Below, piece after piece: positions 1 to 64,000 of a DNA stretch of 64,000 nt (the stretch's first letter is position 1; the number at the start of each line of letters is the position of its first letter). Position numbers and translations under genes: made by a program. The notes below the pieces were generated by a model, which ran no database searches, was not told where the DNA came from, and saw only the letters and a list, made by a program, of their open reading frames with translations. The stretch is from Herbiconiux oxytropis (lineage in GTDB: Bacteria > Actinomycetota > Actinomycetes > Actinomycetales > Microbacteriaceae), in assembly GCF_024979315.1 (NCBI RefSeq), contig NZ_JANLCK010000002.1, positions 496,001 to 560,000 of the forward strand. Reading direction: 5' to 3'.

Positions 1-2276
1 TCCACGCTCAGGCGTGCGAGCTCCTCCGAGAGGTCGCCCACCTGCCTGGCACCGAGCGCCACGAGTCCCACGATGCCCATCGTGACGCCCACGAGCGTTC
101 CGATGAGGGCGCGCCGTCCGCGCCGCATGGGCTTGTTGTGCTGCGCGATCTTCACCGGAAGGCGCCGCAGCACGAGCACGAAGACCACGATCGTGACGGT
201 CTCGACGAGCGCCTGCGTGAGTGCGAGGTCCGGGGCGCCGTGGAAGGCGAAGAGCGCCACCATGCCGAAGCCCGTGGCGCCCACGAGCAGCACGGCGGCG
301 AGGCGGTGGGTGGCCCGCGCGGCCATCACGGCGGCCACGCCCATGGCGGCGGCGATGAAGATCTGCACCGGGTAGTCGAACAGCACGATCTCGCTCGGCC
401 AGGTGCGGTTGAAGGCGGTGGTGAGGCCGAGGCAGAGCACGAAGACCACGAGGATCGTGCCGAGGTACTGCGGCAGACCGCCCTTCTGGGCGAACAGAGT
501 GACCTTGGCCGCGCCCTGGTCGACACCGCGGATGATCGACAGGTACCCGCGCGAGGCGTCGACCAGCGGCGGCACCTTGCGCTGCAGCTTCGCGAAGGGC
601 TTGCGCACGGCGAACAGGCCGAGCCCGGCGGCGATGATGAGCACCGAGATGCCCAGCGCGGGCTCGAAGCCGTGCCAGAGGGCCAGGTGGTAGGTGCCGT
701 GGCCCTCGTCGCCGCTCCCGCCGACGAACGCGAAGTCGCGCGTGACGCCGCCGGCCCGGAGGCTCTTGGCACTGACGCTGTCGGCATACACCTCGAGGGC
801 CGTGCTCAGCGGGGCGGCGAGGAATCCGCCCGCGATGGTGGCGAGGGTGAGGATGACGGGGGCGACCAGGATGCCGCGAGAGGGCGGGTGCGGCTCGTGG
901 CCCGCATCCGCGGCCTTCTTCGCGCGCTGGGCGGCCGCGGCATCCGCTGCTGTGCGCCCGGATTCGCCCTTCTTGGTGAAGAAGGCGCCCCAGAAGAAGC
1001 GGGCGCTGTAGGCGACGGTGAGGATCGAGCCGAGGCTCACGCCCACGAGGGCCACCCAGCCCCAGGCGTCGCCGGCCTCGCCCGCGTGCAGGAAGGCGGA
1101 GAGCACGGCCTCCTTCGAGACGAAGCCGAGCAGCGGCGGGATGCCGGCCATGCTCGCCACGGCGATGAGCGCCACGGCGGCGAGCACCGGCCGGCGGCGG
1201 CCGAGGCCGGAGATCTCGCGGAGGTCGCGGGTGCCCTCGTCGTGGTCGACGATGCCGACCACGAGGAAGAGGGTGGCTTTGAAGAGGGCGTGCGCGAGCA
1301 GCAGCGCGGCGCCGGCGAGGGCGGCGTCGCGCGATCCGAAGCCCACCACCACGGTGAGGAAGCCGAGCTGGCTGACCGTGCCGTAGGCGAGCAGGAGCTT
1401 GAGGTCGTACTGCCGGAGCGACCGCCAGGCGCCGACGAGCATGGTCCAGACGCCGAACGCCACGAGCACCGGCACCCAGCCGGGGGTGTCGGCGAAGCCG
1501 GGGGAGAAGCGCGCCACGAGGTAGATGCCGGCCTTCACCATCGCGGCGGCGTGGAGGTAGGCACTGACAGGGGTGGGGGCGGCCATGGCGGCCGGCAGCC
1601 AGAAATGGAAGGGCACGAGCGCCGACTTCGAGAGCGCTCCGACCAGGATGAGCATGATCGCGGTGGTGACCAGGCCGCTCGCCGCGGGCGGCTCGGCCAC
1701 GAGCGCCTCGATCGAGCTCGTGCCCGCCTCGGTCGAGAGCAGGATGATGCCGACGAGCATGGCGAGGCCGCCGAAGGTGGTCACGAGGAGCGCCTGCAGG
1801 GCGGCTCCTCGGCTCTCCTTGCGGCCCGTGTAGTGGCCGATGAGGAGGTAGGAGAGCACGCTCGTGATCTCCCAGAACATGAACATGATGTAGATGTCGT
1901 CGGCGGTGACGAGGCCGTACATCGTGCCGGCGAAGGCGAGCAGCAGCGCGGCGAAGCGGCCGAGCTGAGGCTCGCTGTCGCTGAAGTAGCGGGCGCAGTA
2001 GACGAGCACGAGCGCGCCGACGCCCGTCACCACGAGCGCGAGCAGCCACGCGAGGAGGTCGACGCGGAAGGAGAAGGCGATGCCCAGCTGCGGGATCCAC
2101 GGCACCGACTGGGTGGCCTGCTCGCCCGCGAGGACCGTGCTGGTCTGACTGAGGGTGTAGGCGAAGGCGGCGGCCGGGAGCACCGCGACGAGGTAGAAGA
2201 CCTTCGTGCCGAGGGCCCTGGTGAGCAGCGGAGTGAGCGCTGAGAGCCCTGCGAACAGCAGCAGGACCAGGATCAC
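1..2276 (-). CDS. mrpA: Na+/H+ antiporter subunit A (MrpA/MnhA-like), C-terminus cut by window
   Basis: Large polytopic membrane protein of the Mrp cation/proton antiporter, related to complex I subunit NuoL. The minus-strand translation begins VILVLLLFAG and shows many hydrophobic helices. It carries the family landmarks: a KSALVPFHFWLP stretch, FKATLFLVVG, and a C-terminal DUF4040-like part (GAPDLALTQALVETV). A GTG start at 2276 is preceded by GAGGAG seven bases upstream. A nearby ATG at 2289 is in another frame. About 758 codons are present and the gene runs off the left edge, where the remaining mrp genes would be expected. Expected role is Na+/pH homeostasis. The long plus-strand frame over it is a GC-rich shadow. 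Confidence 0.9.
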   Translation of the reverse strand, partial: MILVLLLFAGLSALTPLLTRALGTKVFYLVAVLPAAAFAYTLSQTSTVLAGEQATQSVPWIPQLGIAFSFRVDLLAWLLALVVTGVGALVLVYCARYFSDSEPQLGRFAALLLAFAGTMYGLVTADDIYIMFMFWEITSVLSYLLIGHYTGRKESRGAALQALLVTTFGGLAMLVGIILLSTEAGTSSIEALVAEPPAASGLVTTAIMLILVGALSKSALVPFHFWLPAAMAAPTPVSAYLHAAAMVKAGIYLVARFSPGFADTPGWVPVLVAFGVWTMLVGAWRSLRQYDLKLLLAYGTVSQLGFLTVVVGFGSRDAALAGAALLLAHALFKATLFLVVGIVDHDEGTRDLREISGLGRRRPVLAAVALIAVASMAGIPPLLGFVSKEAVLSAFLHAGEAGDAWGWVALVGVSLGSILTVAYSARFFWGAFFTKKGESGRTAADAAAAQRAKKAADAGHEPHPPSRGILVAPVILTLATIAGGFLAAPLSTALEVYADSVSAKSLRAGGVTRDFAFVGGSGDEGHGTYHLALWHGFEPALGISVLIIAAGLGLFAVRKPFAKLQRKVPPLVDASRGYLSIIRGVDQGAAKVTLFAQKGGLPQYLGTILVVFVLCLGLTTAFNRTWPSEIVLFDYPVQIFIAAAMGVAAVMAARATHRLAAVLLVGATGFGMVALFAFHGAPDLALTQALVETVTIVVFVLVLRRLPVKIAQHNKPMRRGRRALIGTLVGVTMGIVGLVALGARQVGDLSEELARLSV

Positions 2277-2366
2277 GCGGACTCCTCATGTCGGGGAGAG
2301 GGCAGGGTTGCCAAGTCTACCGTCGCTTCGCGGGTGGTCGGTCGCGGGGGCGTAGGCTCGGCCTCC

Positions 2367-3293
2367 ATGAGCTCTCTCGTGGTGCATGAGGTTGCGGGCG
2401 GCGGGCCCTACGGGGTCGCTGTGACCGAGGACGGGGCGGTGTGGGCGACGCTCGTGCACGGCTCGGCCGTGCTGCGGGTGGGTGGGGTCGCGGGGGGCTC
2501 GACGGTCTCGACGGTCTCGCGGTTCCCGCTCGGGGAGGGGTCGCAGCCGTCGCAGGTGGCGGCTGCGGGGTCGGACTCCGTCTGGGTCACCGACACGACG
2601 GGCGACCGGCTGGTGCTGCTCGGGCCGGCGGGTGAGCTGCGATCGGTGGCGGTGCCCTCGGTGGGGTCGGAGCCCTACGGCGTCGTGTCGCTCGATGACG
2701 GCAGCGCCTGGTTCACCGGGATGGCCAACGACACCCTCGGTCGGATCGGCATCCTGGGTGGCGTCGCCGAGTTCGCGGCGGGGACCGACGACGGCCTCGT
2801 CTCGATGATCGCGGCATCCGGGGAGTCGCTCTGGTTCACGGCCAACCGGGCGGGCGTCGTCGGGTACGTGCGGGGCGGCGACTCCGCGCCCGTGCTGCAT
2901 CAGCTGCCGACGCCGGATGCGGGGCCGGTGGGCATCACGGTGGCCGACGACGGGGCCGCGTGGTTCTGCGAGATCCTCGCGGGGGCCGTGGGGCGGATCG
3001 ACCGGGCCGGGCGGATCACCGAGTTCGCGCTGCCCGAGCCGGGATCGAAGCCGCACGCGATCGTGGCCGACCACGGCGCGGGTGCGGGTGCGGGTGCGGG
3101 TGCTGGTGCGGGTTGCTGGTTCACCCTGTGGGGATCGAACCAGCTCGGCCACGTGACGCTCACGGGGGAGTTCTCGTTCGTCGACCTCGCGCCGTCGGGC
3201 CACAGCGAGCCGCACGGTCTCGCGGTGGCGCCCTCGGGCGCGGTGTGGGTGGCGATGGAGTCCGGCGCGCTCGTCGAAGTGATCCCCGGCTAG
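2367..3293 (+). CDS. Vgb-like streptogramin B lyase family beta-propeller protein
   Basis: A 308-residue protein built of repeated W(F/V)T and G(R/H)(I/V) blades, as in virginiamycin B lyase (Vgb), which linearises type B streptogramins by eliminative ring opening. His230 (SKPHA), the EPHG motif at 281-284 and AME at 296-298 sit where characterised Vgb enzymes have their catalytic residues. A (Gly-Ala)n run at about 238-248, coded by GGTGCG hexamers, lengthens the loop between His230 and EPHG. ATG at 2367 is chosen because TAGGCT lies 8 nt upstream, suggesting a leaderless transcript. The stop overlaps that of the convergent thioredoxin-like gene. Many chromosomal Vgb homologues have no proven resistance role, so the substrate is an inference. 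Confidence 0.8.
   Translation: MSSLVVHEVAGGGPYGVAVTEDGAVWATLVHGSAVLRVGGVAGGSTVSTVSRFPLGEGSQPSQVAAAGSDSVWVTDTTGDRLVLLGPAGELRSVAVPSVGSEPYGVVSLDDGSAWFTGMANDTLGRIGILGGVAEFAAGTDDGLVSMIAASGESLWFTANRAGVVGYVRGGDSAPVLHQLPTPDAGPVGITVADDGAAWFCEILAGAVGRIDRAGRITEFALPEPGSKPHAIVADHGAGAGAGAGAGAGCWFTLWGSNQLGHVTLTGEFSFVDLAPSGHSEPHGLAVAPSGAVWVAMESGALVEVIPG
3077..3116 (+). repeat. GGTGCG hexanucleotide repeat inside the Vgb-like gene
   Basis: About six near-perfect GGTGCG/GGTGCT units code for alternating Gly-Ala. Unit changes of 6 bp keep the reading frame, so they would alter loop length rather than switch the gene off. Confidence 0.8.
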
Positions 3294-3619
3294 GGGAGTG
3301 CGGCGGCGAGGGCGCGGAGCACGTGCTCCGCGGTGGGAACGCCGGCGGCTCGCATCCGCTCGATGCCGTCGGCGCCCGTGATGACCACGGTGGGGGTCGC
3401 GGTGATGCCCGCGGCCTCGCTCGCGGCGGGGTCGTCGGCGACGTTGATCTCGTTCCACGCCACGCGCTCGCCGAGGAGCGGCGCTATCCGTGCGAGGGTC
3501 TCGCGGGTGCTCGAGCAGGCGCCGCAGAAGCTCGAGGAGTAGAGGGTCACGCGGAGTTCGGGCACCTCCTCCACAACACCCGCCCCCGCTCCCGGATTCC
3601 CCACCCCCGTCGACCGCAC
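3290..3619 (-). CDS. Thioredoxin/glutaredoxin-like protein
   Basis: Small redox protein with the active-site motif FCGAC (CxxC) directly after the first strand LRVTLYSSS. A cis-proline segment TPTVVI is typical of the thioredoxin fold. It probably exchanges disulfides in the cytoplasm, with substrate unknown. The open frame has 109 codons from a GTG at 3619, but the first 20 residues are low-complexity. The true start may be an internal GTG (3565 or 3550) near a GGAGGAG sequence. It is divergent from purA, and its stop overlaps that of the Vgb-like gene. Confidence 0.72.
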   Translation of the reverse strand: MRSTGVGNPGAGAGVVEEVPELRVTLYSSSFCGACSSTRETLARIAPLLGERVAWNEINVADDPAASEAAGITATPTVVITGADGIERMRAAGVPTAEHVLRALAAALP

Positions 3620-3705
3620 AGCTCCCGGATGACGCCCACGATAGAATCAGCTGTCATCCGGCACCGTCCGTCGGGCACTGACAGAGGAACCCGGAGGGAA
3701 TCCAC

Positions 3706-4992
3706 ATGCCAGCGATCGTCCTGATCGGAGCCCAGTGGGGCGACGAAGGCAAGGGCAAGGCCACCGACCTCCTCGGCAGCCGTGTCGACTACGTCGTGAA
3801 GTTCAACGGCGGCAACAACGCCGGTCACACCGTGGTGGTGGGCGACAAGAAGTACGCCCTGCACCTGCTGCCCTCCGGCATCCTCACCCCCGGTGTCACT
3901 CCCGTCATCTCCAACGGAGTGGTGGTCGACGTCGAGGTGCTCTTCCACGAGCTCGAGGCCCTCGGCTCCCGCGGTGTCGACGTGTCGAAGCTGCTGGTCT
4001 CGGCCAACGCCCACGTCATCACGCACTACCACCGCACGCTCGACAAGGTGACGGAGCGCTTCCTCGGCAAGCGCCAGATCGGCACCACAGGCCGCGGCAT
4101 CGGCCCGGCCTACGCCGACAAGATCAACCGCGTCGGCATCCGCATCCAGGATCTGTTCGACGAGGGCATCCTGCGCCAGAAGGTCGAGGGCGCGCTCGAC
4201 CTCAAGAACCACATCCTCGTGAAGGTCTACAACCGCCGCTCGATCGAGGCGAACGAGGTGGTCGACGACCTGCTCTCCTACCGCGAGCGGCTGCGGCCCA
4301 TGGTGGCCGACACCTCGCTCGTGCTCAACCGGGCGCTGAGCGAGGGCAAGACCGTGCTCTTCGAGGGCGGCCAGGCCACGATGCTCGACGTCGACCACGG
4401 CACCTACCCGTTCGTCACCTCGTCGAACGCCACGTCCGGCGGTGCGGCCACGGGTTCGGGCGTCGCGCCCAACCGGATCGACCGGGTCATCGCGGTCGTC
4501 AAGGCCTACACCACGAGGGTCGGGGCGGGTCCGTTCCCCACCGAGCTCTTCGACGAGTCGGGCGAGTTCCTGCGCTCGAAGGGCTTCGAGTTCGGCACCA
4601 CCACCGGCCGCCCGCGTCGCACCGGCTGGTATGACGCGCCGATCGCCCGCTACACCGCGCGCATCAACGGTGTCACCGACTTCGTGCTCACCAAGCTCGA
4701 CGTGCTCACCGGCCTCAAGACCATCCCCGTGTGCGTGGCCTACGAGGTCGACGGCGTGCGGGTCGACGAGGTGCCCGTCTCCCAGACCGACTTCCACCAC
4801 GCGAAGCCGATCTACGAGGAGTTCGAGGGCTGGAGCGAAGACATCACGGGCGTCCGCGAGTTCGACGACCTGCCGGCGGCCGCCCAGCGCTATGTGCTCG
4901 CCCTCGAGCAGATGAGCGACTCCCGCATCTCGGCCATCGGAGTGGGCCCCGCCCGCGACGCCATCGTCACCCGCCACGACCTGCTCTCGTAG
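3706..4992 (+). CDS. purA: Adenylosuccinate synthase
   Basis: Catalyses GTP-dependent condensation of IMP with aspartate to adenylosuccinate, the first committed step to AMP. The 428-residue length is normal. The N-terminus carries GDEGKGK (12-18) with the catalytic Asp, and His41 lies in NNAGHTVV. The IMP/GTP-binding block [11 protein letters not shown] is also present. ATG at 3706 follows a GGAGGG ribosome-binding site. The gene stands alone, far from purL and purSQ in this window, and is followed by a long palindrome at 4999-5075. Confidence 0.98.
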
Positions 4993-4998
4993 GGGCCG

Positions 4999-5075
4999 GC
5001 AGCCGCGGCGTCGGTAACGACGGAGCCTCGTCCGGAACGCGAGGCATTCCTCCGTCGTTCCCGCTCCGCGGCTGC
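4999..5075. terminator. Long palindrome at the purA / DinB-protein convergent junction
   Basis: Imperfect inverted repeat of about 26 bp arms. The left arm (4999-5025) and right arm (5050-5075) share GCAGCCGCGG and AACGACGGAG. An inner CCTCG/CGAGG pair extends the stem. A second copy of the right-arm core, CCTCCGTCGTTCCCGCT, follows at about 5079-5095. The position between two convergent genes suggests a bidirectional terminator. Confidence 0.65.
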
Positions 5076-5158
5076 TTCCTCCGTCGTTCCCGCTGCGCAC
5101 GAAGAGTCCGCGGGGGACGTCGTCCGTCCGCACCCGGATGAGGGGGCTTGGGCGATGC

Positions 5159-5767
5159 TCAGACCAGGGAGTAGCCGGCGGGGAGGGTCGTGCGGCCCGT
5201 GAGGGCGAGGAGGAGGAGGTCGCCGTCTCCGCGGGCGGCGGCGACTCCGGAGGCGAGCGTGAGTGTTGCAGCGATGGCCTCGGAGGACTGGCCGTGCGGG
5301 AGGTCTGTGGCGCGGGAGATGTCGAGGGAGTGCACGACGAGCTCGAAGACCCGGGTGCGGAGGTATTCGCCGAGCTCGATGCCGAGTCCGCCGATCGAGA
5401 CGATGCGTTCCGCGGGCGCGGTGTCGACGAGTGCGGTGGCCCGGGTGATCGCGTCGGCGATGGATCGGGCCGGGTCGTCGCCGAGCCAGATGCCCGCCTC
5501 GACGCCGCGTGCGGCGACCGCGGCGGGGTCGGTGAGGTCGCTGTAGACGCGGGCGTAGTAGTTCTCCGCGTTCGGCACGCTCGGGAAGCCGGGGTCGTCG
5601 AGCAGGAGGTAGCTCTCCACCGTCAGGATGGCCCGGGTGGTGTGGCCGACGAGCGAGCGCACCGTCCAGTCGCCGAGCGCAGGCGAGTCCCACCGGTCGT
5701 CCGGGATCCTCGTGACGAGGTCGTGGAACGCGGTGGCGGAGTGGAAGAACATGGCGGCACTGCCCAT
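5159..5767 (-). CDS. Mycothiol-dependent maleylpyruvate isomerase-type (DinB-fold) protein
   Basis: The 202-residue protein begins with a helical segment containing LGDWTVRSLVGHTTRAIL and has a later helix with FELVVHSLDISRA. This matches the N-terminal metal-binding DinB-like domain of the MDMPI/TIGR03083 group, in which histidines bind a divalent metal and some members use mycothiol as thiol cofactor. No C-terminal SCP2-like domain is present. The substrate cannot be told. The start ATG at 5767 has no strong ribosome-binding site, but CACGAT lies 6 nt upstream. An internal ATG at 5752 is an alternative. Confidence 0.75.
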   Translation of the reverse strand: MGSAAMFFHSATAFHDLVTRIPDDRWDSPALGDWTVRSLVGHTTRAILTVESYLLLDDPGFPSVPNAENYYARVYSDLTDPAAVAARGVEAGIWLGDDPARSIADAITRATALVDTAPAERIVSIGGLGIELGEYLRTRVFELVVHSLDISRATDLPHGQSSEAIAATLTLASGVAAARGDGDLLLLALTGRTTLPAGYSLV

Positions 5768-5827
5768 GTCACCATCGTGGCACAGCCCCGCCCGCAGCGG
5801 CGCCGCTCGCTGACGGGTGCGCAGCGC

Positions 5828-6646
5828 TCAGGGCAGATGCTTGAGGTGTTCGGTCAGGCCGAGGCGCACGGTGGGCCACTCGGGGGCGATGATGGAGAAG
5901 ACCACGACATCGCGCACCGTGCCGTCGCGCCAGAGGTCGTGGTGGCGGAGGATGCCGTCCTGCTTCGCGCCGAGAGCGGCGATCGCCGCCCGGGAGCGCC
6001 GATTGTGCCAGTGCGTGCGCAGCTCGACGGCGATGCAGTCGAGCTGGTCGAAGGCGCGCTCGAGCTGAAGCAGCTTGATCTCCTTGTTGAGGCCTGTGCC
6101 CTGGGCGCTCGGGGCGATCCACGTGGAACCGATCTCGAGGCGTCGGTCTTCGGGCCGGATGTTGAGGTAGGTGGTCATCCCGATGGCACGCCCGTCCGAC
6201 ACCCGGCGGATGGCCCACGGCACCACGAGTCCTGAGGCGTGCCGTTCGAGTCTGCGGTCGATCTCGGCCGCCATGCCCGCCGGAGACGGCAGCCGCGTGA
6301 ACCAGACGTCGTGGATCGGAGCCACCTCCTCGGCGAGCTCCTCGGCGTGCGACGGATGCAACGGCTCGAGCACCGCGATCCGCCCCGCCAGCCGTGGAAC
6401 CTCGAAAAACCGCCCGCGCCCCTCCGCGTGTGCCGTGACGGTCGCTGCAGCATCCGTGCTCGCTCCGGAGGCGGCGCTGGGCCCGCCTGCGCCGGGCTCG
6501 CCTGCGCTGGACTGACCTGCGCCGGGGTCGCCTGCGCTGGGCCCGCCTGCGCTGGACTGGCCTGCGCTTGACTGGCCCGCGCTGGACCGGCCCTCGCCGG
6601 GCGCATCCGCGCCGGACTCCGCCGCACCCTCATCGTCCCTCGCCAT
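5828..6646 (-). CDS. GNAT family N-acetyltransferase with repetitive N-terminal tail
   Basis: A RimJ/RimL-like GNAT domain occupies residues about 85-272. It has the acetyl-CoA loop region EIGSTWIAPSAQGTGLN and the terminal strand VVVFSIIAPEWP. The first 75 residues are an unusual low-complexity tail made of five-residue units (SSAGQ, PSAGD, PGAGG) coded by a 15-bp repeat. The ATG at 6646 is supported by a TAGCAT hexamer exactly 6 nt upstream (leaderless type). A later start that would remove the tail cannot be excluded. It is divergent from, and similar at its C-terminus to, the GNAT gene at 6693. The substrate is unknown. Confidence 0.8.
   Translation of the reverse strand: MARDDEGAAESGADAPGEGRSSAGQSSAGQSSAGGPSAGDPGAGQSSAGEPGAGGPSAASGASTDAAATVTAHAEGRGRFFEVPRLAGRIAVLEPLHPSHAEELAEEVAPIHDVWFTRLPSPAGMAAEIDRRLERHASGLVVPWAIRRVSDGRAIGMTTYLNIRPEDRRLEIGSTWIAPSAQGTGLNKEIKLLQLERAFDQLDCIAVELRTHWHNRRSRAAIAALGAKQDGILRHHDLWRDGTVRDVVVFSIIAPEWPTVRLGLTEHLKHLP
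6467..6586. repeat. In-frame 15-bp minisatellite, about eight units
   Basis: Degenerate tandem units with a GCCTGCGCTGG core code for five-residue repeats near the N-terminus of the acetyltransferase. Copy-number change would keep the frame. Confidence 0.75.
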
Positions 6647-6652
6647 CCGCCC

Positions 6653-6658
6653 ATGCTA
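6653..6658 (-). promoter_or_regulatory. Putative -10 element (TAGCAT), leaderless acetyltransferase
   Basis: TAGCAT on the minus strand ends 6 nt before the ATG at 6646. A plus-strand CAGACT at 6681-6686 stands in the same relation to the divergent gene at 6693. Confidence 0.5.
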
Positions 6659-6692
6659 CGGACACCGCAGCCCGCGATGCCAGACTGAGGGC

Positions 6693-7337
6693 ATGGCCGC
6701 CACGCTCCCTGAGCACGCCCCGATCCAGGGCCGCTACATTCGCCTCGAACCCCTCACGCGTGAAGCCCTGCCCGAGCTGCACGCCGCGATCGGCCACCCC
6801 CAGGTCTTCGCGAGCGGCTACGGCGGCGGCCCTGAGGGTTACCGCCCCACGCCTGAGGCCTTCGCCGCCTGGGCCGAGACCTACTACCAGTGGCAGGGCG
6901 GAAACGCCTACGTCATCCGCCTCGTCGGTGGCCCGGACGACGGCCGGCTCGTGGGCACGACGACTCTCGGCGACATCGATCCGGCCCTCGAATACGCCCA
7001 CATCGGCTGGACGGCCTACGACCCCGGTGTCTGGGGCACGGTGGTGAACCCTGAAGCAAAGCTCCTCCTTCTGACTCTCGCGTTCGAGCACGGGTTCGGT
7101 CGCATCAAGATCCAGGCCGACGTGCGCAATGAACGCTCCCGGGCGGCGATCGCCCGGCTCGGCGCGACCTTCGAGGGCATCAGTCGGCGCGACCTGCCGC
7201 GCGCCGACGGAAGCTGGAGGGACTCCGCCGTGTTCTCGATCATCATCGACGACTGGCCGGCCGTGCGGGCGGGCCTGGAGCAACGTGTGGAGAAGCAGGG
7301 CGGCGGGCTGCCTGTGCAGAACTCGCGCACGGCTTGA
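6693..7337 (+). CDS. GNAT family N-acetyltransferase
   Basis: A 214-residue GNAT protein with an N-terminal LEPLTREALPELH segment, a central strand/loop EYAHIGWTAYDPGVWG and the end segment SAVFSIIIDDWPAVRAGLE. The C-terminal motif closely parallels that of the divergent acetyltransferase at 5828-6646, pointing to an old inverted duplication. The ATG at 6693 follows CAGACT by 6 nt, so the mRNA may be leaderless. Family members acetylate amino groups of proteins, amino acids or drugs. The substrate here is unknown. Confidence 0.82.
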   Translation: MAATLPEHAPIQGRYIRLEPLTREALPELHAAIGHPQVFASGYGGGPEGYRPTPEAFAAWAETYYQWQGGNAYVIRLVGGPDDGRLVGTTTLGDIDPALEYAHIGWTAYDPGVWGTVVNPEAKLLLLTLAFEHGFGRIKIQADVRNERSRAAIARLGATFEGISRRDLPRADGSWRDSAVFSIIIDDWPAVRAGLEQRVEKQGGGLPVQNSRTA

Positions 7338-7410
7338 ACGCCTGCTGACAGGTTGCGGAACGTCGGCCGCACAGATGGTGCGCGGACGCGATCAGTGATG
7401 AACTAGCACC

Positions 7411-7830
7411 ATGGAAGCCATCTACACTGCAATCGCCCATGCCTCCGGTGGAGGCCGCGACGGTCACGTCCGGAGCGAAGACGACCGTCTCGACTTCGAT
7501 ACCCGCCCCCCGAAGGAGATGGGCGGATCCGGCGAAGGGACCAACCCGGAGCAGCTCTTCGCAGCGGGTTATTCGGCCTGCTTCCTCGGCGCGGTGCACG
7601 CCGCCGGGCGCGAGCTGAAGCTCGACACCACCGACGCCGCCGTCTCGGCGAGCGTCGGCATCGGGAGCAACGGCGAGGGCGGCTTCGGACTCGAGGTCGA
7701 GCTCGACGTCTACGTGCCGAACGTGAGCCCCGAGGAGGCCAAGCAGGTCGCCGACAAGGCGCACACCATCTGCCCGTACTCCAACGCCACCCGCGGCAAC
7801 ATCGAGGTCACGGTCTCGGTCGTCGAGTAG
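7411..7830 (+). CDS. ohr: Organic hydroperoxide resistance protein
   Basis: A 139-residue thiol peroxidase of the Ohr/OsmC family that reduces organic hydroperoxides, usually using lipoyl thiols. The two reactive cysteines are present: Cys57 in YSACFLGAV and Cys121 in ICPYSNATRGN. The NPEQLFAAGY motif is also intact. No OhrR-type regulator lies beside it. A strong GC hairpin follows at 7836-7863, so the gene is probably monocistronic. Confidence 0.95.
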   Translation: MEAIYTAIAHASGGGRDGHVRSEDDRLDFDTRPPKEMGGSGEGTNPEQLFAAGYSACFLGAVHAAGRELKLDTTDAAVSASVGIGSNGEGGFGLEVELDVYVPNVSPEEAKQVADKAHTICPYSNATRGNIEVTVSVVE

Positions 7831-7835
7831 CCGAA

Positions 7836-7863
7836 CCGGCGCCGGCCCTCCAGCCGGCGCCGG
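7836..7863 (+). terminator. GC-rich hairpin after ohr
   Basis: Perfect 11-bp stem CCGGCGCCGGC / GCCGGCGCCGG with a 6-nt loop, 5 nt after the ohr stop. No T-tract follows. Confidence 0.6.
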
Positions 7864-7900
7864 CCCACCGCCAGGCTGAATGCGCGCGCTGCCATCCCGC

Positions 7901-7963
7901 CGAAGGCCAGCGCCGCCGAAGGCCGGCGCCACGAAGGCCAGCGCCACCGAAGGCCAGCGCCGC
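7901..7963. repeat. 16-bp minisatellite between ohr and the EamA transporter
   Basis: Four tandem units of about 16 bp with a CGAAGGCCAGCGCC core. The 265-bp gap also holds a duplicated GACTGCCATTC motif near 8005 and 8029. No gene is evident there. Confidence 0.8.
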
Positions 7964-8083
7964 CACCCGGCCGGGGCCGGCACCACCGCCCCATCGGCCA
8001 CGAAGACTGCCATTCTCCGCTCCGCCGACTGCCATTCCTCCTGCCCTCGCCGCCGCCGGCACCGCGCACGGTCGCCGAAGCGG

Positions 8084-8089
8084 TAGGGT
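8084..8089 (+). promoter_or_regulatory. Putative -10 element (TAGGGT), leaderless EamA transporter
   Basis: TAGGGT ends exactly 6 nt before the GTG start at 8096, and no ribosome-binding site lies between. Confidence 0.55.
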
Positions 8090-8095
8090 CTGCGA

Positions 8096-9079
8096 GTGCC
8101 CCGCAACCGCTTCTCCACCGCCCTCCAGTTCTCGGCGCTGGGGCTCATCTGGGGAGCGAGCTTCCTCTTCATGAAGGTGGCGCTCGAGGGTGTCTCGTTC
8201 GGGCAGGTGGCCTGGACCAGGCTCGTCCTCGGCGCCCTCACCCTCGCCGTCCTCCTCGTCGTCACGCGTACCCGCCTGCCGAAGGGCCGCGCGGTCTACC
8301 TTCACTTCATCGTCATCGGAGCGTTCGGATGCGCCATCCCGTTCCTCCTCTTCGCCTGGGCCGAGCAGTACGTCACCTCGGGCCTCGCGAGCATCTACAA
8401 CGCCGTGACCCCCATCACGACCGCGCTCATGGTGACGCTCGCCTTCCGGGTCGAGCGCCTCGGCCGGGACCGGGTGCTGGGCGTGGTCGCCGGCATCATC
8501 GGCGTGGTCATCATCATCGGACCGTGGACGTTCCTCACCGCACTCGGCAGCGACGAAGGCGCCGCAGGTGCCTCGGGTGCCGCCCACGGCGACCTGCTGC
8601 TCGAGCTCGCCGGCCAGCTAGCCTGCCTCGGCTCAGCCCTCTGCTACGGGTTCACCTTCGGCTACATCCGCCGGTTCATCACCAACCGGCATCCGGTGAC
8701 CGGACTCACGGCGGCGTTCCTGCAGGTGGGCATGGGAGCAGCCATCCTCCTCGTGCTCACGCCGTTCGTGGCCGTGGGACCGATCAGCCTCGAGCCTCAG
8801 GTCGTCGGCAGCCTGCTCGTGCTCGGCATCGCGGGCACCGGGGTGGCCTATTACTGGTACATGAACGTGCTGGACGACTGGGGACCGACCGCCACCTCCA
8901 CGGTCACCTACCTCACCCCTGTGGTGGGGGTGGCGCTCGGCATCATCCTGCTCGGGGAGACCCTCAGCTGGAACGCGCCGGTCGGTGCCGCCCTCGTGTT
9001 CCTCGGCATCCTGCTCGCCCAGGGCCGGCTGCGGCTCCCGCAGCGTCCCACGAAGTCGGCGGGCGCCGAAGCTGGCTAG
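8096..9079 (+). CDS. EamA/DMT superfamily transporter
   Basis: A 327-residue inner-membrane protein with two EamA repeats and about ten hydrophobic helices, starting with the typical LGLIWGASFLFMKVAL. The second repeat ends in TYLTPVVGVALGIILLGE. Such proteins export or import amino acids, nucleosides or other small metabolites. The substrate is not predictable. GTG at 8096 is taken because TAGGGT lies 6 nt upstream. Chorismate mutase starts 9 nt after its stop but has its own -10-like element. Confidence 0.88.
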   Translation: MPRNRFSTALQFSALGLIWGASFLFMKVALEGVSFGQVAWTRLVLGALTLAVLLVVTRTRLPKGRAVYLHFIVIGAFGCAIPFLLFAWAEQYVTSGLASIYNAVTPITTALMVTLAFRVERLGRDRVLGVVAGIIGVVIIIGPWTFLTALGSDEGAAGASGAAHGDLLLELAGQLACLGSALCYGFTFGYIRRFITNRHPVTGLTAAFLQVGMGAAILLVLTPFVAVGPISLEPQVVGSLLVLGIAGTGVAYYWYMNVLDDWGPTATSTVTYLTPVVGVALGIILLGETLSWNAPVGAALVFLGILLAQGRLRLPQRPTKSAGAEAG

Positions 9080-9082
9080 AGT
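9077..9082 (+). promoter_or_regulatory. Putative -10 element (TAGAGT), leaderless chorismate mutase
   Basis: TAGAGT overlaps the stop codon of the transporter gene and ends 6 nt before the ATG at 9089. Confidence 0.5.
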
Positions 9083-9088
9083 TTAGCT

Positions 9089-9400
9089 ATGACCGAAGCC
9101 ACCGACGAGGCCGTCCTCGCCCGCCTGGAGAGCATCCGACAGTCGATCGACAACATCGACGCTGCGCTCATCCACATGCTCGCGGAGCGCTTCAAGTTCA
9201 CCCAGAGCGTCGGCCGGCTGAAGGCCGAGCACGGGCTGCCCCCCGCCGACCTCGAGCGCGAGGCCCGGCAGATCAAGCGCCTGCGCTCGCTGGCGGAGGA
9301 GGCGCACCTCGACCCGGGGTTCGCCGAGAAGTTCTTGAACTTCATCGTGGCCGAGGTCATCCACCACCACGAACGCATCGCCGACGGCAAAGACCTCTGA
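9089..9400 (+). CDS. Chorismate mutase, AroQ type
   Basis: A 103-residue all-helical enzyme converting chorismate to prephenate for phenylalanine and tyrosine synthesis. Landmarks are LESIRQSIDNIDAALIHMLAERFKF at the N-terminus (active-site Arg and Asp) and VGRLKAEHGLPPADLEREA. Length fits the small actinobacterial AroQ forms, which may need activation by DAHP synthase; that partner is not in the window. The start is leaderless-like, with TAGAGT 6 nt upstream. Confidence 0.9.
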   Translation: MTEATDEAVLARLESIRQSIDNIDAALIHMLAERFKFTQSVGRLKAEHGLPPADLEREARQIKRLRSLAEEAHLDPGFAEKFLNFIVAEVIHHHERIADGKDL

Positions 9401-9513
9401 CGCCCCTCGTTCCACGCCTGGTCGCCGCCAGCTGTTCGAAACCACACCCCTCGCTCGCATCCGGTCGCTGACAGAGCCGCACCTCGCGACAGGTGCGCTT
9501 TCGAACCGTCACC

Positions 9514-9591
9514 GCGCGGACAACGCCAAACGTGCCGCACATCGCCCTCGACTGAGAGCCGGATGGCGCCAGGTTTGGCGTTATCCGGCGC
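9514..9591. terminator. Long palindrome at the chorismate mutase / purL convergent junction
   Basis: Arms 9514-9531 and 9573-9591 pair through GCGC-CGGA-AACGCCAAAC, separated by about 41 nt. The right arm contains the GCCGGATAACGCC-type core (read on the minus strand) shared with the palindromes at 15310 and, in weaker form, 4999 and 61277. Probably a bidirectional terminator. Confidence 0.6.
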
Positions 9592-9643
9592 ACACGGCGG
9601 CTCGTCCAGCAATGGCAGCAGCCGCCGCGGCTCCGCCCCGCCG

Positions 9644-11938
9644 TCAGCCCCCGACGACGGGCCCGAAGCGACCCGGGAGCGTGGCGGTGTGTGCGCCCGA
9701 GAGCTCGGCGAGAGGCACCTCGAAGAGGCCCTGCACCTCGAGCGAGCCCGACTCCGCATCCGTGACCCCGATGCGGAGCACCGGGATCGAGCGACCGGCG
9801 CAGAGTCCCTTGAACTTCACGTCGTCTTCCCTCGGCACCGACACCAGCACTCGCGCGGTCGACTCGCTGAAGAGGGCGTCGGAGGCCGAGACGCCGTCGC
9901 GCTCGATGATCTCGTCGAGCCACACCCGGGCACCGATGCCGAACCGCAGCACCGACTCGGCGAGGGTCTGGGCGAGCCCGCCGTCGCTGAGGTCGTGCGC
10001 GGAGTCGATGAGACCCTCGAAGGCTCCGGCACGCAGCAGCTCGGCGAGCGCCGCCTCGGCGGGCAGCGACACCTGAGGAGGCAGGCCGCCGAGGTGGTCG
10101 TGGATGACGCCGGCCCAGGCCGAGCCGTCGAGCTCCGGGCGGGTGGTGCCGAGCAGGTAGAGGTTCGATCCCTCGTCCTGCCAACCCGAAGGAACGCGGC
10201 GAGCGACGTCGTCGATCACACCGAGCACGGCCACCACCGGGGTGGGGTGGATGGGCTGCGAACCGGTCTGGTTGTAGAACGAGACGTTGCCGCCGGTGAC
10301 CGGGATCTCGAGCTCGAGGCATCCGTCGGCGAGCCCCTCGACCGCCTTCGAGAACTGCCACATGACCTCGGGGTTCTCGGGGCTGCCGAAATTGAGGCAG
10401 TCCGAGACGGCGACCGGGGTGGCGCCTGTGACGGCCACATTGCGGAACGCCTCCGCGAGAGCGAGCTGCGCCCCGCGGTAGGGGTCGAGCTGGCAGTAGC
10501 GGCCGTTGGCGTCGGAGGCCAGTGCGAAGCCGAGGCCCGACTCCTCGTCGACCCGGATCATCCCGCCGTCGTCGGGGAAGGAGAGCGCCGTGTTGCCGAG
10601 CACGTAGCGGTCGTACTGGTTGGTGATCCACTCCTTCGACGCCATGTTCGGCGAGGAGACCAGCTGCAGGAACTCCGACCGCAGGTCTTCACCCGAGGTC
10701 GAGCGGGGAAGGCGGGAGGCGGAGTCTGCCTGCAGGGCGTCGAGCCACGCGGGGTAGGCGACGGGGCGCTCGTAGACCGGGCCGTCGACGGCCACGGTGC
10801 GCGGCTCGACGTTGACGATCTCTTCGCCGTGCCAATTGATGACCAGGCGGCCGGTGTCGGTGACCTCGCCGAGCACGCTCGTCTCGACATCCCACTTCGC
10901 CGTGACCGCGAGGAAGCCCTCGAGCTTCTCCGGCTTCACGACCGCCATCATGCGCTCCTGGCTCTCGGACATGAGGATCTCCTCGGCCGTGAGCGTGGGG
11001 TCTCGCAGCAGCACCTTCTCGAGCTCGATGAACATGCCGCCGTCGCCGTTCGAGGCGAGCTCCGAGGTGGCGCACGAGATGCCGGCGGCCCCGAGGTCTT
11101 GGATGCCCTCGACGAGCTCGCCCTTGAACAGCTCGAGGCAGCACTCGATGAGAACCTTCTCGGCGAACGGGTCGCCCACCTGCACGGCGGGGCGCTTGGT
11201 GGGGCCGCCGGCCGAGAACGTGTCGGAGGCGAGGATCGACGCGCCGCCGATGCCGTCTCCGCCCGTGCGGGCGCCGAAGAGCACGACCTTGTTGCCGACG
11301 CCACGGGCGTTGGCGAGGTGCAGGTCTTCGTGGCGGAGCACGCCGACCGAGAGCGCATTGACGAGCGGGTTGCCCTGGTAGACCTTGTCGAAGTAGGTCT
11401 CGCCGCCGATGTTCGGCAGGCCAAGGCAGTTGCCGTAGAACGAGATGCCGCTCGTGACGCCGTGCACCACGCGCGCCGTGTCGGGCTCGTCGATGTCGCC
11501 GAAGCGCAGCTGGTCCATGACCGCCACAGGGCGTGCGCCCATCGAGATGATGTCGCGCACGATGCCGCCGACGCCCGTGGCCGCACCCTGGAAGGGCTCG
11601 ATGTAGGAGGGGTGGTTGTGGCTCTCGACCTTGAAGGTGACCGCCCAGCCCTCGCCCACGTCGACGACACCGGCGTTCTCGCCCATGCCCACCATGAGGT
11701 TCTTCTTCATGGCCGGGCTGACCTTCTCGCCGAACTGACGGAGGTAGATCTTCGACGACTTGTAGGAGCAGTGCTCACTCCACATGACCGAGTACATGGC
11801 CAGTTCGCCGCTCGTGGGGCGCCGGCCCAGGATCTCGCGGATCTTCGCGTACTCGTCGGACTTCAGGCCGAGCGCCTCGTAGGGCTGCTCACGCTCGGGG
11901 GTCGCGATGGCGTTCTCGACGGTATCGGCAATGCTCAC
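9644..11938 (-). CDS. purL: Phosphoribosylformylglycinamidine synthase, large (synthetase) subunit
   Basis: The 764-residue small-type PurL makes FGAM from FGAR and ATP. It needs PurQ for ammonia and PurS as bridge, both coded at 42781-43772. Landmarks are SEHCSYK (54-60), ESHNHP (105-110) and the [12 protein letters not shown] nucleotide-binding segment. No glutaminase domain is fused. The GTG start at 11938 has AAGGAG 10 nt upstream and a TAGAAT -10-like box at 11981-11986. It is unusual that purL lies over 30 kb from purSQ. Confidence 0.97.
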
Positions 11939-12060
11939 GCGGCCAGGGCTCCTTGAATAGCGGGGGAGGGATGCGGGTCAATTCTACCGGCCGTACACCG
12001 GGGGTCGGGCCGGGTCCCGAACCTGTGGAGAACGGATGCGACGCGCGGCTCTGGGGATAA

Positions 12061-12081
12061 TCCGTGAAGCCTATTCACGGA
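12061..12081. promoter_or_regulatory. 21-bp dyad, possible operator
   Basis: Perfect 8-bp inverted repeat TCCGTGAA / TTCACGGA with a 5-nt spacer. It lies between divergent purL and the LolA/ABC operon, about 15 bp before a CATAAT box. This suggests a repressor site for the ABC operon, but no regulator gene is adjacent. Confidence 0.4.
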
Positions 12082-12126
12082 CTTCAGGCGTACCGTCGCA
12101 TAATCGCGCAGGCCACCCGGCCGGCG

Positions 12127-12187
12127 CCCGCACCCCCTGTGCCCGCACCCCCCCCCGTGCCCGCATCCCCCGTGCCCGCACCCCCTT
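12127..12187. repeat. 15-18 bp C-rich minisatellite
   Basis: Four tandem units with a CCCGCACCCCCGTG core just before the LolA-like gene. A run of nine C residues lies in the second unit. Confidence 0.7.
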
Positions 12188-12201
12188 GAGAGAAGCTGCT
12201 C

Positions 12202-13329
12202 GTGAACCGCACCTGGCATCGTTGGATCCCCGCCGTCGCCGTGCCCGCAGTGGTCGTCGTCGTCGCCGTCACGGGCGGGGTTGCGGCCACGGCCTCCGCC
12301 GACCTGCCGGAGAGATCGCCGCAGGAGGTGCTGGCGCTCGTCGGCGCGTCCGAGGTCGAGGCGTTCTCCGGAACCCTCGAGCAGAGCTCCGACCTGGGGC
12401 TGCCGGATGTCTCCGCGCTGTCGAGTGGGTCCGGGTCGTCAGACGACTCCGGCGCTGCCGTCTCCAGCGCCCTCGAACTGGCCACGGGCAGCCACACCGC
12501 CCGCATCTACGCCGACGGGCCCGAGCGGTTGCGTGTGCAGGTGCTCGACACGCTGGCCGAGCGCGACGCGGTGCGGAACGGCGACGACCTGTGGTTCTAC
12601 GACTCGGATGAGCAGACCGCCGTGCACGCGACCCTCCCGTCGCGCGGCGACGGCGCGACGCCGGGTGACTCCCCGCCCGGCACGGACGGCGCGGTGCCCA
12701 CGCCCGACGAGATGGCCTCGCGGTTCCTGGAGTCGGTCGACCCGTCGACGGATGTCTCGCTCGGCTCGGAGCAGACGGTCGCGGGCCGCGACGCATACTC
12801 GCTCGTGCTCACTCCGCGAACCGACGACACGCTGGTCGGCTCGGTCACGATCGCCGTCGATGCCGAGACGGGCATGCCCCTCGAGGTGCAGGTGTTCGCG
12901 CGCGGCTCCGCTGCCGCGGCCTTCGAGGTGGGGTTCTCCGAGCTGTCGCTCGACACGCCCTCGGCCGACCTGTTCGACTTCGCTCCGCCTGCCGGAACCG
13001 AGGTGACGGAGAAGGATCTGGCCGACCGGTTCGACGGTGACGGTGACGGTGGCGCCGGCCCGGGTGCCGACGCGAGCGATGCCGCGGGCCACCAGGGCAG
13101 CGAACCCACCGTCACGGGCGAGGGATGGGGCTCGATCGTGGAGACGAGCCTCGGTGGCGACCTCACCGAGATCACCTCGAACCCGCTGTTCTCGCAGCTC
13201 GCCACTCCCGTCGAGGGCGGCAGCGTGCTGCAGACCGCTCTCGTCTCCGTGCTGCTCACCGACGACGGCAGGCTGCTCGCCGGCGCTGTCCCTGCAGAGC
13301 TGCTGCAGCAGGCCGCGGCGGCCGAGTGA
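12202..13329 (+). CDS. LolA-like secreted or membrane-anchored protein
   Basis: A 375-residue protein with an N-terminal signal/anchor (residues about 9-33, VAVPAVVVVVAVTGGVAATASA). It resembles actinobacterial LolA/DUF2092-type proteins, with segments RLRVQVLDTLAERD, GDDLWFYDSDEQ, and GRDAYSLVLTPRTDDTLVGSVTIAVDAETGMPLEVQVF. These form a half-barrel that may carry a lipid-like ligand outside the membrane. It overlaps the following ABC ATPase by four bases (GTGA), so the three genes probably form one transport unit. Start GTG at 12202 has only a weak purine-rich site. The cargo is unknown. Confidence 0.72.
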   Translation: MNRTWHRWIPAVAVPAVVVVVAVTGGVAATASADLPERSPQEVLALVGASEVEAFSGTLEQSSDLGLPDVSALSSGSGSSDDSGAAVSSALELATGSHTARIYADGPERLRVQVLDTLAERDAVRNGDDLWFYDSDEQTAVHATLPSRGDGATPGDSPPGTDGAVPTPDEMASRFLESVDPSTDVSLGSEQTVAGRDAYSLVLTPRTDDTLVGSVTIAVDAETGMPLEVQVFARGSAAAAFEVGFSELSLDTPSADLFDFAPPAGTEVTEKDLADRFDGDGDGGAGPGADASDAAGHQGSEPTVTGEGWGSIVETSLGGDLTEITSNPLFSQLATPVEGGSVLQTALVSVLLTDDGRLLAGAVPAELLQQAAAAE

Positions 13330-14456
13330 CCGATCCGGCCGCCCAGGCCGCCCGCACCGATCCGGCCGGGGGTGCCGATCCGGCCGCCGCGCAGCCCGCC
13401 CCGACCAGCGACTCCGCCGCGTTCGCCATCCGCACCACGGACCTGACCAAGCGCTTCGGGCGTTCGACGGTGGTCGATGGCATCGACCTCGCGGTGCCGC
13501 GAGGGTCGGTCTTCGGCTTCCTCGGACCGAACGGGTCGGGCAAGACCACCACCATCCGCATGCTCCTCGGGTTGGCCTCCGCATCGGCGGGCGAGGTGCG
13601 CGTGCTCGAGCGTGAGATGCCGGCGAACCTCGCCCGGGTGCTCCCCGCGGTGGGGGCGTTGATCGAGGGTCCGGGCTTCTACCCCTTCCTCTCCGGTCGC
13701 GCCAACCTGCACCGGCTCGACAGTGCCGACGGCTTCGCGTCGGCCTCCACGCGGCAAGCCCGCGTCGAGCGTGCCCTCGAACGCGTCGGCCTGTCCTCCG
13801 CAGCGGGCAAGAAGGTGCGGGCGTACTCGCTCGGCATGAAGCAGCGCCTCGGCATCGCCAATGCACTCCTCACCCCGCGCGAACTGATCGTGCTCGACGA
13901 GCCCACGAACGGCCTCGATCCGCAAGGCACGCGCGAGGTTCGCACCCTCATCCGCTCGCTCGCCGCCGAGGGCACCACGGTGTTCGTCTCGAGCCACCTC
14001 CTCTCCGAGATCGAGCAGATGTGCTCGCATGTGGCAGTGATGCGCGCGGGCCGCCTCGTGGCGCAGGGCGCTCTCGACGACCTGCGTGGAGCCGGCCGCA
14101 CCCACCTCCGCCTGACGGTGGCGACACCGGATGCGCCGACCGCGGTGGCCACGCTCTCCCGCCTCGGCGTGCCCCCCGCACCGCTCGGGGAGTCCCATCC
14201 CGCAAGCCACCCCGCAGACCGCCCCGCAGTCCGGCCGGCCAACGACTCCGCCATCGGCCCCGCCATCGACCCCGCCGCCGACGCGGCGGAGAGCACTGCG
14301 CTCGAAGGGGAGCTCCCCGAGACCGTGCCGGCCGAGACCGTCGTCGCGGCCCTCGTGGCCGACGGGGTGCGCGTGCGCGGTTTCGCGGTCGAGCGCGCCT
14401 CGCTCGAAGACCTGTTCGTCGAGCTGACCGGAGAGGGGTTCGACGTTGTCCAGTGA
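13326..14456 (+). CDS. ABC transporter ATP-binding protein
   Basis: A 376-residue ATPase. Walker A GPNGSGKT is near residue 67, a signature-like SLGMKQRL near 167, and Walker B LIVLDEPTNGLD near 188, followed by the switch His in SSHLLSEIEQ. A Pro/Ala-rich linker at about 280-330 separates the ATPase from a short C-terminal domain. The GTG start overlaps the LolA-like stop. It pairs with the permease that follows. The closest functional class is the multidrug/bacteriocin-export ABC-2 group, and the cargo is unknown. Confidence 0.92.
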   Translation: MTDPAAQAARTDPAGGADPAAAQPAPTSDSAAFAIRTTDLTKRFGRSTVVDGIDLAVPRGSVFGFLGPNGSGKTTTIRMLLGLASASAGEVRVLEREMPANLARVLPAVGALIEGPGFYPFLSGRANLHRLDSADGFASASTRQARVERALERVGLSSAAGKKVRAYSLGMKQRLGIANALLTPRELIVLDEPTNGLDPQGTREVRTLIRSLAAEGTTVFVSSHLLSEIEQMCSHVAVMRAGRLVAQGALDDLRGAGRTHLRLTVATPDAPTAVATLSRLGVPPAPLGESHPASHPADRPAVRPANDSAIGPAIDPAADAAESTALEGELPETVPAETVVAALVADGVRVRGFAVERASLEDLFVELTGEGFDVVQ

Positions 14457-15303
14457 CTCCATCGCTCCTGCGCGCCCCAGACGGGCTCTCGGCTGGGGCT
14501 TCTTCCTCTCCGAGCTCTCGGTGCTCTTCCGCCGTCGCCGAACGTGGGCCATGCTCCTCGCGCTCGCCGCCGTGCCCGTGCTGATCGCCGTCGCCATCCG
14601 CCTCACCGACGACGGGCAGGGCGGTGGCGGCGGACCGGCCTTCCTCGACCGCATCACGCAGAACGGCCTCTTCGTGGGCGTGACCGCTCTCGTCGTCGCC
14701 ATTCCCCTGTTCCTGCCGCTCACGGTGGGAGTCGTGGCGGGCGACTCCGTCGCGGGGGAGGCCGGCACCGGCACCCTCCGTTACCTGCTCGTGTCGCCGG
14801 TGGGGCGCATCCGTCTGCTCGTCGTCAAGTTCGCCGCCGCCGCGGTGTTCTGTCTCGCGGCCACCCTCACCGTCTCGGTCGCCGGCATCCTGATCGGCCT
14901 GGCGCTCTTTCCGGTGGGCCCCGTCGCCCTCGTCTCGGGCGACACCGTGAGCGTCGGCGAGTCGCTGCTGCGCTCCCTGCTCATCGCGCTCTACATCACG
15001 CTCGGGCTCCTCGGGCTCGCCGCCATCGGCCTGTTCATCTCGACGCTCACGGATGCGCCGGTCGGCGCGATGGCTGCCACGGTCGTGGTGTCGATCGTGG
15101 CGCAGGTGGTGGGGCAGCTCTCGCAGCTCGAGTGGCTGCATCCGTGGCTGTTCACCTACCACTGGCTCGACTTCGCCGACCTGCTGCGGCAGCCGATCGA
15201 GTGGTCGTCGTTCGGCGCGAACGCCGTGCTGCAGCTGGCCTACGTCGCGGTCTTCGGAGCGCTCGCCTACGGCCGCTTCGCGACGAAGGACATCCTCTCG
15301 TAG
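14446..15303 (+). CDS. ABC-2 type transporter permease
   Basis: A 285-residue membrane protein with six predicted helices, including a first helix AMLLALAAVPVLIAVAIRL and the ABC-2-type stretch GDSVAGEAGTGTLRYLLVSPVGR. The TTG start at 14446 lies within the end of the ATPase gene (11-nt overlap), giving tight coupling. With the ATPase it should form a complete exporter that the LolA-like protein assists. A convergent-type palindrome follows. Confidence 0.9.
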   Translation: MSSDSIAPARPRRALGWGFFLSELSVLFRRRRTWAMLLALAAVPVLIAVAIRLTDDGQGGGGGPAFLDRITQNGLFVGVTALVVAIPLFLPLTVGVVAGDSVAGEAGTGTLRYLLVSPVGRIRLLVVKFAAAAVFCLAATLTVSVAGILIGLALFPVGPVALVSGDTVSVGESLLRSLLIALYITLGLLGLAAIGLFISTLTDAPVGAMAATVVVSIVAQVVGQLSQLEWLHPWLFTYHWLDFADLLRQPIEWSSFGANAVLQLAYVAVFGALAYGRFATKDILS

Positions 15304-15309
15304 CCCGCC

Positions 15310-15415
15310 GGCCGGCCCACGGGCAGCGCCAGCTGCTCGACCTCTCTCACGGAGTAGCGCCAACTGCTCCAACAACGCGGGTTTCGCGCAGTTGGCGTTA
15401 CCCGGCACAGCCGGT
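15310..15415. terminator. Long palindrome at the ABC permease / oxidoreductase convergent junction
   Basis: Outer arms pair CCGGC...GGG..CGCCA.CTGC with the right-hand GCAGTTGGCGTTACCCGG. A further AGCGCCAACTG copy sits inside near 15356. The core resembles the palindrome at 9514-9591. The position between convergent genes fits a bidirectional terminator. Confidence 0.55.
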
Positions 15416-15474
15416 GGGGGGTAGGTGGCGGCCGGCGATGGCCGGCGCGGCAGGCCACCCGCGGCAGGGCATGC

Positions 15475-15534
15475 GCGGCCCAGCCACGCGGGCGGGCCAC
15501 GCGCGGGCGGGCCACGCGCGGGCAGGCCGCACGC
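15475..15534. repeat. 15-bp minisatellite near the oxidoreductase 3' end
   Basis: Four tandem 15-nt units with a GGGCGGGCCACGCGC core, ending 10 bp before the stop of the minus-strand oxidoreductase gene. Confidence 0.75.
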
Positions 15535-15543
15535 GCGCGGCTG

Positions 15544-16572
15544 CTACCCGCGCCCCGGCACCCACCCGAGCAGCGGGGCCAGCCGCTCCGCGATGTCGTG
15601 CAGCAGCTGCACGTAATCCTCCGGCTCGAACGAGAACGGCAGCGCGAACGCCACCTCCTCTACCGCCCGGAACGTCGGATCGGCCAGCAGCATCTCGGCT
15701 ATGTCGGCGGATGGCCCCACGAGATCGGCGGCGAACAGCATGCGCCTCGGCCCGTGCGGCACACCCACGCGGCCGGCCCGGGAGGCGGCGTATGCGGCGT
15801 AGCGTTCCTTCTGCGCGGAGGTCGCCGAATCGGTCGGGATGACGACGAGCCCCTGAGAGACCCGCGCGCGGTCGCCGAGCGGATGCGCCGCGCGGTACTC
15901 CTCGACCTGTCGCCACTGGTTCTCGGCGAAGTCGTCGCCGTGCTCGCCCTGCACCACGCTCGAGGTGAGCAGGTGGAACCCGTTCTCGCCCGCCCAACGC
16001 GCCGATGCGAGACTCCCGGCGCCGTACCAGAGGCGGGAGGAGAGCCCCTCCGAGTGCGGCTGCACCGTGTTCGCGAACACTTCGATGCCGCGGGTCGGCG
16101 CCTCCTCCAGCACCGCGTCGCCGCGCACGAACGCGCGGAAGCGCAGGAGCCGCTCGTAGCCGAACTGCTCCTGCTCGTGCGTGTCGGGGTAGATGGCGTC
16201 GCGGAAGAGATCGAGGTTCATCGGCGTGCCGGCCGAGAAGCCCGGGTTGATGCGGCCGTGCGAGAGGAGGTCGACGGTGGCGAGGTCCTCCGCGAGCCGG
16301 AACGGGTTCTCGAGGCCGATCGGCACCACCGCGGTTCCGAGCTCGATACGCGACGTGCGCTGCGACGCCGCCGCCATCACCGCGACGGGCGACGAGATGC
16401 CGTGCTGCAGGTGCCGCGATCGCAGCCAGGCGCTGTCGAAGCCGAGGCGCTCGCCGAGGGCGATCGACTCGAGCGTGGCCTCGTGGCCGGCGACCGGATC
16501 GGCGGGGTCGAACACCCCGATCGTGAGGAACCCGAGTCGGCGCAACGGGCGGTTCGCGGGCAGTTCGCTCAT
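15544..16572 (-). CDS. LLM-class flavin-dependent oxidoreductase
   Basis: A 342-residue bacterial-luciferase-like TIM-barrel enzyme that would use FMN or F420. Landmarks are LGFLTIGVF at the start, SPVAVMAAASQRTSRIELGTAVVPIGLENPFRLAEDLATVD split over strands 3-4, and HGRINPGFSAG. The substrate is unknown. ATG at 16572 is supported by TAGGCT 6 nt upstream (leaderless type). It is separated from the next minus-strand gene by a repeated palindrome, so it is probably transcribed alone. Confidence 0.85.
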   Translation of the reverse strand: MSELPANRPLRRLGFLTIGVFDPADPVAGHEATLESIALGERLGFDSAWLRSRHLQHGISSPVAVMAAASQRTSRIELGTAVVPIGLENPFRLAEDLATVDLLSHGRINPGFSAGTPMNLDLFRDAIYPDTHEQEQFGYERLLRFRAFVRGDAVLEEAPTRGIEVFANTVQPHSEGLSSRLWYGAGSLASARWAGENGFHLLTSSVVQGEHGDDFAENQWRQVEEYRAAHPLGDRARVSQGLVVIPTDSATSAQKERYAAYAASRAGRVGVPHGPRRMLFAADLVGPSADIAEMLLADPTFRAVEEVAFALPFSFEPEDYVQLLHDIAERLAPLLGWVPGRG

Positions 16573-16578
16573 CCGTTC

Positions 16579-16584
16579 AGCCTA
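16579..16584 (-). promoter_or_regulatory. Putative -10 element (TAGGCT), leaderless oxidoreductase
   Basis: TAGGCT on the minus strand ends 6 nt before the ATG at 16572. The same arrangement occurs at 17798-17803 for the next minus-strand gene. Confidence 0.55.
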
Positions 16585-16633
16585 CGGTCCCCGCCCGGCC
16601 GCTCGGCCGCCCCCGCCTGGCTTCCTAGCCGCC

Positions 16634-16722
16634 CCGACTTGACAGTCGTTGCGCGAATAAGCGCCGACTTGGCACATCTTGTGTCAAGTCGGCCACTTTG
16701 GGCGCAACTACTGTCAAGTCGG
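16634..16722. repeat. 89-bp nested palindromic element, copy 1
   Basis: Outer arms CCGACTTGACAGT / ACTGTCAAGTCGG (13 bp, perfect) and GTTGCGC / GCGCAAC enclose an inner hairpin, GCCGACTTGGCACA-TCT-TGTGTCAAGTCGGC. A second copy lies at 37628-37715 with the central 27 bp identical. No coding potential is seen. It resembles REP/BIME-type or small MITE-like intergenic repeats. Confidence 0.85.
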
Positions 16723-16724
16723 AG

Positions 16725-16771
16725 GAGGCAGGCGCGCGGGGAGGCGGGCGCGCGGCGAGGCAGGCGCGCGG
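16725..16771. repeat. 16-bp minisatellite
   Basis: Three tandem units GAGGCAGGCGCGCGG plus one spacer base, directly after the palindromic element. Confidence 0.75.
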
Positions 16772-16792
16772 CGGGGCGAGCGTGCGACGCGC

Positions 16793-17791
16793 TCAGGCGG
16801 CCGCGAGCGGTGGGACGCGCTCGTCCGCGGGCGGCGGCGGAGGCGGGGTTCCGTCGCCGAAGGGCCGGCCGCCGAGCTCCTCGCGGTGGTGCGGCGTGAG
16901 CCAGCCCCGCGGATCGGGCCCCAGAGGCACCACCCCGGTGGGATTGATGTCGCGGTGCACCTTGTAGTAGTGGTCCTTGATCTGGCCGAAGTCGATCGTG
17001 TCGCCGAAACCAGGCGTCTGGAAGAGATCGCGCGCGTAGGCCCACAGCACCGGCATCTCGCTGAGCTTCGAGCGGTTGCACTTGAAGTGCCCGTGGTAGA
17101 CGGCGTCGAAGCGCGCGAGGGTCGTGAACAGGCGCACGTCGGCCTCGGTGATGGTGTCGCCCACGAGATAGCGCTGCGACGAGAGCCGGGTCGACAGGGA
17201 GTCGAGCCGGGAGAACAGCCGCTCGTAGGCCCGCTCGTAGGCCTCCTGCGATCCGGCGAACCCGGCGCGGTAGACGCCGTTGTTCACGTCGCGGAAGACG
17301 CCGTCGTTGACCTCGTCGATCTCGGCCCGGAGCGCATCCGGGTAGAGGTCGGGAGCGCCCGCGCGGTGGAAGGCCCCCCACTCGGTGGAGAAGTCGAGGG
17401 TGATCTGCGGGTAGTCGTTCGTGACCACGCGGCCGGTCGGCACGTCGACGACCGCGGGCACCGTGATGCCGCGCGGATAGTCGCGGAACCGCGCGAAGTA
17501 CGCCTCCTGCAAGCGGGAGATGCCGAGCACCGGATCGACGCCGCCCGGGTCGAGGTCGAAGGTCCAGCTGCGCTCGTCGTGCGTGGGGCCGGGGAGCCCG
17601 AGCGAGATGGCGCCCTCGAGCCCGAGCAGCCGGCGCACGATGACCGTGCGGTTCGCCCAGGGGCAGGCGCGTGCCGCGACCAGCCGATAGCGGCCGGCCT
17701 CGACGGGCCAGCCGTCGCGGGCATCGCGGGTGATGCGGTCCTCGATGTAGTTGGTGTCGCGGTCGAACTCCCCGGGTTGCACGTAGCTCAT
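16793..17791 (-). CDS. Glutathionyl/mycothionyl-hydroquinone reductase-like (Xi-class GST) protein
   Basis: A 332-residue protein of the YqjG/ECM4 family, which removes thiol adducts from hydroquinones. The catalytic motif ACPWANR has Cys43, and the substrate-site segments FKCNRSKLSEMPVLWAYARDLFQ and DHYYKVHRDINPTG are conserved. Since actinobacteria of this kind use mycothiol rather than glutathione, mycothiol is the likelier thiol (inference). The C-terminus ends in a polyproline tail. The ATG at 17791 follows TAGGCT by 6 nt. Confidence 0.87.
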   Translation of the reverse strand: MSYVQPGEFDRDTNYIEDRITRDARDGWPVEAGRYRLVAARACPWANRTVIVRRLLGLEGAISLGLPGPTHDERSWTFDLDPGGVDPVLGISRLQEAYFARFRDYPRGITVPAVVDVPTGRVVTNDYPQITLDFSTEWGAFHRAGAPDLYPDALRAEIDEVNDGVFRDVNNGVYRAGFAGSQEAYERAYERLFSRLDSLSTRLSSQRYLVGDTITEADVRLFTTLARFDAVYHGHFKCNRSKLSEMPVLWAYARDLFQTPGFGDTIDFGQIKDHYYKVHRDINPTGVVPLGPDPRGWLTPHHREELGGRPFGDGTPPPPPPADERVPPLAAA

Positions 17792-17797
17792 GCTCCG

Positions 17798-17803
17798 AGC
17801 CTA
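17798..17803 (-). promoter_or_regulatory. Putative -10 element (TAGGCT), leaderless hydroquinone reductase
   Basis: TAGGCT then 6 nt then ATG at 17791. There is no ribosome-binding site. Confidence 0.55.
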
Positions 17804-17831
17804 CGCGCGGCACCCGAACGCGCACCCAGGC

Positions 17832-17891
17832 CGCCCGAGCGCCGCCCCGAGCACGGCCCCGAGCACCGCCGTCCCGAGCACCGCCGCGAGC
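17832..17891. repeat. Degenerate 14-16 bp minisatellite
   Basis: Repeats of a CCCCGAGCACCGCCG core fill the space between two minus-strand genes. Confidence 0.6.
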
Positions 17892-17901
17892 GCCCCTGCC
17901 C

Positions 17902-18843
17902 TCAGTACGCCAGCGCCGCCCGCTCCATCCGCCCCGACGACTCCCCCACGAGCGACGGATCCCGCGGATCCAGCCGCAGCACCTCCGTGCCGTCGGCGAG
18001 CGCGTCCATCCCGATCCAGAACACGCTCGGGCTCTCCGTGGCCCCGAAGTAGTAGTAGCGATTCGTGAGGTCGGCGCCCGCGTGCCACCAGGTGGGGTAG
18101 ACCCCGCCGTCGTCGTAAGGCGCGCCGAAGGGCACCGACACGTTCGAGATGAGCTGGAACACCCGCGCCACGGCCTGCTCGGCGGTGTCGGGCTGGGGCA
18201 GGTGATGCAGGAAGTAGGAGGCGCGCACGAACCGGTCGCTCGAGGTGATGTCGCCGGGCGGAGGCAGCTCGCCGCCGAAGGAGCGGTAGCGCTTCAGGTT
18301 CTGCAGCTGCAGGTCGAGGGCGGGCGAGTTGGCCATGACCGTGAACTCCCGGCCGTGGTGCACCACCAGACGCCCGTCGAGCGGCTCGATCACCGCGGAA
18401 TCGCCGCCGGCGTCTTCGAGGGCGATGTGGATCCCGAGCTCCTGACCGCGGAACAGCGGCGACGTGATCCGGATCTCATCGACCCGCGCCACCGCCTCGG
18501 CCACCGTGGCGAAGTTGTCGAGCAGGTACTGCACCCAGAGAGCGTTCGCCACGGCGGGCCGCCCGTCGGCGTCGGGGAACGACACGTCCTCGGGGTTCAG
18601 GTAGAGCGCGTGCGCCGCGAAACCCTTCTCGTTCATCCCGTCGACCGTGCCGACGCCCCACATGCTCACGACCACGCTCGAGTAGGTCGAGGTCCAGTCC
18701 AGTGCCTCCGGATCGGGCCCGCCGGTGCGCGCTGTCCCACGCGGCACGAACCACAGCTCGGGCTCGTCGCTCACCGCCCAGTCCATGCATCTGCTCACAG
18801 CTTTGGCGCCGTCGCCACGATTCCAGAAGATCCGAGTGCACAT
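17902..18843 (-). CDS. Linear amide C-N hydrolase, choloylglycine hydrolase family
   Basis: A 313-residue Ntn-hydrolase. The mature nucleophile would be Cys2 (MCTRIFWN) after removal of Met1. Conserved positions include Arg18, Asp21 in SRCMDWA, and an Asn in GMNEKGFAAHALYL. Members hydrolyse bile-salt, penicillin V or N-acyl-homoserine-lactone amides. The substrate cannot be deduced, and quorum quenching is one possibility. The start follows TAGCAT by 6 nt. A perfect 16-bp palindrome lies 40 nt upstream, suggesting repressor control. Confidence 0.85.
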   Translation of the reverse strand: MCTRIFWNRGDGAKAVSRCMDWAVSDEPELWFVPRGTARTGGPDPEALDWTSTYSSVVVSMWGVGTVDGMNEKGFAAHALYLNPEDVSFPDADGRPAVANALWVQYLLDNFATVAEAVARVDEIRITSPLFRGQELGIHIALEDAGGDSAVIEPLDGRLVVHHGREFTVMANSPALDLQLQNLKRYRSFGGELPPPGDITSSDRFVRASYFLHHLPQPDTAEQAVARVFQLISNVSVPFGAPYDDGGVYPTWWHAGADLTNRYYYFGATESPSVFWIGMDALADGTEVLRLDPRDPSLVGESSGRMERAALAY

Positions 18844-18882
18844 GCTCGGATGCTAGTGGATGACAAGCCAAGGATTTGCTCA

Positions 18883-18898
18883 GGTCTTGATCAAGACC
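18883..18898. promoter_or_regulatory. 16-bp perfect palindrome, possible operator
   Basis: GGTCTTGATCAAGACC is fully self-complementary and centred about 47 bp upstream of the Ntn-hydrolase start, near the expected -35 region. This fits a homodimeric repressor such as MarR or TetR. No regulator gene is adjacent. Confidence 0.5.
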
Positions 18899-19148
18899 AG
18901 CCCCGGAAAACCCCGCCCGGGGGGTCGAAATCGGCCTCCAACACTCCGCGCGAGGCCGAAGAATCCCTGGTCGACAGTAGAGTTTCGCATTCCGGTCCAG
19001 GTGGCGTCCGGCGCGCAGAAGTTATCCACAGGCCCCATCCCGACCCGTCGACGAACGACATCCGCGCGGGTAATGTCTCACTCGACCCGGACCGGTCCCA
19101 CGGAGACACCCCTCCGTGAGGTCCGCGACATCGAATCCGATGTCGTTC

Positions 19149-19204
19149 GTGTGATGCGCGTGGCATACCCCGAGCACCCCCGATGCTCGCCACGCGCATC
19201 ACAC
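19149..19204. repeat. 56-bp two-tier hairpin in a divergent region
   Basis: Arms GTGTGATGCGCGTGGC / GCCACGCGCATCACAC pair perfectly over 16 bp, with an inner GAGCA/TGCTC stem. It lies about 50 bp upstream of the MFS start, so a simple terminator is unlikely. It could be an operator, an attenuator-like element or a palindromic repeat. Confidence 0.6.
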
Positions 19205-19254
19205 ACTTTCCCTCTCGCGACATCTCCTCGCACCGCGTCGCCTACGCTTGACCG

Positions 19255-20472
19255 GTGACCCGCCGCACCTCCCTCCGACAGCTCGTCTGGGGTCGAGGAG
19301 CCGGCCTCCCGCGCGACGTCGTGGTGCTCGGCGTGGTGGCGTTCTTCGTGATGCTCGGCTTCGGCGTCGTCATCCCCGTGCTGCCCGTCTACGTGCGGAG
19401 CTTCGGCGTGGGCTATCTCGAGGTGGGAGCGGTCGTCTCGGTCTTCGCCGTCATGCGGCTCGTGGCCAACCCCTTCGTGGGGCGGCTCGTCGACCTCGCG
19501 GGCGAACGCGTCATCCTCGCGATCGGGATCGGCATCGTGGCGCTCTCGAGCGCGCTCGTCGGCCTCGCCGACAGCTATCTGCAGGTGCTGCTCCTCCGCG
19601 GCGCGGGCGGCATCGGATCGGCGATGTTCTCGGTGGCCGCCATGACGCTGCTGCTCGCCTCCTCCGATCCGTCGATCCGCGGCCGGGCGGTCGGCTTCTA
19701 CCAGGGCGGCTTCCTCATCGGCGGCATGGCGGGACCCGCGGTGGGCGGCCTCCTCTCGGGCATCTCGCTGCACGCGCCGTTCTTCTTCTACGCCGGCACG
19801 CTCGTGGTGGCGGGCGGCGTGGGGCTCGCCCTCCTCCGCCGGCACGACCGCAGCGAGGTGAAGAGCGCGGAGCCGGCCCGTCCGTTCCGCGACGTACTGC
19901 GCGACCGGCGCTACCAGGCGGCGCTGCTCGCGAACCTCGCGCAGGGCTGGTCGGCGATGGGGGTGCGCACGGCGCTCATCCCCGTGCTCGTGGTCGAGAG
20001 CCTCCGCGGCGAGCCCGCGTGGACGGGCATCGCGTTCGCCGTGGCCGCCGTGGTGCAGACCCTCGCGCTCGTGCCTGCGGGGAGGTTCGTCGACACCGTG
20101 GGGCGGCGGCCGGCCATCGTGGCCTCGTTCGCGGTGGGCGCCGTGGTCATGATCGCCATCCCGTTCGTCGACTCGCTCTGGCTCCTGATCGTGCTGCTCT
20201 CCGTCTACGGCGCGGCCGCGGCGTTCATGGGCACCGCTCCCGCGGCCTCGGTGGGCGACGCCGCGGGCGGGCGCGGGGGCCAGCCGGTGGCCGTGTTCCA
20301 GGCGGTGGCCGATGCCGGGGCCATCGTGGGGCCGCTCGCCGCCGGGCTCCTGGTCGACGCGTTCGGGTTCCCGGCGGCGTTCGGCTCGGCGTTCGTGCTC
20401 ATGGCGGCCGCGTCGTTGTTCGCGCTGCGGATGCCGCGCGGGTTCGCGAAAGCTACCACCACGACCGCCTGA
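19255..20472 (+). CDS. MFS transporter
   Basis: A 405-residue major facilitator with about 12 hydrophobic helices. The loop 2-3 motif is NPFVGRLVDLAGERV and the loop 8-9 counterpart is PAGRFVDTVGRRPAI. FYQGGFLIGGMAGPAVGG in helix 5 resembles the drug/H+ antiporter motif C, so efflux is likely. The GTG start at 19255 is preceded by TACGCT 6 nt upstream. The substrate is unknown. Confidence 0.88.
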   Translation: MTRRTSLRQLVWGRGAGLPRDVVVLGVVAFFVMLGFGVVIPVLPVYVRSFGVGYLEVGAVVSVFAVMRLVANPFVGRLVDLAGERVILAIGIGIVALSSALVGLADSYLQVLLLRGAGGIGSAMFSVAAMTLLLASSDPSIRGRAVGFYQGGFLIGGMAGPAVGGLLSGISLHAPFFFYAGTLVVAGGVGLALLRRHDRSEVKSAEPARPFRDVLRDRRYQAALLANLAQGWSAMGVRTALIPVLVVESLRGEPAWTGIAFAVAAVVQTLALVPAGRFVDTVGRRPAIVASFAVGAVVMIAIPFVDSLWLLIVLLSVYGAAAAFMGTAPAASVGDAAGGRGGQPVAVFQAVADAGAIVGPLAAGLLVDAFGFPAAFGSAFVLMAAASLFALRMPRGFAKATTTTA

Positions 20473-20516
20473 CCGCTCGGAGGAGGCATCGACCTTCAGT
20501 GGATACCGTCCTGTGC

Positions 20517-21101
20517 ATGATCCCGAAGCGCAGTGCGATGAGCAGGGCAGCCAGGGCGGGAGGAACGGTCGCCGTGGCGGCGGCGCTCCTCACGGCGAGC
20601 GGATGCGCCGCCGAGGCCGAGGCGCCCGGCACCCAGGCGGGCGCATCGCCGATCGCGTCTCCGACGGCCACCAGCACCCCGACGCCCGATCCGACCGCTC
20701 TGGCCGAAGCGGCTGCTGCGGCCGACGAGGCGCTGCTTCCCTTCGCCGCCGAGGAGATCCGCGAGTGGGCGCCGACCGCGGTGCCGAGCAGCGATTCCGA
20801 GGGCTTCGCCTCGGCCTTCTCGGGCTGGATGAGCGAGCACACGGCCAAGAACCACCGGAGCACCGACAACAGCGCAGAGGCGGGCTCCTACCTCGTGCAG
20901 ATCGCCTGCCGCGGCGAGGGCACGATCACGGTCGAGACGTCGACACTCGACGGTCAGCCCGCGTCGGATCCGGTCGTCTGCCGGAACAGCACGATCGCCT
21001 TCGACGCGACCACGCCCACCGAGGGTCTCGTGACCGAGCTCGCGCTCGACGGTGCGCCTACGATCTACGCGCTCTCGTTCCAGCACGCTCCCGCGGGCTA
21101 G
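20517..21101 (+). CDS. Putative lipoprotein
   Basis: A 194-residue protein with a lipoprotein signal (GGTVAVAAALLTASGCAAE, lipid Cys near residue 29). A Ser/Thr/Pro linker (SPIASPTATSTPTPDPT) is followed by a small globular domain containing two cysteines (QIACRGEGTI, PVVCRNSTI) that may form a disulfide. No known family was recognised. The ATG at 20517 follows TACCGT by 7 nt; ATG 20538 is an alternative. Its stop overlaps that of the convergent S9 peptidase gene by four bases. Confidence 0.75.
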   Translation: MIPKRSAMSRAARAGGTVAVAAALLTASGCAAEAEAPGTQAGASPIASPTATSTPTPDPTALAEAAAAADEALLPFAAEEIREWAPTAVPSSDSEGFASAFSGWMSEHTAKNHRSTDNSAEAGSYLVQIACRGEGTITVETSTLDGQPASDPVVCRNSTIAFDATTPTEGLVTELALDGAPTIYALSFQHAPAG

Positions 21102-23020
21102 GAGCCCGACCGGAGCGCCCCGCCCACCCCGAGCGCCCCGCCCACCCCGAGCGCCTCGGCGAGGAACGCCCGCATCGTCTGGATGAGCTCGAGCCGCGAC
21201 GACGCGCGGCGGTACTCATGCCCCTCGCCCTCGAGCTCGAGGTACGCCACGGGCCGATCCAACTCCCGCAGCGCCGCCACGATGCGGTGCGCCTCGCCGA
21301 TCGGCACGTTGCTGTCGAGCTCGCCGTGCACGACGAGCAGGGGCACGCGGATGCGCTCGGCCTGCTCGAGCGGCGAGATCGACCTGAGGAACTCCCGGTC
21401 GTCATGCGGATGCCCGTACTTCGTCACCGCGGCCGCCGCGATCCAGGGCTCCGTCTCCTCGTAGAAGTGCAGCAAATGCGACATGCCGCAGATGTCGACC
21501 CCCGCCGCGAAGACACCGGGGGTGAAGGCGAGGGCCGCGAGCGTGAGGTACCCGCCATACGACCGGCCGGTCACGGCGATGCGGTCGGGTGCCGCGACGC
21601 CGATCTCGACGAGGTGCCTGGCGGCAGCGGTCACGTCGTCGAACGCACCCTGCCGGCCGTGCACGTCGTCGGCGTGCACGAACTCGCGGCCGAAGCCCGA
21701 GGAGCCCCGCACGTTGGGCGCGAAGACGGCCACCCCCGAGGCCACGAGCGCCTGGTGCTGCGGGCTGAAGGTGGGCCGCTCCTGCGACTCCGGACCGCCG
21801 TGCAGGTGCAGCATCGCCGCTCCGGGCGTGGCGGGGGGCTCGGGCGAGCGCAGCAGCCACGGCCCGGTGGCGGAGGAGACGGCTGGGCTCTCGGGCACTC
21901 GATAGAGCCAACCGGTGATCTCGAGGCCATCGCGGGAGCGGTAGCGCTCGAGCGTGGGCACGACGAGCCGCACGGGGGGCAGCTCCGGCACGGCCGTCAC
22001 GCGGGTCCAGGCGAAGCCCGCCGTGTCGAGCCGCCAGAGCTCGCGCGGCCGCTGCGGCCCCTCCACCGCGAGCAGCACGCTGCTGCCGTCGCGGCTGAGC
22101 ACGGGGCTCGTGGCCACGGCACCGGGGAGACCGGGCACGGGCTCGGACCGCCCGCTCGCCGTGTCGTAGAGCTCGAGCTCGCTGCGCCCCTCCACGTTCC
22201 AGACGAGCAGCAGCATTCGGCCCTCGTCGTCGGCGTCGAGGGCCTCGAGCTCGGCGTCCGGCCGCTCGGCGAGCACGCGGGGCGGCCGCGACCAGTCGGC
22301 GGGGTCGACGGGGTAGGCGATCAGCTGATGCCTGGGCAGCCCCACCTCGGTGGCCGCGTAGACCATCCCAGGCGCCGACTCGCCGGGGGGCGAGGGGCGG
22401 ATGAAGGCCACCTCGGTGGCCCCGGTGGCCGGGCGCGGCATCACGGGGTGGTCGTCGTCGCTCTCCCTGTCGACGACCACGCAGAACTCGTGCCCGCGCG
22501 GGCCATCGCGCATCACGAGCATGCGCTCGTGGGCCGAGAGGTCGAGCACGTGGATGAGGTCGCCCACGGCGAGCAGGTCGAGCTCTCCGGATGCGGGGTC
22601 GGCCAGGTACGCGCGCGTGGGCTCGCCGGCCTCGCTCGCGGGAACGGTCACGACCACGCGATGCCCGCTCCTCGTCCACGGCCCCAGCTCGGCGTGCCGC
22701 TCGCGTGGGCCCGAGACGCGCTTGGCGTCGCTGCCGTCGGGCCGCACGACCCAGACCTGGGTGCGCACGCCGCCGTCGGTCGCCACGGCACAGGCGAGCC
22801 AGGCGCTGTCGGCCGACCAGCTCACCGCGATCACCGGGTCGTCGCCGAACGACACCCGCCTGGCCTCGGGCAGGTCGGTCGCGCCCGGCGCGGGCACATC
22901 CTGCACCCAGACCTCGGGCGAGCCGCCGCGGTCGCTGATGAACGCCACCCGGTCGGCATCCGGGGTCATCGACGGCCCCCAGCTGCCCCAGGCGGCCACG
23001 AGCTGCTCGGCGAGGCTCAT
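21098..23020 (-). CDS. S9 family serine peptidase (prolyl oligopeptidase-like)
   Basis: A 640-residue two-domain enzyme: an N-terminal WD/TolB-like propeller (about 1-370) and a C-terminal alpha/beta-hydrolase. The catalytic Ser is in GRSYGGY, the Asp in HGELDSNVP and the His in GEGHEYRR. Such enzymes cut short peptides. ATG at 23020 overlaps the stop of the upstream amidotransferase (ATGA), so it is the last gene of the amidoligase cassette and is likely to process or recycle the cassette's peptide product (inference). The C-terminus carries a GVGGAL duplication coded by 18-bp repeats. Confidence 0.9.
   Translation of the reverse strand: MSLAEQLVAAWGSWGPSMTPDADRVAFISDRGGSPEVWVQDVPAPGATDLPEARRVSFGDDPVIAVSWSADSAWLACAVATDGGVRTQVWVVRPDGSDAKRVSGPRERHAELGPWTRSGHRVVVTVPASEAGEPTRAYLADPASGELDLLAVGDLIHVLDLSAHERMLVMRDGPRGHEFCVVVDRESDDDHPVMPRPATGATEVAFIRPSPPGESAPGMVYAATEVGLPRHQLIAYPVDPADWSRPPRVLAERPDAELEALDADDEGRMLLLVWNVEGRSELELYDTASGRSEPVPGLPGAVATSPVLSRDGSSVLLAVEGPQRPRELWRLDTAGFAWTRVTAVPELPPVRLVVPTLERYRSRDGLEITGWLYRVPESPAVSSATGPWLLRSPEPPATPGAAMLHLHGGPESQERPTFSPQHQALVASGVAVFAPNVRGSSGFGREFVHADDVHGRQGAFDDVTAAARHLVEIGVAAPDRIAVTGRSYGGYLTLAALAFTPGVFAAGVDICGMSHLLHFYEETEPWIAAAAVTKYGHPHDDREFLRSISPLEQAERIRVPLLVVHGELDSNVPIGEAHRIVAALRELDRPVAYLELEGEGHEYRRASSRLELIQTMRAFLAEALGVGGALGVGGALRSGS
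21113..21148. repeat. 18-bp tandem duplication in the S9 peptidase 3' end
   Basis: Two identical 18-bp units GAGCGCCCCGCCCACCCC code for duplicated GVGGAL residues at the peptidase C-terminus. Confidence 0.85.
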
Positions 23021-24807
23021 CGGACTCCGTGCTCCTGCAGCCACATCTCCAGCAGCGCGAGCTGCCAGAGGGCGTTCGAGCCGAGGGTCGTGCGGGTGGT
23101 GTTGGGATCGGCGAGGAGGGTCTCGACGGTCGCCTCGTCGAAGAGCGCGCGCTCGCGGGCGACCGGATCGGTGAGGGCGGCGCGCACGCGTTCGAGATAG
23201 GGCCCCTCGAGCTGGCGGATGGCGGGCACCGGGAAGTAGCCCTTCGTGCGGTCGATCACCTCGTCGGGCACGATTCCGCGGCTCGCGCGCTTGAGCACGC
23301 CCTTGCCGCCGTCGCTGAGCTTCAGCTCGGGCGGGATCGCGGCCACGAGCTCCACGAACTCGTGGTCGAGAAAGGGCACCCGCGCCTCGAGCCCCCACGC
23401 CATCGTCATGTTGTCGACGCGCTTCACCGGATCGTCGACGAGCATGACCGTGGTGTCGTTGCGGAGCGCGGCATCCACGGCCGTCTCCGCGCCGGGCTCG
23501 GCGAACCGGCGGCGGATGAAGGCCGTCGGAGCGTCGACCGGCGCTCCCTCGAGCCAGGCCGGGTTCAGCAGCCGGGTGAGCTCGGGCCAGCGCCGGTCGA
23601 AGAACACCTGCGAGTACGCCTCGACGGCGTCGCCCCGAGCGACCCCGGCGAGCGGCGGGTACCAGTCGTAGCCGCCGAGCACCTCGTCGGCGCCCTGGCC
23701 CGACTGCACCACCTTGACCGACTTCGAGACGTCCTCCGAGAGCAGGTGGAAGGCCACGCAGTCGTGGCTGACCATCGGCTCGCTCATCGCGGAGACCGTG
23801 GCGTCGATGCCCGGCAGCAGTCTCGAGCTGTCGATCGGGATGCGGTGGTGGTCGGTGCCGAAGCGCTCGGCCACGAGGCTCGAGTATTCGAACTCGTCGC
23901 CCGACTCACCTCCGGCCGAGCCGAAGCCGATGCTGAAGGTCTGCAACCCGCTCTGCCCGGCCTCGGCCAGCAGTGCCACCACGAGGCTGGAGTCGATGCC
24001 GCCCGAGAGCAGCACGCCCACGGGCACGTCGGAGACCATGCGGCGCTCGACCGCGGTGCGGAGGCTCGCGATCACCGCCTCCTGCCAGTCCCGGTCGCTC
24101 CACCCGGCCCGCGAGGGGTCGCGCTCGAAGTCGGCCCGCCAGTACACGTGCTCGGTCGAGGAGCCGTCGGGCTCGATCAGGCGCACGGTCGCGGGCGGCA
24201 GCTTGCGCACCCCCGCGAGGATGGTGAGGGGTGCGGGCACCACGGAGTGGAAGGTCAGGTAGTGCTGCAGCGCCTCACGGTCGATCGAGGTGTCGACGCC
24301 TCCACCCTCCAGCAGTGCGGGGAGGGTGGAGGCGAAACGGATGCGGCCGCCGCCCTCGACGAGGTAGAGCGGCTTGATGCCGAGGCGGTCGCGGGCGAGC
24401 ATCGCGCGGCCCGAGGCGTGCTCGACGATCGCGAATGCGAACATGCCGAGCAGGTGGCTCACGCAGTCCATGCCCCACTCGGCATACGCCTTGCCGATGA
24501 CCTCGGTGTCGGAGGTCGAGAAGAAGCGGTGCCCCTTGCCCTCGAGCTCGGCGCGGAGCTCCCGGTGGTTGTAGATGCAGCCGTTGAAGGCGATCGTGAG
24601 GCCGAGCACCGGGTCGACCATGGGCTGGGCGCCGGCGGCGCTCAGGTCGATGATCGAGAGCCGACGGTGCCCGAGGGCGGCGGGTCCGTTCGACCACAGG
24701 CCCGTGCCGTCGGGCCCCCGATGGCGCTGACAGGCGGTCATGCGATCGACGGCGCCGAGGTCGGCGCTCGACCCGTCGAACCGGAGCTCACCGGCGAATC
24801 CGCACAT
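23017..24807 (-). CDS. Asparagine-synthase-type amidotransferase, N-acetylglutaminylglutamine amidotransferase-like
   Basis: A 596-residue class II glutamine amidotransferase. Cys2 is the glutaminase nucleophile (MCGFAGELRFDG), and the synthetase PP-loop is SGGIDSS. The N-terminus and the AQPMVDPVLGLT / FNGCIYNHREL segments look more like the AsnO amidotransferase of NAGGN osmolyte synthesis than housekeeping AsnB. It would amidate a carboxylate of a small peptide using glutamine and ATP. The start lies 1 nt after the upstream amidoligase stop with GAGGAGG as ribosome-binding site, and the stop overlaps the S9 peptidase start. The exact substrate is inferred from context only. Confidence 0.87.
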   Translation of the reverse strand: MCGFAGELRFDGSSADLGAVDRMTACQRHRGPDGTGLWSNGPAALGHRRLSIIDLSAAGAQPMVDPVLGLTIAFNGCIYNHRELRAELEGKGHRFFSTSDTEVIGKAYAEWGMDCVSHLLGMFAFAIVEHASGRAMLARDRLGIKPLYLVEGGGRIRFASTLPALLEGGGVDTSIDREALQHYLTFHSVVPAPLTILAGVRKLPPATVRLIEPDGSSTEHVYWRADFERDPSRAGWSDRDWQEAVIASLRTAVERRMVSDVPVGVLLSGGIDSSLVVALLAEAGQSGLQTFSIGFGSAGGESGDEFEYSSLVAERFGTDHHRIPIDSSRLLPGIDATVSAMSEPMVSHDCVAFHLLSEDVSKSVKVVQSGQGADEVLGGYDWYPPLAGVARGDAVEAYSQVFFDRRWPELTRLLNPAWLEGAPVDAPTAFIRRRFAEPGAETAVDAALRNDTTVMLVDDPVKRVDNMTMAWGLEARVPFLDHEFVELVAAIPPELKLSDGGKGVLKRASRGIVPDEVIDRTKGYFPVPAIRQLEGPYLERVRAALTDPVARERALFDEATVETLLADPNTTRTTLGSNALWQLALLEMWLQEHGVR

Positions 24808-24808
24808 C

Positions 24809-27424
24809 TCAGACCTCCTCGGCCGGATCGCGATCTGCCGCGGAGTCGGCCTCCGGCGCCACGATCCAGGTGTCCTTGGCCCCGCCGCCGCGCGACGAGT
24901 TGACGACCATGCTCCCGGCGGGTGCCACCCGGGTGAGCGCGAGCGGGGCCACCACGAATCCGTCGGGCGACCCGGGGGAGGCGTAGACGAACACGCGCAG
25001 GTCGACGTGCCGCGGTTCGAGCACGCCCCCGCGGGCCCCGTCGATCCCGGCTCCGGCCTCGGACGGGGTGGCCCGCGAGAACGTCGGATGCGACGACAGC
25101 GGCACGACCTCCTGCGCCACCCAGGCGTCGGGGTCGGCGGCGATGGCGGCCCGGCGCTCGGCCACCACGGCGGCGCCGGCCGCGGGGCCGATCAGCACGC
25201 CCTCGCCGCCGTGCCCGTCGACAGGCTTCGTCACGAGCTCGCCCACCCGCTCGAGCACGGCCCGCCGCTCCGCCTCGTCGCTCGTGCGATAGGTGGGCAC
25301 CTGCTCGAGCAGCTGACGCTCGTCGAGGTAGTAGCCGATCAGGGTGGGCACGTTGCAGTACATCGCCTTGTCGTCGGCCACGCCGTTGCCCGGCGCGTTC
25401 GCGAGGCGCACGTGGCCGGCGGCGGCCACCTGCATGATCTGCTCGCCGATCCGGGCGCCGCGCGAGTCCACGGCATCCGGGAGCTCGTCGTCGAGGCGCA
25501 GGTAGAGCGCGTCGAGGGGTGTGCCTGTCGCGGTCTCGACCACCCGCCCGTCCGAGATCCCCACGTCGTCGAGGGCGAGCAGCTGGAGCCCGGCTCCCGC
25601 CGCGAGCGCGCGGTGCTCGAACCACGCGCCGCTCGCGGGGCCCGAGGAGAGCAGGGCTGCGGGGCCAGGAGCGGACCCGGCCGACCCGCCCGCCGAGAGC
25701 GCTCTGCGCAGGAGGTCGAAGGTGCCGCCTGGTGTGAGCATCCGCTCCGGTCGCGGCACGCCGGGCGCCACCTCGTCCATGAGCGACCGGATGGCGATCG
25801 CGTACGCGGCGCCGCTGGGATTCCGCAGGTTGTCCTCGAGCACCCGCCAGCCGCCGAACTCGTTGCGCACGAGGTCGAAGCCGATGACGGCCGAGCGGAG
25901 AGTCCCCGCCGGGAGCGCTCGCCCGCCCTCATGCCAGCCGGGCGCCCCCTCGACGGTGCGGCGCGGGATCACCCCGTCGCGCAGGATCCGCTGCTCGCCG
26001 TAGACGTCGCCGAGGAACGCCTCGAGCGCACGGGCGCGCTGCAGCACCCCCGCGCTGATGGCCGCCCACTCGTGGCTGTTGAGCACGCGGGGCACGAGGT
26101 CGACGGCGAAGGGGCGCGGGCCGTCGTCGGCGGCGAAGGTGAGCTCGTGGCCGGCGATCCAGGTCTCGGCGGCGCTCAGCCGCTCGGCCACGAGCCCGTC
26201 GGGGAGGCTCTCGAAGTAGCCCACGATCTCCTCGTAGGCGGGCCGGGGGCGCGATCCCGGCCCCACGGCCTCGTCGCCTGCGCGGCTCGGGTAGGTGCGG
26301 AGGGCCGGCACGGCGGGCGGGATTCCCGACGCCGGGCCCTGGGTCTCCTCCACCACGAGCTTCACCACCGCGGCGAGCTCGCCGCGTTCGGCGAATGCGG
26401 CCCGCTGGCGATCGGACGAGTTGCCGCGCGCGAGGAGCGTCGAGGCGAGCTCCACCACCTCGTCGTAGTCGCCCAGCTCCTCGAGCTGGGGCCGCAGGCG
26501 CCGGATGAGATGGCGCACCGCGTGCGCGGCGGCCGTGGGGCGCGGATGCCGGGTGTCGTCGAGCAGGTCGCCGGTGAGCCCGCTCCGCGCGGCCTGCCAC
26601 ATGGCGGCGCGGTGGATGGGCTCGGCGACGGGAGCGAGCGGCCGGCCCGCCTCGATGTCGAGCTCGGCGGCACGCACGCTCGCCCGGAACAGTCCGGCGA
26701 TGAGCACGGCGTCGTCGACGATGGGGCAGGCATCGCACACGCGGAGCTCGAGGGTGGGGGCGTGCGACGAGGGGCGCACCTCGAAGTACGCCATCTTCGA
26801 ATCGGCGATGACCCCCGTGGCGATGAGGTCGCCGAGCAGCTCGTCGTACTCGGCCGCGCTCGAGAGCGGGCCCGTGGAACCGGCGCTCGGCCAGCGCTGC
26901 CAGATGATCGAACGGATGCTGGAGTATCCCGTGTCGGCACCGTTCCAGTAGGGAGAGCTCGCTGAGAGGGCGAGCAGCACGGGCAGGTCGCGGGAGACCC
27001 GCTGGGCGATGTCGACGGCGAGGTCGCGATCCGAGACGCCGACGTGGATCTGGGTGCCGCAGATGAGCTGCTCGTCGACGAGCATCCGGTACTGCTCCTG
27101 CATGCGGCCGTAGCGGCCGGTGCTCGTGAGCTCGAAGTCGGCGAACTCCGAGCGCGGGGCGGTGCCGACGCACGCGATCCCGATGCCGTCGGGTGACGCG
27201 GCGTCGATCACGCCCTTCCGCAGTCGCAGCAGCTCCCGCCTCAGCCCGTCGAGGCTCGCGACCACGTCGGTGTTCGTCTCGACCGTCGTGCGCTGGATCT
27301 CGGCCGAGTAGCTGCCGGCCGGCAGCCTCGACAGGATCTGCGGCGCCCGCGCCGAGAGCTTCCCGCTCTCGAGATCGATCAGGTGGAGCTCTTCTTCCGC
27401 GCCCAGCGTCAACTCCGCAGCCAT
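24809..27424 (-). CDS. GCS2-type carboxylate-amine ligase fused to circularly permuted ATP-grasp
   Basis: An 871-residue fusion. Residues about 1-375 form a glutamate-cysteine-ligase type 2 domain (LGAEEELHLID at the start, CGTQIHVGVSDRD, THELRV-like TLELRVCDA). Residues about 420-871 form a circularly permuted type 2 ATP-grasp (VLEDNLRNPSGAAYA, TKPVDGHGGEGV, NSSRGGGAKDTWI). Both halves make amide bonds from carboxylates using ATP, so the protein could build a short non-ribosomal peptide. ATG at 27424 follows TAGGGT by 7 nt; a longer GTG start at 27469 is less likely. It leads the cassette with the amidotransferase and S9 peptidase. Confidence 0.88.
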   Translation of the reverse strand: MAAELTLGAEEELHLIDLESGKLSARAPQILSRLPAGSYSAEIQRTTVETNTDVVASLDGLRRELLRLRKGVIDAASPDGIGIACVGTAPRSEFADFELTSTGRYGRMQEQYRMLVDEQLICGTQIHVGVSDRDLAVDIAQRVSRDLPVLLALSASSPYWNGADTGYSSIRSIIWQRWPSAGSTGPLSSAAEYDELLGDLIATGVIADSKMAYFEVRPSSHAPTLELRVCDACPIVDDAVLIAGLFRASVRAAELDIEAGRPLAPVAEPIHRAAMWQAARSGLTGDLLDDTRHPRPTAAAHAVRHLIRRLRPQLEELGDYDEVVELASTLLARGNSSDRQRAAFAERGELAAVVKLVVEETQGPASGIPPAVPALRTYPSRAGDEAVGPGSRPRPAYEEIVGYFESLPDGLVAERLSAAETWIAGHELTFAADDGPRPFAVDLVPRVLNSHEWAAISAGVLQRARALEAFLGDVYGEQRILRDGVIPRRTVEGAPGWHEGGRALPAGTLRSAVIGFDLVRNEFGGWRVLEDNLRNPSGAAYAIAIRSLMDEVAPGVPRPERMLTPGGTFDLLRRALSAGGSAGSAPGPAALLSSGPASGAWFEHRALAAGAGLQLLALDDVGISDGRVVETATGTPLDALYLRLDDELPDAVDSRGARIGEQIMQVAAAGHVRLANAPGNGVADDKAMYCNVPTLIGYYLDERQLLEQVPTYRTSDEAERRAVLERVGELVTKPVDGHGGEGVLIGPAAGAAVVAERRAAIAADPDAWVAQEVVPLSSHPTFSRATPSEAGAGIDGARGGVLEPRHVDLRVFVYASPGSPDGFVVAPLALTRVAPAGSMVVNSSRGGGAKDTWIVAPEADSAADRDPAEEV

Positions 27425-27431
27425 GCCGCAC

Positions 27432-27437
27432 ACCCTA
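27432..27437 (-). promoter_or_regulatory. Putative -10 element (TAGGGT), leaderless amidoligase cassette
   Basis: TAGGGT on the minus strand ends 7 nt before the ATG at 27424, so the cassette may have its own promoter despite only 51 bp to the glycosyltransferase gene. Confidence 0.5.
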
Positions 27438-27475
27438 CGGCTACGGGCGCCCGAGCGGTGAGGTTTCACCCGCGA

Positions 27476-28798
27476 TCAGCGGGCCGACGCCTGTCGGGCG
27501 ACCGCGCGGAGGAGCTGCTCCTCGATGGCGGCGAGGGTGTCGTAGCGGGCCATCTCGGTCGCGATCTCCTCCGCGCGCCGGCGGTAGGAGTCGTGGGCCA
27601 GCAGCCGCATCACCGCGCTCTGAACCTGCTCGGGCGTCGGCGATCCCGTGCGGAGATCCACGCCCGCGCCCGACCACCCCACGCGTGCGGCCACCTCGGG
27701 CTTGTCCTCGGTGTCGCCCGCCACCACGAGGGGGACGCCGGCCGAGAGCGACTGCTGCACGCCACCGTAGCCGCCGTTGGTCACGACCACGTCGGTCACG
27801 GGGAGGAGCCGGTCGTAGGGCAGGTACTCGGCGACCCGCGCGTTGGCCGGCAGCGGCCCGAACCGCAGCAGCTCGTCGAGTGGGCGGCCGCCGAGAGTCA
27901 CGACCACCGTGACGGGCGCGTCGGCGAGGCCCTCGAGGGCGGGGCGGATGAGTCGGCCGAGGTCGAGGTTGTCGACGGTGCCCTGCGTGACGTGCACGAT
28001 CGGGCGCCCGGCGAGCCCGGGTGATGACAGGTCGTGCCACCAGTCGGGCAACGCACCCGCCCTGCCGGGGGCCGGGGGGAGTGCGCCGACGAACCGCACG
28101 TTCGGCGAGAGGTCGCTCCGCGGGTACTCGAAGCCGGGCACGGTGAGCTGGAGCAGTCGGTCGAAGGCCCGCGAGACGTCCATCGCGAAGTGGTCGATCG
28201 GCCCGGCGCCGATCTCGGCGAACATCCGCTCCGCCACCTTCTGGGTGTCGCGGAAGAGCACCGAGCGCGCGAGCGTGTTGAGCACCCGGTTGCGCACCCG
28301 CCCGAACGGGGTCGCCGAGGGGGCGAGCCCGAGGCCCCCGGGGGCGACGTCGCGGCCGAGCTGGGTGAGCGGGGTCACGCCGACGCCCAGGATGGGGGGC
28401 CGCGAGGTGCGCGACCCGTCGAAGAGCCACGGCGTGACGCCGGCGAACGCGGAGTCGGTGAGCACCGCATCCGGCCGCACCTCGGCGAGCAGCTCGCGCA
28501 CGCTCGCGTGCTGAGCCGGGATCGTCTTCACGAAGAGGGTCTGGATGTCGTACTGGGCCCGCGCGAGTCCGCGATGACGGTCGCGGTCGGGCAGCGTGGT
28601 GGCCGGATCCCGGTCGTCGAAGTCGGCCCGGCCTCGCAGCGGCCGGAACTCCAGCCCGGCGTCGGCCGCAGCCTGCTCGAATCGGCTGCCCGTGTGCAGC
28701 AGCACGCGGTGGCCGCGTTCGACGAGCGAGCGCCCGATGGTGAGCACGGGCACGACATGGCCGTGCACCGGGGTGCTGCAGAGCAGGAAGGTCGCCAT
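27476..28798 (-). CDS. GT1 (UGT/MGT-like) glycosyltransferase
   Basis: A 440-residue GT-B enzyme. The N-terminal acceptor domain opens with FLLCSTPVHGHVVPVL. The C-terminal nucleotide-sugar domain has HVTQGTVDN and the late VTNGGYGGVQQSLSAGVPLVV motif, where macrolide and rhamnosyl transferases usually have THGG, so His is replaced by Asn. It probably glycosylates a small hydrophobic metabolite. It has a leadered start with GGAG and an inverted repeat at 28818-28836. It may be co-transcribed with the amidoligase cassette 51 bp downstream. Confidence 0.85.
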   Translation of the reverse strand: MATFLLCSTPVHGHVVPVLTIGRSLVERGHRVLLHTGSRFEQAAADAGLEFRPLRGRADFDDRDPATTLPDRDRHRGLARAQYDIQTLFVKTIPAQHASVRELLAEVRPDAVLTDSAFAGVTPWLFDGSRTSRPPILGVGVTPLTQLGRDVAPGGLGLAPSATPFGRVRNRVLNTLARSVLFRDTQKVAERMFAEIGAGPIDHFAMDVSRAFDRLLQLTVPGFEYPRSDLSPNVRFVGALPPAPGRAGALPDWWHDLSSPGLAGRPIVHVTQGTVDNLDLGRLIRPALEGLADAPVTVVVTLGGRPLDELLRFGPLPANARVAEYLPYDRLLPVTDVVVTNGGYGGVQQSLSAGVPLVVAGDTEDKPEVAARVGWSGAGVDLRTGSPTPEQVQSAVMRLLAHDSYRRRAEEIATEMARYDTLAAIEEQLLRAVARQASAR

Positions 28799-28817
28799 CG
28801 TGTCTCCGGGTCCTTTG

Positions 28818-28836
28818 GATAGAACTTCACTCTATC
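28818..28836. promoter_or_regulatory. Inverted repeat GATAGA-N7-TCTATC, possible operator
   Basis: The 19-bp dyad lies in the short divergent region between the glycosyltransferase and a small plus-strand gene, in an AT-richer stretch. Its size suits a TetR- or GntR-type dimer, and it could control both directions. Confidence 0.45.
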
Positions 28837-28889
28837 GAATTCAGCACGGATGTCCACTGGTATCCTGAGGGCGACGACAAGGAGAGCAC

Positions 28890-28994
28890 ATGGCTGAGCT
28901 GCTGTACGCGCTGCTGGGACTGATCACCCTGGGCGGTGTCATCACGGGGCTCGCCGCGCTCATCGCGATCGTACGCGCGCCCTACGACAGTTAG
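28890..28994 (+). CDS. 34-residue single-pass membrane peptide
   Basis: ATG at 28890 follows a strong AAGGAG ribosome-binding site 6 nt upstream. The peptide starts MAELLYALLGLITLGG, has one hydrophobic helix (about residues 4-28) and ends RAPYDS. No known family was recognised. The start of the GT2 gene lies 25 nt downstream, so the two may be co-transcribed. Reality is supported by the ribosome-binding site and the clean membrane helix, but there is no comparative evidence here. Confidence 0.6.
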   Translation: MAELLYALLGLITLGGVITGLAALIAIVRAPYDS

Positions 28995-29019
28995 GGTGCG
29001 CCGGGCGCACGTCGTCGGC

Positions 29020-29808
29020 ATGACCGACCGTCCCCACATCTCCGTGGTCATCCCGGTGAAGGATGACGCCGCCCACCTCGAGCGCTGTCTGAGCGCCCTC
29101 GGCCGCCAGACGATCGCGCCGAGTGAGATCGTCGTGGTCGACAACGTCTCCTCCGACGCCTCGGACGCCGTCGCCCGCATCGGAGGGGCCCGCGTGGTGC
29201 GCGAGCAGCGACCGGGCATCCCGGCCGCCGCCTCGACCGGCTACGACCAGGCCGAGGGGGAGGTCATCGCCCGGCTCGATGCCGACAGCATCCCCGCCGA
29301 CGACTGGATCGAGCGGATCGGCGACCGCTTCCGGGACCGGCCCGACCTCGCGGCCGTCACGGGAGGCGCCTCCTTCTCGGGCGGGCCACGGGCCCTCCGC
29401 AGGGTGGGCGCTGCCCTCTACCTCGGCGCCTACCACCTCAGCCTCGCCCCCGCGCTCGGGCACGTGCCGCTGTTCGGCTCGAACTTCGCGATGCGCCGGA
29501 GCGAGTGGCAACGGGTCTCCGGCACCGTGCACCGCAAGGATTCCGAGCTGCACGACGATCTCGACCTGGCGTTCCACCTCGGCGTGCGCGGGCGCATCCG
29601 CTACGGTCGGGGCCTCTCCGTGCAGATCTCGTCGAGGCCTTTCGCCGAGGCGGGAACGCTGCCCACCCGCTTCCGGCGCGGCTTCCGCACCGTGCTCGTG
29701 CACTGGCCGCGCGAGCTGCCGTGGCTGCGCTGGTCGCGAAGGGTCATCCGCCGCCATCCTCGGCTCGCCGCAGCAGTCGCACCCGCTGGAGCACGGCTCC
29801 GGCCATGA
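29020..29808 (+). CDS. Family 2 glycosyltransferase
   Basis: A 262-residue GT-A enzyme with ISVVIPVKDDAAHLERCL at the N-terminus, a DxD-like ARLDADS motif near residue 87, and FGSNFAMRRSEW later. The short C-terminus has no clear membrane helix. It probably transfers a sugar from a nucleotide donor to a lipid or envelope glycan. ATG at 29020 (GGC-ATG-ACC) is preferred over a longer in-frame start at 28936 that would overlap the small peptide gene. Its last 65 bases overlap the convergent membrane-protein gene. Confidence 0.85.
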   Translation: MTDRPHISVVIPVKDDAAHLERCLSALGRQTIAPSEIVVVDNVSSDASDAVARIGGARVVREQRPGIPAAASTGYDQAEGEVIARLDADSIPADDWIERIGDRFRDRPDLAAVTGGASFSGGPRALRRVGAALYLGAYHLSLAPALGHVPLFGSNFAMRRSEWQRVSGTVHRKDSELHDDLDLAFHLGVRGRIRYGRGLSVQISSRPFAEAGTLPTRFRRGFRTVLVHWPRELPWLRWSRRVIRRHPRLAAAVAPAGARLRP

Positions 29809-30385
29809 CCGCGCCGAGCCCGCCGATCGCCATGTCGCCGATCGTGTCGTCGTACTCCACGAAGATCTCCGAGCTGATGAACGCGTGCCCGAACCACTCG
29901 ACCATCTCCCAGAGCGCGCTCACCGCGAGGCCGAGCGCCGCCGTGAGCACGACGGCCGTGGCCGGTGCCGATCGTGCCCCTGTGGACCGGGCCTCGGCGG
30001 GGTGCGGCACGATGCCGAGCTCCGCGAGCAGCAGGTAGAGCATCACGGCGATCACGGCCGTGCAGGTCAGGTGCACCACGACGTCCCACCACGCCACGCT
30101 CGTGTAGAGGTCGAGCACGTTGCTCCAGCCGGCCACGAGCAGCACGGCGCTGTAGACGAGATCGAACCCCGCTCGCACCCCGAGCAACCGGGGGAGGAGG
30201 AGCCCCGGCAGCACGAAGGCCAGCACGCCGGCATCCGTGGGGCCGAAGAAGACCGCCGCCACGACGACCCCGATGCCGGCGAGCACCCTGAGGGCGTCGG
30301 CGGAGAATTCGGCGGGGCCACGGGGAGGCCTGAGGAACCGGCCGACCATCCGGCGCCAGGCGCTGAGGGTCTCCGTGCCGGTCAT
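29744..30385 (-). CDS. Multi-pass membrane protein (DUF2238-like)
   Basis: A 213-residue protein with about five hydrophobic helices. Conserved-looking motifs are YTSVAWWDVVVHL, ALWEMVEWFGH and VEYDDTIGDMAIGGLGAVMAG, which resemble the DUF2238/YjdF-like family of uncharacterised integral membrane proteins. It ends a four-gene minus operon, overlapping the upstream nuclease-like gene by ATGA. Its 3' end overlaps the GT2 gene by 65 bp in convergent orientation. Function is unknown. Confidence 0.78.
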   Translation of the reverse strand: MTGTETLSAWRRMVGRFLRPPRGPAEFSADALRVLAGIGVVVAAVFFGPTDAGVLAFVLPGLLLPRLLGVRAGFDLVYSAVLLVAGWSNVLDLYTSVAWWDVVVHLTCTAVIAVMLYLLLAELGIVPHPAEARSTGARSAPATAVVLTAALGLAVSALWEMVEWFGHAFISSEIFVEYDDTIGDMAIGGLGAVMAGAVLQRVRLLRRAEDGGG

Positions 30386-31224
30386 GCCGGCGCCGACAGC
30401 TGCACGACGGCGTGCACGGGCAGGTGGTCCGAGGCCCAGACGCCGCCGGGCCGGCGCGTGCCGATGGCGGCGCGGTCGACCTCGACCCCCGCCGAGACGG
30501 CGATCCAGTCGATGCGCTTGCGCCCGCGACGGCGCTCGCGGTAGTTCGGAAAGGTGCCCCAGTCGGCCGTGAGGCGCCTGCCGGCTGCGCGCCAGGCGTC
30601 CCGCAGCACGCCGTTCGCGAAGAGCGCGGTGAGCGGGGCGGTCTCCTCGCCGCTGTTGAAGTCGCCCGTGACCACCGTGGGCAGCCCGCTCGCCGCCACC
30701 GACTCCCGGATGACCTCGGCCGCACGCACCCGTGACCGACGCGAGATGTGGTCGAAGTGGGTGTTGATCACGACGAAGCGGATGCCCGTGGCGCGGTCGG
30801 CGAACTCCGCGCGCACGAGGATGCGCGGCGTGTGGTTGCCCCACGACCTCGAGCAGGGAAGGTCCGGGGTGTCGGAGAGCGCCTCCTGGGCCCAGCGGCG
30901 GAGCTCGAGCCGGGTGCCGTCGTAGTAGAGCGGACAGCCCTCGCCCTGCCCGTCGGCGTCGCGACCGTGCCCGATGCGCAGGTAGTCGGGGCCGAGGGCG
31001 GCGCTGAGCGCACGATCCTGACCGGGCAGCACCTCCTGGGCTCCGAGCACCGTCGGCCGCTCGGTGGCGAGGATCGTGGCGAGGGCCGGCGCCCGCACAC
31101 CCCAGCGGTCGGCGCTGCGAGGACCGATCGCGGGGCCGAGGCTCGGCATGCGGCGGCGGATGTTGAAGCTCATCACATGCAGCTCGGGCGGCTGCACCGG
31201 CCCGACGAGTGCGCGGTCGGTCAT
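30382..31224 (-). CDS. Endonuclease/exonuclease/phosphatase family protein
   Basis: A 280-residue metal-dependent phosphodiesterase fold. It shows all the family stations: MSFNIRR, GAQEVLPGQ, NTHFDHISR, TGDFNSGEE, RIDWIAVS and the terminal SDHLPVHAVV. No signal peptide is seen, so it acts in the cytoplasm unless exported otherwise. The substrate may be a nucleic acid, phospholipid or sugar phosphate. Both ends overlap neighbours by ATGA. A TAGGCT box 6 nt before the ATG could also give an internal leaderless promoter. Confidence 0.85.
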   Translation of the reverse strand: MTDRALVGPVQPPELHVMSFNIRRRMPSLGPAIGPRSADRWGVRAPALATILATERPTVLGAQEVLPGQDRALSAALGPDYLRIGHGRDADGQGEGCPLYYDGTRLELRRWAQEALSDTPDLPCSRSWGNHTPRILVRAEFADRATGIRFVVINTHFDHISRRSRVRAAEVIRESVAASGLPTVVTGDFNSGEETAPLTALFANGVLRDAWRAAGRRLTADWGTFPNYRERRRGRKRIDWIAVSAGVEVDRAAIGTRRPGGVWASDHLPVHAVVQLSAPA

Positions 31225-32039
31225 GCTCCGAGCCTAGGGCGAGCGGTGGCCGGCCGCTCGGCCACCACCACCGTGGCGTCGAACGCGGCCGAGCGGCGGA
31301 TGCGGGTGGTGAGACCCGCATCGGCCAGCAGCCCCGCGGTCTGCGGGGCCTGCGAGCGGCTCGTCTCGATGAGGAGATGGGCGCCGGGAGCGAGCCACTG
31401 CGGTGCCTCCCGGGCGATGCGGCGGTGCAGGTCGAGCCCGTCGCCGCCGCCGTCGAGCGCTGTGACGGCCTCGTGCAGCCGTGCTTCGGGCGGCATGGTG
31501 CGGATGGCGTCGGTGGGCACGTACGGTGCGTTCACCGCGAGCACGTCGACGCGTCCGGCCAGTCGAGCCGGCAGCGGGCCGAACAGATCGCCCTCGAGCA
31601 CGCGACCCTCGCCGAGGTTCTGTCGAGCCCACGCCACCGCGGCCGGATCGAGGTCGGAGGCCCACAGCTCCACGGGCGCATCGGAGCGGGCCAGGATCGC
31701 CGCCCCCACGGCCCCCGTTCCGCAGCACAGGTCGACGACCACCGCGCCGGGCCGCACGAACGGCATGGCAGAGGCCACCAGGAAGACGGTGCGGCGCCGC
31801 GGCACGAACACCCCGGGGCCGACCGCGATCCGGAGCCCGTCGAACTCCGCCCAGCCGAGCAGGTGCTCGAGCGGTTCGCCGCCCACCCTCCGTCGCACGA
31901 GCTCCTCGAGCGCGGCCCCGCCGCCCGCGCTCTCCTCGGCTCCGGCCTCGAGGAGCAGCTGCGCCTCCTCCTCGGCGAACACGCACCCCGCGGCCCGCAG
32001 GCGCGCGACGATCGCGTCGAACGGAAGCGGCGCGCTCAT
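31221..32039 (-). CDS. PrmC/HemK-like N5-glutamine methyltransferase paralogue
   Basis: A 272-residue class I methyltransferase with the SAM-binding motif VVDLCCGTGAVGAAIL, preceded by GEPLEHLLGWAEFDGLRI as in PrmC. The catalytic NPPY motif, which holds the substrate glutamine, reads NAPYVP here, as in a known actinobacterial side branch. It may therefore not be the main release-factor methyltransferase. It is coupled on both sides by ATGA overlaps. Confidence 0.85.
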   Translation of the reverse strand: MSAPLPFDAIVARLRAAGCVFAEEEAQLLLEAGAEESAGGGAALEELVRRRVGGEPLEHLLGWAEFDGLRIAVGPGVFVPRRRTVFLVASAMPFVRPGAVVVDLCCGTGAVGAAILARSDAPVELWASDLDPAAVAWARQNLGEGRVLEGDLFGPLPARLAGRVDVLAVNAPYVPTDAIRTMPPEARLHEAVTALDGGGDGLDLHRRIAREAPQWLAPGAHLLIETSRSQAPQTAGLLADAGLTTRIRRSAAFDATVVVAERPATARPRLGA

Positions 32040-32404
32040 CCGGCGGCGTCGGGGGAGTCGGAGCGCTCCCGCGCGGCCGCCTCGAGCAGGCGCTTCGTGG
32101 CGCGGGCCTCCCACGCCTCCTGCAGCAGCTCGGCGAGCTCGGCGGGCGCGATCCGCTCGAGGCGCACGAGCACGCTCGGGTGCCCGTCGTAGTGGGCGGT
32201 GGTGAAGAAGACCGACGGATCGCGCTGCAGCAGCGCCTCCCGCTCGCCGAGGTCGGCCCGCCAGCAGACGAGCACGCCCGGCTGGTCGTGCAGGCGCGCG
32301 AACATCCTGCGGCCCACGTAGAACGCCGGGGTGCCGTAGGCCGTGCGCTCCTCGGTGGCGGGCAGAGCGAGCGCGAGCCGCCGCACGTCGTCTTCGTCGC
32401 TCAT
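32036..32404 (-). CDS. MmcQ/YjbR family protein
   Basis: A 122-residue protein with the family pattern LALALPATEERTAYGTPAFYVGRRMFARL and a central CWRADLGEREALL. YjbR-fold proteins resemble DNA-binding domains but their function is unsettled. It is the first gene of the four-gene minus operon, and its stop overlaps the methyltransferase start. Confidence 0.85.
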   Translation of the reverse strand: MSDEDDVRRLALALPATEERTAYGTPAFYVGRRMFARLHDQPGVLVCWRADLGEREALLQRDPSVFFTTAHYDGHPSVLVRLERIAPAELAELLQEAWEARATKRLLEAAARERSDSPDAAG

Positions 32405-32545
32405 GTCGCCTCCGCTCCTTCGAGGTCAGGGCCTGGTGTCGTCCAGGTCGCCGTCGGGGTCCCGGCCTGGCCCCACCCTAACCCTCGGGCGGTGCGTGCC
32501 CTCGGTAGGCTGAGATCCGGTGTCTGCGGCGCGGAAGGAGCGGTC

Positions 32546-34162
32546 ATGCCCCCGAGCGTGCGGAGCCTGCTGCGGGATCCGCGGTTCCGGCTCGAGCTGG
32601 CACCCGGTCCGTGGGCCGAGGGCGACGGGCGGCTCGAGGCGCCGATCACCTGGGCGCACAGCTCCGACCTCGCCGATCCGACGCCGTGGCTCGACGAGGG
32701 CCAGCTCCTGCTCACCGACGGCGCCCAGTTCGCGGTCGAGCAGAGCGCCACCGGGCACCACGGCACCGGGCACTCCAGCGCCGGGCACCCCAGCACCCAG
32801 GCTCCGGGGGCCGACCGCGCCCTCCCGGACGGCGCCCGCGATCCGGAACGCGCCTACGTCGACCGCCTGAAGGCCCGCGGCATCCGCGCCCTCGGCTTCG
32901 CCACCGGCGTCGTGCACGACCACGTGCCGCCCGCCCTCGTGAACGCCTGCGCCGCCACCGGGCTCCCGCTGCTCGTGATGGACGAGCAGACGCCCTTCAT
33001 CGGCATCGTCCGCTCGATCGCCGACACGATCGCCGAGGAGCAGCGCGAGCGGCTCGAGTGGTCGCTCGACGCCCAGCGCGCCGTCGCCAGGGCCGCGCTC
33101 CGCGTCGACGGCCTCGGCGCCATCCTGCTCGAGCTCTCGCGCCGGCTCGACTGCTGGGTGGCGCTGTTCGACTCGGCAGGCACCGTGCTGCGCGTCCCCG
33201 GCCTCCGCGGTGTGCCCGCCGAGCTCACGCGCGTCGTGGCGGAGGCGGTGACCTCGGCGCTCGGCCGGGGCTCGCGGGCCGGGCTCAGCATCATCGAGGC
33301 GGGCGGGGGCATCTCGCTGCAGACGCTCGGCCAGCGCGGTCAGTTGCGGGGAGTGCTCGCCGTGGGCGCCTCGGAGCCCCTCGACGCGGCCGGCAACGAC
33401 CTCGTGGCGAGCGTGATCGGGCTTGCGAGCATCGCCCTCGAACAGCGTCGGGGCCTCGACGCGGCCAGGCGCCGCCTCCGCACCGGCCTCTTCGAGCTCG
33501 TGCTCTCCGGGGTCGTCGACGTGGCCGACCGCACCGCCGTGAGCCTCTGGGGGCCGCTGCCGCCCGAGCCCGTGCGGCTCGCGATCGTGGTGGGCGAGGT
33601 GCACGGCCAGGCGCTCCTCGACGAGCTCGAGCTGCAGGCCGACGAGAACAGCGGCCGCTTGTTCTTCGCCGAGCGCGACGACGAGATCCTCATCGTCACG
33701 CCGCACGACGACCTCGCGGCCTCGGAGGCCCTGCTCGCCCGGCACGGGCTCGCGGCGGGTGTCTCGGGCCCCGTGCCCTGGCACGAGCTCACGCGGGGCC
33801 TCGGCGAGGCCCGTCATGCGGCCGGATCCGTCACGCGCGAGAGCGCCGTGGTGCTCTTCGAACAGCTGGCCGAGCAGGGCATGCACGGACTGCTGGTGGC
33901 CTCGGGCGGCGACCGGGTGGCGAAGCGGATGCTGCAGCCGCTGATCGACCTGCCGCCGGCCGAGCGCGACACGGCGCTCACGACGCTGCGGGTGTGGCTG
34001 CAGCACAACGGCGCGTGGGATCCGGCCGCGCGGGAGCTCGGCACCCACCGCCACACCCTGCGCAACCGGGTGCGCGCGGCCGAGACCCTGCTGGGCCTCG
34101 ACCTCGACACCTTCGCGGCCCGCACCGAGCTCTGGTCGGCCCTCCAGCTCGTGACGCCCTAG
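32546..34162 (+). CDS. PucR family transcriptional regulator
   Basis: A 538-residue regulator. The N-terminal PucR ligand-sensing domain (about 1-150) contains ITWAHSSDLADPTPWLDEGQLLLTDG. A central GGDEF-like/CdaR region follows, and the C-terminal HTH_30 reads LQHNGAWDPAARELGTHRHTLRNRVRAAE. A His/Gly/Ser-rich insert near residues 70-84 comes from three 15-bp repeats. ATG at 32546 has GGAAGGAG upstream. It is convergent with and overlaps mmsA. PucR-type proteins often control nearby nitrogen or amino-acid catabolism, so control of mmsA is possible. Confidence 0.9.
   Translation: MPPSVRSLLRDPRFRLELAPGPWAEGDGRLEAPITWAHSSDLADPTPWLDEGQLLLTDGAQFAVEQSATGHHGTGHSSAGHPSTQAPGADRALPDGARDPERAYVDRLKARGIRALGFATGVVHDHVPPALVNACAATGLPLLVMDEQTPFIGIVRSIADTIAEEQRERLEWSLDAQRAVARAALRVDGLGAILLELSRRLDCWVALFDSAGTVLRVPGLRGVPAELTRVVAEAVTSALGRGSRAGLSIIEAGGGISLQTLGQRGQLRGVLAVGASEPLDAAGNDLVASVIGLASIALEQRRGLDAARRRLRTGLFELVLSGVVDVADRTAVSLWGPLPPEPVRLAIVVGEVHGQALLDELELQADENSGRLFFAERDDEILIVTPHDDLAASEALLARHGLAAGVSGPVPWHELTRGLGEARHAAGSVTRESAVVLFEQLAEQGMHGLLVASGGDRVAKRMLQPLIDLPPAERDTALTTLRVWLQHNGAWDPAARELGTHRHTLRNRVRAAETLLGLDLDTFAARTELWSALQLVTP
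32753..32797 (+). repeat. In-frame 15-bp minisatellite in the PucR gene
   Basis: Three consecutive 15-nt units starting GGGCAC code for GHHGT, GHSSA and GHPST. The unit length is the same as in the acetyltransferase repeat at 6467-6586. Confidence 0.85.
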
Positions 34163-35667
34163 TTCTGCGGGAAGCCCAGGTTGATGCCGCCGTGGGAGGG
34201 GTCGAGCCAGCGGCTCGTGATGGCCTTCTGCTGCGTGTAGAAGCGCACGCCCTCGGCACCGTGCGCCTTGGTGTCGCCGAACAGGGAGGCCTTCCAGCCG
34301 CCGAACGAGAAGGTCGCCACGGGAACCGGGATCGGCACGTTGATGCCGATCATGCCCACCTGGATCTCGTTCTGGAACCGGCGCGCCGCTCCGCCGTCGT
34401 TCGTGAAGATCGCGGTGCCGTTGCCGAACGCACCGGTGTTGATGAGCGCCACGCCCTCCTCATAGGACTGCACGCGCACGATCGAGAGCACCGGTCCGAA
34501 GATCTCCTCGGTGTAGACGCGTGAGGTCGTGGGCACGTCGTCGATGAGGGTGGGCCCGAACCAGAAGCCGTTCGGGTCGCCGTCGACCTCGATGCCGCGC
34601 CCGTCGACCACCACGGTCGCGCCGTCCTCGAGGGCGATGTCGACGTAGGAGGCCACCTTGTCGCGGTGCGCCTCGGTCACGAGGGGGCCCATGTCGCAGC
34701 CGCGACGGCCGTCGCCGATCCGGAGACCCGCCATGCGCGACGAGATCTTCGCCACGAGCTCGTCGGCCACGGGCTCCACCGCCACGAGCACCGAGATGGC
34801 CATGCAGCGCTCGCCCGCCGAGCCGAATCCGGCGTTGATGGCGGAGTCGGCCACGAGGTCGAGGTCGGCATCCGGGAGCACGAGCATGTGGTTCTTCGCC
34901 CCGCCGAGCGCCTGCACGCGCTTGCCGTGCTTCGTGCCGGTCTCGTAGACGTACTGTGCGATGGGAGTCGAGCCCACGAACGAGATCGCCGCAACGTCGG
35001 GGCTCGTGAGGAGGCCGTCGACGGCCTCCTTGTCGCCGTTCAGCACGGTGAAGACTCCGTCGGGGAGCCCGGCGTCCTTCCACAGCCTCGCGAGCCAGAG
35101 CGCGGCGGAGGGATCCTTCTCGCTCGGCTTCACGACCACGGTGTTGCCGGCCGCGATGGCGATCGGGAAGAACCACATCGGCACCATGGCCGGGAAGTTG
35201 AAGGGACTGATGATGCCGACGACTCCGACGGGCTGCTTGGTGGAGTAGACGTCGATGCCGGTCGAGACCTGCTCGGAGTACTCGCCCTTGAGGTGGTGGG
35301 CGAGCCCGGTCGCGAACTCCACGACCTCCTGGCCGCGGTTGATCTCACCGAGCGCGTCGGAGAGCTCCTTGCCGTGCTCGCTCGTGATGATCTCGGCGAG
35401 CTCGCCCTTGCGGGCATCCAGGAGCTCGCGGAATCTGAACACGATCGACTGCCGCTTCGTGAGCGAGAGGTCGCGCCAGGCGGGGAAGGCCGCTGCCGCG
35501 CTCGCGATGGCCGCGGCGATCTCGGCCTGATCGGCGAGGGCCACGCGCTTGGTCTCCACGCCGAGGGCGGGGTCGAAGACGGGGGCGGTGCGGCCAGAGT
35601 GCGAGGGCGACTCGGCGCCCTCGATCCAGTGGGGCACGACGGGGAGTTCGGAGGTTTCGGTCGACAT
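34159..35667 (-). CDS. mmsA: CoA-acylating methylmalonate-semialdehyde dehydrogenase
   Basis: A 502-residue aldehyde dehydrogenase that converts (methyl)malonate semialdehyde to propionyl- or acetyl-CoA in valine, inositol or beta-alanine catabolism. Family marks are ISPFNFPAMVPMWFFPIAIA, the catalytic Cys in GSAGERCMAIS, and IPVPVATFSFGGWKASLFGD near the end. No other inositol or valine genes are adjacent. TAGCCT lies 6 nt before the ATG (leaderless type). It is convergent with the PucR regulator. Confidence 0.94.
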   Translation of the reverse strand: MSTETSELPVVPHWIEGAESPSHSGRTAPVFDPALGVETKRVALADQAEIAAAIASAAAAFPAWRDLSLTKRQSIVFRFRELLDARKGELAEIITSEHGKELSDALGEINRGQEVVEFATGLAHHLKGEYSEQVSTGIDVYSTKQPVGVVGIISPFNFPAMVPMWFFPIAIAAGNTVVVKPSEKDPSAALWLARLWKDAGLPDGVFTVLNGDKEAVDGLLTSPDVAAISFVGSTPIAQYVYETGTKHGKRVQALGGAKNHMLVLPDADLDLVADSAINAGFGSAGERCMAISVLVAVEPVADELVAKISSRMAGLRIGDGRRGCDMGPLVTEAHRDKVASYVDIALEDGATVVVDGRGIEVDGDPNGFWFGPTLIDDVPTTSRVYTEEIFGPVLSIVRVQSYEEGVALINTGAFGNGTAIFTNDGGAARRFQNEIQVGMIGINVPIPVPVATFSFGGWKASLFGDTKAHGAEGVRFYTQQKAITSRWLDPSHGGINLGFPQN

Positions 35668-35673
35668 GCCCCG

Positions 35674-35679
35674 AGGCTA
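35674..35679 (-). promoter_or_regulatory. Putative -10 element (TAGCCT), leaderless mmsA
   Basis: TAGCCT on the minus strand ends 6 nt before the mmsA ATG. Confidence 0.5.
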
Positions 35680-35791
35680 CGGTCGGCGCGGAGCGCGAGC
35701 GGTGCCAGAGTGTCGAACGACGGATGCCGCGGTGCACGATCTGGCAGCGCTCTGGCACCGATCTGCCACAGCGCTCGCGATCGTCTCCCGA

Positions 35792-36268
35792 TCAGGCGGG
35801 GAGCGCTGCCTCGATCGCGGCGATGATCGCGGGGTCGTCCGGCACCGTGGAGGGGCGGAACCGCTGCACGCCGGAGGGCGTCACGAGGAACTTCTCGAAG
35901 TTCCACGTGACCCGCCCGGCCTTGCCCTCGGCATCCGGTGTCTCGGTGAGCGACTTGTAGAGCGGATGCGCCGCGCGGCCGTTCACCTTGACCTTCTCGA
36001 ACATGGGGAAGGTGATTCCCCACGTCATCGAGCAGTACTGCTTGATCTTCTCCGTGTCGCCGAGCTCCTGCAGGAACTGGTTGCTCGGGAAGCCGAGCAC
36101 CGTGAAGCCGCGGTCGCCGTAGCGCTTCTGCAGCTCCTCGAGCGTCTCGTACTGCGGAGCGAGCCCGCAGCGCGACGCCACGTTCACGATGAGCCTCACC
36201 GGCGCGAAGTCGGCCAGGGTGGCGGGGGCGCCGTCGATCGTGGTCAGGGGGATCTCGTCGAGGTTCAC
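35792..36268 (-). CDS. Glutathione peroxidase family protein
   Basis: A 158-residue thioredoxin-fold peroxidase with catalytic Cys34 (NVASRCGLAPQY), conserved Gln in FPSNQFLQELG and Trp/Asn in VTWNFEKFLV. Cysteine-type members in actinobacteria usually take electrons from thioredoxin or mycothiol systems rather than glutathione. GTG at 36268 is chosen because TAGAGT lies 7 nt upstream and it gives the normal length. Confidence 0.92.
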   Translation of the reverse strand: MNLDEIPLTTIDGAPATLADFAPVRLIVNVASRCGLAPQYETLEELQKRYGDRGFTVLGFPSNQFLQELGDTEKIKQYCSMTWGITFPMFEKVKVNGRAAHPLYKSLTETPDAEGKAGRVTWNFEKFLVTPSGVQRFRPSTVPDDPAIIAAIEAALPA

Positions 36269-36275
36269 GCGCGCT

Positions 36276-36281
36276 ACTCTA
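36276..36281 (-). promoter_or_regulatory. Putative -10 element (TAGAGT), leaderless peroxidase
   Basis: TAGAGT on the minus strand ends 7 nt before the GTG at 36268. It supports this start over longer in-frame options. Confidence 0.5.
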
Positions 36282-36319
36282 CGCCCGTCGCCCGCGAGCC
36301 CACCCGGCAGAATGGTCGG

Positions 36320-37636
36320 ATGACAGGCAGCCTGCACGAACAGCGCGACGAGCGGGCGCGCGTGCAGCGGCGCACCCTCGCGGTGGTGGTGCTGAGCCAG
36401 GTGCTCGGCGGTGCGGGGCTGGCCGCGGGAGTGACCGTCGGCGCCCTGCTGGCCCAGGAGATGCTCGGCTCCGAGAGCCTCGCCGGAGTCTCGACCGCGC
36501 TGTTCACGCTCGGCTCGGCGCTCACGGCGTACGTCATCGGCCGCATCACGCAGCGCTCGGGCCGGCGCCTCGGCCTCGGCATCGGGTTCGCGGCGGGCGG
36601 GCTCGGCGCGATCGGCATCGTGGTGGCCGCGGTCACAGGCGGCGTGGTGCTGCTGTTCGTGAGCCTGTTCGTCTACGGCGCGGGCACCGCCACCAACCTG
36701 CAGGCGCGCTACGCGGGCACGGATCTCGCCACGCCGGCCCGCCGAGGCACCGCGGTGAGTATCGCCCTGGTCTCCACCACCGTCGGAGCCGTCGCCGGCC
36801 CCAACCTCGTGGAGCCGCTCGGCGAGCTCGCGCTCGGCCTCGGCATCCCGGCGCTCGCGGGCCCGTTCCTGCTCGCGGCGGCGGCGTACCTCGCGGCCGG
36901 CGCGGTGCTCCTTGTGCTCCTCCGCCCCGATCCTCTCCTCCTGGCGCGCCGCCTCGACGCGGCGTCGGCCTCCGCCGCCGTTTCTGCGCCTGCTGCCGCG
37001 CCTGCGCGCGGGCGGGTGTCAGCGCCCAGCGCGAGCGCCCCGCCTCCGCCCCCGCCCCGCCCGGGCACGGGTGCCTACGTGGGCGCCGCCGTCATGGTCC
37101 TCACCCAGATCGCGATGGTCGCCATCATGACCATGACCCCCGTGCACATGCGCGCCCATCACCACGACCTCGGCGACGTGGGCCTCGTGATCGGCGTCCA
37201 CATCGGTGCGATGTACCTCCCCTCCCTCGTCACCGGTGCGCTCGTCGACCGCATCGGCCGCACGCCCATGGCGATCGCGGCGGGGGTCACCCTCCTCGCC
37301 GCGGGCATCACGGCGGCCCTCGCCCCGGGAGACGACCTCCTCCTGCTGATCGTCGCCCTGGCTCTGCTCGGCCTCGGCTGGAACTTCGGCCTCATCGCCG
37401 GGACCGCCCTCGTGGTCGACAACACGGTGCCGGCCAACCGCGCCCGCGTGCAGGGCACCCTCGACGTGCTCATCGCGCTCTCGGGCGCCGGCGCCGGGGT
37501 CATGTCGGCGGCGGTGATGGCCGGCACGAGCTACTCGGTGCTCTCGCTCGCCGGCGGCGTGCTCGCCCTCCTCCTCATCCCCGTCCTCCTCTGGGCCCGC
37601 GGTCGCGCCCCGTCCCCGCCCCCGCCCCCGACTTGA
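36320..37636 (+). CDS. MFS transporter
   Basis: A 438-residue transporter with 12 hydrophobic helices and motif A-like YVIGRITQRSGRRLG and TGALVDRIGRTPMAI. A long Ala/Pro linker (about 215-258) joins the two halves. CAGAAT lies 6 nt before the ATG. The stop codon TGA is supplied by the first bases of the 88-bp palindromic element copy 2. The substrate is unknown. Confidence 0.87.
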   Translation: MTGSLHEQRDERARVQRRTLAVVVLSQVLGGAGLAAGVTVGALLAQEMLGSESLAGVSTALFTLGSALTAYVIGRITQRSGRRLGLGIGFAAGGLGAIGIVVAAVTGGVVLLFVSLFVYGAGTATNLQARYAGTDLATPARRGTAVSIALVSTTVGAVAGPNLVEPLGELALGLGIPALAGPFLLAAAAYLAAGAVLLVLLRPDPLLLARRLDAASASAAVSAPAAAPARGRVSAPSASAPPPPPPRPGTGAYVGAAVMVLTQIAMVAIMTMTPVHMRAHHHDLGDVGLVIGVHIGAMYLPSLVTGALVDRIGRTPMAIAAGVTLLAAGITAALAPGDDLLLLIVALALLGLGWNFGLIAGTALVVDNTVPANRARVQGTLDVLIALSGAGAGVMSAAVMAGTSYSVLSLAGGVLALLLIPVLLWARGRAPSPPPPPT

Positions 37637-37715
37637 CAGTACCTGCGCCCAAAGCCGCCGACTTGGCACATCTTGTGTCAAGTGGCCGGCTATAGGCACA
37701 GCTACTGTCAAGTCG
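37628..37715. repeat. 88-bp nested palindromic element, copy 2
   Basis: It shares the outer CCGACTTGACAGT / ACTGTCAAGTCG arms and the central hairpin around GGCACATCTTGTGTCAAGT with copy 1 at 16634-16722. The flanks of the hairpin differ, but base pairing is partly kept. It overlaps the end of the MFS gene. Confidence 0.85.
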
Positions 37716-37775
37716 ATGCCGGCCCGGGCCTCCTCTCAGGTGGGCCCGGACGCCGCCGCCTAGCATGAGCGGCAC

Positions 37776-38969
37776 ATGGAACTCTTCGTCGACATCGTGC
37801 TGCTCGTGATCGCCCTCCTCGCCGTCGCGGCGGGCTGGCGCCGCGGCGCCCTCGTGACCGCGGCCTCGCTCGCGGGCATCGTGGCGGGCGCCCTCCTCGC
37901 GACCCTCGCCGCCCCTCCGCTCGTCGAGTGGCTCGCCACCGTCGGCTGGGCCGAGGCCTGGCAGCGCGCCGTGGCGGCCGGCCTCGTGCTCATCCTGAGC
38001 ATCTCCATCGCGATCGGCCTCCTCACCCTCCTGGCGCGACTCCTCCGCGGTGTCATCGGTGTCGTGAAGATCGGCCGCGGCATCGACTCGCTCGGCGGTG
38101 CCGTGCTCGGCCTCCTCACCTGGGGCGTCGTGGTGTGGCTCCTCGCCGGCCTCCTGCAGTCCACCGGCATCCTCCCCGTCACGCAGCTCGTGCAGAGCTC
38201 GAAGGTGGTCGCCACCCTCGACGCGATCGCGCCCGTGCCCTCCCAGACGGCCCTCGGCACCATCGGCGAGGCGCTCGACGACTCGGGCTTCCCCGAGGTC
38301 TTCGCCTTCGACTCCGAGACCATCCAGGGCGCCCCACCGCCAGACCCCGATGTCCCGGACGCCGTCAACGCGGCGGCCGGCTCGGTGGTCAAGGTGCTCT
38401 CCTCGGCCCCCCGCTGCGGCAGCGACGCCGAGGGCAGCGGCTGGGTCGTGGCCGACGACCGCATCGTCACCAACGCCCACGTCGTCTCCGGCTCCGACGA
38501 GCTCTTCGTGCAGGTCGGCGGCATCGGGCGCCTCCTCGACGCCGAGCTCGTGGTGTTCGACCCCGACCGCGACCTCGCGGTGCTCGCCGTGCCCGGCCTC
38601 GACGCCGCCCCCCTCCCGCTCGGCACCGAGCTCCTCGCGGGAGACTCCGCGGTGGTGGCCGGCTTCCCCGAGAACGGCTCCTACAAGACGGTCTCGTCCC
38701 GCGTGCGCGAGGTGCTCACCGCGGTGGGCAGCGACATCTACGAGGCGGATCCGGTGACCCGCGAGATCTACTCACTCCGCTCCGACATCCGTCCGGGCAA
38801 TTCCGGTGGACCCCTGTTCGACGTGAGCGGGCAGGTCGTGGGCATCGTCTTCGCCCGCTCCACCCTCGATGCGGAGACCGGCTACGCGATGACTCTCGAC
38901 GAAGCCGCCCCCGTGCTCGAGGCCGTCTCCTCGAGCGAGCCCGTGGCATCCGGAGCCTGCTCGGGCTGA
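37776..38969 (+). CDS. marP: MarP-type membrane-anchored periplasmic serine protease
   Basis: A 397-residue protein with four N-terminal membrane helices (CvpA/colicin V domain, about 1-135) and a trypsin-like domain. His235 (TNAHVV), Asp264 (FDPDRD) and Ser343 (GNSGGPL) form the triad, and Cys214 and Cys395 could pair. Length, triad numbering and the Cys pair match Mycobacterium tuberculosis MarP, an acid-resistance protease that processes peptidoglycan hydrolases. TAGCAT lies 9 nt before the ATG. Confidence 0.93.
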   Translation: MELFVDIVLLVIALLAVAAGWRRGALVTAASLAGIVAGALLATLAAPPLVEWLATVGWAEAWQRAVAAGLVLILSISIAIGLLTLLARLLRGVIGVVKIGRGIDSLGGAVLGLLTWGVVVWLLAGLLQSTGILPVTQLVQSSKVVATLDAIAPVPSQTALGTIGEALDDSGFPEVFAFDSETIQGAPPPDPDVPDAVNAAAGSVVKVLSSAPRCGSDAEGSGWVVADDRIVTNAHVVSGSDELFVQVGGIGRLLDAELVVFDPDRDLAVLAVPGLDAAPLPLGTELLAGDSAVVAGFPENGSYKTVSSRVREVLTAVGSDIYEADPVTREIYSLRSDIRPGNSGGPLFDVSGQVVGIVFARSTLDAETGYAMTLDEAAPVLEAVSSSEPVASGACSG

Positions 38970-39043
38970 GCCACACACGGGTATGTGTACACCGTTCACA
39001 TGTTCTGCTAGCGTGTGCTCCACACCGACCAGAGGAGAGCGCG

Positions 39044-39457
39044 ATGACCACCCTGAACCCGTACATCAACTTCCGTGGCGAGGCCCGGGCCGCAGGCGAG
39101 TTCTACCACTCGGTCTTCGGCGGCGAGCTCATCCGCAACACCTTCGCCGAGTTCCAGACGCCCACCGAGGAGGGGGAGCAGGAGTGGATCATGCACTCCC
39201 AGCTCACCACCGAGGGCGGTCTCGTGCTCATGGTCTCGGATGTGCCGACCGGCATGGAGTACGACCCCGGCAACAACATCTCGGTCTCCCTGAGCGGCGA
39301 GAGCGAGGCGGAGCTGCGCGGCTACTTCGACAAGCTCGCCGAGGGCGGCACGATCGAGCTCCCGCTCGAGAAGGCTCCCTGGGGCGACTTCTTCGGCCAG
39401 GTGAGCGACCGCTTCGGCATCCACTGGCTCGTCAACGTGACGAACCCGGCCTCGTAG
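39044..39457 (+). CDS. VOC superfamily (PhnB/glyoxalase-like) protein
   Basis: A 137-residue protein with two beta-alpha-beta-beta-beta modules. It starts TLNPYINFRGEARAAGEFYHSVFGG and ends WGDFFGQVSDRFGIHWLVN, typical of PhnB-like VOC proteins whose function is mostly unknown. ATG at 39044 has AGAGGAG upstream. The upstream region has GTGTACACCGTTCACAT with partial dyad symmetry. The stop is 9 bp from a convergent gene. Confidence 0.88.
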   Translation: MTTLNPYINFRGEARAAGEFYHSVFGGELIRNTFAEFQTPTEEGEQEWIMHSQLTTEGGLVLMVSDVPTGMEYDPGNNISVSLSGESEAELRGYFDKLAEGGTIELPLEKAPWGDFFGQVSDRFGIHWLVNVTNPAS

Positions 39458-39466
39458 CGGATCGGG

Positions 39467-39763
39467 TTACTTGGAGGCCTTCTTGTCGGCGCGCTTCTTC
39501 TCCAGCGCCTCCTTCTCGGCCTTCAGCGACGCCACGGTCGACGCGTCGAGCCCGGGGTCCGGCAGCTCCACGAATGCGCTCGACGCGCCCGTGCGCGAGT
39601 GCAGCACCGAGTCGTAGTGGATGACGGCGGCGCGCACGCGGGCGGTCGCCCGATCGCGCTTGCCACGGTTCGACTTCGGGTCCTCGAGCACTGCGACATG
39701 CTTCTCGAGGGCCTTGGTGAGTTCTTTCAGGACCGTTCGGGTCTTCTTCGCCATGGGCGACAT
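39467..39763 (-). CDS. Small basic coiled-coil protein, unknown function
   Basis: A 98-residue, strongly charged and helical protein. A basic N-terminus (MAKKTRTVLKEL) is followed by DPKSNRGKRDRATARVRAAVIHYDS and a Lys/Glu-rich tail predicted to coil. No family was recognised. ATG at 39763 is supported by GGAGG 6 nt upstream; an internal ATG at 39754 is possible. Nucleic-acid association is only a guess from charge. Confidence 0.7.
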   Translation of the reverse strand: MSPMAKKTRTVLKELTKALEKHVAVLEDPKSNRGKRDRATARVRAAVIHYDSVLHSRTGASSAFVELPDPGLDASTVASLKAEKEALEKKRADKKASK

Positions 39764-39822
39764 TATGCCCCTCCGAGGTTAACGGGCCACCGCTCGGCCG
39801 ATTCATGGAGCATGCTGGGCAC

Positions 39823-41304
39823 ATGACCACGACGGCGCAGTCGACAGGCACCCCCGAGACCCCCGAGCTCAAGAAGGTGATGGGGCCCAAGCTGCTGCTG
39901 CTGTTCATCATCGGCGACATCCTCGGCACCGGCATCTACGCCCTCACCGGCCAGGTCGCGGCGGAGGTGGGTGGCGCCGCATGGCTCCCCTTCATCGTGG
40001 CCTTCGTGGTGGCCACCATCACGGCCTGCTCCTACCTCGAGCTCGTCACGAAGTTCCCGCAGGCGGCCGGTGCCGCGCTCTATGCGCACAAGGCGTTCGG
40101 CATCCACTTCGTGACCTTCCTCATCTGCTTCACGGTCATGTCGTCGGGCATCACCTCCGCCTCTGCCGCGGCCGGTGCCTTCGCGAGCAACTTCGTGATC
40201 GGCTTCGGGCTCGGCGAGGGGCCGGGGCTCGCGCTCCTGATCGCGCTGTCGTTCATGATCCTGATCGCGGCCGTGAATCTCCGCGGCGTGGCCGAGAGCG
40301 TGGGGCTCAACGTCGTGCTCACCCTCGTGGAGCTCTCGGGTCTCCTGCTCGTGATCTTCATCAGCTTCTTCGCCATCTTCGGCGGGCAGGCCGACTTCTC
40401 CCGGGTGGTCGCCTTCGACACCCCCGACGACAAGAACGTCTTCCTCGCCATCTCGACGGCCACGTCTCTCGCCTTCTTCGCGATGGTGGGGTTCGAGGAC
40501 TCGGTCAACATGGCCGAGGAGACGAAGAACCCCTCGAAGATCTTCCCGCGGACCATGCTCACCGGCCTCGGCATCACCGCCGTCGTCTACGTGCTGATCT
40601 CGATCGTGGCGGTGGCGATCGTGCCGGTGGGCGAGCTCGCCGGCAACGACACCCCGCTCGTCACGGTGGTGCAGACGGCGGCACCCGACTTCCCGATCTC
40701 GGCGCTCATCCCCTTCATCTCGCTGTTCGCCGTCGCCAACTCGGCGCTCATCAACATGATGATGGCGAGCCGCCTGCTCTACGGCATGAGCAAGCAGGGC
40801 GTGCTGCCGCCGTTCCTGTCACGGGTGCTGCCGAAGCGCCGCACGCCGTGGGCCGCGATCCTGTTCACCACGGTGATCGCCCTCGCGCTCACCTCGTACG
40901 TCTCGATCGACCCCGCCAACCCCATCGCCGTGCTGCTCGGCGGCACCACGTCACTGCTGCTGCTCGCGGTGTTCGCGGTCGTCAACGTGTGCGTGCTGAT
41001 CCTGCGCAGGAAGCCGGTCGAGCACAAGCACTTCCGCACCCCCACGGCCCTTCCCATCATCGGCGCGATCGCATGCCTCTACCTCGTGTTCCCGTGGACC
41101 TCCGGTCGCCCCGTCGACCAGTACCTCATCGCGGGCATCCTGCTGGCCATCGGCATACTGCTCTGGGCGGTGACCTACCTGCATCGCCGGAAGAGCGGCT
41201 ACGGCGGAGCGGCCGCGCTCGACACCACAGCCCTCAAGGTCGTCGCCCAGGATCCCGCCAAGGCCGACCCGGCACCGCCGCGTCGTGACAACATCGAGGG
41301 ATGA
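39823..41304 (+). CDS. APC family amino acid permease
   Basis: A protein of about 493 residues with 12 hydrophobic helices. The first is GPKLLLLFIIGDILGTGIYALTG, with the unwound GTG segment that binds the amino-acid backbone. FFAMVGFEDSVNMAEETKNP is the family motif in helix 6 and the following loop. Cationic or neutral amino acids are likely substrates. ATG 39823 is favoured because CATGCT lies 6 nt upstream; ATG 39805 is an alternative. The stop overlaps the aldo/keto reductase start (ATGA). Confidence 0.9.
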   Translation: MTTTAQSTGTPETPELKKVMGPKLLLLFIIGDILGTGIYALTGQVAAEVGGAAWLPFIVAFVVATITACSYLELVTKFPQAAGAALYAHKAFGIHFVTFLICFTVMSSGITSASAAAGAFASNFVIGFGLGEGPGLALLIALSFMILIAAVNLRGVAESVGLNVVLTLVELSGLLLVIFISFFAIFGGQADFSRVVAFDTPDDKNVFLAISTATSLAFFAMVGFEDSVNMAEETKNPSKIFPRTMLTGLGITAVVYVLISIVAVAIVPVGELAGNDTPLVTVVQTAAPDFPISALIPFISLFAVANSALINMMMASRLLYGMSKQGVLPPFLSRVLPKRRTPWAAILFTTVIALALTSYVSIDPANPIAVLLGGTTSLLLLAVFAVVNVCVLILRRKPVEHKHFRTPTALPIIGAIACLYLVFPWTSGRPVDQYLIAGILLAIGILLWAVTYLHRRKSGYGGAAALDTTALKVVAQDPAKADPAPPRRDNIEG

Positions 41305-42230
41305 GAACCGCCCCGCTTCCCCGCACCGACCTCGTCGCCTCCACCCTCATCCTGGGGCTGATGCGCATCGAAGCGCTGTCGAACGAGGAGATCCGCACAC
41401 TGGTGCGCACCGCGCTCGACGCCGGCATCACGGTCTTCGACCACGCCGACATCTACGGGTCCGAGCGCCACGGCTGCGAGTCCCGGTTCGGCGAGGCCGT
41501 CTCGTTCGCCCCCGCCGAGCGGGAGCGCGTGCTCGTGCAGTCGAAGGTGGGCATCCGAGACGGCTACTTCGACTTCTCGGCCGAGCACATCCTGCGAAGC
41601 GTCGACGAGTCGCTCGCAGCCCTCCGGCTCGAGCACCTCGACCTCCTGCTGCTGCACCGCCCCGACGCCCTCGTGGAGCCGGACGAGGTCGCCTCGGCCT
41701 TCGACGAACTGCAGGCCGCGGGCAAGGTGCGGCACTTCGGCGTCTCGAACCACACGCCCGGCCAGATCGAGCTGCTGCAGCGCTCCGTGCGCCAGCCGCT
41801 TGCGGTCGACCAGGTTCAGCTGAGCATCGCCCACGCCCCGCTGATCGCCGCCGGAGTGGCCGCGAACATGTCCGAGGAGTCTCAGTCGGTCGACCGCGAC
41901 AACGGCCTGCTCGACTACAGCCGACTGCACGACATCACCCTGCAGGCCTGGTCGCCGTTCCAGAGCGCCGCGACCGGGCGGGTCTTCCTCGGCGACCGCG
42001 AGCACTACGGAGCGCTCAACGACGAACTCGACGCCTTGGCCGCCGCCTACGGCGTCACCCCGACCGCCATCGCCGTGGCGTGGATCACCCGCCATCCGGC
42101 CGCCATCCAGGTGGTCGTCGGCAGCACGACCCCGCAGCGCATCGCGGATGCCGTGGCCGGCTCCGAGCTCCCCCTCACCCGCCCCGAGTGGTACCGCCTC
42201 TTCAGCGCGTCCGGTCACCTGCTCCCCTGA
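41301..42230 (+). CDS. Aldo/keto reductase (YdhF-like)
   Basis: A 309-residue NADPH-dependent TIM-barrel oxidoreductase. Asp47-Tyr52-region HADIYGS, Lys in LVQSKVGI and His in DLLLLHRPD form the expected catalytic set. The C-terminal cofactor segment is VVVGSTTPQRIADAV. It is coupled to the amino-acid permease by a four-base overlap, so a role in handling the imported compound is possible. The last 29 bases overlap the convergent macrodomain gene. Confidence 0.9.
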   Translation: MRTAPLPRTDLVASTLILGLMRIEALSNEEIRTLVRTALDAGITVFDHADIYGSERHGCESRFGEAVSFAPAERERVLVQSKVGIRDGYFDFSAEHILRSVDESLAALRLEHLDLLLLHRPDALVEPDEVASAFDELQAAGKVRHFGVSNHTPGQIELLQRSVRQPLAVDQVQLSIAHAPLIAAGVAANMSEESQSVDRDNGLLDYSRLHDITLQAWSPFQSAATGRVFLGDREHYGALNDELDALAAAYGVTPTAIAVAWITRHPAAIQVVVGSTTPQRIADAVAGSELPLTRPEWYRLFSASGHLLP

Positions 42231-42729
42231 GCGCCGCGCGGAACTCGTCGAGCATCTCGTCGCTGAAGAGCGCGAACGACACGCGTCCCTCGTAAGGGCT
42301 CGCGGCGACCGTGTCCACGGCGATCCGAGCGGCGCCCGCAGCGGGCCAGCCGTAGACGCCGGCGCTGATCGCGGGGAACACCACCGACGAAGCCCCGAGG
42401 GCGCCCGCCACCTCGAGCGAGCGCCGGTAGGACGACGCGAGCACGGCGGATCGGTCCTCCCGCTCGCTGAAGACGGGCCCGACGGTGTGGATGACCCAGC
42501 GCGCCGGCAGGCGGCCCGCGGTCGTCGCGACGGCCTCGCCCGCGGGGAGTCCGTCCGGCCAGTCGGTGCGACGCAGCTCGCGGCACGCGGCGAGGATCTC
42601 GGGGCCTCCGCGCCGGTGGATCGCGCCATCGACGCCACCGCCGCCCAGCAGCGAGCTGTTCGCGGCGTTCACCACCGCATCCGCTTCGACGGTCGTGATG
42701 TCGGTGCGCAGGAGCTCGATCGGCCTCAT
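42202..42729 (-). CDS. Macrodomain protein (O-acetyl-ADP-ribose deacetylase-like)
   Basis: A 175-residue YmdB/MacroD-type domain binding ADP-ribose. It has AVVNAANSSLLGGGGVDGAIH for adenine/ribose contacts and FPAISAGVYGWP for the phosphate loop. It likely removes ADP-ribose or deacetylates O-acetyl-ADP-ribose. TAGGGT lies 7 nt before the ATG (leaderless type). Confidence 0.93.
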   Translation of the reverse strand: MRPIELLRTDITTVEADAVVNAANSSLLGGGGVDGAIHRRGGPEILAACRELRRTDWPDGLPAGEAVATTAGRLPARWVIHTVGPVFSEREDRSAVLASSYRRSLEVAGALGASSVVFPAISAGVYGWPAAGAARIAVDTVAASPYEGRVSFALFSDEMLDEFRAALRGAGDRTR

Positions 42730-42780
42730 GCGGCCGACCCTACGCCGACCATCCGCCCGGCGGGCAGGGACGGCGCGGGT

Positions 42781-43478
<698 letters not shown>

Positions 43479-43482
<4 letters not shown>

Positions 43483-43772
43483 GCGAGGGCCCCGGATGCG
43501 CCGGCGCCGCTGTGCGCACCCGACTCATCGAGCACCGTGATGTCGACGACGTCTTCGATCACACCGTTCGAGAGCAGGTCGTCGGCGATCGCGCGCACCG
43601 AGGCGAGCACCTCGGCGTCGACGGCGCCCTCGACGGTCAGCTCGAAGCGCTTGCCGACGCGCACGTCGCTGAAGGCGGTGTTGCCGAGCCGCGCGAGCGC
43701 ACCGGCGACGGCCTTGCCCTGCGGATCGAGGAGTTCGGCTTTGGGCATGACGTCGACGACGATCTTCGGCAC
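43479..43772 (-). CDS. purS: Phosphoribosylformylglycinamidine synthase, PurS subunit
   Basis: A 97-residue bridging subunit of the FGAM synthase complex, starting [24 protein letters not shown] at 43772 is chosen for family length and an AGGAG site 8 nt upstream. A short Gly/Ala/Ser tail ([13 protein letters not shown]) extends past the usual end. Coupled to purQ. Confidence 0.95.
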
Positions 43773-43812
43773 GTGATTGCTCCTGCAGTCGGGCGGAGGG
43801 GACCCGCCCAGT

Positions 43813-46452
43813 CTACCGGTCCCGGTCGGCACCACGCTCCTGCGGCCGCATGCCGGCGGCCGCCATCATCGGAGCGGCCTCGGAGGCGGTCACCATGCGC
43901 CCGAGCTCGCGGCGGGTGCGGGCGCCGAGCTTGCCGCGCGCCGTGTAGACGTGCGATTCCACCGTGCGCACCGAGAGGAACAGGCGCTGGGCGATCTCCT
44001 TGTTGCTCAGATGGTTCGCCACGAGCAGCGCCACCTCGGTCTCGCGCTCGGTGAGCTCCACGGGCTCCTGGCCGCCCGGGAGCGGCCAGACGGGTGACGC
44101 CGGCGCGGTGCCGAGCCCGGCAAGCCGCGCGGCGGCCGCCGCGGCGCCGCCTTCGAGACCCCACCGTGCCGGAGCGGGGCCGGGTGCGGATGCTGCCGGA
44201 GTCGCCGACGTCGGCAGAGCGTCGGCGCCCGATTCCGCGACGCCGTGGCCGATGCCCTCGGCTCCCGAGAGCCGCACCATCCGCTCCTCGTCGATCATCG
44301 ACGGCCGCCCGGGATCGCCGTCGACGCCGCGCTCGGCGACCGCGGCGGCCGCTGCCGCTCTCGCCGCCTCGATCTCGCCCGCCGCGCCGAGGATCTCGGC
44401 CTCGCACGCCTGACGCGAGAACCGGAACAGGCGCTTGCCCGTCAGGGCGGCGGCCTCCGAGCCGTGGAACACATCCAAGGCCTCCTCGATGCGGCCCTGC
44501 TTGGCGAGCGCCACGGCACGGAACGATGCCACGATCGGTCGCCATGCTGCGAACTCGATCCGGTCGAAGCGACGCAGCGCCGCTGCGAGCTCGAGCTCGG
44601 CACGCTTCATGTCCGCCCCGAGCAGGCCGTGGAGCTGGCCGGCCACGATGGTGGCCAGCGTGAGCGCGCTGCGGTCGTCGCGCTGGGCGGCAGCGAGGGC
44701 TGCTCGCCGCAGCCGTGCGAGCAGGCTCGGCCGGATGCTGCCGGCGAGCATCATGCCGATCGTCTCGAACGCGACCGCGGCGAGTTCGGCGATCGTGGAG
44801 CGCGGGCGTCCCGTCACGGCGTCGCGGTTGGCGTACTCGACCTTCGCGAAGGCCTTCGCGCTCTCCTCGAAGCGTCCCAACTCGGCGAGTGCCGTTCCGG
44901 TCACGATCGCTGCGCGGACGCGGGTGAGTGAGCTCGCCTGGGAGATCCCGAGCACCGAGGCGGCGTGCTCCACCGCGCTCTCCCACTCCATCTGGAGACA
45001 GGCGGCCTCGGCGCGACCCTGGGCGATCTCGGCGTCGACCGAGGGGTCCGAGACGGCTCCCGCAGAGAGCCAGTCCTCGATCTCCTCGAACGAGCGGTCT
45101 CCGGGCTCCCAGGTCACGAGTGTCGCCCACCACCGCACGAGCCGGCGCAGCACCGCGGGCTCGATCTCGTCGGCCGCGTGCTTCGTGAGCACCGCGAACG
45201 CCTCGGGCAAGCGATGCAGCCGCGTGTAGGCGCGGGATGCCTCGATCAGCAGCGCCGGGCATCCGTCCGTCTCCATGCCCAGTCGCACGTAGGCCAGCGC
45301 GAGGTCGGCGCGCCCCCGGGCGTTCGCGCTGCGCGCGGCACTGGAGAGGATGCGGCAGCGCACCTCGTCGGAGACCTCGGCGGGCGCGGGCACCGTGTCG
45401 CGCGAGGAGTACCACGCGGCGGCGATGATCTGAGCGACCGGAGCCCCGGCCGGCTGCCCCGGTGAGGCGAGAGCGCGGCGGGCGATCGCGTCGAGCGCCT
45501 CGTCGAGCCGGCCCGGCTCGAGCCGCCGCTCGGCCTCGCCGGCGAGGAACGGGTTGGCATGCAGGCGCTTGCCGGGGGAGTCGTCGACGTGCACAGCCGA
45601 GCGTGCGACGAGCGTGTCGATCCATTCGGGGCGGATGCTGCGCCCGGCATCCGCGAGAGCGATGCCCTGCAGTCGCCCGATCAGGGCGAGCGCGAGGCAC
45701 AGCTCGGGGGTGTACTCCGCGATCGTCGAGGCGAACGCGTCCGAGAGCCGGGAGCCCGGCACGAGCTCGACGGCCGGGTCGAGCGGATCGCGATCGGCAG
45801 CCACCAGGGAGGCCGCCTCGACGGCGAGCTCGCGCAAGAGCATGCGCGATCCGCCCGCCCTCACGATGAGCGTGCTTCGGGTGGCCGTGTCGAAGACGTC
45901 GTCTCCCACGAAGGTGGTGATGAGCTGATCGGCGGCGCGGGGTTCGAGCGGGTGCAGGTCGTACCTGGCCGCACCGCCCTCGAGCCACAGATCGGTGATG
46001 GCCTCGGGCGTGGCGCAATCGGAGGCGCCTGCCGGATCGGCGGTCACCGAGAGCAGGGCGCTCACCCGGCCGGTGTAGACGGCGCGGCCGATGAGCCGCA
46101 GCGACTCCGCGTCGAGCGCGTGCGCGTCGTCGACCACGAGCACGAAGTGCTCATCGCCCGGCACCGCGTCGCGCTCGAGCGAGGGCAGCCGCGGATCGGC
46201 GTTCGCGTGCAGGGCGCCGAGCGCGGTGTCGGTGAGCGGCGCCGCAGCGCGCACGAGCACCGGATCGCCCCCACGTGCCCTCAGCTCCGCGACGATCGCC
46301 CTGGAGAAGTGGCTCTTGCCCGATCCTAGAGCTCCGACCACGATGACGCTGCCACCCGCGTCGAGGCGCTCCACGACCTCGTCGACGTTGCGATCGTCTC
46401 CGACTATTCCCTGATTTCCCTCGTCGCCGAAGCGACGCGTTGTTCCTGCCAC
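43813..46452 (-). CDS. Large LuxR-family (LAL-type) ATPase regulator
   Basis: An 879-residue regulator with an N-terminal ATPase (Walker A GALGSGKSH near residue 41, Walker B-like HFVLVVDDAHALD). A long helical, TPR-like middle (about 350-700) and a C-terminal LuxR HTH follow: LTERETEVALLVANHLSNKEIAQRLFLSVRTVESH. Such proteins sense a small molecule or partner and activate transcription. It diverges from the TasA/SipW-like surface locus across a 383-bp gap, so it is a good candidate for controlling that locus. The inducer is unknown. Confidence 0.9.
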   Translation of the reverse strand: MAGTTRRFGDEGNQGIVGDDRNVDEVVERLDAGGSVIVVGALGSGKSHFSRAIVAELRARGGDPVLVRAAAPLTDTALGALHANADPRLPSLERDAVPGDEHFVLVVDDAHALDAESLRLIGRAVYTGRVSALLSVTADPAGASDCATPEAITDLWLEGGAARYDLHPLEPRAADQLITTFVGDDVFDTATRSTLIVRAGGSRMLLRELAVEAASLVAADRDPLDPAVELVPGSRLSDAFASTIAEYTPELCLALALIGRLQGIALADAGRSIRPEWIDTLVARSAVHVDDSPGKRLHANPFLAGEAERRLEPGRLDEALDAIARRALASPGQPAGAPVAQIIAAAWYSSRDTVPAPAEVSDEVRCRILSSAARSANARGRADLALAYVRLGMETDGCPALLIEASRAYTRLHRLPEAFAVLTKHAADEIEPAVLRRLVRWWATLVTWEPGDRSFEEIEDWLSAGAVSDPSVDAEIAQGRAEAACLQMEWESAVEHAASVLGISQASSLTRVRAAIVTGTALAELGRFEESAKAFAKVEYANRDAVTGRPRSTIAELAAVAFETIGMMLAGSIRPSLLARLRRAALAAAQRDDRSALTLATIVAGQLHGLLGADMKRAELELAAALRRFDRIEFAAWRPIVASFRAVALAKQGRIEEALDVFHGSEAAALTGKRLFRFSRQACEAEILGAAGEIEAARAAAAAAVAERGVDGDPGRPSMIDEERMVRLSGAEGIGHGVAESGADALPTSATPAASAPGPAPARWGLEGGAAAAAARLAGLGTAPASPVWPLPGGQEPVELTERETEVALLVANHLSNKEIAQRLFLSVRTVESHVYTARGKLGARTRRELGRMVTASEAAPMMAAAGMRPQERGADRDR

Positions 46453-46835
46453 AGTTGACCCCCACGATCAGAGACAGACACCCGATGTTCCTGTTGGCCC
46501 CATCGCCGCCTTCGCGACCGAGGGACGCATCGACTCCGATGAGGTGAACCCACACTACCGAGCACGGGCGCCCGAAATGGGGGTTCTGTGCAATCCGACT
46601 ACTCAATTGCCGAGATCGCCCTACCGAGGACTACCGATGGAGGCGGGAGCGCAAGAGGGGCGGCTACCGGGCGCAAGCGGCCGGCACTACGCAGCATCAC
46701 CGACCAACTGCCGAACGACCACCGGCTCCGGGGTGTGGCCCGCTCCGCCGCCCGTAGCGTCCGTTGCAGATCCGAGATCAGGATCGCCGGCACCGCGATG
46801 GAGCGGCCGGGATCACAAGTGAATGGGGAACCGAG
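46453..46835. other. 383-bp divergent intergenic region
   Basis: Between the LuxR regulator and the TasA-like gene. No convincing gene: overlapping short open frames lack ribosome-binding sites. It is somewhat less GC-rich than its surroundings near 46540-46640 and should hold the promoters for both directions. No clear dyad was recognised. Confidence 0.5.
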
Positions 46836-47531
46836 ATGGCACTGCACGGCTCGACGGAAAAGGGCTCGATGAAGGTCGGCGAGAAGGGTTCGCGCCGACG
46901 CAAGATCTTCGCACTGGGGGCGGCCGGAGCCGTTCTCGGGATCGGTGTGACGGCGACGCTCGCCGCCTGGACCGACACGGAATGGGTGTTCGGCGGCGAC
47001 GGCGCCGGCGGCCCCGGCATCGGCACGAGCACGTTCGAGGTGCTGCAGAACACGGAGGCCCCGTTCGACGGCGACTTCGTCAACGAGGACGAGAACCCCG
47101 GCGGCGAGATCGTCTTCGGCCTCGACGCTCTCGACCTGTCGCCCGGCGACTCGGTCTACGCGCAGTTCGCGCTGCAGACCTCCGACACGTCGATCGCCGG
47201 CGACGTCACCCTGCAGCCGGCGGTGCTCGCCGACATCACCCAGGATGCCGACGCCCAGACCCTCCTCGACGCGCTCGCCGTGCGGGTGGCCACGACCACC
47301 GACGTGCTGGAGGACTGCGACATCGACGCCTTCGGACTCGGCGCCACGGTCATCGCCGACGGCCCGCTGACGACCACGGGCGGCAGCGCCGCCCAGGACC
47401 TGGCCGCCGCAGCCGGAAGCACGCAGTACTACTGCTTCGAGGTGACGCTGCCGGCCGACGCCGACGGCGAGGAGCTGATGGGCCTCGAGGCCGCGCCGGC
47501 CTGGCAGTTCATCGGCGAGTCGGTCGACTGA
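46836..47531 (+). CDS. TasA-like protein with SipW-dependent-type signal peptide
   Basis: A 231-residue secreted protein. A basic stretch (RRRK, 20-23) leads into a hydrophobic segment ending GVTATLAAWTDTEWVFGG, the pattern cleaved by SipW-type peptidases in TasA/CalY-like proteins. The body has LDLSPGDSVYAQF and ELMGLEAAPAW motifs shared with the LANTG protein two genes on, plus two cysteines that may pair. Expected to be a fibre or surface-layer subunit. ATG at 46836 has GGGGA upstream. The signal peptidase gene follows after 50 bp. Confidence 0.78.
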   Translation: MALHGSTEKGSMKVGEKGSRRRKIFALGAAGAVLGIGVTATLAAWTDTEWVFGGDGAGGPGIGTSTFEVLQNTEAPFDGDFVNEDENPGGEIVFGLDALDLSPGDSVYAQFALQTSDTSIAGDVTLQPAVLADITQDADAQTLLDALAVRVATTTDVLEDCDIDAFGLGATVIADGPLTTTGGSAAQDLAAAAGSTQYYCFEVTLPADADGEELMGLEAAPAWQFIGESVD

Positions 47532-47581
47532 CCGCCGCTCGAAGCACCTGACCGGATCACCAGAGGACCGCGGGGGATGTC

Positions 47582-48166
47582 ATGAGCACCGTTCTGACAG
47601 ACGGTTCAGGGATCGACGACCAGTCGTCGGCTCCCGAGCCCCCCTCGGCATCCACCCGGCGCCGCATCCCGGCGCGTGACATCGCCGTGACGATCGTGGG
47701 AACGATCGGCATGCTCGCGGTGCTCTGGCTCCTGGTGTCGTGGCTGTTCTCGCTCTCGGTGACCGTCTTCATCACCGGATCGATGTCGCCCACGATGCCC
47801 ACCGGCACCGGTGCGATCGTGCAGTCCGTCTCCGCTGCAGAGCTGCAGGTCGGCGACGTCGTCACGGTCCACCGCCCGGACACCGGGACCCCGGTGACCC
47901 ACCGCGTCGTCGAGATCGACGACGTGGAGGGCTCACCGGAGTCCCGGGCACTGACGCTCAAGGGCGACGACAACGCCTACCCCGACCGCGACACCTACGT
48001 CGTGGACGAGGTGGGGCGCGTCGTCGCCTCCCTCCCGGGCGTCGGAACGGTCATCATCTGGCTCAAGCACCCGATCGCCATGGGGGCGATCGCGGTGATC
48101 GTCGCGGCCATCGCCGCGTGGGCCCTGTGGCCGTCCCGACAGGGCCGGGCTGCACCACGTCACTGA
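47582..48166 (+). CDS. SipW-type signal peptidase I
   Basis: A 194-residue membrane peptidase of the archaeal/ER-like type. Ser67 (ITGSMSPT) is the nucleophile. The general base is His107 in VTHRVV, where ordinary bacterial type I enzymes have Lys. KGDDNAYPD supplies the Asp. One membrane helix precedes the active site and one follows (about 160-183). It lies between its likely substrates at 46836 and 48179/48963. Confidence 0.92.
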   Translation: MSTVLTDGSGIDDQSSAPEPPSASTRRRIPARDIAVTIVGTIGMLAVLWLLVSWLFSLSVTVFITGSMSPTMPTGTGAIVQSVSAAELQVGDVVTVHRPDTGTPVTHRVVEIDDVEGSPESRALTLKGDDNAYPDRDTYVVDEVGRVVASLPGVGTVIIWLKHPIAMGAIAVIVAAIAAWALWPSRQGRAAPRH

Positions 48167-48178
48167 CAGGGGAATCAC

Positions 48179-48961
48179 ATGCACCACCCAGCACGGACTG
48201 CGCGTCCGTCCCGGGTCGTCACCGGATTGGTCGGACTGCTCTCCGTCGCCGCTCTCGCGGCCGGATCGCTGCTCCTCGCCGATGCGGCCCGCGCGGCCTT
48301 CATAGACGTCCCGGAGACCGGGCAGCCGGGGCACCTCGTGCTCTCGGCCGACCCCTACCCGGCGGAGTTCCTCGACATCAGCCCCGGCGACCCCGCGTAC
48401 TGGCAGGTCACAGCCCGGCTGGAGGACGCCTCGAGCGCCACGCTCAGCCTCGAGCTCCGCAAGGACGGCGGGGTGACCGCACATCCCCGCGGCATCACGA
48501 TGACGGTGGACCGCTGCTCGGTGCCTTGGACCGACGTGGACACCTCACCCAGCTGCGCCGACGGACTCGCCCGCGTGACCGTGGCGACGCCGGCCGACGA
48601 CTACACGACGTCGAGTCCCACCTTCGAGCTGCGCCCCCTGCGCGCCGACAGCCCCGAGCACCTGCTCGTGACGCTCGCGGTCGAGGACAGCGCCGCGGCG
48701 ATGGCCGACGAGACCCTGATGGGCCTGACCGGGAACATGGGCCTCGGCCTCACCGCCACGGCGATCGACGACCGCCCGATCAACCCGATCCGCCCCGACC
48801 GACCCGGCGGGCCGGGTGGGCCTCTGGCCAACACCGGTCTCGACGGCCAGCTCGCCGGCCTCGCCGCCTTCGGAGCACTCACGGCCGGCCTCCTCGGCCT
48901 CGCGCTCGTGGTCTCCCGGATGCGTGGCCGCCGCTCACTCACGAACGACGAGGTGAACTGA
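48179..48961 (+). CDS. LANTG-anchored TasA-like surface protein
   Basis: A 260-residue exported protein with an N-terminal signal (VVTGLVGLLSVAALAAGSLLLADAARA). The C-terminal sorting signal is LANTG (216-220), then a hydrophobic helix and SRMRGRR, as for sortase E-type anchoring. Its body repeats LDISPGDPAYWQ and ETLMGLTGN, echoing the TasA-like protein at 46836, so the two are probably paralogues. It may be the wall-bound anchor or minor subunit. No sortase gene is in the window. Confidence 0.8.
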   Translation: MHHPARTARPSRVVTGLVGLLSVAALAAGSLLLADAARAAFIDVPETGQPGHLVLSADPYPAEFLDISPGDPAYWQVTARLEDASSATLSLELRKDGGVTAHPRGITMTVDRCSVPWTDVDTSPSCADGLARVTVATPADDYTTSSPTFELRPLRADSPEHLLVTLAVEDSAAAMADETLMGLTGNMGLGLTATAIDDRPINPIRPDRPGGPGGPLANTGLDGQLAGLAAFGALTAGLLGLALVVSRMRGRRSLTNDEVN

Positions 48962-48962
48962 G

Positions 48963-50738
48963 ATGCGACGTCTCACGACGACAATCGGACTGCTCTCCAC
49001 GGCAGCGCTCACGGTGGCACTCGTGCCCTCGACCATCGCGGCCACCACCGCCTCCTGGCCCGACGAGGAGTGGGTGAACGGCACGGTCGGCACCTCCTCC
49101 TTCGACTGCGGCACCGACACCGGCTACGCCTCCACCGCCTTCGGCCGCTTCCTCTCGGGATCGCTGCTCGGGCAGGACCTCGACCCGCTGGCCGAGGTGG
49201 AGGGCGTGGAGCTGTTCCGCGCCGCCGACGGCGCTCTGACCGTCGACCCGCCGAGCGCGATCCAGCAGCCACCGCTGCCGGAGACCGACACCTACACGAA
49301 TCCGCTGGACATCGATCTGCTCGGCGGCCTTGTCGGGCTCGATCTGACGGGGCTCACCGTGGGGCTGCCGCTCGGGTCGGCCGGTGCGCTCAACCAGTAC
49401 GCGCAGGTGTCCGGCTACGGCACGGGCGCCGGGGCCTCAGGCCTTGTGACGAACTCGGGCGGTGTCGGGGTCACCCCCACCACCCCCGACAACGAGCTGC
49501 CGGAACCCGCCACCATCGCGCTCAGCAACTTCATCCCGGCTGTCGCCGGCGTGGCCGACGTGGAGCTCGAGGTGGGCGCTGTCGCGGCGTCGTCCGAGCT
49601 CGACTGGTGCGCCGTGCTCGCCAACGAGCTGTGGGGAGTGGGGCCGGTCACGGGATCGGTGCGCGAGTACGGCATCGCGAGCCTCGACCTCTCGGCCGAG
49701 AGCGACCTGCTCGACGATCTGGTCACCGAGGTGAACGAGACGGTGCCTGTCATCCAGACGGCGGTCGACGACCTGGCGGGACCGGACGGACTGATCTCCG
49801 ACGAGGTCCTCGACGGTCTCGTGGGCAACCTGCTGACGGGCCTGGGTGTGGGGGACCTGGAAGGGGATGTCATCCTCGACGTCGACCTCCAGGGTGCCGT
49901 CGCCGATCGCCTGGCCACGCCGCTCACCGACGCGGAGGGCATCGTGACGATCGACCTCGGGGGCGGGACGATCGACGTCGACCTGGCGGCCCTGCTCGGC
50001 ACGCCGGGAACGGGGCTGAACAGCCTCGCGCCGAACACCGAGCTCGTGCTGAACGACGAGGTGGTGAACGAACTCGTGGCGATCATCGGCGGTCTGCTGG
50101 ACGACTTCACCACCGGGATCACCTCCGACCTGACGGAAGCGCTCTACGAAGCGCAGCTGACGGTCGATCTCGACACCTCGGTCACGCTCCTCGCCGGTGC
50201 CGTGCCGCTCGTGGACGTGTCGATCTTCCTGCAGTCCACCCTGGGGGCCCTCCTGGCCCCCGAGCCGGGTGCGCCGCCGGTGGTGTTCACCGTCGAGACG
50301 ACGATCCTGCCCATCCTGCCCGCCGTGCAGTTCGCCCTGAGCCTCCTGGGGATCGACCTCGACGAGATCGTCGACGTGGTCGTCGAACCGCTCGTGACGG
50401 AACTGGTGGGTCCGCTCGTCGCGTTGCTGAACGGCAACGTGATCTCGCTCGTGACGACCCTCGGCGAGGACCTGGCGCTGTTGACGGCGCCGATCGTCAC
50501 GGCCCTCTCGGGGCTGCTGGGCTTCCTGCCCGACACCATCGCCTCCATCGAGGTCAACGCGCAGCCGGATCAGCCAGGTGGGGACGGTCCGTACATCCCG
50601 GCCGATCCCGCCACGCAGTCGAGTGCGCAGTATCTGGTGACGGCACTCGAGCTCGAACTCATCCCGCTCGTCGCGCCCGGCGGACTGACCGAGCTGCGGT
50701 TCGCAACGGCGTCGGTGGGGCCGATCACGGCGCCCTAG
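48963..50738 (+). CDS. Choice-of-anchor G family surface protein
   Basis: A 591-residue secreted protein. After a signal helix it shows TASWPDEEWVNGTVGTSSF, nearly the same as the processing region of the TasA-like protein at 46836, so SipW processing is likely. The long body is rich in Asp, Val and Leu, with repeated LLxGLGVGDLEGDVxLDVDL-like stretches, as in choice-of-anchor-G proteins. The end has no LPxTG motif. It starts 1 nt after the LANTG gene stop, so all four genes form one operon. A terminator hairpin follows. Confidence 0.8.
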   Translation: MRRLTTTIGLLSTAALTVALVPSTIAATTASWPDEEWVNGTVGTSSFDCGTDTGYASTAFGRFLSGSLLGQDLDPLAEVEGVELFRAADGALTVDPPSAIQQPPLPETDTYTNPLDIDLLGGLVGLDLTGLTVGLPLGSAGALNQYAQVSGYGTGAGASGLVTNSGGVGVTPTTPDNELPEPATIALSNFIPAVAGVADVELEVGAVAASSELDWCAVLANELWGVGPVTGSVREYGIASLDLSAESDLLDDLVTEVNETVPVIQTAVDDLAGPDGLISDEVLDGLVGNLLTGLGVGDLEGDVILDVDLQGAVADRLATPLTDAEGIVTIDLGGGTIDVDLAALLGTPGTGLNSLAPNTELVLNDEVVNELVAIIGGLLDDFTTGITSDLTEALYEAQLTVDLDTSVTLLAGAVPLVDVSIFLQSTLGALLAPEPGAPPVVFTVETTILPILPAVQFALSLLGIDLDEIVDVVVEPLVTELVGPLVALLNGNVISLVTTLGEDLALLTAPIVTALSGLLGFLPDTIASIEVNAQPDQPGGDGPYIPADPATQSSAQYLVTALELELIPLVAPGGLTELRFATASVGPITAP

Positions 50739-50752
50739 CGGCGCCCGAAGCG

Positions 50753-50794
50753 CCTCCCCGGCTCGGAGCCTCCCCCGTCATCCGACCGGGGAGG
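50753..50794 (+). terminator. Two-tier hairpin after the surface-protein operon
   Basis: CCTCCCCGG / CCGGGGAGG (9 bp) with an inner TCGGA/TCCGA stem, followed by TTTCGG. It lies 15 bp after the operon stop. Confidence 0.7.
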
Positions 50795-50845
50795 TTTCGG
50801 CGTGCGCGCCCCCCGAGCGGGTGACATTTCTTCAACAAAGAAGAT

Positions 50846-50899
50846 GTTTACCTGCGCGAAATGTTCACTCTTTTTTCTGTTACCTCCGGCACCTAGCAT
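50846..50899 (+). promoter_or_regulatory. AT-rich promoter region with three GTT(N)ACC-like motifs
   Basis: GTTTACC (50846), GTTCACT (50863) and GTTACC (50879) are spaced 16-17 bp, followed by a TAGCAT -10-like box at 50894-50899. The mRNA leader would run about 31 nt, with TAGGAGAG before the ATG. The motifs resemble actinobacterial PHO-box half-sites, which would suit a phosphate-scavenging enzyme, but the spacing differs from the classic 11 bp. Confidence 0.35.
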
Positions 50900-50936
50900 G
50901 ACCAGATCCGTGTGATCCGCCAGCTGTAGGAGAGTC

Positions 50937-53900
50937 ATGTTCAAATCCCCCACGAGAACCGTGAAAGCGGCTCTCGCGTCGATTCTGGGAGGGGCGCTCA
51001 TCGCGACCCCGCTGGTCGGAGTCGTGTCGTCCGCGTCCGCCAGTGTCGACGGCACCGGTGTCGTGATCAACGAGGTCTACTCCAAGGGCGGGTCGGCGAA
51101 CGCCCCGTTCAACAAGAAGTTCGTCGAGCTCTACAACCCGGGTGACAGCGCCGTCTCCCTCGACGGCTGGTCGCTGCAGTACCGCTCGAGCGGCGGAACC
51201 GCGGCCGCGAACGGTGTCGCACCCCTCTCGGGCAGCATCGCTGCCGACAGCTACTTCCTGGCTCAGATCAACGGCAACGGCGAGGTGGGTGCGGCCCTGC
51301 CGACGCCCGACATCGACCTCGGGGGCGCTCTCAACCCCTCCGGAACGAACGGAACGCTCTACCTCGCCTCGACCACCACGGCGCTGACGCTGCCCGTGGG
51401 CGCGGTCGCAACCGGCACCGAGGGCGTCGTCGACCTCATCGGGTTCGGCACCTCCAACACCTTCGAGGGAGCGGTCGTCGCGACCGTCGGCGCCAACGGG
51501 GTGCCGAACTCCCTCAACCGCACGGGCTTCGCCGACAGCGACAACAACGCGGCCGACTTCGTGACGAGCGACACGGTCACCCCGCAGAGCTCCGGCGGAA
51601 CGACCGAGCCGGAGCCGACGCCCACGCCGACCCCCACGGACACCCCCGAGCCCACCCCGACGCCCACCGAGACCCCGGCGCCAGGCACCACCACAGCGAT
51701 CCCGGAGATCCAGGGATCCGGACCCGCGAGCCCCCTCGTCGGGCAGACCGTCTCGGCGCTCGGCGTCGTGACCGCGGCCTACGGCACCGGCGGCTTCAAC
51801 GGCTACTACATCCAGGCACCCGGCACCGGCGGCGCGATCGACCTCGCGACCCACACGGCCTCCGACGCCATCTTCGTCTACTCGCCTTCGACGGCCGCCT
51901 CCGTGCAGGTCGGCGACTACGTCTCGGTGACCGGTGCGGTGAGCGAGTACTTCGACCTCACCCAGATCACGGTCACGAACGCCGCCGGGCTGCAGAAGCT
52001 CGACGCGTCGACCGTCGAGGCCCCCACCCCCGCCGTGGTCGGGCTGCCGGCCGATGCCGCCGAGCGTGAGTCGCTCGAGGGCATGCTCGTCGCCCCCCAG
52101 GGCGGCTTCACGGTGAGCAACACCTACAGCACCAACCAGTACGCCGAGATCGGACTGGCCGCGGGTGACTCCCCGCTGATCACGCCCACCGAGATCGCGC
52201 GCCCCGGCACCCCCGAGTACGACAGAGCGGTGGCCGACAACGCGGCCCGCGCCGTGACGCTCGACGACGGCGCCACGACCAACTTCCTGAGCAACGCCAA
52301 CAAGGGCATCGCGCTGCCGTTCCTCACCCAGAACCCGGCGATCACCGTCGGCTCCTCGGTGGCGTTCACGGCTCCCGTGATCTTCGACTACCGCAACAGC
52401 GCCTGGAAGTTCCAGCCCACCACCCAGCTCACCGCCGAGGGCACGCTGCCCGCCACCTTCACCGACGTGCGCCAGCCGCAGCCGGAGGACGTGGGCGGCC
52501 AGGTGGCCATCGCGAGTTTCAACGTGCTCAACTACTTCACCACCACGGGTGACCAGCTCACCGGCTGCACCTACTACACCGACCGCGCGGGCAACCCGAT
52601 CACCGTCAACCGGGGCTGCGACGCCCGCGGCGCGGCGAACGCCGAGAACCTCGCCCGCCAGCAGGCCAAGATCGTCGCGGCCATCACCGGCCTCGGCGCC
52701 GATGTCGTGGCACTCGAGGAGATCGAGAACTCGGCCCGCTTCGGCGACGACCGCGACGCGGCCCTCGGCACGCTCGTGGGCGCGCTCAACACGGCCGAGG
52801 GTGCCGAGGAGTGGGCCTTCGTGCCTTCTCCGGACGCAGCGTCCCTGCCCGCGAGCGAGGACGTCATCCGCACCGCCTTCATCTACAAGAAGGCCGCCGT
52901 GGAGCCCGTCGGCGCCTCGCACGTGCTCGTCGACACCGCGTTCTCCAACGCCCGGGCGCCGCTCGCCCAGGAGTTCAAGGCCGCCGGCGGCAGCGACGAC
53001 GAGACCTTCATCGCCATCGTGAACCACCTCAAGTCGAAGGGCGACAGCGATCCGCCCGCCACGGGTGACAACGCCAACGGCATCCAGGGCGCCTTCAACG
53101 GCGACCGCACCCGCCAGGCCGCTGCGCTCCTCGAGTTCGCGGCCGAGCTCCAGACCGAGCTCGGCACGACCGACGTCTTCCTGATCGGAGACTTCAACTC
53201 CTACACGCAGGAGGACCCGTCGGTCGCGATCCAGGAGGCCGGCTACGTCGACCAGGGATCCAAGACCGGCAGCTACACCTACTCCTTCAGCGGCCAGAGC
53301 GGTTCGCTCGACCACGTCTACGCCTCGGCCTCGGCCGACGCCAAGATCACCGGTGCCGACGTCTGGAACATCAACTCGGGAGAGTCGATCGCCAAGGAGT
53401 ACAGCCGGTTCAACTACAACCTGACCGACTTCTACTCGCCCGACGTCTACCGCTCGAGCGACCACGATCCGGTCATCGTCGGCTACGACTTCGGCGCCGC
53501 CGCGGCCGAGCCCGTCGACATCAACCTGATCGACATCAACGACTTCCACGGCCGCATCGACGCCAACACGGTGAAGTTCGCCGGAACGGTCGAACAGCTC
53601 AAGGCGGAGAACGAGAACTCGCTCTTCGTCTCGGTCGGTGACAACATCGGCGCCTCGCTCTTCGCGTCGAGCGTGGCTCAGGACCAGCCGACCATCGATG
53701 TGCTCAACGCGCTCGGCCTCACCGCGAGCGCCGTGGGCAACCACGAGTTCGACCAGGGCTACGCCGACCTCCGCGACCGCGTGATCGGCGCCGAGGGCGC
53801 TCGCAACGCCGAATGGGACTACCTGGGCGCGAACGTGTACCTCAAGGGCACCCAGACCCCCGCTCTGCAGGAGTACTCGATCCAGGAGGTCGACGGCCTC

Positions 53901-56900
53901 CGCGTGGCCATGATCGGCGCGATCACCGAGGAGACGCCCACACTGGTCTCGCCAGGTGGAATCGCCGACCTCGACTTCGGCGACCCCGTCGACGCCGTGA
54001 ACCGCGTGACCGCTCAGCTGACCGACGGTGACGAGTCCAACGGTGAGGCCGATGTCATCATCGCGTCGTACCACGAGGGCGCGGGCGCCGGCGTCGTCGA
54101 GGGCTCGACCCTCGAGGAGGAGCTCGCCGCCGGCGGCGAGTTCGCCGAGATCGTGAACGAGACCTCGCCCGAGGTCTCGGCCATCTTCACCGGCCACACC
54201 CACAAGCAGTACGCGTGGGATGCACCGATCCCCGGCACCGACGCCACGCGCCCGGTGCTCCAGACCGGCAACTACGGCGAGTTCGTGGGCCAGGTCGTGC
54301 TCACGGTCGACGGCGAGACCGGTGACCTCGAGAGCTACACGGCCAAGAACGTCGCCCGCAGCACCGCCTCCGACGCCACCCTCGTGGCGGCCTACCCGGC
54401 CGTCGCCGAGGTGAAGCAGATCACGGATGCGGCGCTCGCCTCCGCGGCCGAGATCGGCAACCAGCCCAAGGGCTCGGTGACCGCCGACATCACCTCGGCG
54501 TTCAGCGGCGGCTCCTACGTCGACGGGAAGTACACCGGCGGCACGCGCGACAACCGCGCCGCGGAGTCGGCCCTCGGCAACCTCGTGGCCGACTCGCTCG
54601 TCTCGTCGCTCAGCTCCCCGGAGCGCGGTGGTGCCGAGATCGGCGTCGTCAACCCCGGTGGCCTCCGCGCGGAGCTGCTCTTCGCGGCCGACACCCGCAC
54701 CAACCCGGCCAACACCGACGGTGTCATCACCTACGCCGAGGCCAATGCGGTGCTGCCGTTCGTGAACAACCTGTGGACCACGTCGCTCACGGGTGCGCAG
54801 TTCAAGACGGTGCTCGAGCAGCAGTGGCAGACGGATGCGGCCGGCAACGTGCCGTCGCGCCCGTTCCTGAAGCTCGGTCTCTCGGACAACGTGACCTACA
54901 CGTTCGACGCCGACCGCGCCGCGGGCGACCGCGTCACGAGCATCTGGATCGACGGCGCGCCGATCGATTCGGCCGCCTCCTACCGGATCGGCTCGTTCAA
55001 CTTCCTGCTGCAGGGAGGCGACAACTTCCGTGAGTTCGCCAAGGGCTCGGACACCCGCGACTCCGGTCTCGTCGACCGCGACGCGTGGATCGCGTACCTC
55101 GAGGCGAACCCCGGTCTGACCCCTGACTTCGGTCGCGGTGCGGTCGAGGTCACCGATCTCGTGAACACCGACCTGGAGCTCGGCGACGTGTTCTCGGCTC
55201 GTGTCGAGGGTCTCGACCTGACCTCGCTCGGCAGCCCGGCGAACACCACGATCACCGCGACCTGGGAGGGTTCCGCGGCCACGTTCGAGGAGCTCGAGGT
55301 CACGGGCGGCGCCGTCTCGGTCTCGCTCACGGTTCCCGCCGACGCGCCCTACGGCGCCGGTGCGGTCATCCTCACGGCTCAGCCGAGCGGCACCGAGGTG
55401 CGCATCCCGGTGACGGTCGCGGCTCCCGAGCTGCAGGACATCAACCTGATCGACATCAACGACTTCCACGGTCGGATCGATGGCAACACGGTCGAGTTCG
55501 CCGGCACGATCGAGCAGCTCCGCGCGGCGCACGGCGAGGAGAACTCGCTGTTCGTCTCGGTGGGCGACAACATCGGCGCCTCGCTGTTCGCGTCGAGCGT
55601 GGCTCAGGACCAGCCCACGATCGACGTGCTGAACGCACTCGGCCTCACCGCGAGCGCCGTGGGCAACCACGAGTTCGACCAGGGCTACGCCGACCTCGTC
55701 GATCGCGTGATCGGTGCGGACGACGCCCGGAACGCCGAGTGGGACTACCTGGGTGCCAACGTGTACCTCAAGGGCACCGCGACCCCGGCGCTCGACGAGT
55801 ACTCGCTGCAGCAGGTCGGCGACCTCACCGTCGCCGTGATCGGTGCGGTGACGCAGGAGACCCCGACGCTCGTCTCGCCCGGCGGCATCGCCGACCTCGA
55901 CTTCGGCGACCCGGTCGAGGCGGTCAACCGCGTCACCGCTCAGCTGACCGACGGCGACGAGTCCAACGGTGAGGCCGATGTCATCATCGCGTCGTACCAC
56001 GAGGGCGCGGGCGCGGGCATCGTCGAGGGCTCGACCCTCGAGGCGGAGCTCGCCGAGGGCGGTGCGTTCGCGAAGATCGTGAACGAGACCTCGCCCGAGG
56101 TCGCGGCCATCTTCACCGGCCACACCCACAAGCAGTACTCGTGGGACGCCCCGGTCCCCGGCGTCGAGGGCAAGACCCGCCCCGTGCTCCAGACCGGCAA
56201 CTACGGCGAGAACATCGGCAACGTCGTGCTCTCGGCCGACCCGGCCACGGGTGAGGTGATGAGCTACACGGCTCAGAACGTCGCCCGCACCACGGTCGCC
56301 GAGGCCGAGCTCGTGTCGACGTACCCCCGCGTGGCGGAGGTCAAGCAGATCACGGATGCGGCCATCGCGGCGGCAGCGCTGATCGGCAACCAGCCCAAGG
56401 GCTCGGTGACCGCCGACATCACGACCGCCTACGCGGGCGGCTCGTTCGTCGACGGGACGTACACGGGCGGAACGCGGGACGACCGCGCGAGCGAGTCGGC
56501 TCTCGGCAACCTGATCGCCGACTCCCTGGTCAGCTCGCTGAGCTCCGAGGAGCGCGGCGGGGCCGAGATCGGCGTCGTGAACCCGGGCGGCATCCGTGCC
56601 GAGCTGCTGTTCAAGGGCGACACCACCACCAACCCGGCCAACACCGACGGTGTCATCACCTACGCCGAGGCCAACGCGGTGCTGCCGTTCGTGAACAACC
56701 TGTGGACGACCTCGCTCACGGGCGCGCAGTTCAAGACGGTGCTCGAGCAGCAGTGGCAGACGGATGCGGCGGGCAACGTGCCGTCGCGCCCGTTCCTGAA
56801 GCTCGGCCTCTCGGACAACGTGCAGTACACCTTCGACGCATCGCGCATCGCCGGTGACCGCGTCACGGGGATCTTCATCGACGGGGAGCCCATCGTGGCC

Positions 56901-58592
56901 GACCAGTCGTACCGGATCGGTTCGTTCAACTTCCTGCTGCAGGGAGGCGACAACTTCCGTGAGTTCGCCAAGGGCTCGGACACCCGCGACTCGGGTCTCG
57001 TCGACCGCGACGCGTGGATCTCGTACCTCGAGGCGAACCCGGGCCTCACGCCCGAGTTCGACCGCAAGGCCGTGACGGTGACGAACACGCCCGCCGCTCC
57101 GGTGGAGCTCGGTTCCACGGTGACCTTCGACGTGTCGGGTCTCGACCTGACCTCGCAGGGAAGCCCGCAGAACACCACGCTGACCGCATCCTGGACCGGA
57201 TCGGCCGCGACGTTCGAGCCGATCACCGTCACGAACGGCGCCGCCTCGGTGTCGCTGACCGTGCCGGCCGACGCCTTCGCCGCGAGCGAGATCGTGCTGA
57301 CCGCCGCCCCCAGCGGCACCAGCGTGATCGTGCCCGTGCAGGTGCTGAACGGTCTGCCCCCCGTGCCCGAGGAGCCTACGATCCCGCCGGTGACCGTGCC
57401 GGAGGAGTCGCTGCCGGACGACGTGAAGGGTGACATCTCGATCGGTGTCGACGTCACGAAGCCCGGCGCCACGCTCTCGGTGTTCGTGGGAGTCGAGCAC
57501 GCCAACCAGTGGGTCTCCGTGGTCGCGTACTCCGAGCCCCGTCAGCTCGGCGGCTGGCAGCTCGTGGCCGCCGACGGCACGGTCACGGTGACCCTGCCTG
57601 CCGACCTGCCGGCGGGTGAGCACAAGATCGCCGTGCTCACCGAGACCGGCGAGGTGCTCGGCTGGGTCGAGTTCGAGGTCACCGACCTCGGCATCGAGGT
57701 CGACCGCATCGGCGGAGCCGACCGCTACGAGGTCGCGGTGAACACCTCCAAGGAGGGCTTCCCCGAGGGTGCCGACACGGTCTACCTCAGCTCCGGCCAG
57801 GTCTTCCCCGACGCCCTCTCCGCGGCTCCCGCCGCGGCGCTGGCCGACGGGCCGATCCTGCTCACCACCGCTGCCACGGTGCCCGCCGCGGTGCGAGCAG
57901 AGATCGAGCGGCTCGATCCGACGAACATCGTGATCGTCGGTGGCACCAGCTCGGTGAGCAACCGCGTGGTGATCGAGCTCGCAGCCCTCGGAAAGGTCAG
58001 CCGCATCGGTGGCGCCGACCGCTACGAGGCTTCGCGCAACGTCGCGGCGCGCACCTTCCCCGACGGAGCAGACGTGGCGGTGCTCGCCACCGGCAGCACC
58101 TTCGCCGACGCACTGTCGGCGGGAGCCGCCATCGACGGCGCCGGCCCGGTCATCCTGGTGAAGGGCACGGCGGGCCAGCTCGACGAGGCCACCACCCTGC
58201 TGCTCGAGGAGCTCGACGTCTCGGAGATCGTGATCGCGGGAGGACCGGCATCGGTCTCGCCCGGCATCGCGTCCGACGCCGGCAAGATCGCCACCACGGT
58301 CCGCCTCGGCGGAGTCGACCGCTACGAAGCGTCGCGTTCGATCAACGCGCACTTCTTCGAGTCGGCCGACCGCGTGCTCCTGGCCACCGGCCAGAAGTTC
58401 GCCGACGCCCTCACCGGTTCGGCGTTCGGTCCGCGGATCGACGCCCCGCTGTTCACCACCCGTGGTGACTGCGTGCCGGCGGAGACCCTCGATGCGATCC
58501 TCGAGCTCGGCGCCACGCGCGTGACGCTGCTCGGCGGTCCGGCCTCGCTCACGGTGGCGGTCGAGGACCTCACCACCTGCGGCGTCGGCTAG
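50937..58592 (+). CDS. Giant secreted nuclease / tandem 5'-nucleotidase with cell-wall-binding repeats
   Basis: A 2551-residue modular protein. It has a signal peptide (to about 36, ending SASA) and a lamin-tail domain (about 38-210). A Pro/Thr linker and an OB-fold region follow. Next is an ExeM/NucH-type nuclease (about 520-855: FNVLNYF, ALEEIEN, NHLKSKG, IGDFNSY, SSDHDPV). Two UshA-like 5'-nucleotidase modules follow (about 860-1500 and 1500-2140), each with DINDFHGRID, GDNIGAS, GNHEFDQG and GHTHKQY. Three cell-wall-binding type 2 repeats end the protein (from about 2255, 2355 and 2455; RIGGADRYE). It should degrade extracellular DNA to nucleosides and phosphate at the cell surface. Confidence 0.93.
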   Translation: MFKSPTRTVKAALASILGGALIATPLVGVVSSASASVDGTGVVINEVYSKGGSANAPFNKKFVELYNPGDSAVSLDGWSLQYRSSGGTAAANGVAPLSGSIAADSYFLAQINGNGEVGAALPTPDIDLGGALNPSGTNGTLYLASTTTALTLPVGAVATGTEGVVDLIGFGTSNTFEGAVVATVGANGVPNSLNRTGFADSDNNAADFVTSDTVTPQSSGGTTEPEPTPTPTPTDTPEPTPTPTETPAPGTTTAIPEIQGSGPASPLVGQTVSALGVVTAAYGTGGFNGYYIQAPGTGGAIDLATHTASDAIFVYSPSTAASVQVGDYVSVTGAVSEYFDLTQITVTNAAGLQKLDASTVEAPTPAVVGLPADAAERESLEGMLVAPQGGFTVSNTYSTNQYAEIGLAAGDSPLITPTEIARPGTPEYDRAVADNAARAVTLDDGATTNFLSNANKGIALPFLTQNPAITVGSSVAFTAPVIFDYRNSAWKFQPTTQLTAEGTLPATFTDVRQPQPEDVGGQVAIASFNVLNYFTTTGDQLTGCTYYTDRAGNPITVNRGCDARGAANAENLARQQAKIVAAITGLGADVVALEEIENSARFGDDRDAALGTLVGALNTAEGAEEWAFVPSPDAASLPASEDVIRTAFIYKKAAVEPVGASHVLVDTAFSNARAPLAQEFKAAGGSDDETFIAIVNHLKSKGDSDPPATGDNANGIQGAFNGDRTRQAAALLEFAAELQTELGTTDVFLIGDFNSYTQEDPSVAIQEAGYVDQGSKTGSYTYSFSGQSGSLDHVYASASADAKITGADVWNINSGESIAKEYSRFNYNLTDFYSPDVYRSSDHDPVIVGYDFGAAAAEPVDINLIDINDFHGRIDANTVKFAGTVEQLKAENENSLFVSVGDNIGASLFASSVAQDQPTIDVLNALGLTASAVGNHEFDQGYADLRDRVIGAEGARNAEWDYLGANVYLKGTQTPALQEYSIQEVDGLRVAMIGAITEETPTLVSPGGIADLDFGDPVDAVNRVTAQLTDGDESNGEADVIIASYHEGAGAGVVEGSTLEEELAAGGEFAEIVNETSPEVSAIFTGHTHKQYAWDAPIPGTDATRPVLQTGNYGEFVGQVVLTVDGETGDLESYTAKNVARSTASDATLVAAYPAVAEVKQITDAALASAAEIGNQPKGSVTADITSAFSGGSYVDGKYTGGTRDNRAAESALGNLVADSLVSSLSSPERGGAEIGVVNPGGLRAELLFAADTRTNPANTDGVITYAEANAVLPFVNNLWTTSLTGAQFKTVLEQQWQTDAAGNVPSRPFLKLGLSDNVTYTFDADRAAGDRVTSIWIDGAPIDSAASYRIGSFNFLLQGGDNFREFAKGSDTRDSGLVDRDAWIAYLEANPGLTPDFGRGAVEVTDLVNTDLELGDVFSARVEGLDLTSLGSPANTTITATWEGSAATFEELEVTGGAVSVSLTVPADAPYGAGAVILTAQPSGTEVRIPVTVAAPELQDINLIDINDFHGRIDGNTVEFAGTIEQLRAAHGEENSLFVSVGDNIGASLFASSVAQDQPTIDVLNALGLTASAVGNHEFDQGYADLVDRVIGADDARNAEWDYLGANVYLKGTATPALDEYSLQQVGDLTVAVIGAVTQETPTLVSPGGIADLDFGDPVEAVNRVTAQLTDGDESNGEADVIIASYHEGAGAGIVEGSTLEAELAEGGAFAKIVNETSPEVAAIFTGHTHKQYSWDAPVPGVEGKTRPVLQTGNYGENIGNVVLSADPATGEVMSYTAQNVARTTVAEAELVSTYPRVAEVKQITDAAIAAAALIGNQPKGSVTADITTAYAGGSFVDGTYTGGTRDDRASESALGNLIADSLVSSLSSEERGGAEIGVVNPGGIRAELLFKGDTTTNPANTDGVITYAEANAVLPFVNNLWTTSLTGAQFKTVLEQQWQTDAAGNVPSRPFLKLGLSDNVQYTFDASRIAGDRVTGIFIDGEPIVADQSYRIGSFNFLLQGGDNFREFAKGSDTRDSGLVDRDAWISYLEANPGLTPEFDRKAVTVTNTPAAPVELGSTVTFDVSGLDLTSQGSPQNTTLTASWTGSAATFEPITVTNGAASVSLTVPADAFAASEIVLTAAPSGTSVIVPVQVLNGLPPVPEEPTIPPVTVPEESLPDDVKGDISIGVDVTKPGATLSVFVGVEHANQWVSVVAYSEPRQLGGWQLVAADGTVTVTLPADLPAGEHKIAVLTETGEVLGWVEFEVTDLGIEVDRIGGADRYEVAVNTSKEGFPEGADTVYLSSGQVFPDALSAAPAAALADGPILLTTAATVPAAVRAEIERLDPTNIVIVGGTSSVSNRVVIELAALGKVSRIGGADRYEASRNVAARTFPDGADVAVLATGSTFADALSAGAAIDGAGPVILVKGTAGQLDEATTLLLEELDVSEIVIAGGPASVSPGIASDAGKIATTVRLGGVDRYEASRSINAHFFESADRVLLATGQKFADALTGSAFGPRIDAPLFTTRGDCVPAETLDAILELGATRVTLLGGPASLTVAVEDLTTCGVG
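53516..57340 (+). repeat. Tandem duplication of the 5'-nucleotidase module (about 1.92 kb)
   Basis: The second module starts about 1920 bp after the first, with long stretches identical at DNA level, for example around 54988-55080 and 56929-57020. The offset changes to 1926 bp after a two-codon insertion early in the module. Confidence 0.88.
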
Positions 58593-58606
58593 CCCGACCC
58601 GCACCA

Positions 58607-58648
58607 CGGAAGAGCCGTCCGTCCTTCAGGGGCCGGGCGGCTCTTCCG
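58607..58648 (+). terminator. Hairpin after the giant nuclease gene
   Basis: Perfect 11-bp stem CGGAAGAGCCG / CGGCTCTTCCG, 15 bp after the stop. Confidence 0.75.
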
Positions 58649-58698
58649 CGTCGGCGTCACCGTGCAAGCCCGACGGATACCCTGGGTGCAGGCCGTTC

Positions 58699-59211
58699 GT
58701 GAGGACAGGAACCGTGACCATCCCGACATCCCGTCAGAGGAAGCTGCTGCGGCGAGCCGTGCGGGATCCGCGCTACTCGCGGTGGCGGGAGCGGCTCGTG
58801 GTGCTCTTCGCGGGCAACGCCGACGACCTGCTGCTCTCGCTCGTCGCCCTCGCCCCGGAGGGTGTGCACGCGGTGGGTGCACAGACCGGGGCGGCGCGAC
58901 CCGACGGCGCCGTCGACATCGCGGTCGTGGTGAACCGAGCTCGCAAGCGCTCGGCCCTCGTCGAACTGGAGCGCACGCTGCAGTCGATGCCCGAGGCCAT
59001 CGGCGACACCACGATCGTGATCGGCGTGCTCCTCAGGCGCGGTGCGCGGGTGGTGCCCGGGCGGGTGGTGGGCTTCGCCTCCGGCGAGATCTTCAGGCAG
59101 GTCATGATGGCGGTCGACCCCGAGGCGGGCCGAGCGGGGCGGTCGCTCCGCGAGCGCCTCGGGCTCCTGGCGCTCAACGCGGCGGGGGTGGAGGTCCTGC
59201 GGCTCGGATGA
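58699..59211 (+). CDS. Conserved-looking protein of unknown function
   Basis: A 170-residue soluble alpha/beta protein. A basic N-terminus (SRQRKLLRRAVRDPRYSRWRERLV) precedes VDIAVVVNRARKRSALVELERTL, TTIVIGVLLRRGARVVPGRVVGF and a short helical end. No family was recognised. Start GTG at 58699; GTG at 58714 is equally possible. A TACCCT box at 58678-58683 suits either. It stands alone between the nuclease terminator and the fur gene. Confidence 0.6.
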   Translation: MRTGTVTIPTSRQRKLLRRAVRDPRYSRWRERLVVLFAGNADDLLLSLVALAPEGVHAVGAQTGAARPDGAVDIAVVVNRARKRSALVELERTLQSMPEAIGDTTIVIGVLLRRGARVVPGRVVGFASGEIFRQVMMAVDPEAGRAGRSLRERLGLLALNAAGVEVLRLG

Positions 59212-59241
59212 CCGGGTGGACACGCGCGGGAAGCGCTCTAT

Positions 59242-59258
59242 TTATGAATTGTTCATAA
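59242..59258. promoter_or_regulatory. Fur-family operator upstream of fur-katA
   Basis: Perfect inverted repeat TTATGAA-TTG-TTCATAA in a strikingly AT-rich patch, overlapping the expected -35 region. Such sites are bound by the peroxide-sensing FurA/CatR-type regulators of catalase operons, implying autoregulation. Confidence 0.75.
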
Positions 59259-59266
59259 TTAGCGGC

Positions 59267-59272
59267 TACGGT
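59267..59272 (+). promoter_or_regulatory. Putative -10 element (TACGGT), leaderless fur-katA operon
   Basis: TACGGT ends 6 nt before the ATG at 59279 and lies just after the operator. Confidence 0.55.
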
Positions 59273-59278
59273 CGTCGT

Positions 59279-59740
59279 ATGACCGAATCACTCGAGGCGC
59301 GCATCCGGGATGCGGGTCTGCGGGTGACCGGTCAGCGACTGGCCGTGCTCGAGGCCCTCGAAGGGCTGCCCCATTCCGACGCCGACACGGTGCATCGCCG
59401 TGTCGCGCCGGCGCTCCCGGGGTTCTCGCTGCAGGCCACCTACGTCGTGCTGAACGCGCTCACCGCGGCGGGGCTCCTCCGCCGCATCGAGCCCGCCGGC
59501 TCCCCCGCCCTCTACGAGCGCCGCATCGGCGACAACCACCACCACGTGGTGTGCACCGGATGCGGGGCGGTGGAGGACGTCGACTGCGTGCACGGGGCGG
59601 CTCCCTGCCTCACGCCGTCGTCGACGGGGGGCTTCGCCGTCAGCTCGGCCGAGGTGACCTTCTGGGGCCTGTGCCCAGCGTGCCAGTCGCAGTCCGCCGC
59701 AGGATTCCCTGCAGAACATACGAAACCGGAGATGTCTTGA
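59279..59740 (+). CDS. Fur family regulator (FurA/CatR-like)
   Basis: A 153-residue metalloregulator with an N-terminal winged helix ([30 protein letters not shown]) and the metal-site segment [19 protein letters not shown]. Zinc cysteines are C92, C95, C132 and C135. Next to catalase it most likely senses peroxide and represses the operon. ATG at 59279 is favoured over an upstream in-frame start because a leaderless -10 box lies 6 nt before it. Its stop overlaps the katA start. Confidence 0.92.
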
Positions 59741-61266
59741 CCGACCCCACCACCCCTGTGCCCGCCAGCACCGTGCCCGTCACCACCACCAACTCGGGTG
59801 CCCCCGTCGCGAGCGACGACCACTCGCAGAGCGTCGGCGCCGACGGCCCGGTCGTGCTGCACGACCACTACCTGGTCGAGAAGCTCGCCCAGTTCAACCG
59901 CGAGCGGGTGCCGGAGCGCGTGGTGCACGCGAAGGGCGGCGGCGCGTTCGGCGTGTTCGAGACCACCGGCGACGTCTCGGCCTACACCCGGGCCTCGCTC
60001 TTCCAGCCCGGTGCCACCACCGAGATGCTCGCGCGCTTCTCCACCGTGGCCGGCGAGCAGGGCTCGCCCGACACCTGGCGCGACCCGCGCGGCTTCGCGC
60101 TGAAGTTCTACACCGACGAGGGCAACTACGACCTCGTGGGCAACAACACCCCGGTGTTCTTCATCCGCGACGGCATCAAGTTCCCCGACTTCATCCGCTC
60201 GCAGAAGCGCCTGCCGGGCTCGCACCTCCGCGACCACAACATGCAGTGGGACTTCTGGACCCTCTCGCCCGAGTCGGCCCACCAGGTGACGTGGCTGATG
60301 GGCGACCGCGGCCTCCCGGCATCCTGGCGCCACATGGACGGCTTCGGCTCGCACACCTACCAGTGGATCAACGCCGCCGGTGAGCGCTTCTGGGTCAAGT
60401 ACCACTTCAAGACCGACCAGGGCATCGAGATCCTCTCGCAGGCCGCGGCCGACCAGATCGCCGGTGAGGACGCCGACTTCCACATCCGCGACCTCTCCGA
60501 GGCGATCGACCGCGAGGAGTTCCCGTCGTGGACCCTCTCGGTGCAGATCATGCCCTACGCGGATGCGGCGACCTACCGCTTCAACCCGTTCGACCTCACG
60601 AAGGTCTGGCCGCACGGCGACTACCCGCTGCACGAGGTGGGCACCATGACGCTCAACCGCAACCCGGCGAACTACTTCGCCGAGATCGAGCAGGCCACCT
60701 TCGCGCCCTCGAACTTCGTGCCCGGCATCGCCGCGTCGCCCGACAAGATGCTGCTCGCGCGCATCTTCAGCTACGCGGATGCGCACCGCTACCGCGTGGG
60801 CACCAACCACGCCGAGCTGCCGGTGAACGCGCCGCACTCGCCCGTGCACTCGTACTCGAAGGACGGCGCCATGCGGCACGGCTTCGCCGACCCGCAGCGC
60901 CCGGTCTACGCACCGAACTCCTACGGCGGACCGGCGGCCTCGCCCGCTGCCCACGGCAACGACTCGGGCTGGGAGTCGGACGGCGCCCTCGTGCGCTCGG
61001 CCGCCACCCTGCACCCGGAGGACGACGACTTCGGCCAGGCGGGCACGCTCGTGCGCGAGGTGCTCGACGACGCGGCGCGAGCCCGGCTCGTCGCGAACAT
61101 CGCGGGCCACGTCTCGAAGGTCACGATCCCGGAGCTCCGCGAGCGCGTGCTCGCCTACTGGGCCGCCGTCGACGTCACGCTCTCCCAGCGCGTCGCCGCA
61201 GCTCTCGAGCCCTCGGCCCCCGGCGCGAACGTGGCCCCCGAGGAAGTGGGCATCGGTCAGGCGTAG
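59737..61266 (+). CDS. katA: Monofunctional haem catalase
   Basis: A 509-residue clade 3-like catalase decomposing hydrogen peroxide. The catalytic His lies in [16 protein letters not shown], the Asn in [12 protein letters not shown]-type context, and the haem-ligand Tyr in [18 protein letters not shown] start at 59737, with GGAG 7 nt upstream, overlaps the fur stop (TTGA), so translation is coupled to the repressor. No other in-frame start fits the family length. Confidence 0.95.
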
Positions 61267-61276
61267 CCGACCCGTG

Positions 61277-61340
61277 TAACTACCGAAATGCGTGGGAGCG
61301 ACCGCCTATACGGGGTCGGTCCCACGCATTTCTGTCGTTA
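61277..61340. terminator. Bidirectional terminator palindrome, katA / PHP-domain gene
   Basis: 27-bp arms (61277-61303 and 61314-61340) pair at 24 of 27 positions, including GAAATGCGTGGGA, around a 10-nt loop. The right arm ends GTTA and so provides the TAA stop of the minus-strand PHP gene. It shares the TAACGAC edge with the palindrome at 4999-5075. Confidence 0.8.
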
Positions 61341-62372
61341 GACGTCGGAGAGCCACTCCTGAAGGCGGGGGAGCGGCCAGGTGGTGAGGATGCGCTCGGC
61401 GGGGATGCCCGCGGCCTCGGCCCGGGCGGCGCCCAGCGGGAGGAAGCCCTGGTGGCCGGGGGCGTGCGCGTCGGAGTCGATCGAGAAGAGGCAGCCGGCG
61501 TCGCGGGCCAGCGCGAGCAGGTCGTCGGGCGGATCCTGGCGCTCGGGGCGGGAGTTGATCTCGACCGCCACGCCGTGCTCCGCGCAGGCGGCGAACACCG
61601 CCTCGGCGTCGAACTCCGAGGGCGGGCGGGTGCCGCGGGAGCCCTGCACGAGGCGGCCGGTGCAGTGGCCCAGGATGTTCGTGCGCGGGTTCTCGATGGC
61701 GGAGAGCATGCGCTTCGTCATGGTCGCTCGGTCGGCGCGGAGCTTGGAGTGCACACTCGCCACCACGACGTCGAGGCGGTCGAGCAGGGCGGGCTCCTGA
61801 TCGAGCGAGCCGTCTTCGAGGATGTCGACCTCGATGCCGGCGAGCAGGTGGGGAGCGCCCGGCTCCTCGGCCTGCCCGCGCCGCAGCGCGTCGATCTCGT
61901 CGAGCTGCTCGGCGAGGCGCTCGGCGGTGAGGCCGTTGGCGATCTTCAGGTCCGGTGAATGATCGGTGACGGCGAGGTAGTCGCGGCCGAGCGAACGCGC
62001 GGCCTCGAGCATCACGCTGAGCGGAGTGGTGCCGTCGGACCACTCGGTGTGGGTGTGCAGGTCACCGCGGAGAGCGGCGGCGAGGCCGTGCAGATCGTCG
62101 CCCGGGCCTGAACCGGGCTCGGCGCGGTCGCGGATCTTCTGCAGGTAGTCGGGCACCGCGCCGTCGGCGGCCTGCCGGATGACGAGGTAGGTGGAATCGC
62201 CGATGCCCTTCGTGCGCTTCAGTCGCCCATCGGCGATCCGCGCCTCCAGCTCGTGGGCACCCTGGCCATCGATCACCCCGGCAGCACGCCGGAACGCCTT
62301 CACCTTGAACGAGGGGGCGAGCTCCCGCTCGAGGCGGAACGCGATCTCGGCGAGGGCCTGCTGCGGCGTCAT
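61338..62372 (-). CDS. PHP-domain metal-dependent phosphoesterase (Pol X-type architecture)
   Basis: A 344-residue protein. The N-terminal helix-hairpin-helix part (about 1-90, FKVKAFRRAAGVI, RTKGIGDSTYLVI) resembles DNA polymerase X. The C-terminal PHP domain has metal ligands in RGDLHTHTEWSDG, DYLAVTDHSP, GIEVDI, VVASVHS and IDSDAHAPG. No polymerase palm is present. It may act in DNA repair or as a histidinol-phosphatase-like enzyme. ATG at 62372 has CAGACT 6 nt upstream, and GGAGGG sits too close to serve as a ribosome-binding site. Confidence 0.88.
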   Translation of the reverse strand: MTPQQALAEIAFRLERELAPSFKVKAFRRAAGVIDGQGAHELEARIADGRLKRTKGIGDSTYLVIRQAADGAVPDYLQKIRDRAEPGSGPGDDLHGLAAALRGDLHTHTEWSDGTTPLSVMLEAARSLGRDYLAVTDHSPDLKIANGLTAERLAEQLDEIDALRRGQAEEPGAPHLLAGIEVDILEDGSLDQEPALLDRLDVVVASVHSKLRADRATMTKRMLSAIENPRTNILGHCTGRLVQGSRGTRPPSEFDAEAVFAACAEHGVAVEINSRPERQDPPDDLLALARDAGCLFSIDSDAHAPGHQGFLPLGAARAEAAGIPAERILTTWPLPRLQEWLSDV

Positions 62373-62412
62373 CCCTCCAGTCTGCACCGGGCGGGCTGCG
62401 GGGCGATGCTGC

Positions 62413-62432
62413 ATGATTAGATGAGCAATCAT
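62413..62432. promoter_or_regulatory. Inverted repeat ATGATT-N8-AATCAT
   Basis: A 20-bp dyad in an AT-richer stretch between the divergent PHP gene and the cell-wall-binding protein gene. It could be an operator for the latter. Confidence 0.35.
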
Positions 62433-62456
62433 CACCGATTCACGAAGGAGTGCATC

Positions 62457-63770
62457 ATGCGAAGGAAATCGAATGGTCTGCCACCCGGCCGTCTCGCTCG
62501 TGCGGTAGCTGCTGCTGGGTCGATCGCCCTCACGGCAGGAGCAGTGCTCGTGCCGAGCGCGGCCCAGGCCGCGGAGCCGATCGCCACGGACGACAGCTAC
62601 CTGATCAGCGCCGACACGTTCTTCTCCACGGCGGTCGGAGCGGGGCTGCTGGCGAACGACCTGGGGATCGACCTGTCGGCACTCGCCGTGGTGCAGACGG
62701 GGCCGGCGCACGGCGCGTTGTCGCCCATCGGAGCGGGCGGATCGTTCACGTATCAGCCCGATGCCGGGTTCGTCGGAGTGGACGTGTTCACGTACTGCCT
62801 CAAACTGCTGCCCGGCACGCCGTGCCTCGGTGCGAGCGCCACGGTGACACTGCAGGTCGACGGGGTGATCGAGCGCATCGGGGGTGCCGACCGGTACGCG
62901 GTCTCCGCAGCGGTGTCGGCGCAGAAGTTCCCCACGGGGGTCGACGTGGCTTACGTGGCCTCCGGGGCGGTGTTCCCCGATGCGCTGTCGGCCTCGGCTG
63001 CTGCCGGAGACGGCGGCGGGCCGGTGCTGCTCGTCACCAAGGACTCCGTGCCGGGAGCCGTGGCGGCCGAGCTCGAGCGCCTCGATCCGAAGCGGATCGT
63101 GGTGACCGGTGGCACCGACACCGTCTCCGCAGTGGTCCAGACGGCGCTCGCCGCGTATTCCCCGGTGGTCGCGCGCATCGGTGGCGCCGATCGCTATGCG
63201 GTCTCCGCGGCGATCTCGGCCGGCGCGTTCGACCCGAAGCGGCCTGTGGTCTACGTGGCCTCCGGAGGCGTGTTCCCCGACGCGCTGTCGGGCTCCGCGG
63301 CGGCCGGCGCGAAGGGTGGGCCCGTGCTGCTGGTGAGGAAGGATGCGATCCCCGGCGAGGTGAAGTCCGAGCTCGATCGCCTCGATCCGGCGACCATCGT
63401 CGTGCTCGGCGGCACCAGCACGGTGGCGCAGAGCGTGGAGGCCGAGTTGCGTTCGATGGCGCCGACCACCCGCATCGAGGGCGCCGATCGCTATGCCGTC
63501 TCGGCGAGCATCACCGCCACCTACTTCGGGTCGCCCGACACCCGCACGGTGTACGTGGCCTCGGGGCAGGTGTTCCCGGATGCGCTGTCCGGGTCGGCGG
63601 CTGCGATCCGCAACGGCGCCCCGGTGCTCCTCGTGCAGAAGGACGGTGTCCCCTCGCTCGTCGCACTCGAGCTCGACCGGCTGAAGCCTTCGCGCGTCGT
63701 GGTGCTCGGCGGCCCGGACACCGTGTCGGAGGCGACCTACCGGGAGCTCGCCGAGCGCTCTCGCGGCTAG
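62457..63770 (+). CDS. Secreted protein with Ig/cadherin-like domain and three cell-wall-binding type 2 repeats
   Basis: A 437-residue exported protein. The signal peptide ends AAQA (about residue 38). A cadherin-like/Big_9-type domain follows (DDSYLISAD...LLANDLG...FTYQPDAGFVGVDVFTY). Three cell-wall-binding type 2 repeats start at IERIGGADRYAVS, VARIGGADRYAVS and TRIEGADRYAVS, each about 100 residues and ending in a VVLGGxxxVS-type motif. It has no recognisable enzyme domain, so a structural or adhesive role is likely. ATG at 62457 follows AAGGAG by 8 nt. Confidence 0.88.
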   Translation: MRRKSNGLPPGRLARAVAAAGSIALTAGAVLVPSAAQAAEPIATDDSYLISADTFFSTAVGAGLLANDLGIDLSALAVVQTGPAHGALSPIGAGGSFTYQPDAGFVGVDVFTYCLKLLPGTPCLGASATVTLQVDGVIERIGGADRYAVSAAVSAQKFPTGVDVAYVASGAVFPDALSASAAAGDGGGPVLLVTKDSVPGAVAAELERLDPKRIVVTGGTDTVSAVVQTALAAYSPVVARIGGADRYAVSAAISAGAFDPKRPVVYVASGGVFPDALSGSAAAGAKGGPVLLVRKDAIPGEVKSELDRLDPATIVVLGGTSTVAQSVEAELRSMAPTTRIEGADRYAVSASITATYFGSPDTRTVYVASGQVFPDALSGSAAAIRNGAPVLLVQKDGVPSLVALELDRLKPSRVVVLGGPDTVSEATYRELAERSRG

Positions 63771-63773
63771 ATT
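63768..63773 (+). promoter_or_regulatory. Putative -10 element (TAGATT), PadR regulator
   Basis: TAGATT includes the TAG stop of the preceding gene and ends 6 nt before the ATG at 63780. Confidence 0.45.
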
Positions 63774-63779
63774 GGGGGC

Positions 63780-64000
63780 ATGGAACCGCTGCAGCGGGTG
63801 ACCGCACCCACCGTCGACGTGCTGTCGATCCTCCTCGAGAGCGCGGGACCGGTGTTCGGGCTCGAGATCATGAAGCGGTCGGGGCGGCCCTCCGGCACCG
63901 TCTACCCCATCCTCGAGCGGCTCGAGCGACAGGGGTGGATCTCCTCGGAGTGGGAGGAGCACACCGACACGCAACTGCGCCGGCGTCGCGTCTACACCTT
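63780..64000 (+). CDS. PadR family transcriptional regulator, cut by window end
   Basis: The first 73 codons are visible. A winged helix reads VDVLSILLES, FGLEIMKRSGRPSGTVYPILERLERQGWISSEWE, typical of PadR regulators of efflux and envelope-stress genes. The 3' part lies outside the window. It follows the cell-wall-binding protein by only 9 bp, but a -10-like box overlapping that gene's stop could give it its own transcript. Confidence 0.88.
   Translation, partial: MEPLQRVTAPTVDVLSILLESAGPVFGLEIMKRSGRPSGTVYPILERLERQGWISSEWEEHTDTQLRRRRVYT

What the first reader, a model, noticed from the sequence alone, without database searches (positions are those of the whole stretch)
21098..27424. Variant NAGGN-like amidoligase cassette
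Three translationally coupled genes code for a GCS2/ATP-grasp fusion, an AsnO-like glutamine amidotransferase and an S9 peptidase. In the known N-acetylglutaminylglutamine amide osmolyte pathway an AsnO-type enzyme works with an acetyltransferase/ATP-grasp enzyme. Here that partner is replaced by a protein with two different amide-forming catalytic domains, so the product may be an undescribed short peptide amide. Related gene sets have been noted in comparative studies of amidoligases, but I know of no assigned product for this arrangement.
Basis: partly seen in the sequence, partly recalled or inferred. Interest (0 to 1): 0.75.

Follow-up and report, generated by a model that had tools for sequence, protein, structure and literature searches.

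The report
Osmolyte-type gene cassette with swapped ligase
Three linked genes look like a known bacterial recipe for a salt- and drought-protecting small peptide, except that the enzyme that joins the building blocks has been replaced by an unrelated two-part enzyme, so the bacteria probably make a related protectant that nobody has described.

Summary
On the minus strand, 27424-21098, lie a GCS2 + circularly permuted (CP) ATP-grasp fusion ("FUS"), an AsnO-type amidotransferase and an S9 peptidase, joined by a 1-nt gap and a 4-nt overlap. The amidotransferase is a full member of the NAGGN (N-acetylglutaminylglutamine amide) family TIGR03104 (935.8 bits, cut-off 570.1), far from other Asn synthase-like proteins. 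The canonical synthetase Ngg gave no match in this genome. FUS-AsnO-S9 order holds in 33 of 39 named full-length FUS loci. FUS-linked AsnO fall in one clade among Ngg-linked AsnO, with no group-wide specificity shift: 220 of 221 columns conserved in both carry the same residue. The peptidase is swapped together with the ligase (S9 for M42). Best reading: a NAGGN-like compatible-solute cassette with a replaced ligase, making a glutamine-ended peptide amide with a different N-terminal part, perhaps gamma-glutamyl-glutamine amide. Substrates, product and role are inferred. Against: in five genomes with FUS (or its split form) no AsnO was found, nine of 17 FUS genomes of the order also have Ngg, and the Ngg/FUS exclusion in Micromonospora rests on few evolutionary events. 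New variant of a known kind.

The parts
24809..27424 (-). FUS: GCS2 / circularly permuted ATP-grasp fusion ligase (871 aa)
   Evidence: Pfam PF04107, PF14403 and PF04174; 20-member alignment with strongly conserved blocks in both halves; nearest solved chains 3n6x, 1tt4, 1r8g
26336..27412 (-). GCS2 (YbdK-like carboxylate-amine ligase) domain
   Evidence: NF010041 at 355 bits over residues 20-377 of the 886-aa ORF; GxEEE, VExN, QxH and TxELR invariant in the 20-member alignment
24923..26092 (-). CP ATP-grasp domain
   Evidence: PF14403 residues 460-849; LEDNxRxPSG, GNGxxDDK, KPxDGxGG and VNSSxGGGxKDTW invariant in all 20 members
23017..24807 (-). AsnO-type glutamine-dependent amidotransferase (596 aa)
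   Evidence: TIGR03104 935.8 bits versus cut-off 570.1; the only Asn_synthase match at E 0.001 in its genome
21098..23020 (-). S9 family peptidase (640 aa), acylaminoacyl-peptidase-like
   Evidence: PF00326; the best solved chain is an amino acyl peptidase (5l8s) and acylamino-acid-releasing enzymes such as 1ve6 follow; ATGA overlap with AsnO

Best explanation
The cassette is a branch of the NAGGN (N-acetylglutaminylglutamine amide) compatible-solute system in which the dedicated synthetase Ngg (a GNAT acetyltransferase fused to an ATP-grasp ligase) has been replaced, in actinobacteria and probably once, by an unrelated GCS2 + CP ATP-grasp ligase. Proposed working: the GCS2 half uses ATP to put an N-terminal cap, most likely gamma-glutamyl, on glutamine; the CP ATP-grasp half joins a further residue where it is present; AsnO, in essence unchanged, turns the C-terminal carboxylate into an amide with glutamine as nitrogen donor; the S9 peptidase breaks the product down when it is no longer needed. 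Shown: gene anatomy, family membership of AsnO, conserved order, one clade of FUS-linked AsnO, no group-wide specificity shift in AsnO, joint change of ligase and peptidase. Inferred: substrates, product and osmotic role.
For: AsnO scores far above the TIGR03104 cut-off, and the family is well separated: hits over the cut-off go down to 644 bits, the next has 378. In the order, 17 of 149 genomes have full-length FUS and all 17 have AsnO, against 13 of the other 132 (the 17 fall in six genera). Of 28 named FUS genomes, 25 have AsnO over the cut-off and 0 have Ngg over the cut-off. FUS is followed by AsnO in 35 of 39 named loci and by AsnO then S9 in 33. The 55 FUS-linked AsnO rows fall in one clade of 63 (SH-aLRT 99) among Ngg-linked ones. 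Of 221 columns at least 90% conserved in both groups, 220 agree; two halves of the Ngg group differ at 1 of 248, two halves of the FUS group at 0 of 234. S9 lies within 3.5 kb of 51 of 55 FUS-linked AsnO rows and M42 of none; M42 lies near 20 of 48 Ngg-linked rows and S9 near none (three pairs of rows are identical). Five of the M42 proteins were scanned and all are the NAGGN-system peptidase TIGR03106. Frankiaceae cassettes add a small GNAT gene. Where FUS and Ngg share a genome, 7 of 9 FUS copies lack an AsnO of their own, as if one AsnO serves both. In Frankia alni the glutamine amidotransferase FRAAL1888, which its authors assign to NAGGN synthesis, rose 2.2-fold under PEG (PMC5768760, passages); that it belongs to a FUS cassette is inferred from other Frankiaceae loci.
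Against: No product or enzyme activity is known. AsnO over the cut-off was not found in Herbiconiux moechotypicola, Subtercola boreus and a Corynebacterium MAG, in G456 (87% complete) and in G026, which has separate GCS2 and CP ATP-grasp genes plus S9. Nine of 17 FUS genomes of the order also have Ngg, so FUS does not simply stand in for it. Within Micromonospora all 13 FUS genomes lack Ngg and none of 56 Ngg genomes has FUS, but on a one-gene tree of 39 of the 81 genomes each trait needs only two changes, and the test of independent pairs says nothing. Between small clades AsnO does differ: the largest difference of all was FUS-linked versus Ngg-linked AsnO within Micromonospora, 79 of 404 columns, more than between any two clades with the same partner (at most 50 of 362). 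None of five window neighbours scanned is a GNAT or a known osmotic-stress protein.
Confidence: 0.6

Rival explanations
1. The cassette makes NAGGN itself: FUS is a non-homologous replacement for Ngg, with acetylation supplied in trans (or by the adjacent GNAT in Frankiaceae).
For: AsnO shows no group-wide specificity shift; Frankiaceae cassettes carry a GNAT; Ngg and FUS were never found together in 81 Micromonospora genomes.
Against: Two ligase domains are more than NAGGN needs; Streptomyces-like and Microbispora cassettes keep the GCS2 part with AsnO and S9 but have no CP ATP-grasp part beside it, and GCS2 enzymes are known as gamma-glutamyl ligases (recalled); the peptidase changes with the ligase; nine genomes have both systems.
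Confidence: 0.2
2. The AsnO gene simply makes asparagine, being the only Asn_synthase match found in the genome, and its neighbours are unrelated.
For: Only one PF00733 match in the window's genome.
Against: It scores as TIGR03104 far above the cut-off, while the eight other Asn synthase-like proteins used as outgroup score 335 to 372 bits with that model and lie far away in the tree; conserved coupling with FUS and S9; 119 of 149 genomes of the order have no such AsnO over the cut-off.
Confidence: 0.05
3. The genes form a protein-tagging or cell-wall modification system of the CP ATP-grasp amidoligase kind, not a free osmolyte pathway.
For: CP ATP-grasp proteins also occur without FUS in many genomes, and comparative work has proposed peptide-tagging roles for such sets (Iyer et al. 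2009, recalled; not held).
Against: FUS CP domains mostly group apart from 43 of 47 stand-alone CP ATP-grasp proteins in the domain tree; no further partner recurs in the neighbourhoods looked at, only AsnO and S9; AsnO is conserved as in the small-molecule NAGGN pathway.
Confidence: 0.12

Closest known systems
NAGGN pathway asnO-ngg (TIGR03104 / TIGR03103) with M42 peptidase (TIGR03106), studied in Sinorhizobium meliloti and Pseudomonas aeruginosa
   Same: Same AsnO family; ligase, amidotransferase and peptidase in one cluster; lies close to FUS cassettes in some genomes (L077, L184, L187).
   Different: Ngg replaced by GCS2 + CP ATP-grasp; M42 replaced by S9; a GNAT gene was seen only in Frankiaceae cassettes.
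YbdK / GCS2 carboxylate-amine ligases (1tt4, 1r8g)
   Same: N-terminal half of FUS: E 1.9e-31 to 1tt4 and 9.4e-31 to 1r8g.
   Different: Fused to CP ATP-grasp and linked to AsnO and S9.
CP ATP-grasp proteins (3n6x, 'putative glutathionylspermidine synthase'; PF14403)
   Same: C-terminal half of FUS: E 4.7e-71 to 3n6x.
   Different: FUS domains mostly branch apart from the stand-alone proteins.
Hydroxyamidotransferase 7ylz and AsnB 1ct9
   Same: Same overall protein family.
   Different: Window AsnO belongs to TIGR03104.

Membership tests
NAGGN biosynthesis system | AsnO amidotransferase TIGR03104 over curated cut-off | tested here: met
   935.8 bits, cut-off 570.1
NAGGN biosynthesis system | Ngg synthetase TIGR03103 in the genome | tested here: not met
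   No match at E 1e-5 in G000, 16 candidates scored
NAGGN biosynthesis system | M42-type hydrolase (TIGR03106) in the cluster | tested here: not met
   The cluster peptidase is S9 with no TIGR03106 match; a genome-wide search for M42 was not made
NAGGN biosynthesis system | Product N-acetylglutaminylglutamine amide | not testable with these tools
   Needs mass spectrometry
GCS2 / YbdK-type ligase | GCS2 domain over Pfam gathering score with conserved motif blocks | tested here: met
   174.1 bits, cut-off 21; alignment of 20. Activity not tested
CP ATP-grasp | PF14403 over gathering score and conserved blocks | tested here: met
   341.4 bits, cut-off 32; alignment of 20. Activity not tested
Housekeeping asparagine synthetase | Clusters with other Asn synthase-like proteins in a tree | tested here: not met
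   119 AsnO rows apart from 8 outgroup rows, SH-aLRT 100; the outgroup rows have no tested function

The most novel reading that the evidence does not exclude
Actinobacteria use a second, unrecognised class of amide osmolytes: gamma-glutamyl-glutamine amide (from GCS2 + AsnO alone, as in Streptomyces-like cassettes) and a longer form such as gamma-glutamyl-glutaminyl-glutamine amide (from the full fusion), N-acetylated in Frankiaceae. AsnO is then a general amidating module to which different ligases dock: Ngg, FUS, GCS2 alone or CP ATP-grasp alone.
Probability: 0.28. Interest if true: 0.75.

Novelty: new variant of a known kind. Interest (0 to 1): 0.56.

Why it matters
If right, genomes with this cassette carry an uncharacterised osmolyte system. 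The family model names its AsnO N-acetylglutaminylglutamine amidotransferase (TIGR03104), so annotation may credit these genomes with NAGGN; two Frankia papers assign NAGGN to Frankia genes that are probably of this kind (inferred from related genomes). The case is directly testable: the same AsnO with several ligase partners, two peptidases, and sister species within one genus (Micromonospora) that carry one ligase or the other.

Tried and rejected
Tried and dropped: (1) Using Micromonospora exclusion as strong evidence. 13 of 81 genomes have FUS (12 full-length, G607 split over two frames), 56 of 81 have Ngg, none both (Fisher 1.4e-8 uncorrected). A tree of 39 of these genomes (one marker gene fetched from 40; G591 dropped because its gene was not orthologous) shows few events. 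(2) Proving that FUS makes NAGGN through Micromonospora provocatoris, which makes NAGGN (PMC8146288, abstract and passages). Most of the genus sample has canonical Ngg and the paper itself names asnO and ngg, so that strain says nothing about FUS. (3) Looking for further partners: the ten neighbours scanned and ten were of mixed, mostly unrelated kinds (such as a tRNA synthetase, BrkB, an epimerase, regulators), and window neighbours recurred only in Herbiconiux. (4) Claiming that Streptomyces-like genomes lack any CP ATP-grasp in trans: dropped, because only two candidates per genome were scored. (5) Promoter and terminator scan: one weak promoter-like site at 28856-28829, upstream of the glycosyltransferase gene, and no terminator-like site. 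(6) Sagot et al. 2010 and Iyer et al. 2009 are not held; what I say of them is recalled. I found no paper that assigns a product to this arrangement; searches: open-access library only, listings seen and passages read in seven papers (searches cover nine papers in all).
Full report
WHAT IS THERE. The three genes are real, intact and translationally coupled on the minus strand: FUS 27424-24809, AsnO 24807-23017, S9 23020-21098. One base separates the FUS stop from the AsnO start, and AsnO and S9 overlap by ATGA. FUS has a GCS2 domain and a circularly permuted (CP) ATP-grasp domain, both over their Pfam cut-offs, with conserved blocks kept in an alignment of 20 homologues. The nearest solved chains are YbdK-type proteins for the first half and 3n6x for the second. 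For S9 the best solved relative is an amino acyl peptidase; acylamino-acid-releasing enzymes follow.

THE AMIDOTRANSFERASE IS THE NAGGN ONE. The middle gene scores 935.8 bits with TIGR03104 (cut-off 570.1). In 396 genomes of the phylum, 46 have a match over the cut-off; the weakest has 644 bits and the next hit 378. It is the only Asn_synthase match found in the window's genome. In a tree of 127 rows the 119 AsnO rows stand apart from 8 other Asn synthase-like proteins of actinobacteria.

THE USUAL PARTNER IS MISSING. Ngg (TIGR03103) gives no match in the window's genome at 1e-5. Of 17 FUS genomes in the order, 9 have Ngg over the cut-off and 8 do not; three FUS genomes of another family (f55) do not, nor does a fourth, G456. 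Of 28 named FUS genomes none has Ngg over the cut-off. Of the 39 named full-length FUS loci, 30 were submitted for genome-wide search; two of these (L105, L110) are not held.

CONSERVATION. Full-length FUS occurs in 17 of 149 genomes of the order and 5 of 396 of the phylum sample. AsnO over the cut-off occurs in 30 of the 149, including all 17 FUS genomes, against 13 of the other 132. The 17 fall in six genera, so they are not independent. The named FUS loci come from a capped list: the best 80 of 577 relatives, from which 39 are full-length. Of these 39, 35 have AsnO next on the same strand (L109 and L128 with a gap of 1.5 to 2.5 kb) and 33 have FUS-AsnO-S9, one (L123) with S9 cut by the contig end and one (L132) with AsnO split over two frames. 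They include Amnibacterium, Glaciihabitans, Rathayibacter, Curtobacterium, Microbacterium, Actinoplanes, Micromonospora, Pseudonocardia, Streptosporangium and Williamsia. In the order, 10 of 17 are FUS-AsnO-S9 and 7 are FUS-S9. So the second refutation test does not refute.

ONE AsnO SERVES TWO LIGASES. All seven FUS-S9 loci of the order without their own AsnO lie in genomes with AsnO-Ngg; the other two genomes with both systems carry two AsnO copies. In L184 the order is AsnO-Ngg, two other genes, FUS-S9 and then the NAGGN-system M42 peptidase (490 bits with TIGR03106, cut-off 397.75); in L187 AsnO-Ngg-M42 lies about 8 kb from FUS-S9.

HISTORY. FUS-linked AsnO (55 rows, one pair identical), six GCS2-S9-linked ones and two without a ligase nearby form one clade (SH-aLRT 99) among Ngg-linked AsnO; the FUS label needs four changes against a shuffled mean of 41 ('quick' search and long outgroup branches, so the support is approximate). 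The GCS2 halves (29 of 67 FUS rows used) lie in one clade of 44 (99), inside which stand-alone GCS2 genes recur: a Streptomyces group, Microbispora, a Mycobacterium, G141 and a Streptosporangiales group. This suggests repeated loss of the CP ATP-grasp half; in the Streptomyces-like loci L060, L063, L064, L066 and in Microbispora L135 the gene stands beside AsnO and S9. The CP ATP-grasp halves mostly group apart from 43 of 47 stand-alone proteins; one FUS, L123, falls on the other side, and four stand-alone rows fall among FUS.

SPECIFICITY. Of 221 AsnO columns at least 90% conserved in both FUS-linked (61 rows, GCS2-S9 type included) and Ngg-linked (47 rows) sets, 220 have the same residue. 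Controls of the same kind: two halves of the Ngg set differ at 1 of 248, two halves of the FUS set at 0 of 234. Between small clades 4 to 20% of such columns differ; the highest value is FUS-linked versus Ngg-linked within Micromonospora (79 of 404, 6 and 8 rows), above the highest same-partner value (50 of 362), while FUS versus Ngg in the other four comparisons (9 to 34 columns, 4 to 11%) is within the same-partner range. So there is no group-wide sign of a new acceptor, but a local one is not excluded. By contrast the peptidase changes with the ligase: S9 lies within 3.5 kb of 51 of 55 FUS-linked rows and M42 of none; M42 near 20 of 48 Ngg-linked rows and S9 near none. The rest of the Ngg rows have neither within reach, some at contig ends. 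My inference: same C-terminal part (glutamine to be amidated), different N-terminal part.

FRANKIACEAE. Parafrankia colletiae (L175) and Frankia gtarii (L176) have FUS-AsnO-S9 followed by a 141-aa GNAT acetyltransferase; Pseudofrankia (L116/L177, one genome) has FUS-AsnO and a GNAT relative without S9. No relative of this GNAT was found in the other loci searched. A paper on Casuarina Frankia reports AsnO over 60% identical to known ones, an 'Ngg' under 15% identical, and a dipeptidase between them (PMC5563000, passages). That fits AsnO-S9-GNAT, though I could not check those strains, and the same passage also places a dipeptidase downstream of ngg. In Frankia alni the amidotransferase FRAAL1888 rose 2.2-fold under PEG (PMC5768760, passages).

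MICROMONOSPORA. All 81 genomes sampled have AsnO over the cut-off, 56 have Ngg, 13 have FUS, none has both. Uncorrected Fisher p is 1.4e-8, but a one-gene tree of 39 of them needs only two changes of each trait, and the test of independent pairs is uninformative. M. provocatoris makes NAGGN but is reported to carry asnO and ngg (PMC8146288, abstract and passages).

AGAINST. AsnO over the cut-off was not found in Herbiconiux moechotypicola, Subtercola boreus, a Corynebacterium MAG, G456 and G026 (split form). Herbiconiux has the named FUS most similar to the window's (73%) and keeps the neighbouring MFS gene, but a LuxR-family regulator stands where AsnO and S9 would be. So FUS may have a use without AsnO, or these are remnants. 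No product is known.

MECHANISM. The parallel I propose: in Ngg a GNAT caps the N-terminus and an ATP-grasp makes the peptide bond; in FUS a GCS2 domain caps (gamma-glutamyl) and a CP ATP-grasp makes a further bond; AsnO amidates in both. That GCS2 enzymes make gamma-glutamyl bonds is recalled. Uncharged glutamine amides are known osmolytes: NAGGN and N-carbamoylglutamine amide (PMC1224877, passage); a gamma-glutamyl product would instead be zwitterionic unless capped. Confidence 0.6 for a NAGGN-like amide cassette with replaced ligase, about 0.28 for the gamma-glutamyl product.

VERDICT. Observation confirmed, interpretation partly supported, new variant of a known kind.

Noticed in passing
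50937-58592 (+): A 2551-aa ORF with lamin-tail, endonuclease/phosphatase, metallophosphatase, 5'-nucleotidase and cell-wall-binding-2 domains, probably a surface nuclease-nucleotidase; the long antisense ORF 50880-58607 has no family match.
   Followed up: partly
17902-18843 (-): A choloylglycine-hydrolase-family amide hydrolase (PF02275) a few genes from the cassette; no relative in the FUS and AsnO loci searched.
   Followed up: partly
L173 2122-5595, L174 7628-11203: Micromonospora noduli and parva have a second AsnO facing a convergent GCS2 gene, preceded by a 143-aa gene that is MarR-family in L173; no Ngg match in these genomes.
   Followed up: partly
L052, L054, L058; L074; L180: AsnO next to a CP ATP-grasp alone (three loci of family f34; in L054 over two ORFs) or next to a divergent GCS2 alone (L074, L180), with no Ngg nearby.
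   Followed up: partly
L208 (G620): FUS-AsnO with a GCS2 gene on the opposite strand right after AsnO, where S9 would be expected: a hybrid of two arrangements.
   Followed up: no
L092 10001-16599: Herbiconiux moechotypicola keeps FUS and the window's MFS neighbour but has a LuxR-family regulator in place of AsnO and S9.
   Followed up: partly
20520-21101 (+): An ORF that begins like a lipoprotein (by eye), convergent with S9, between it and the MFS gene; no relative in the loci searched.
   Followed up: no
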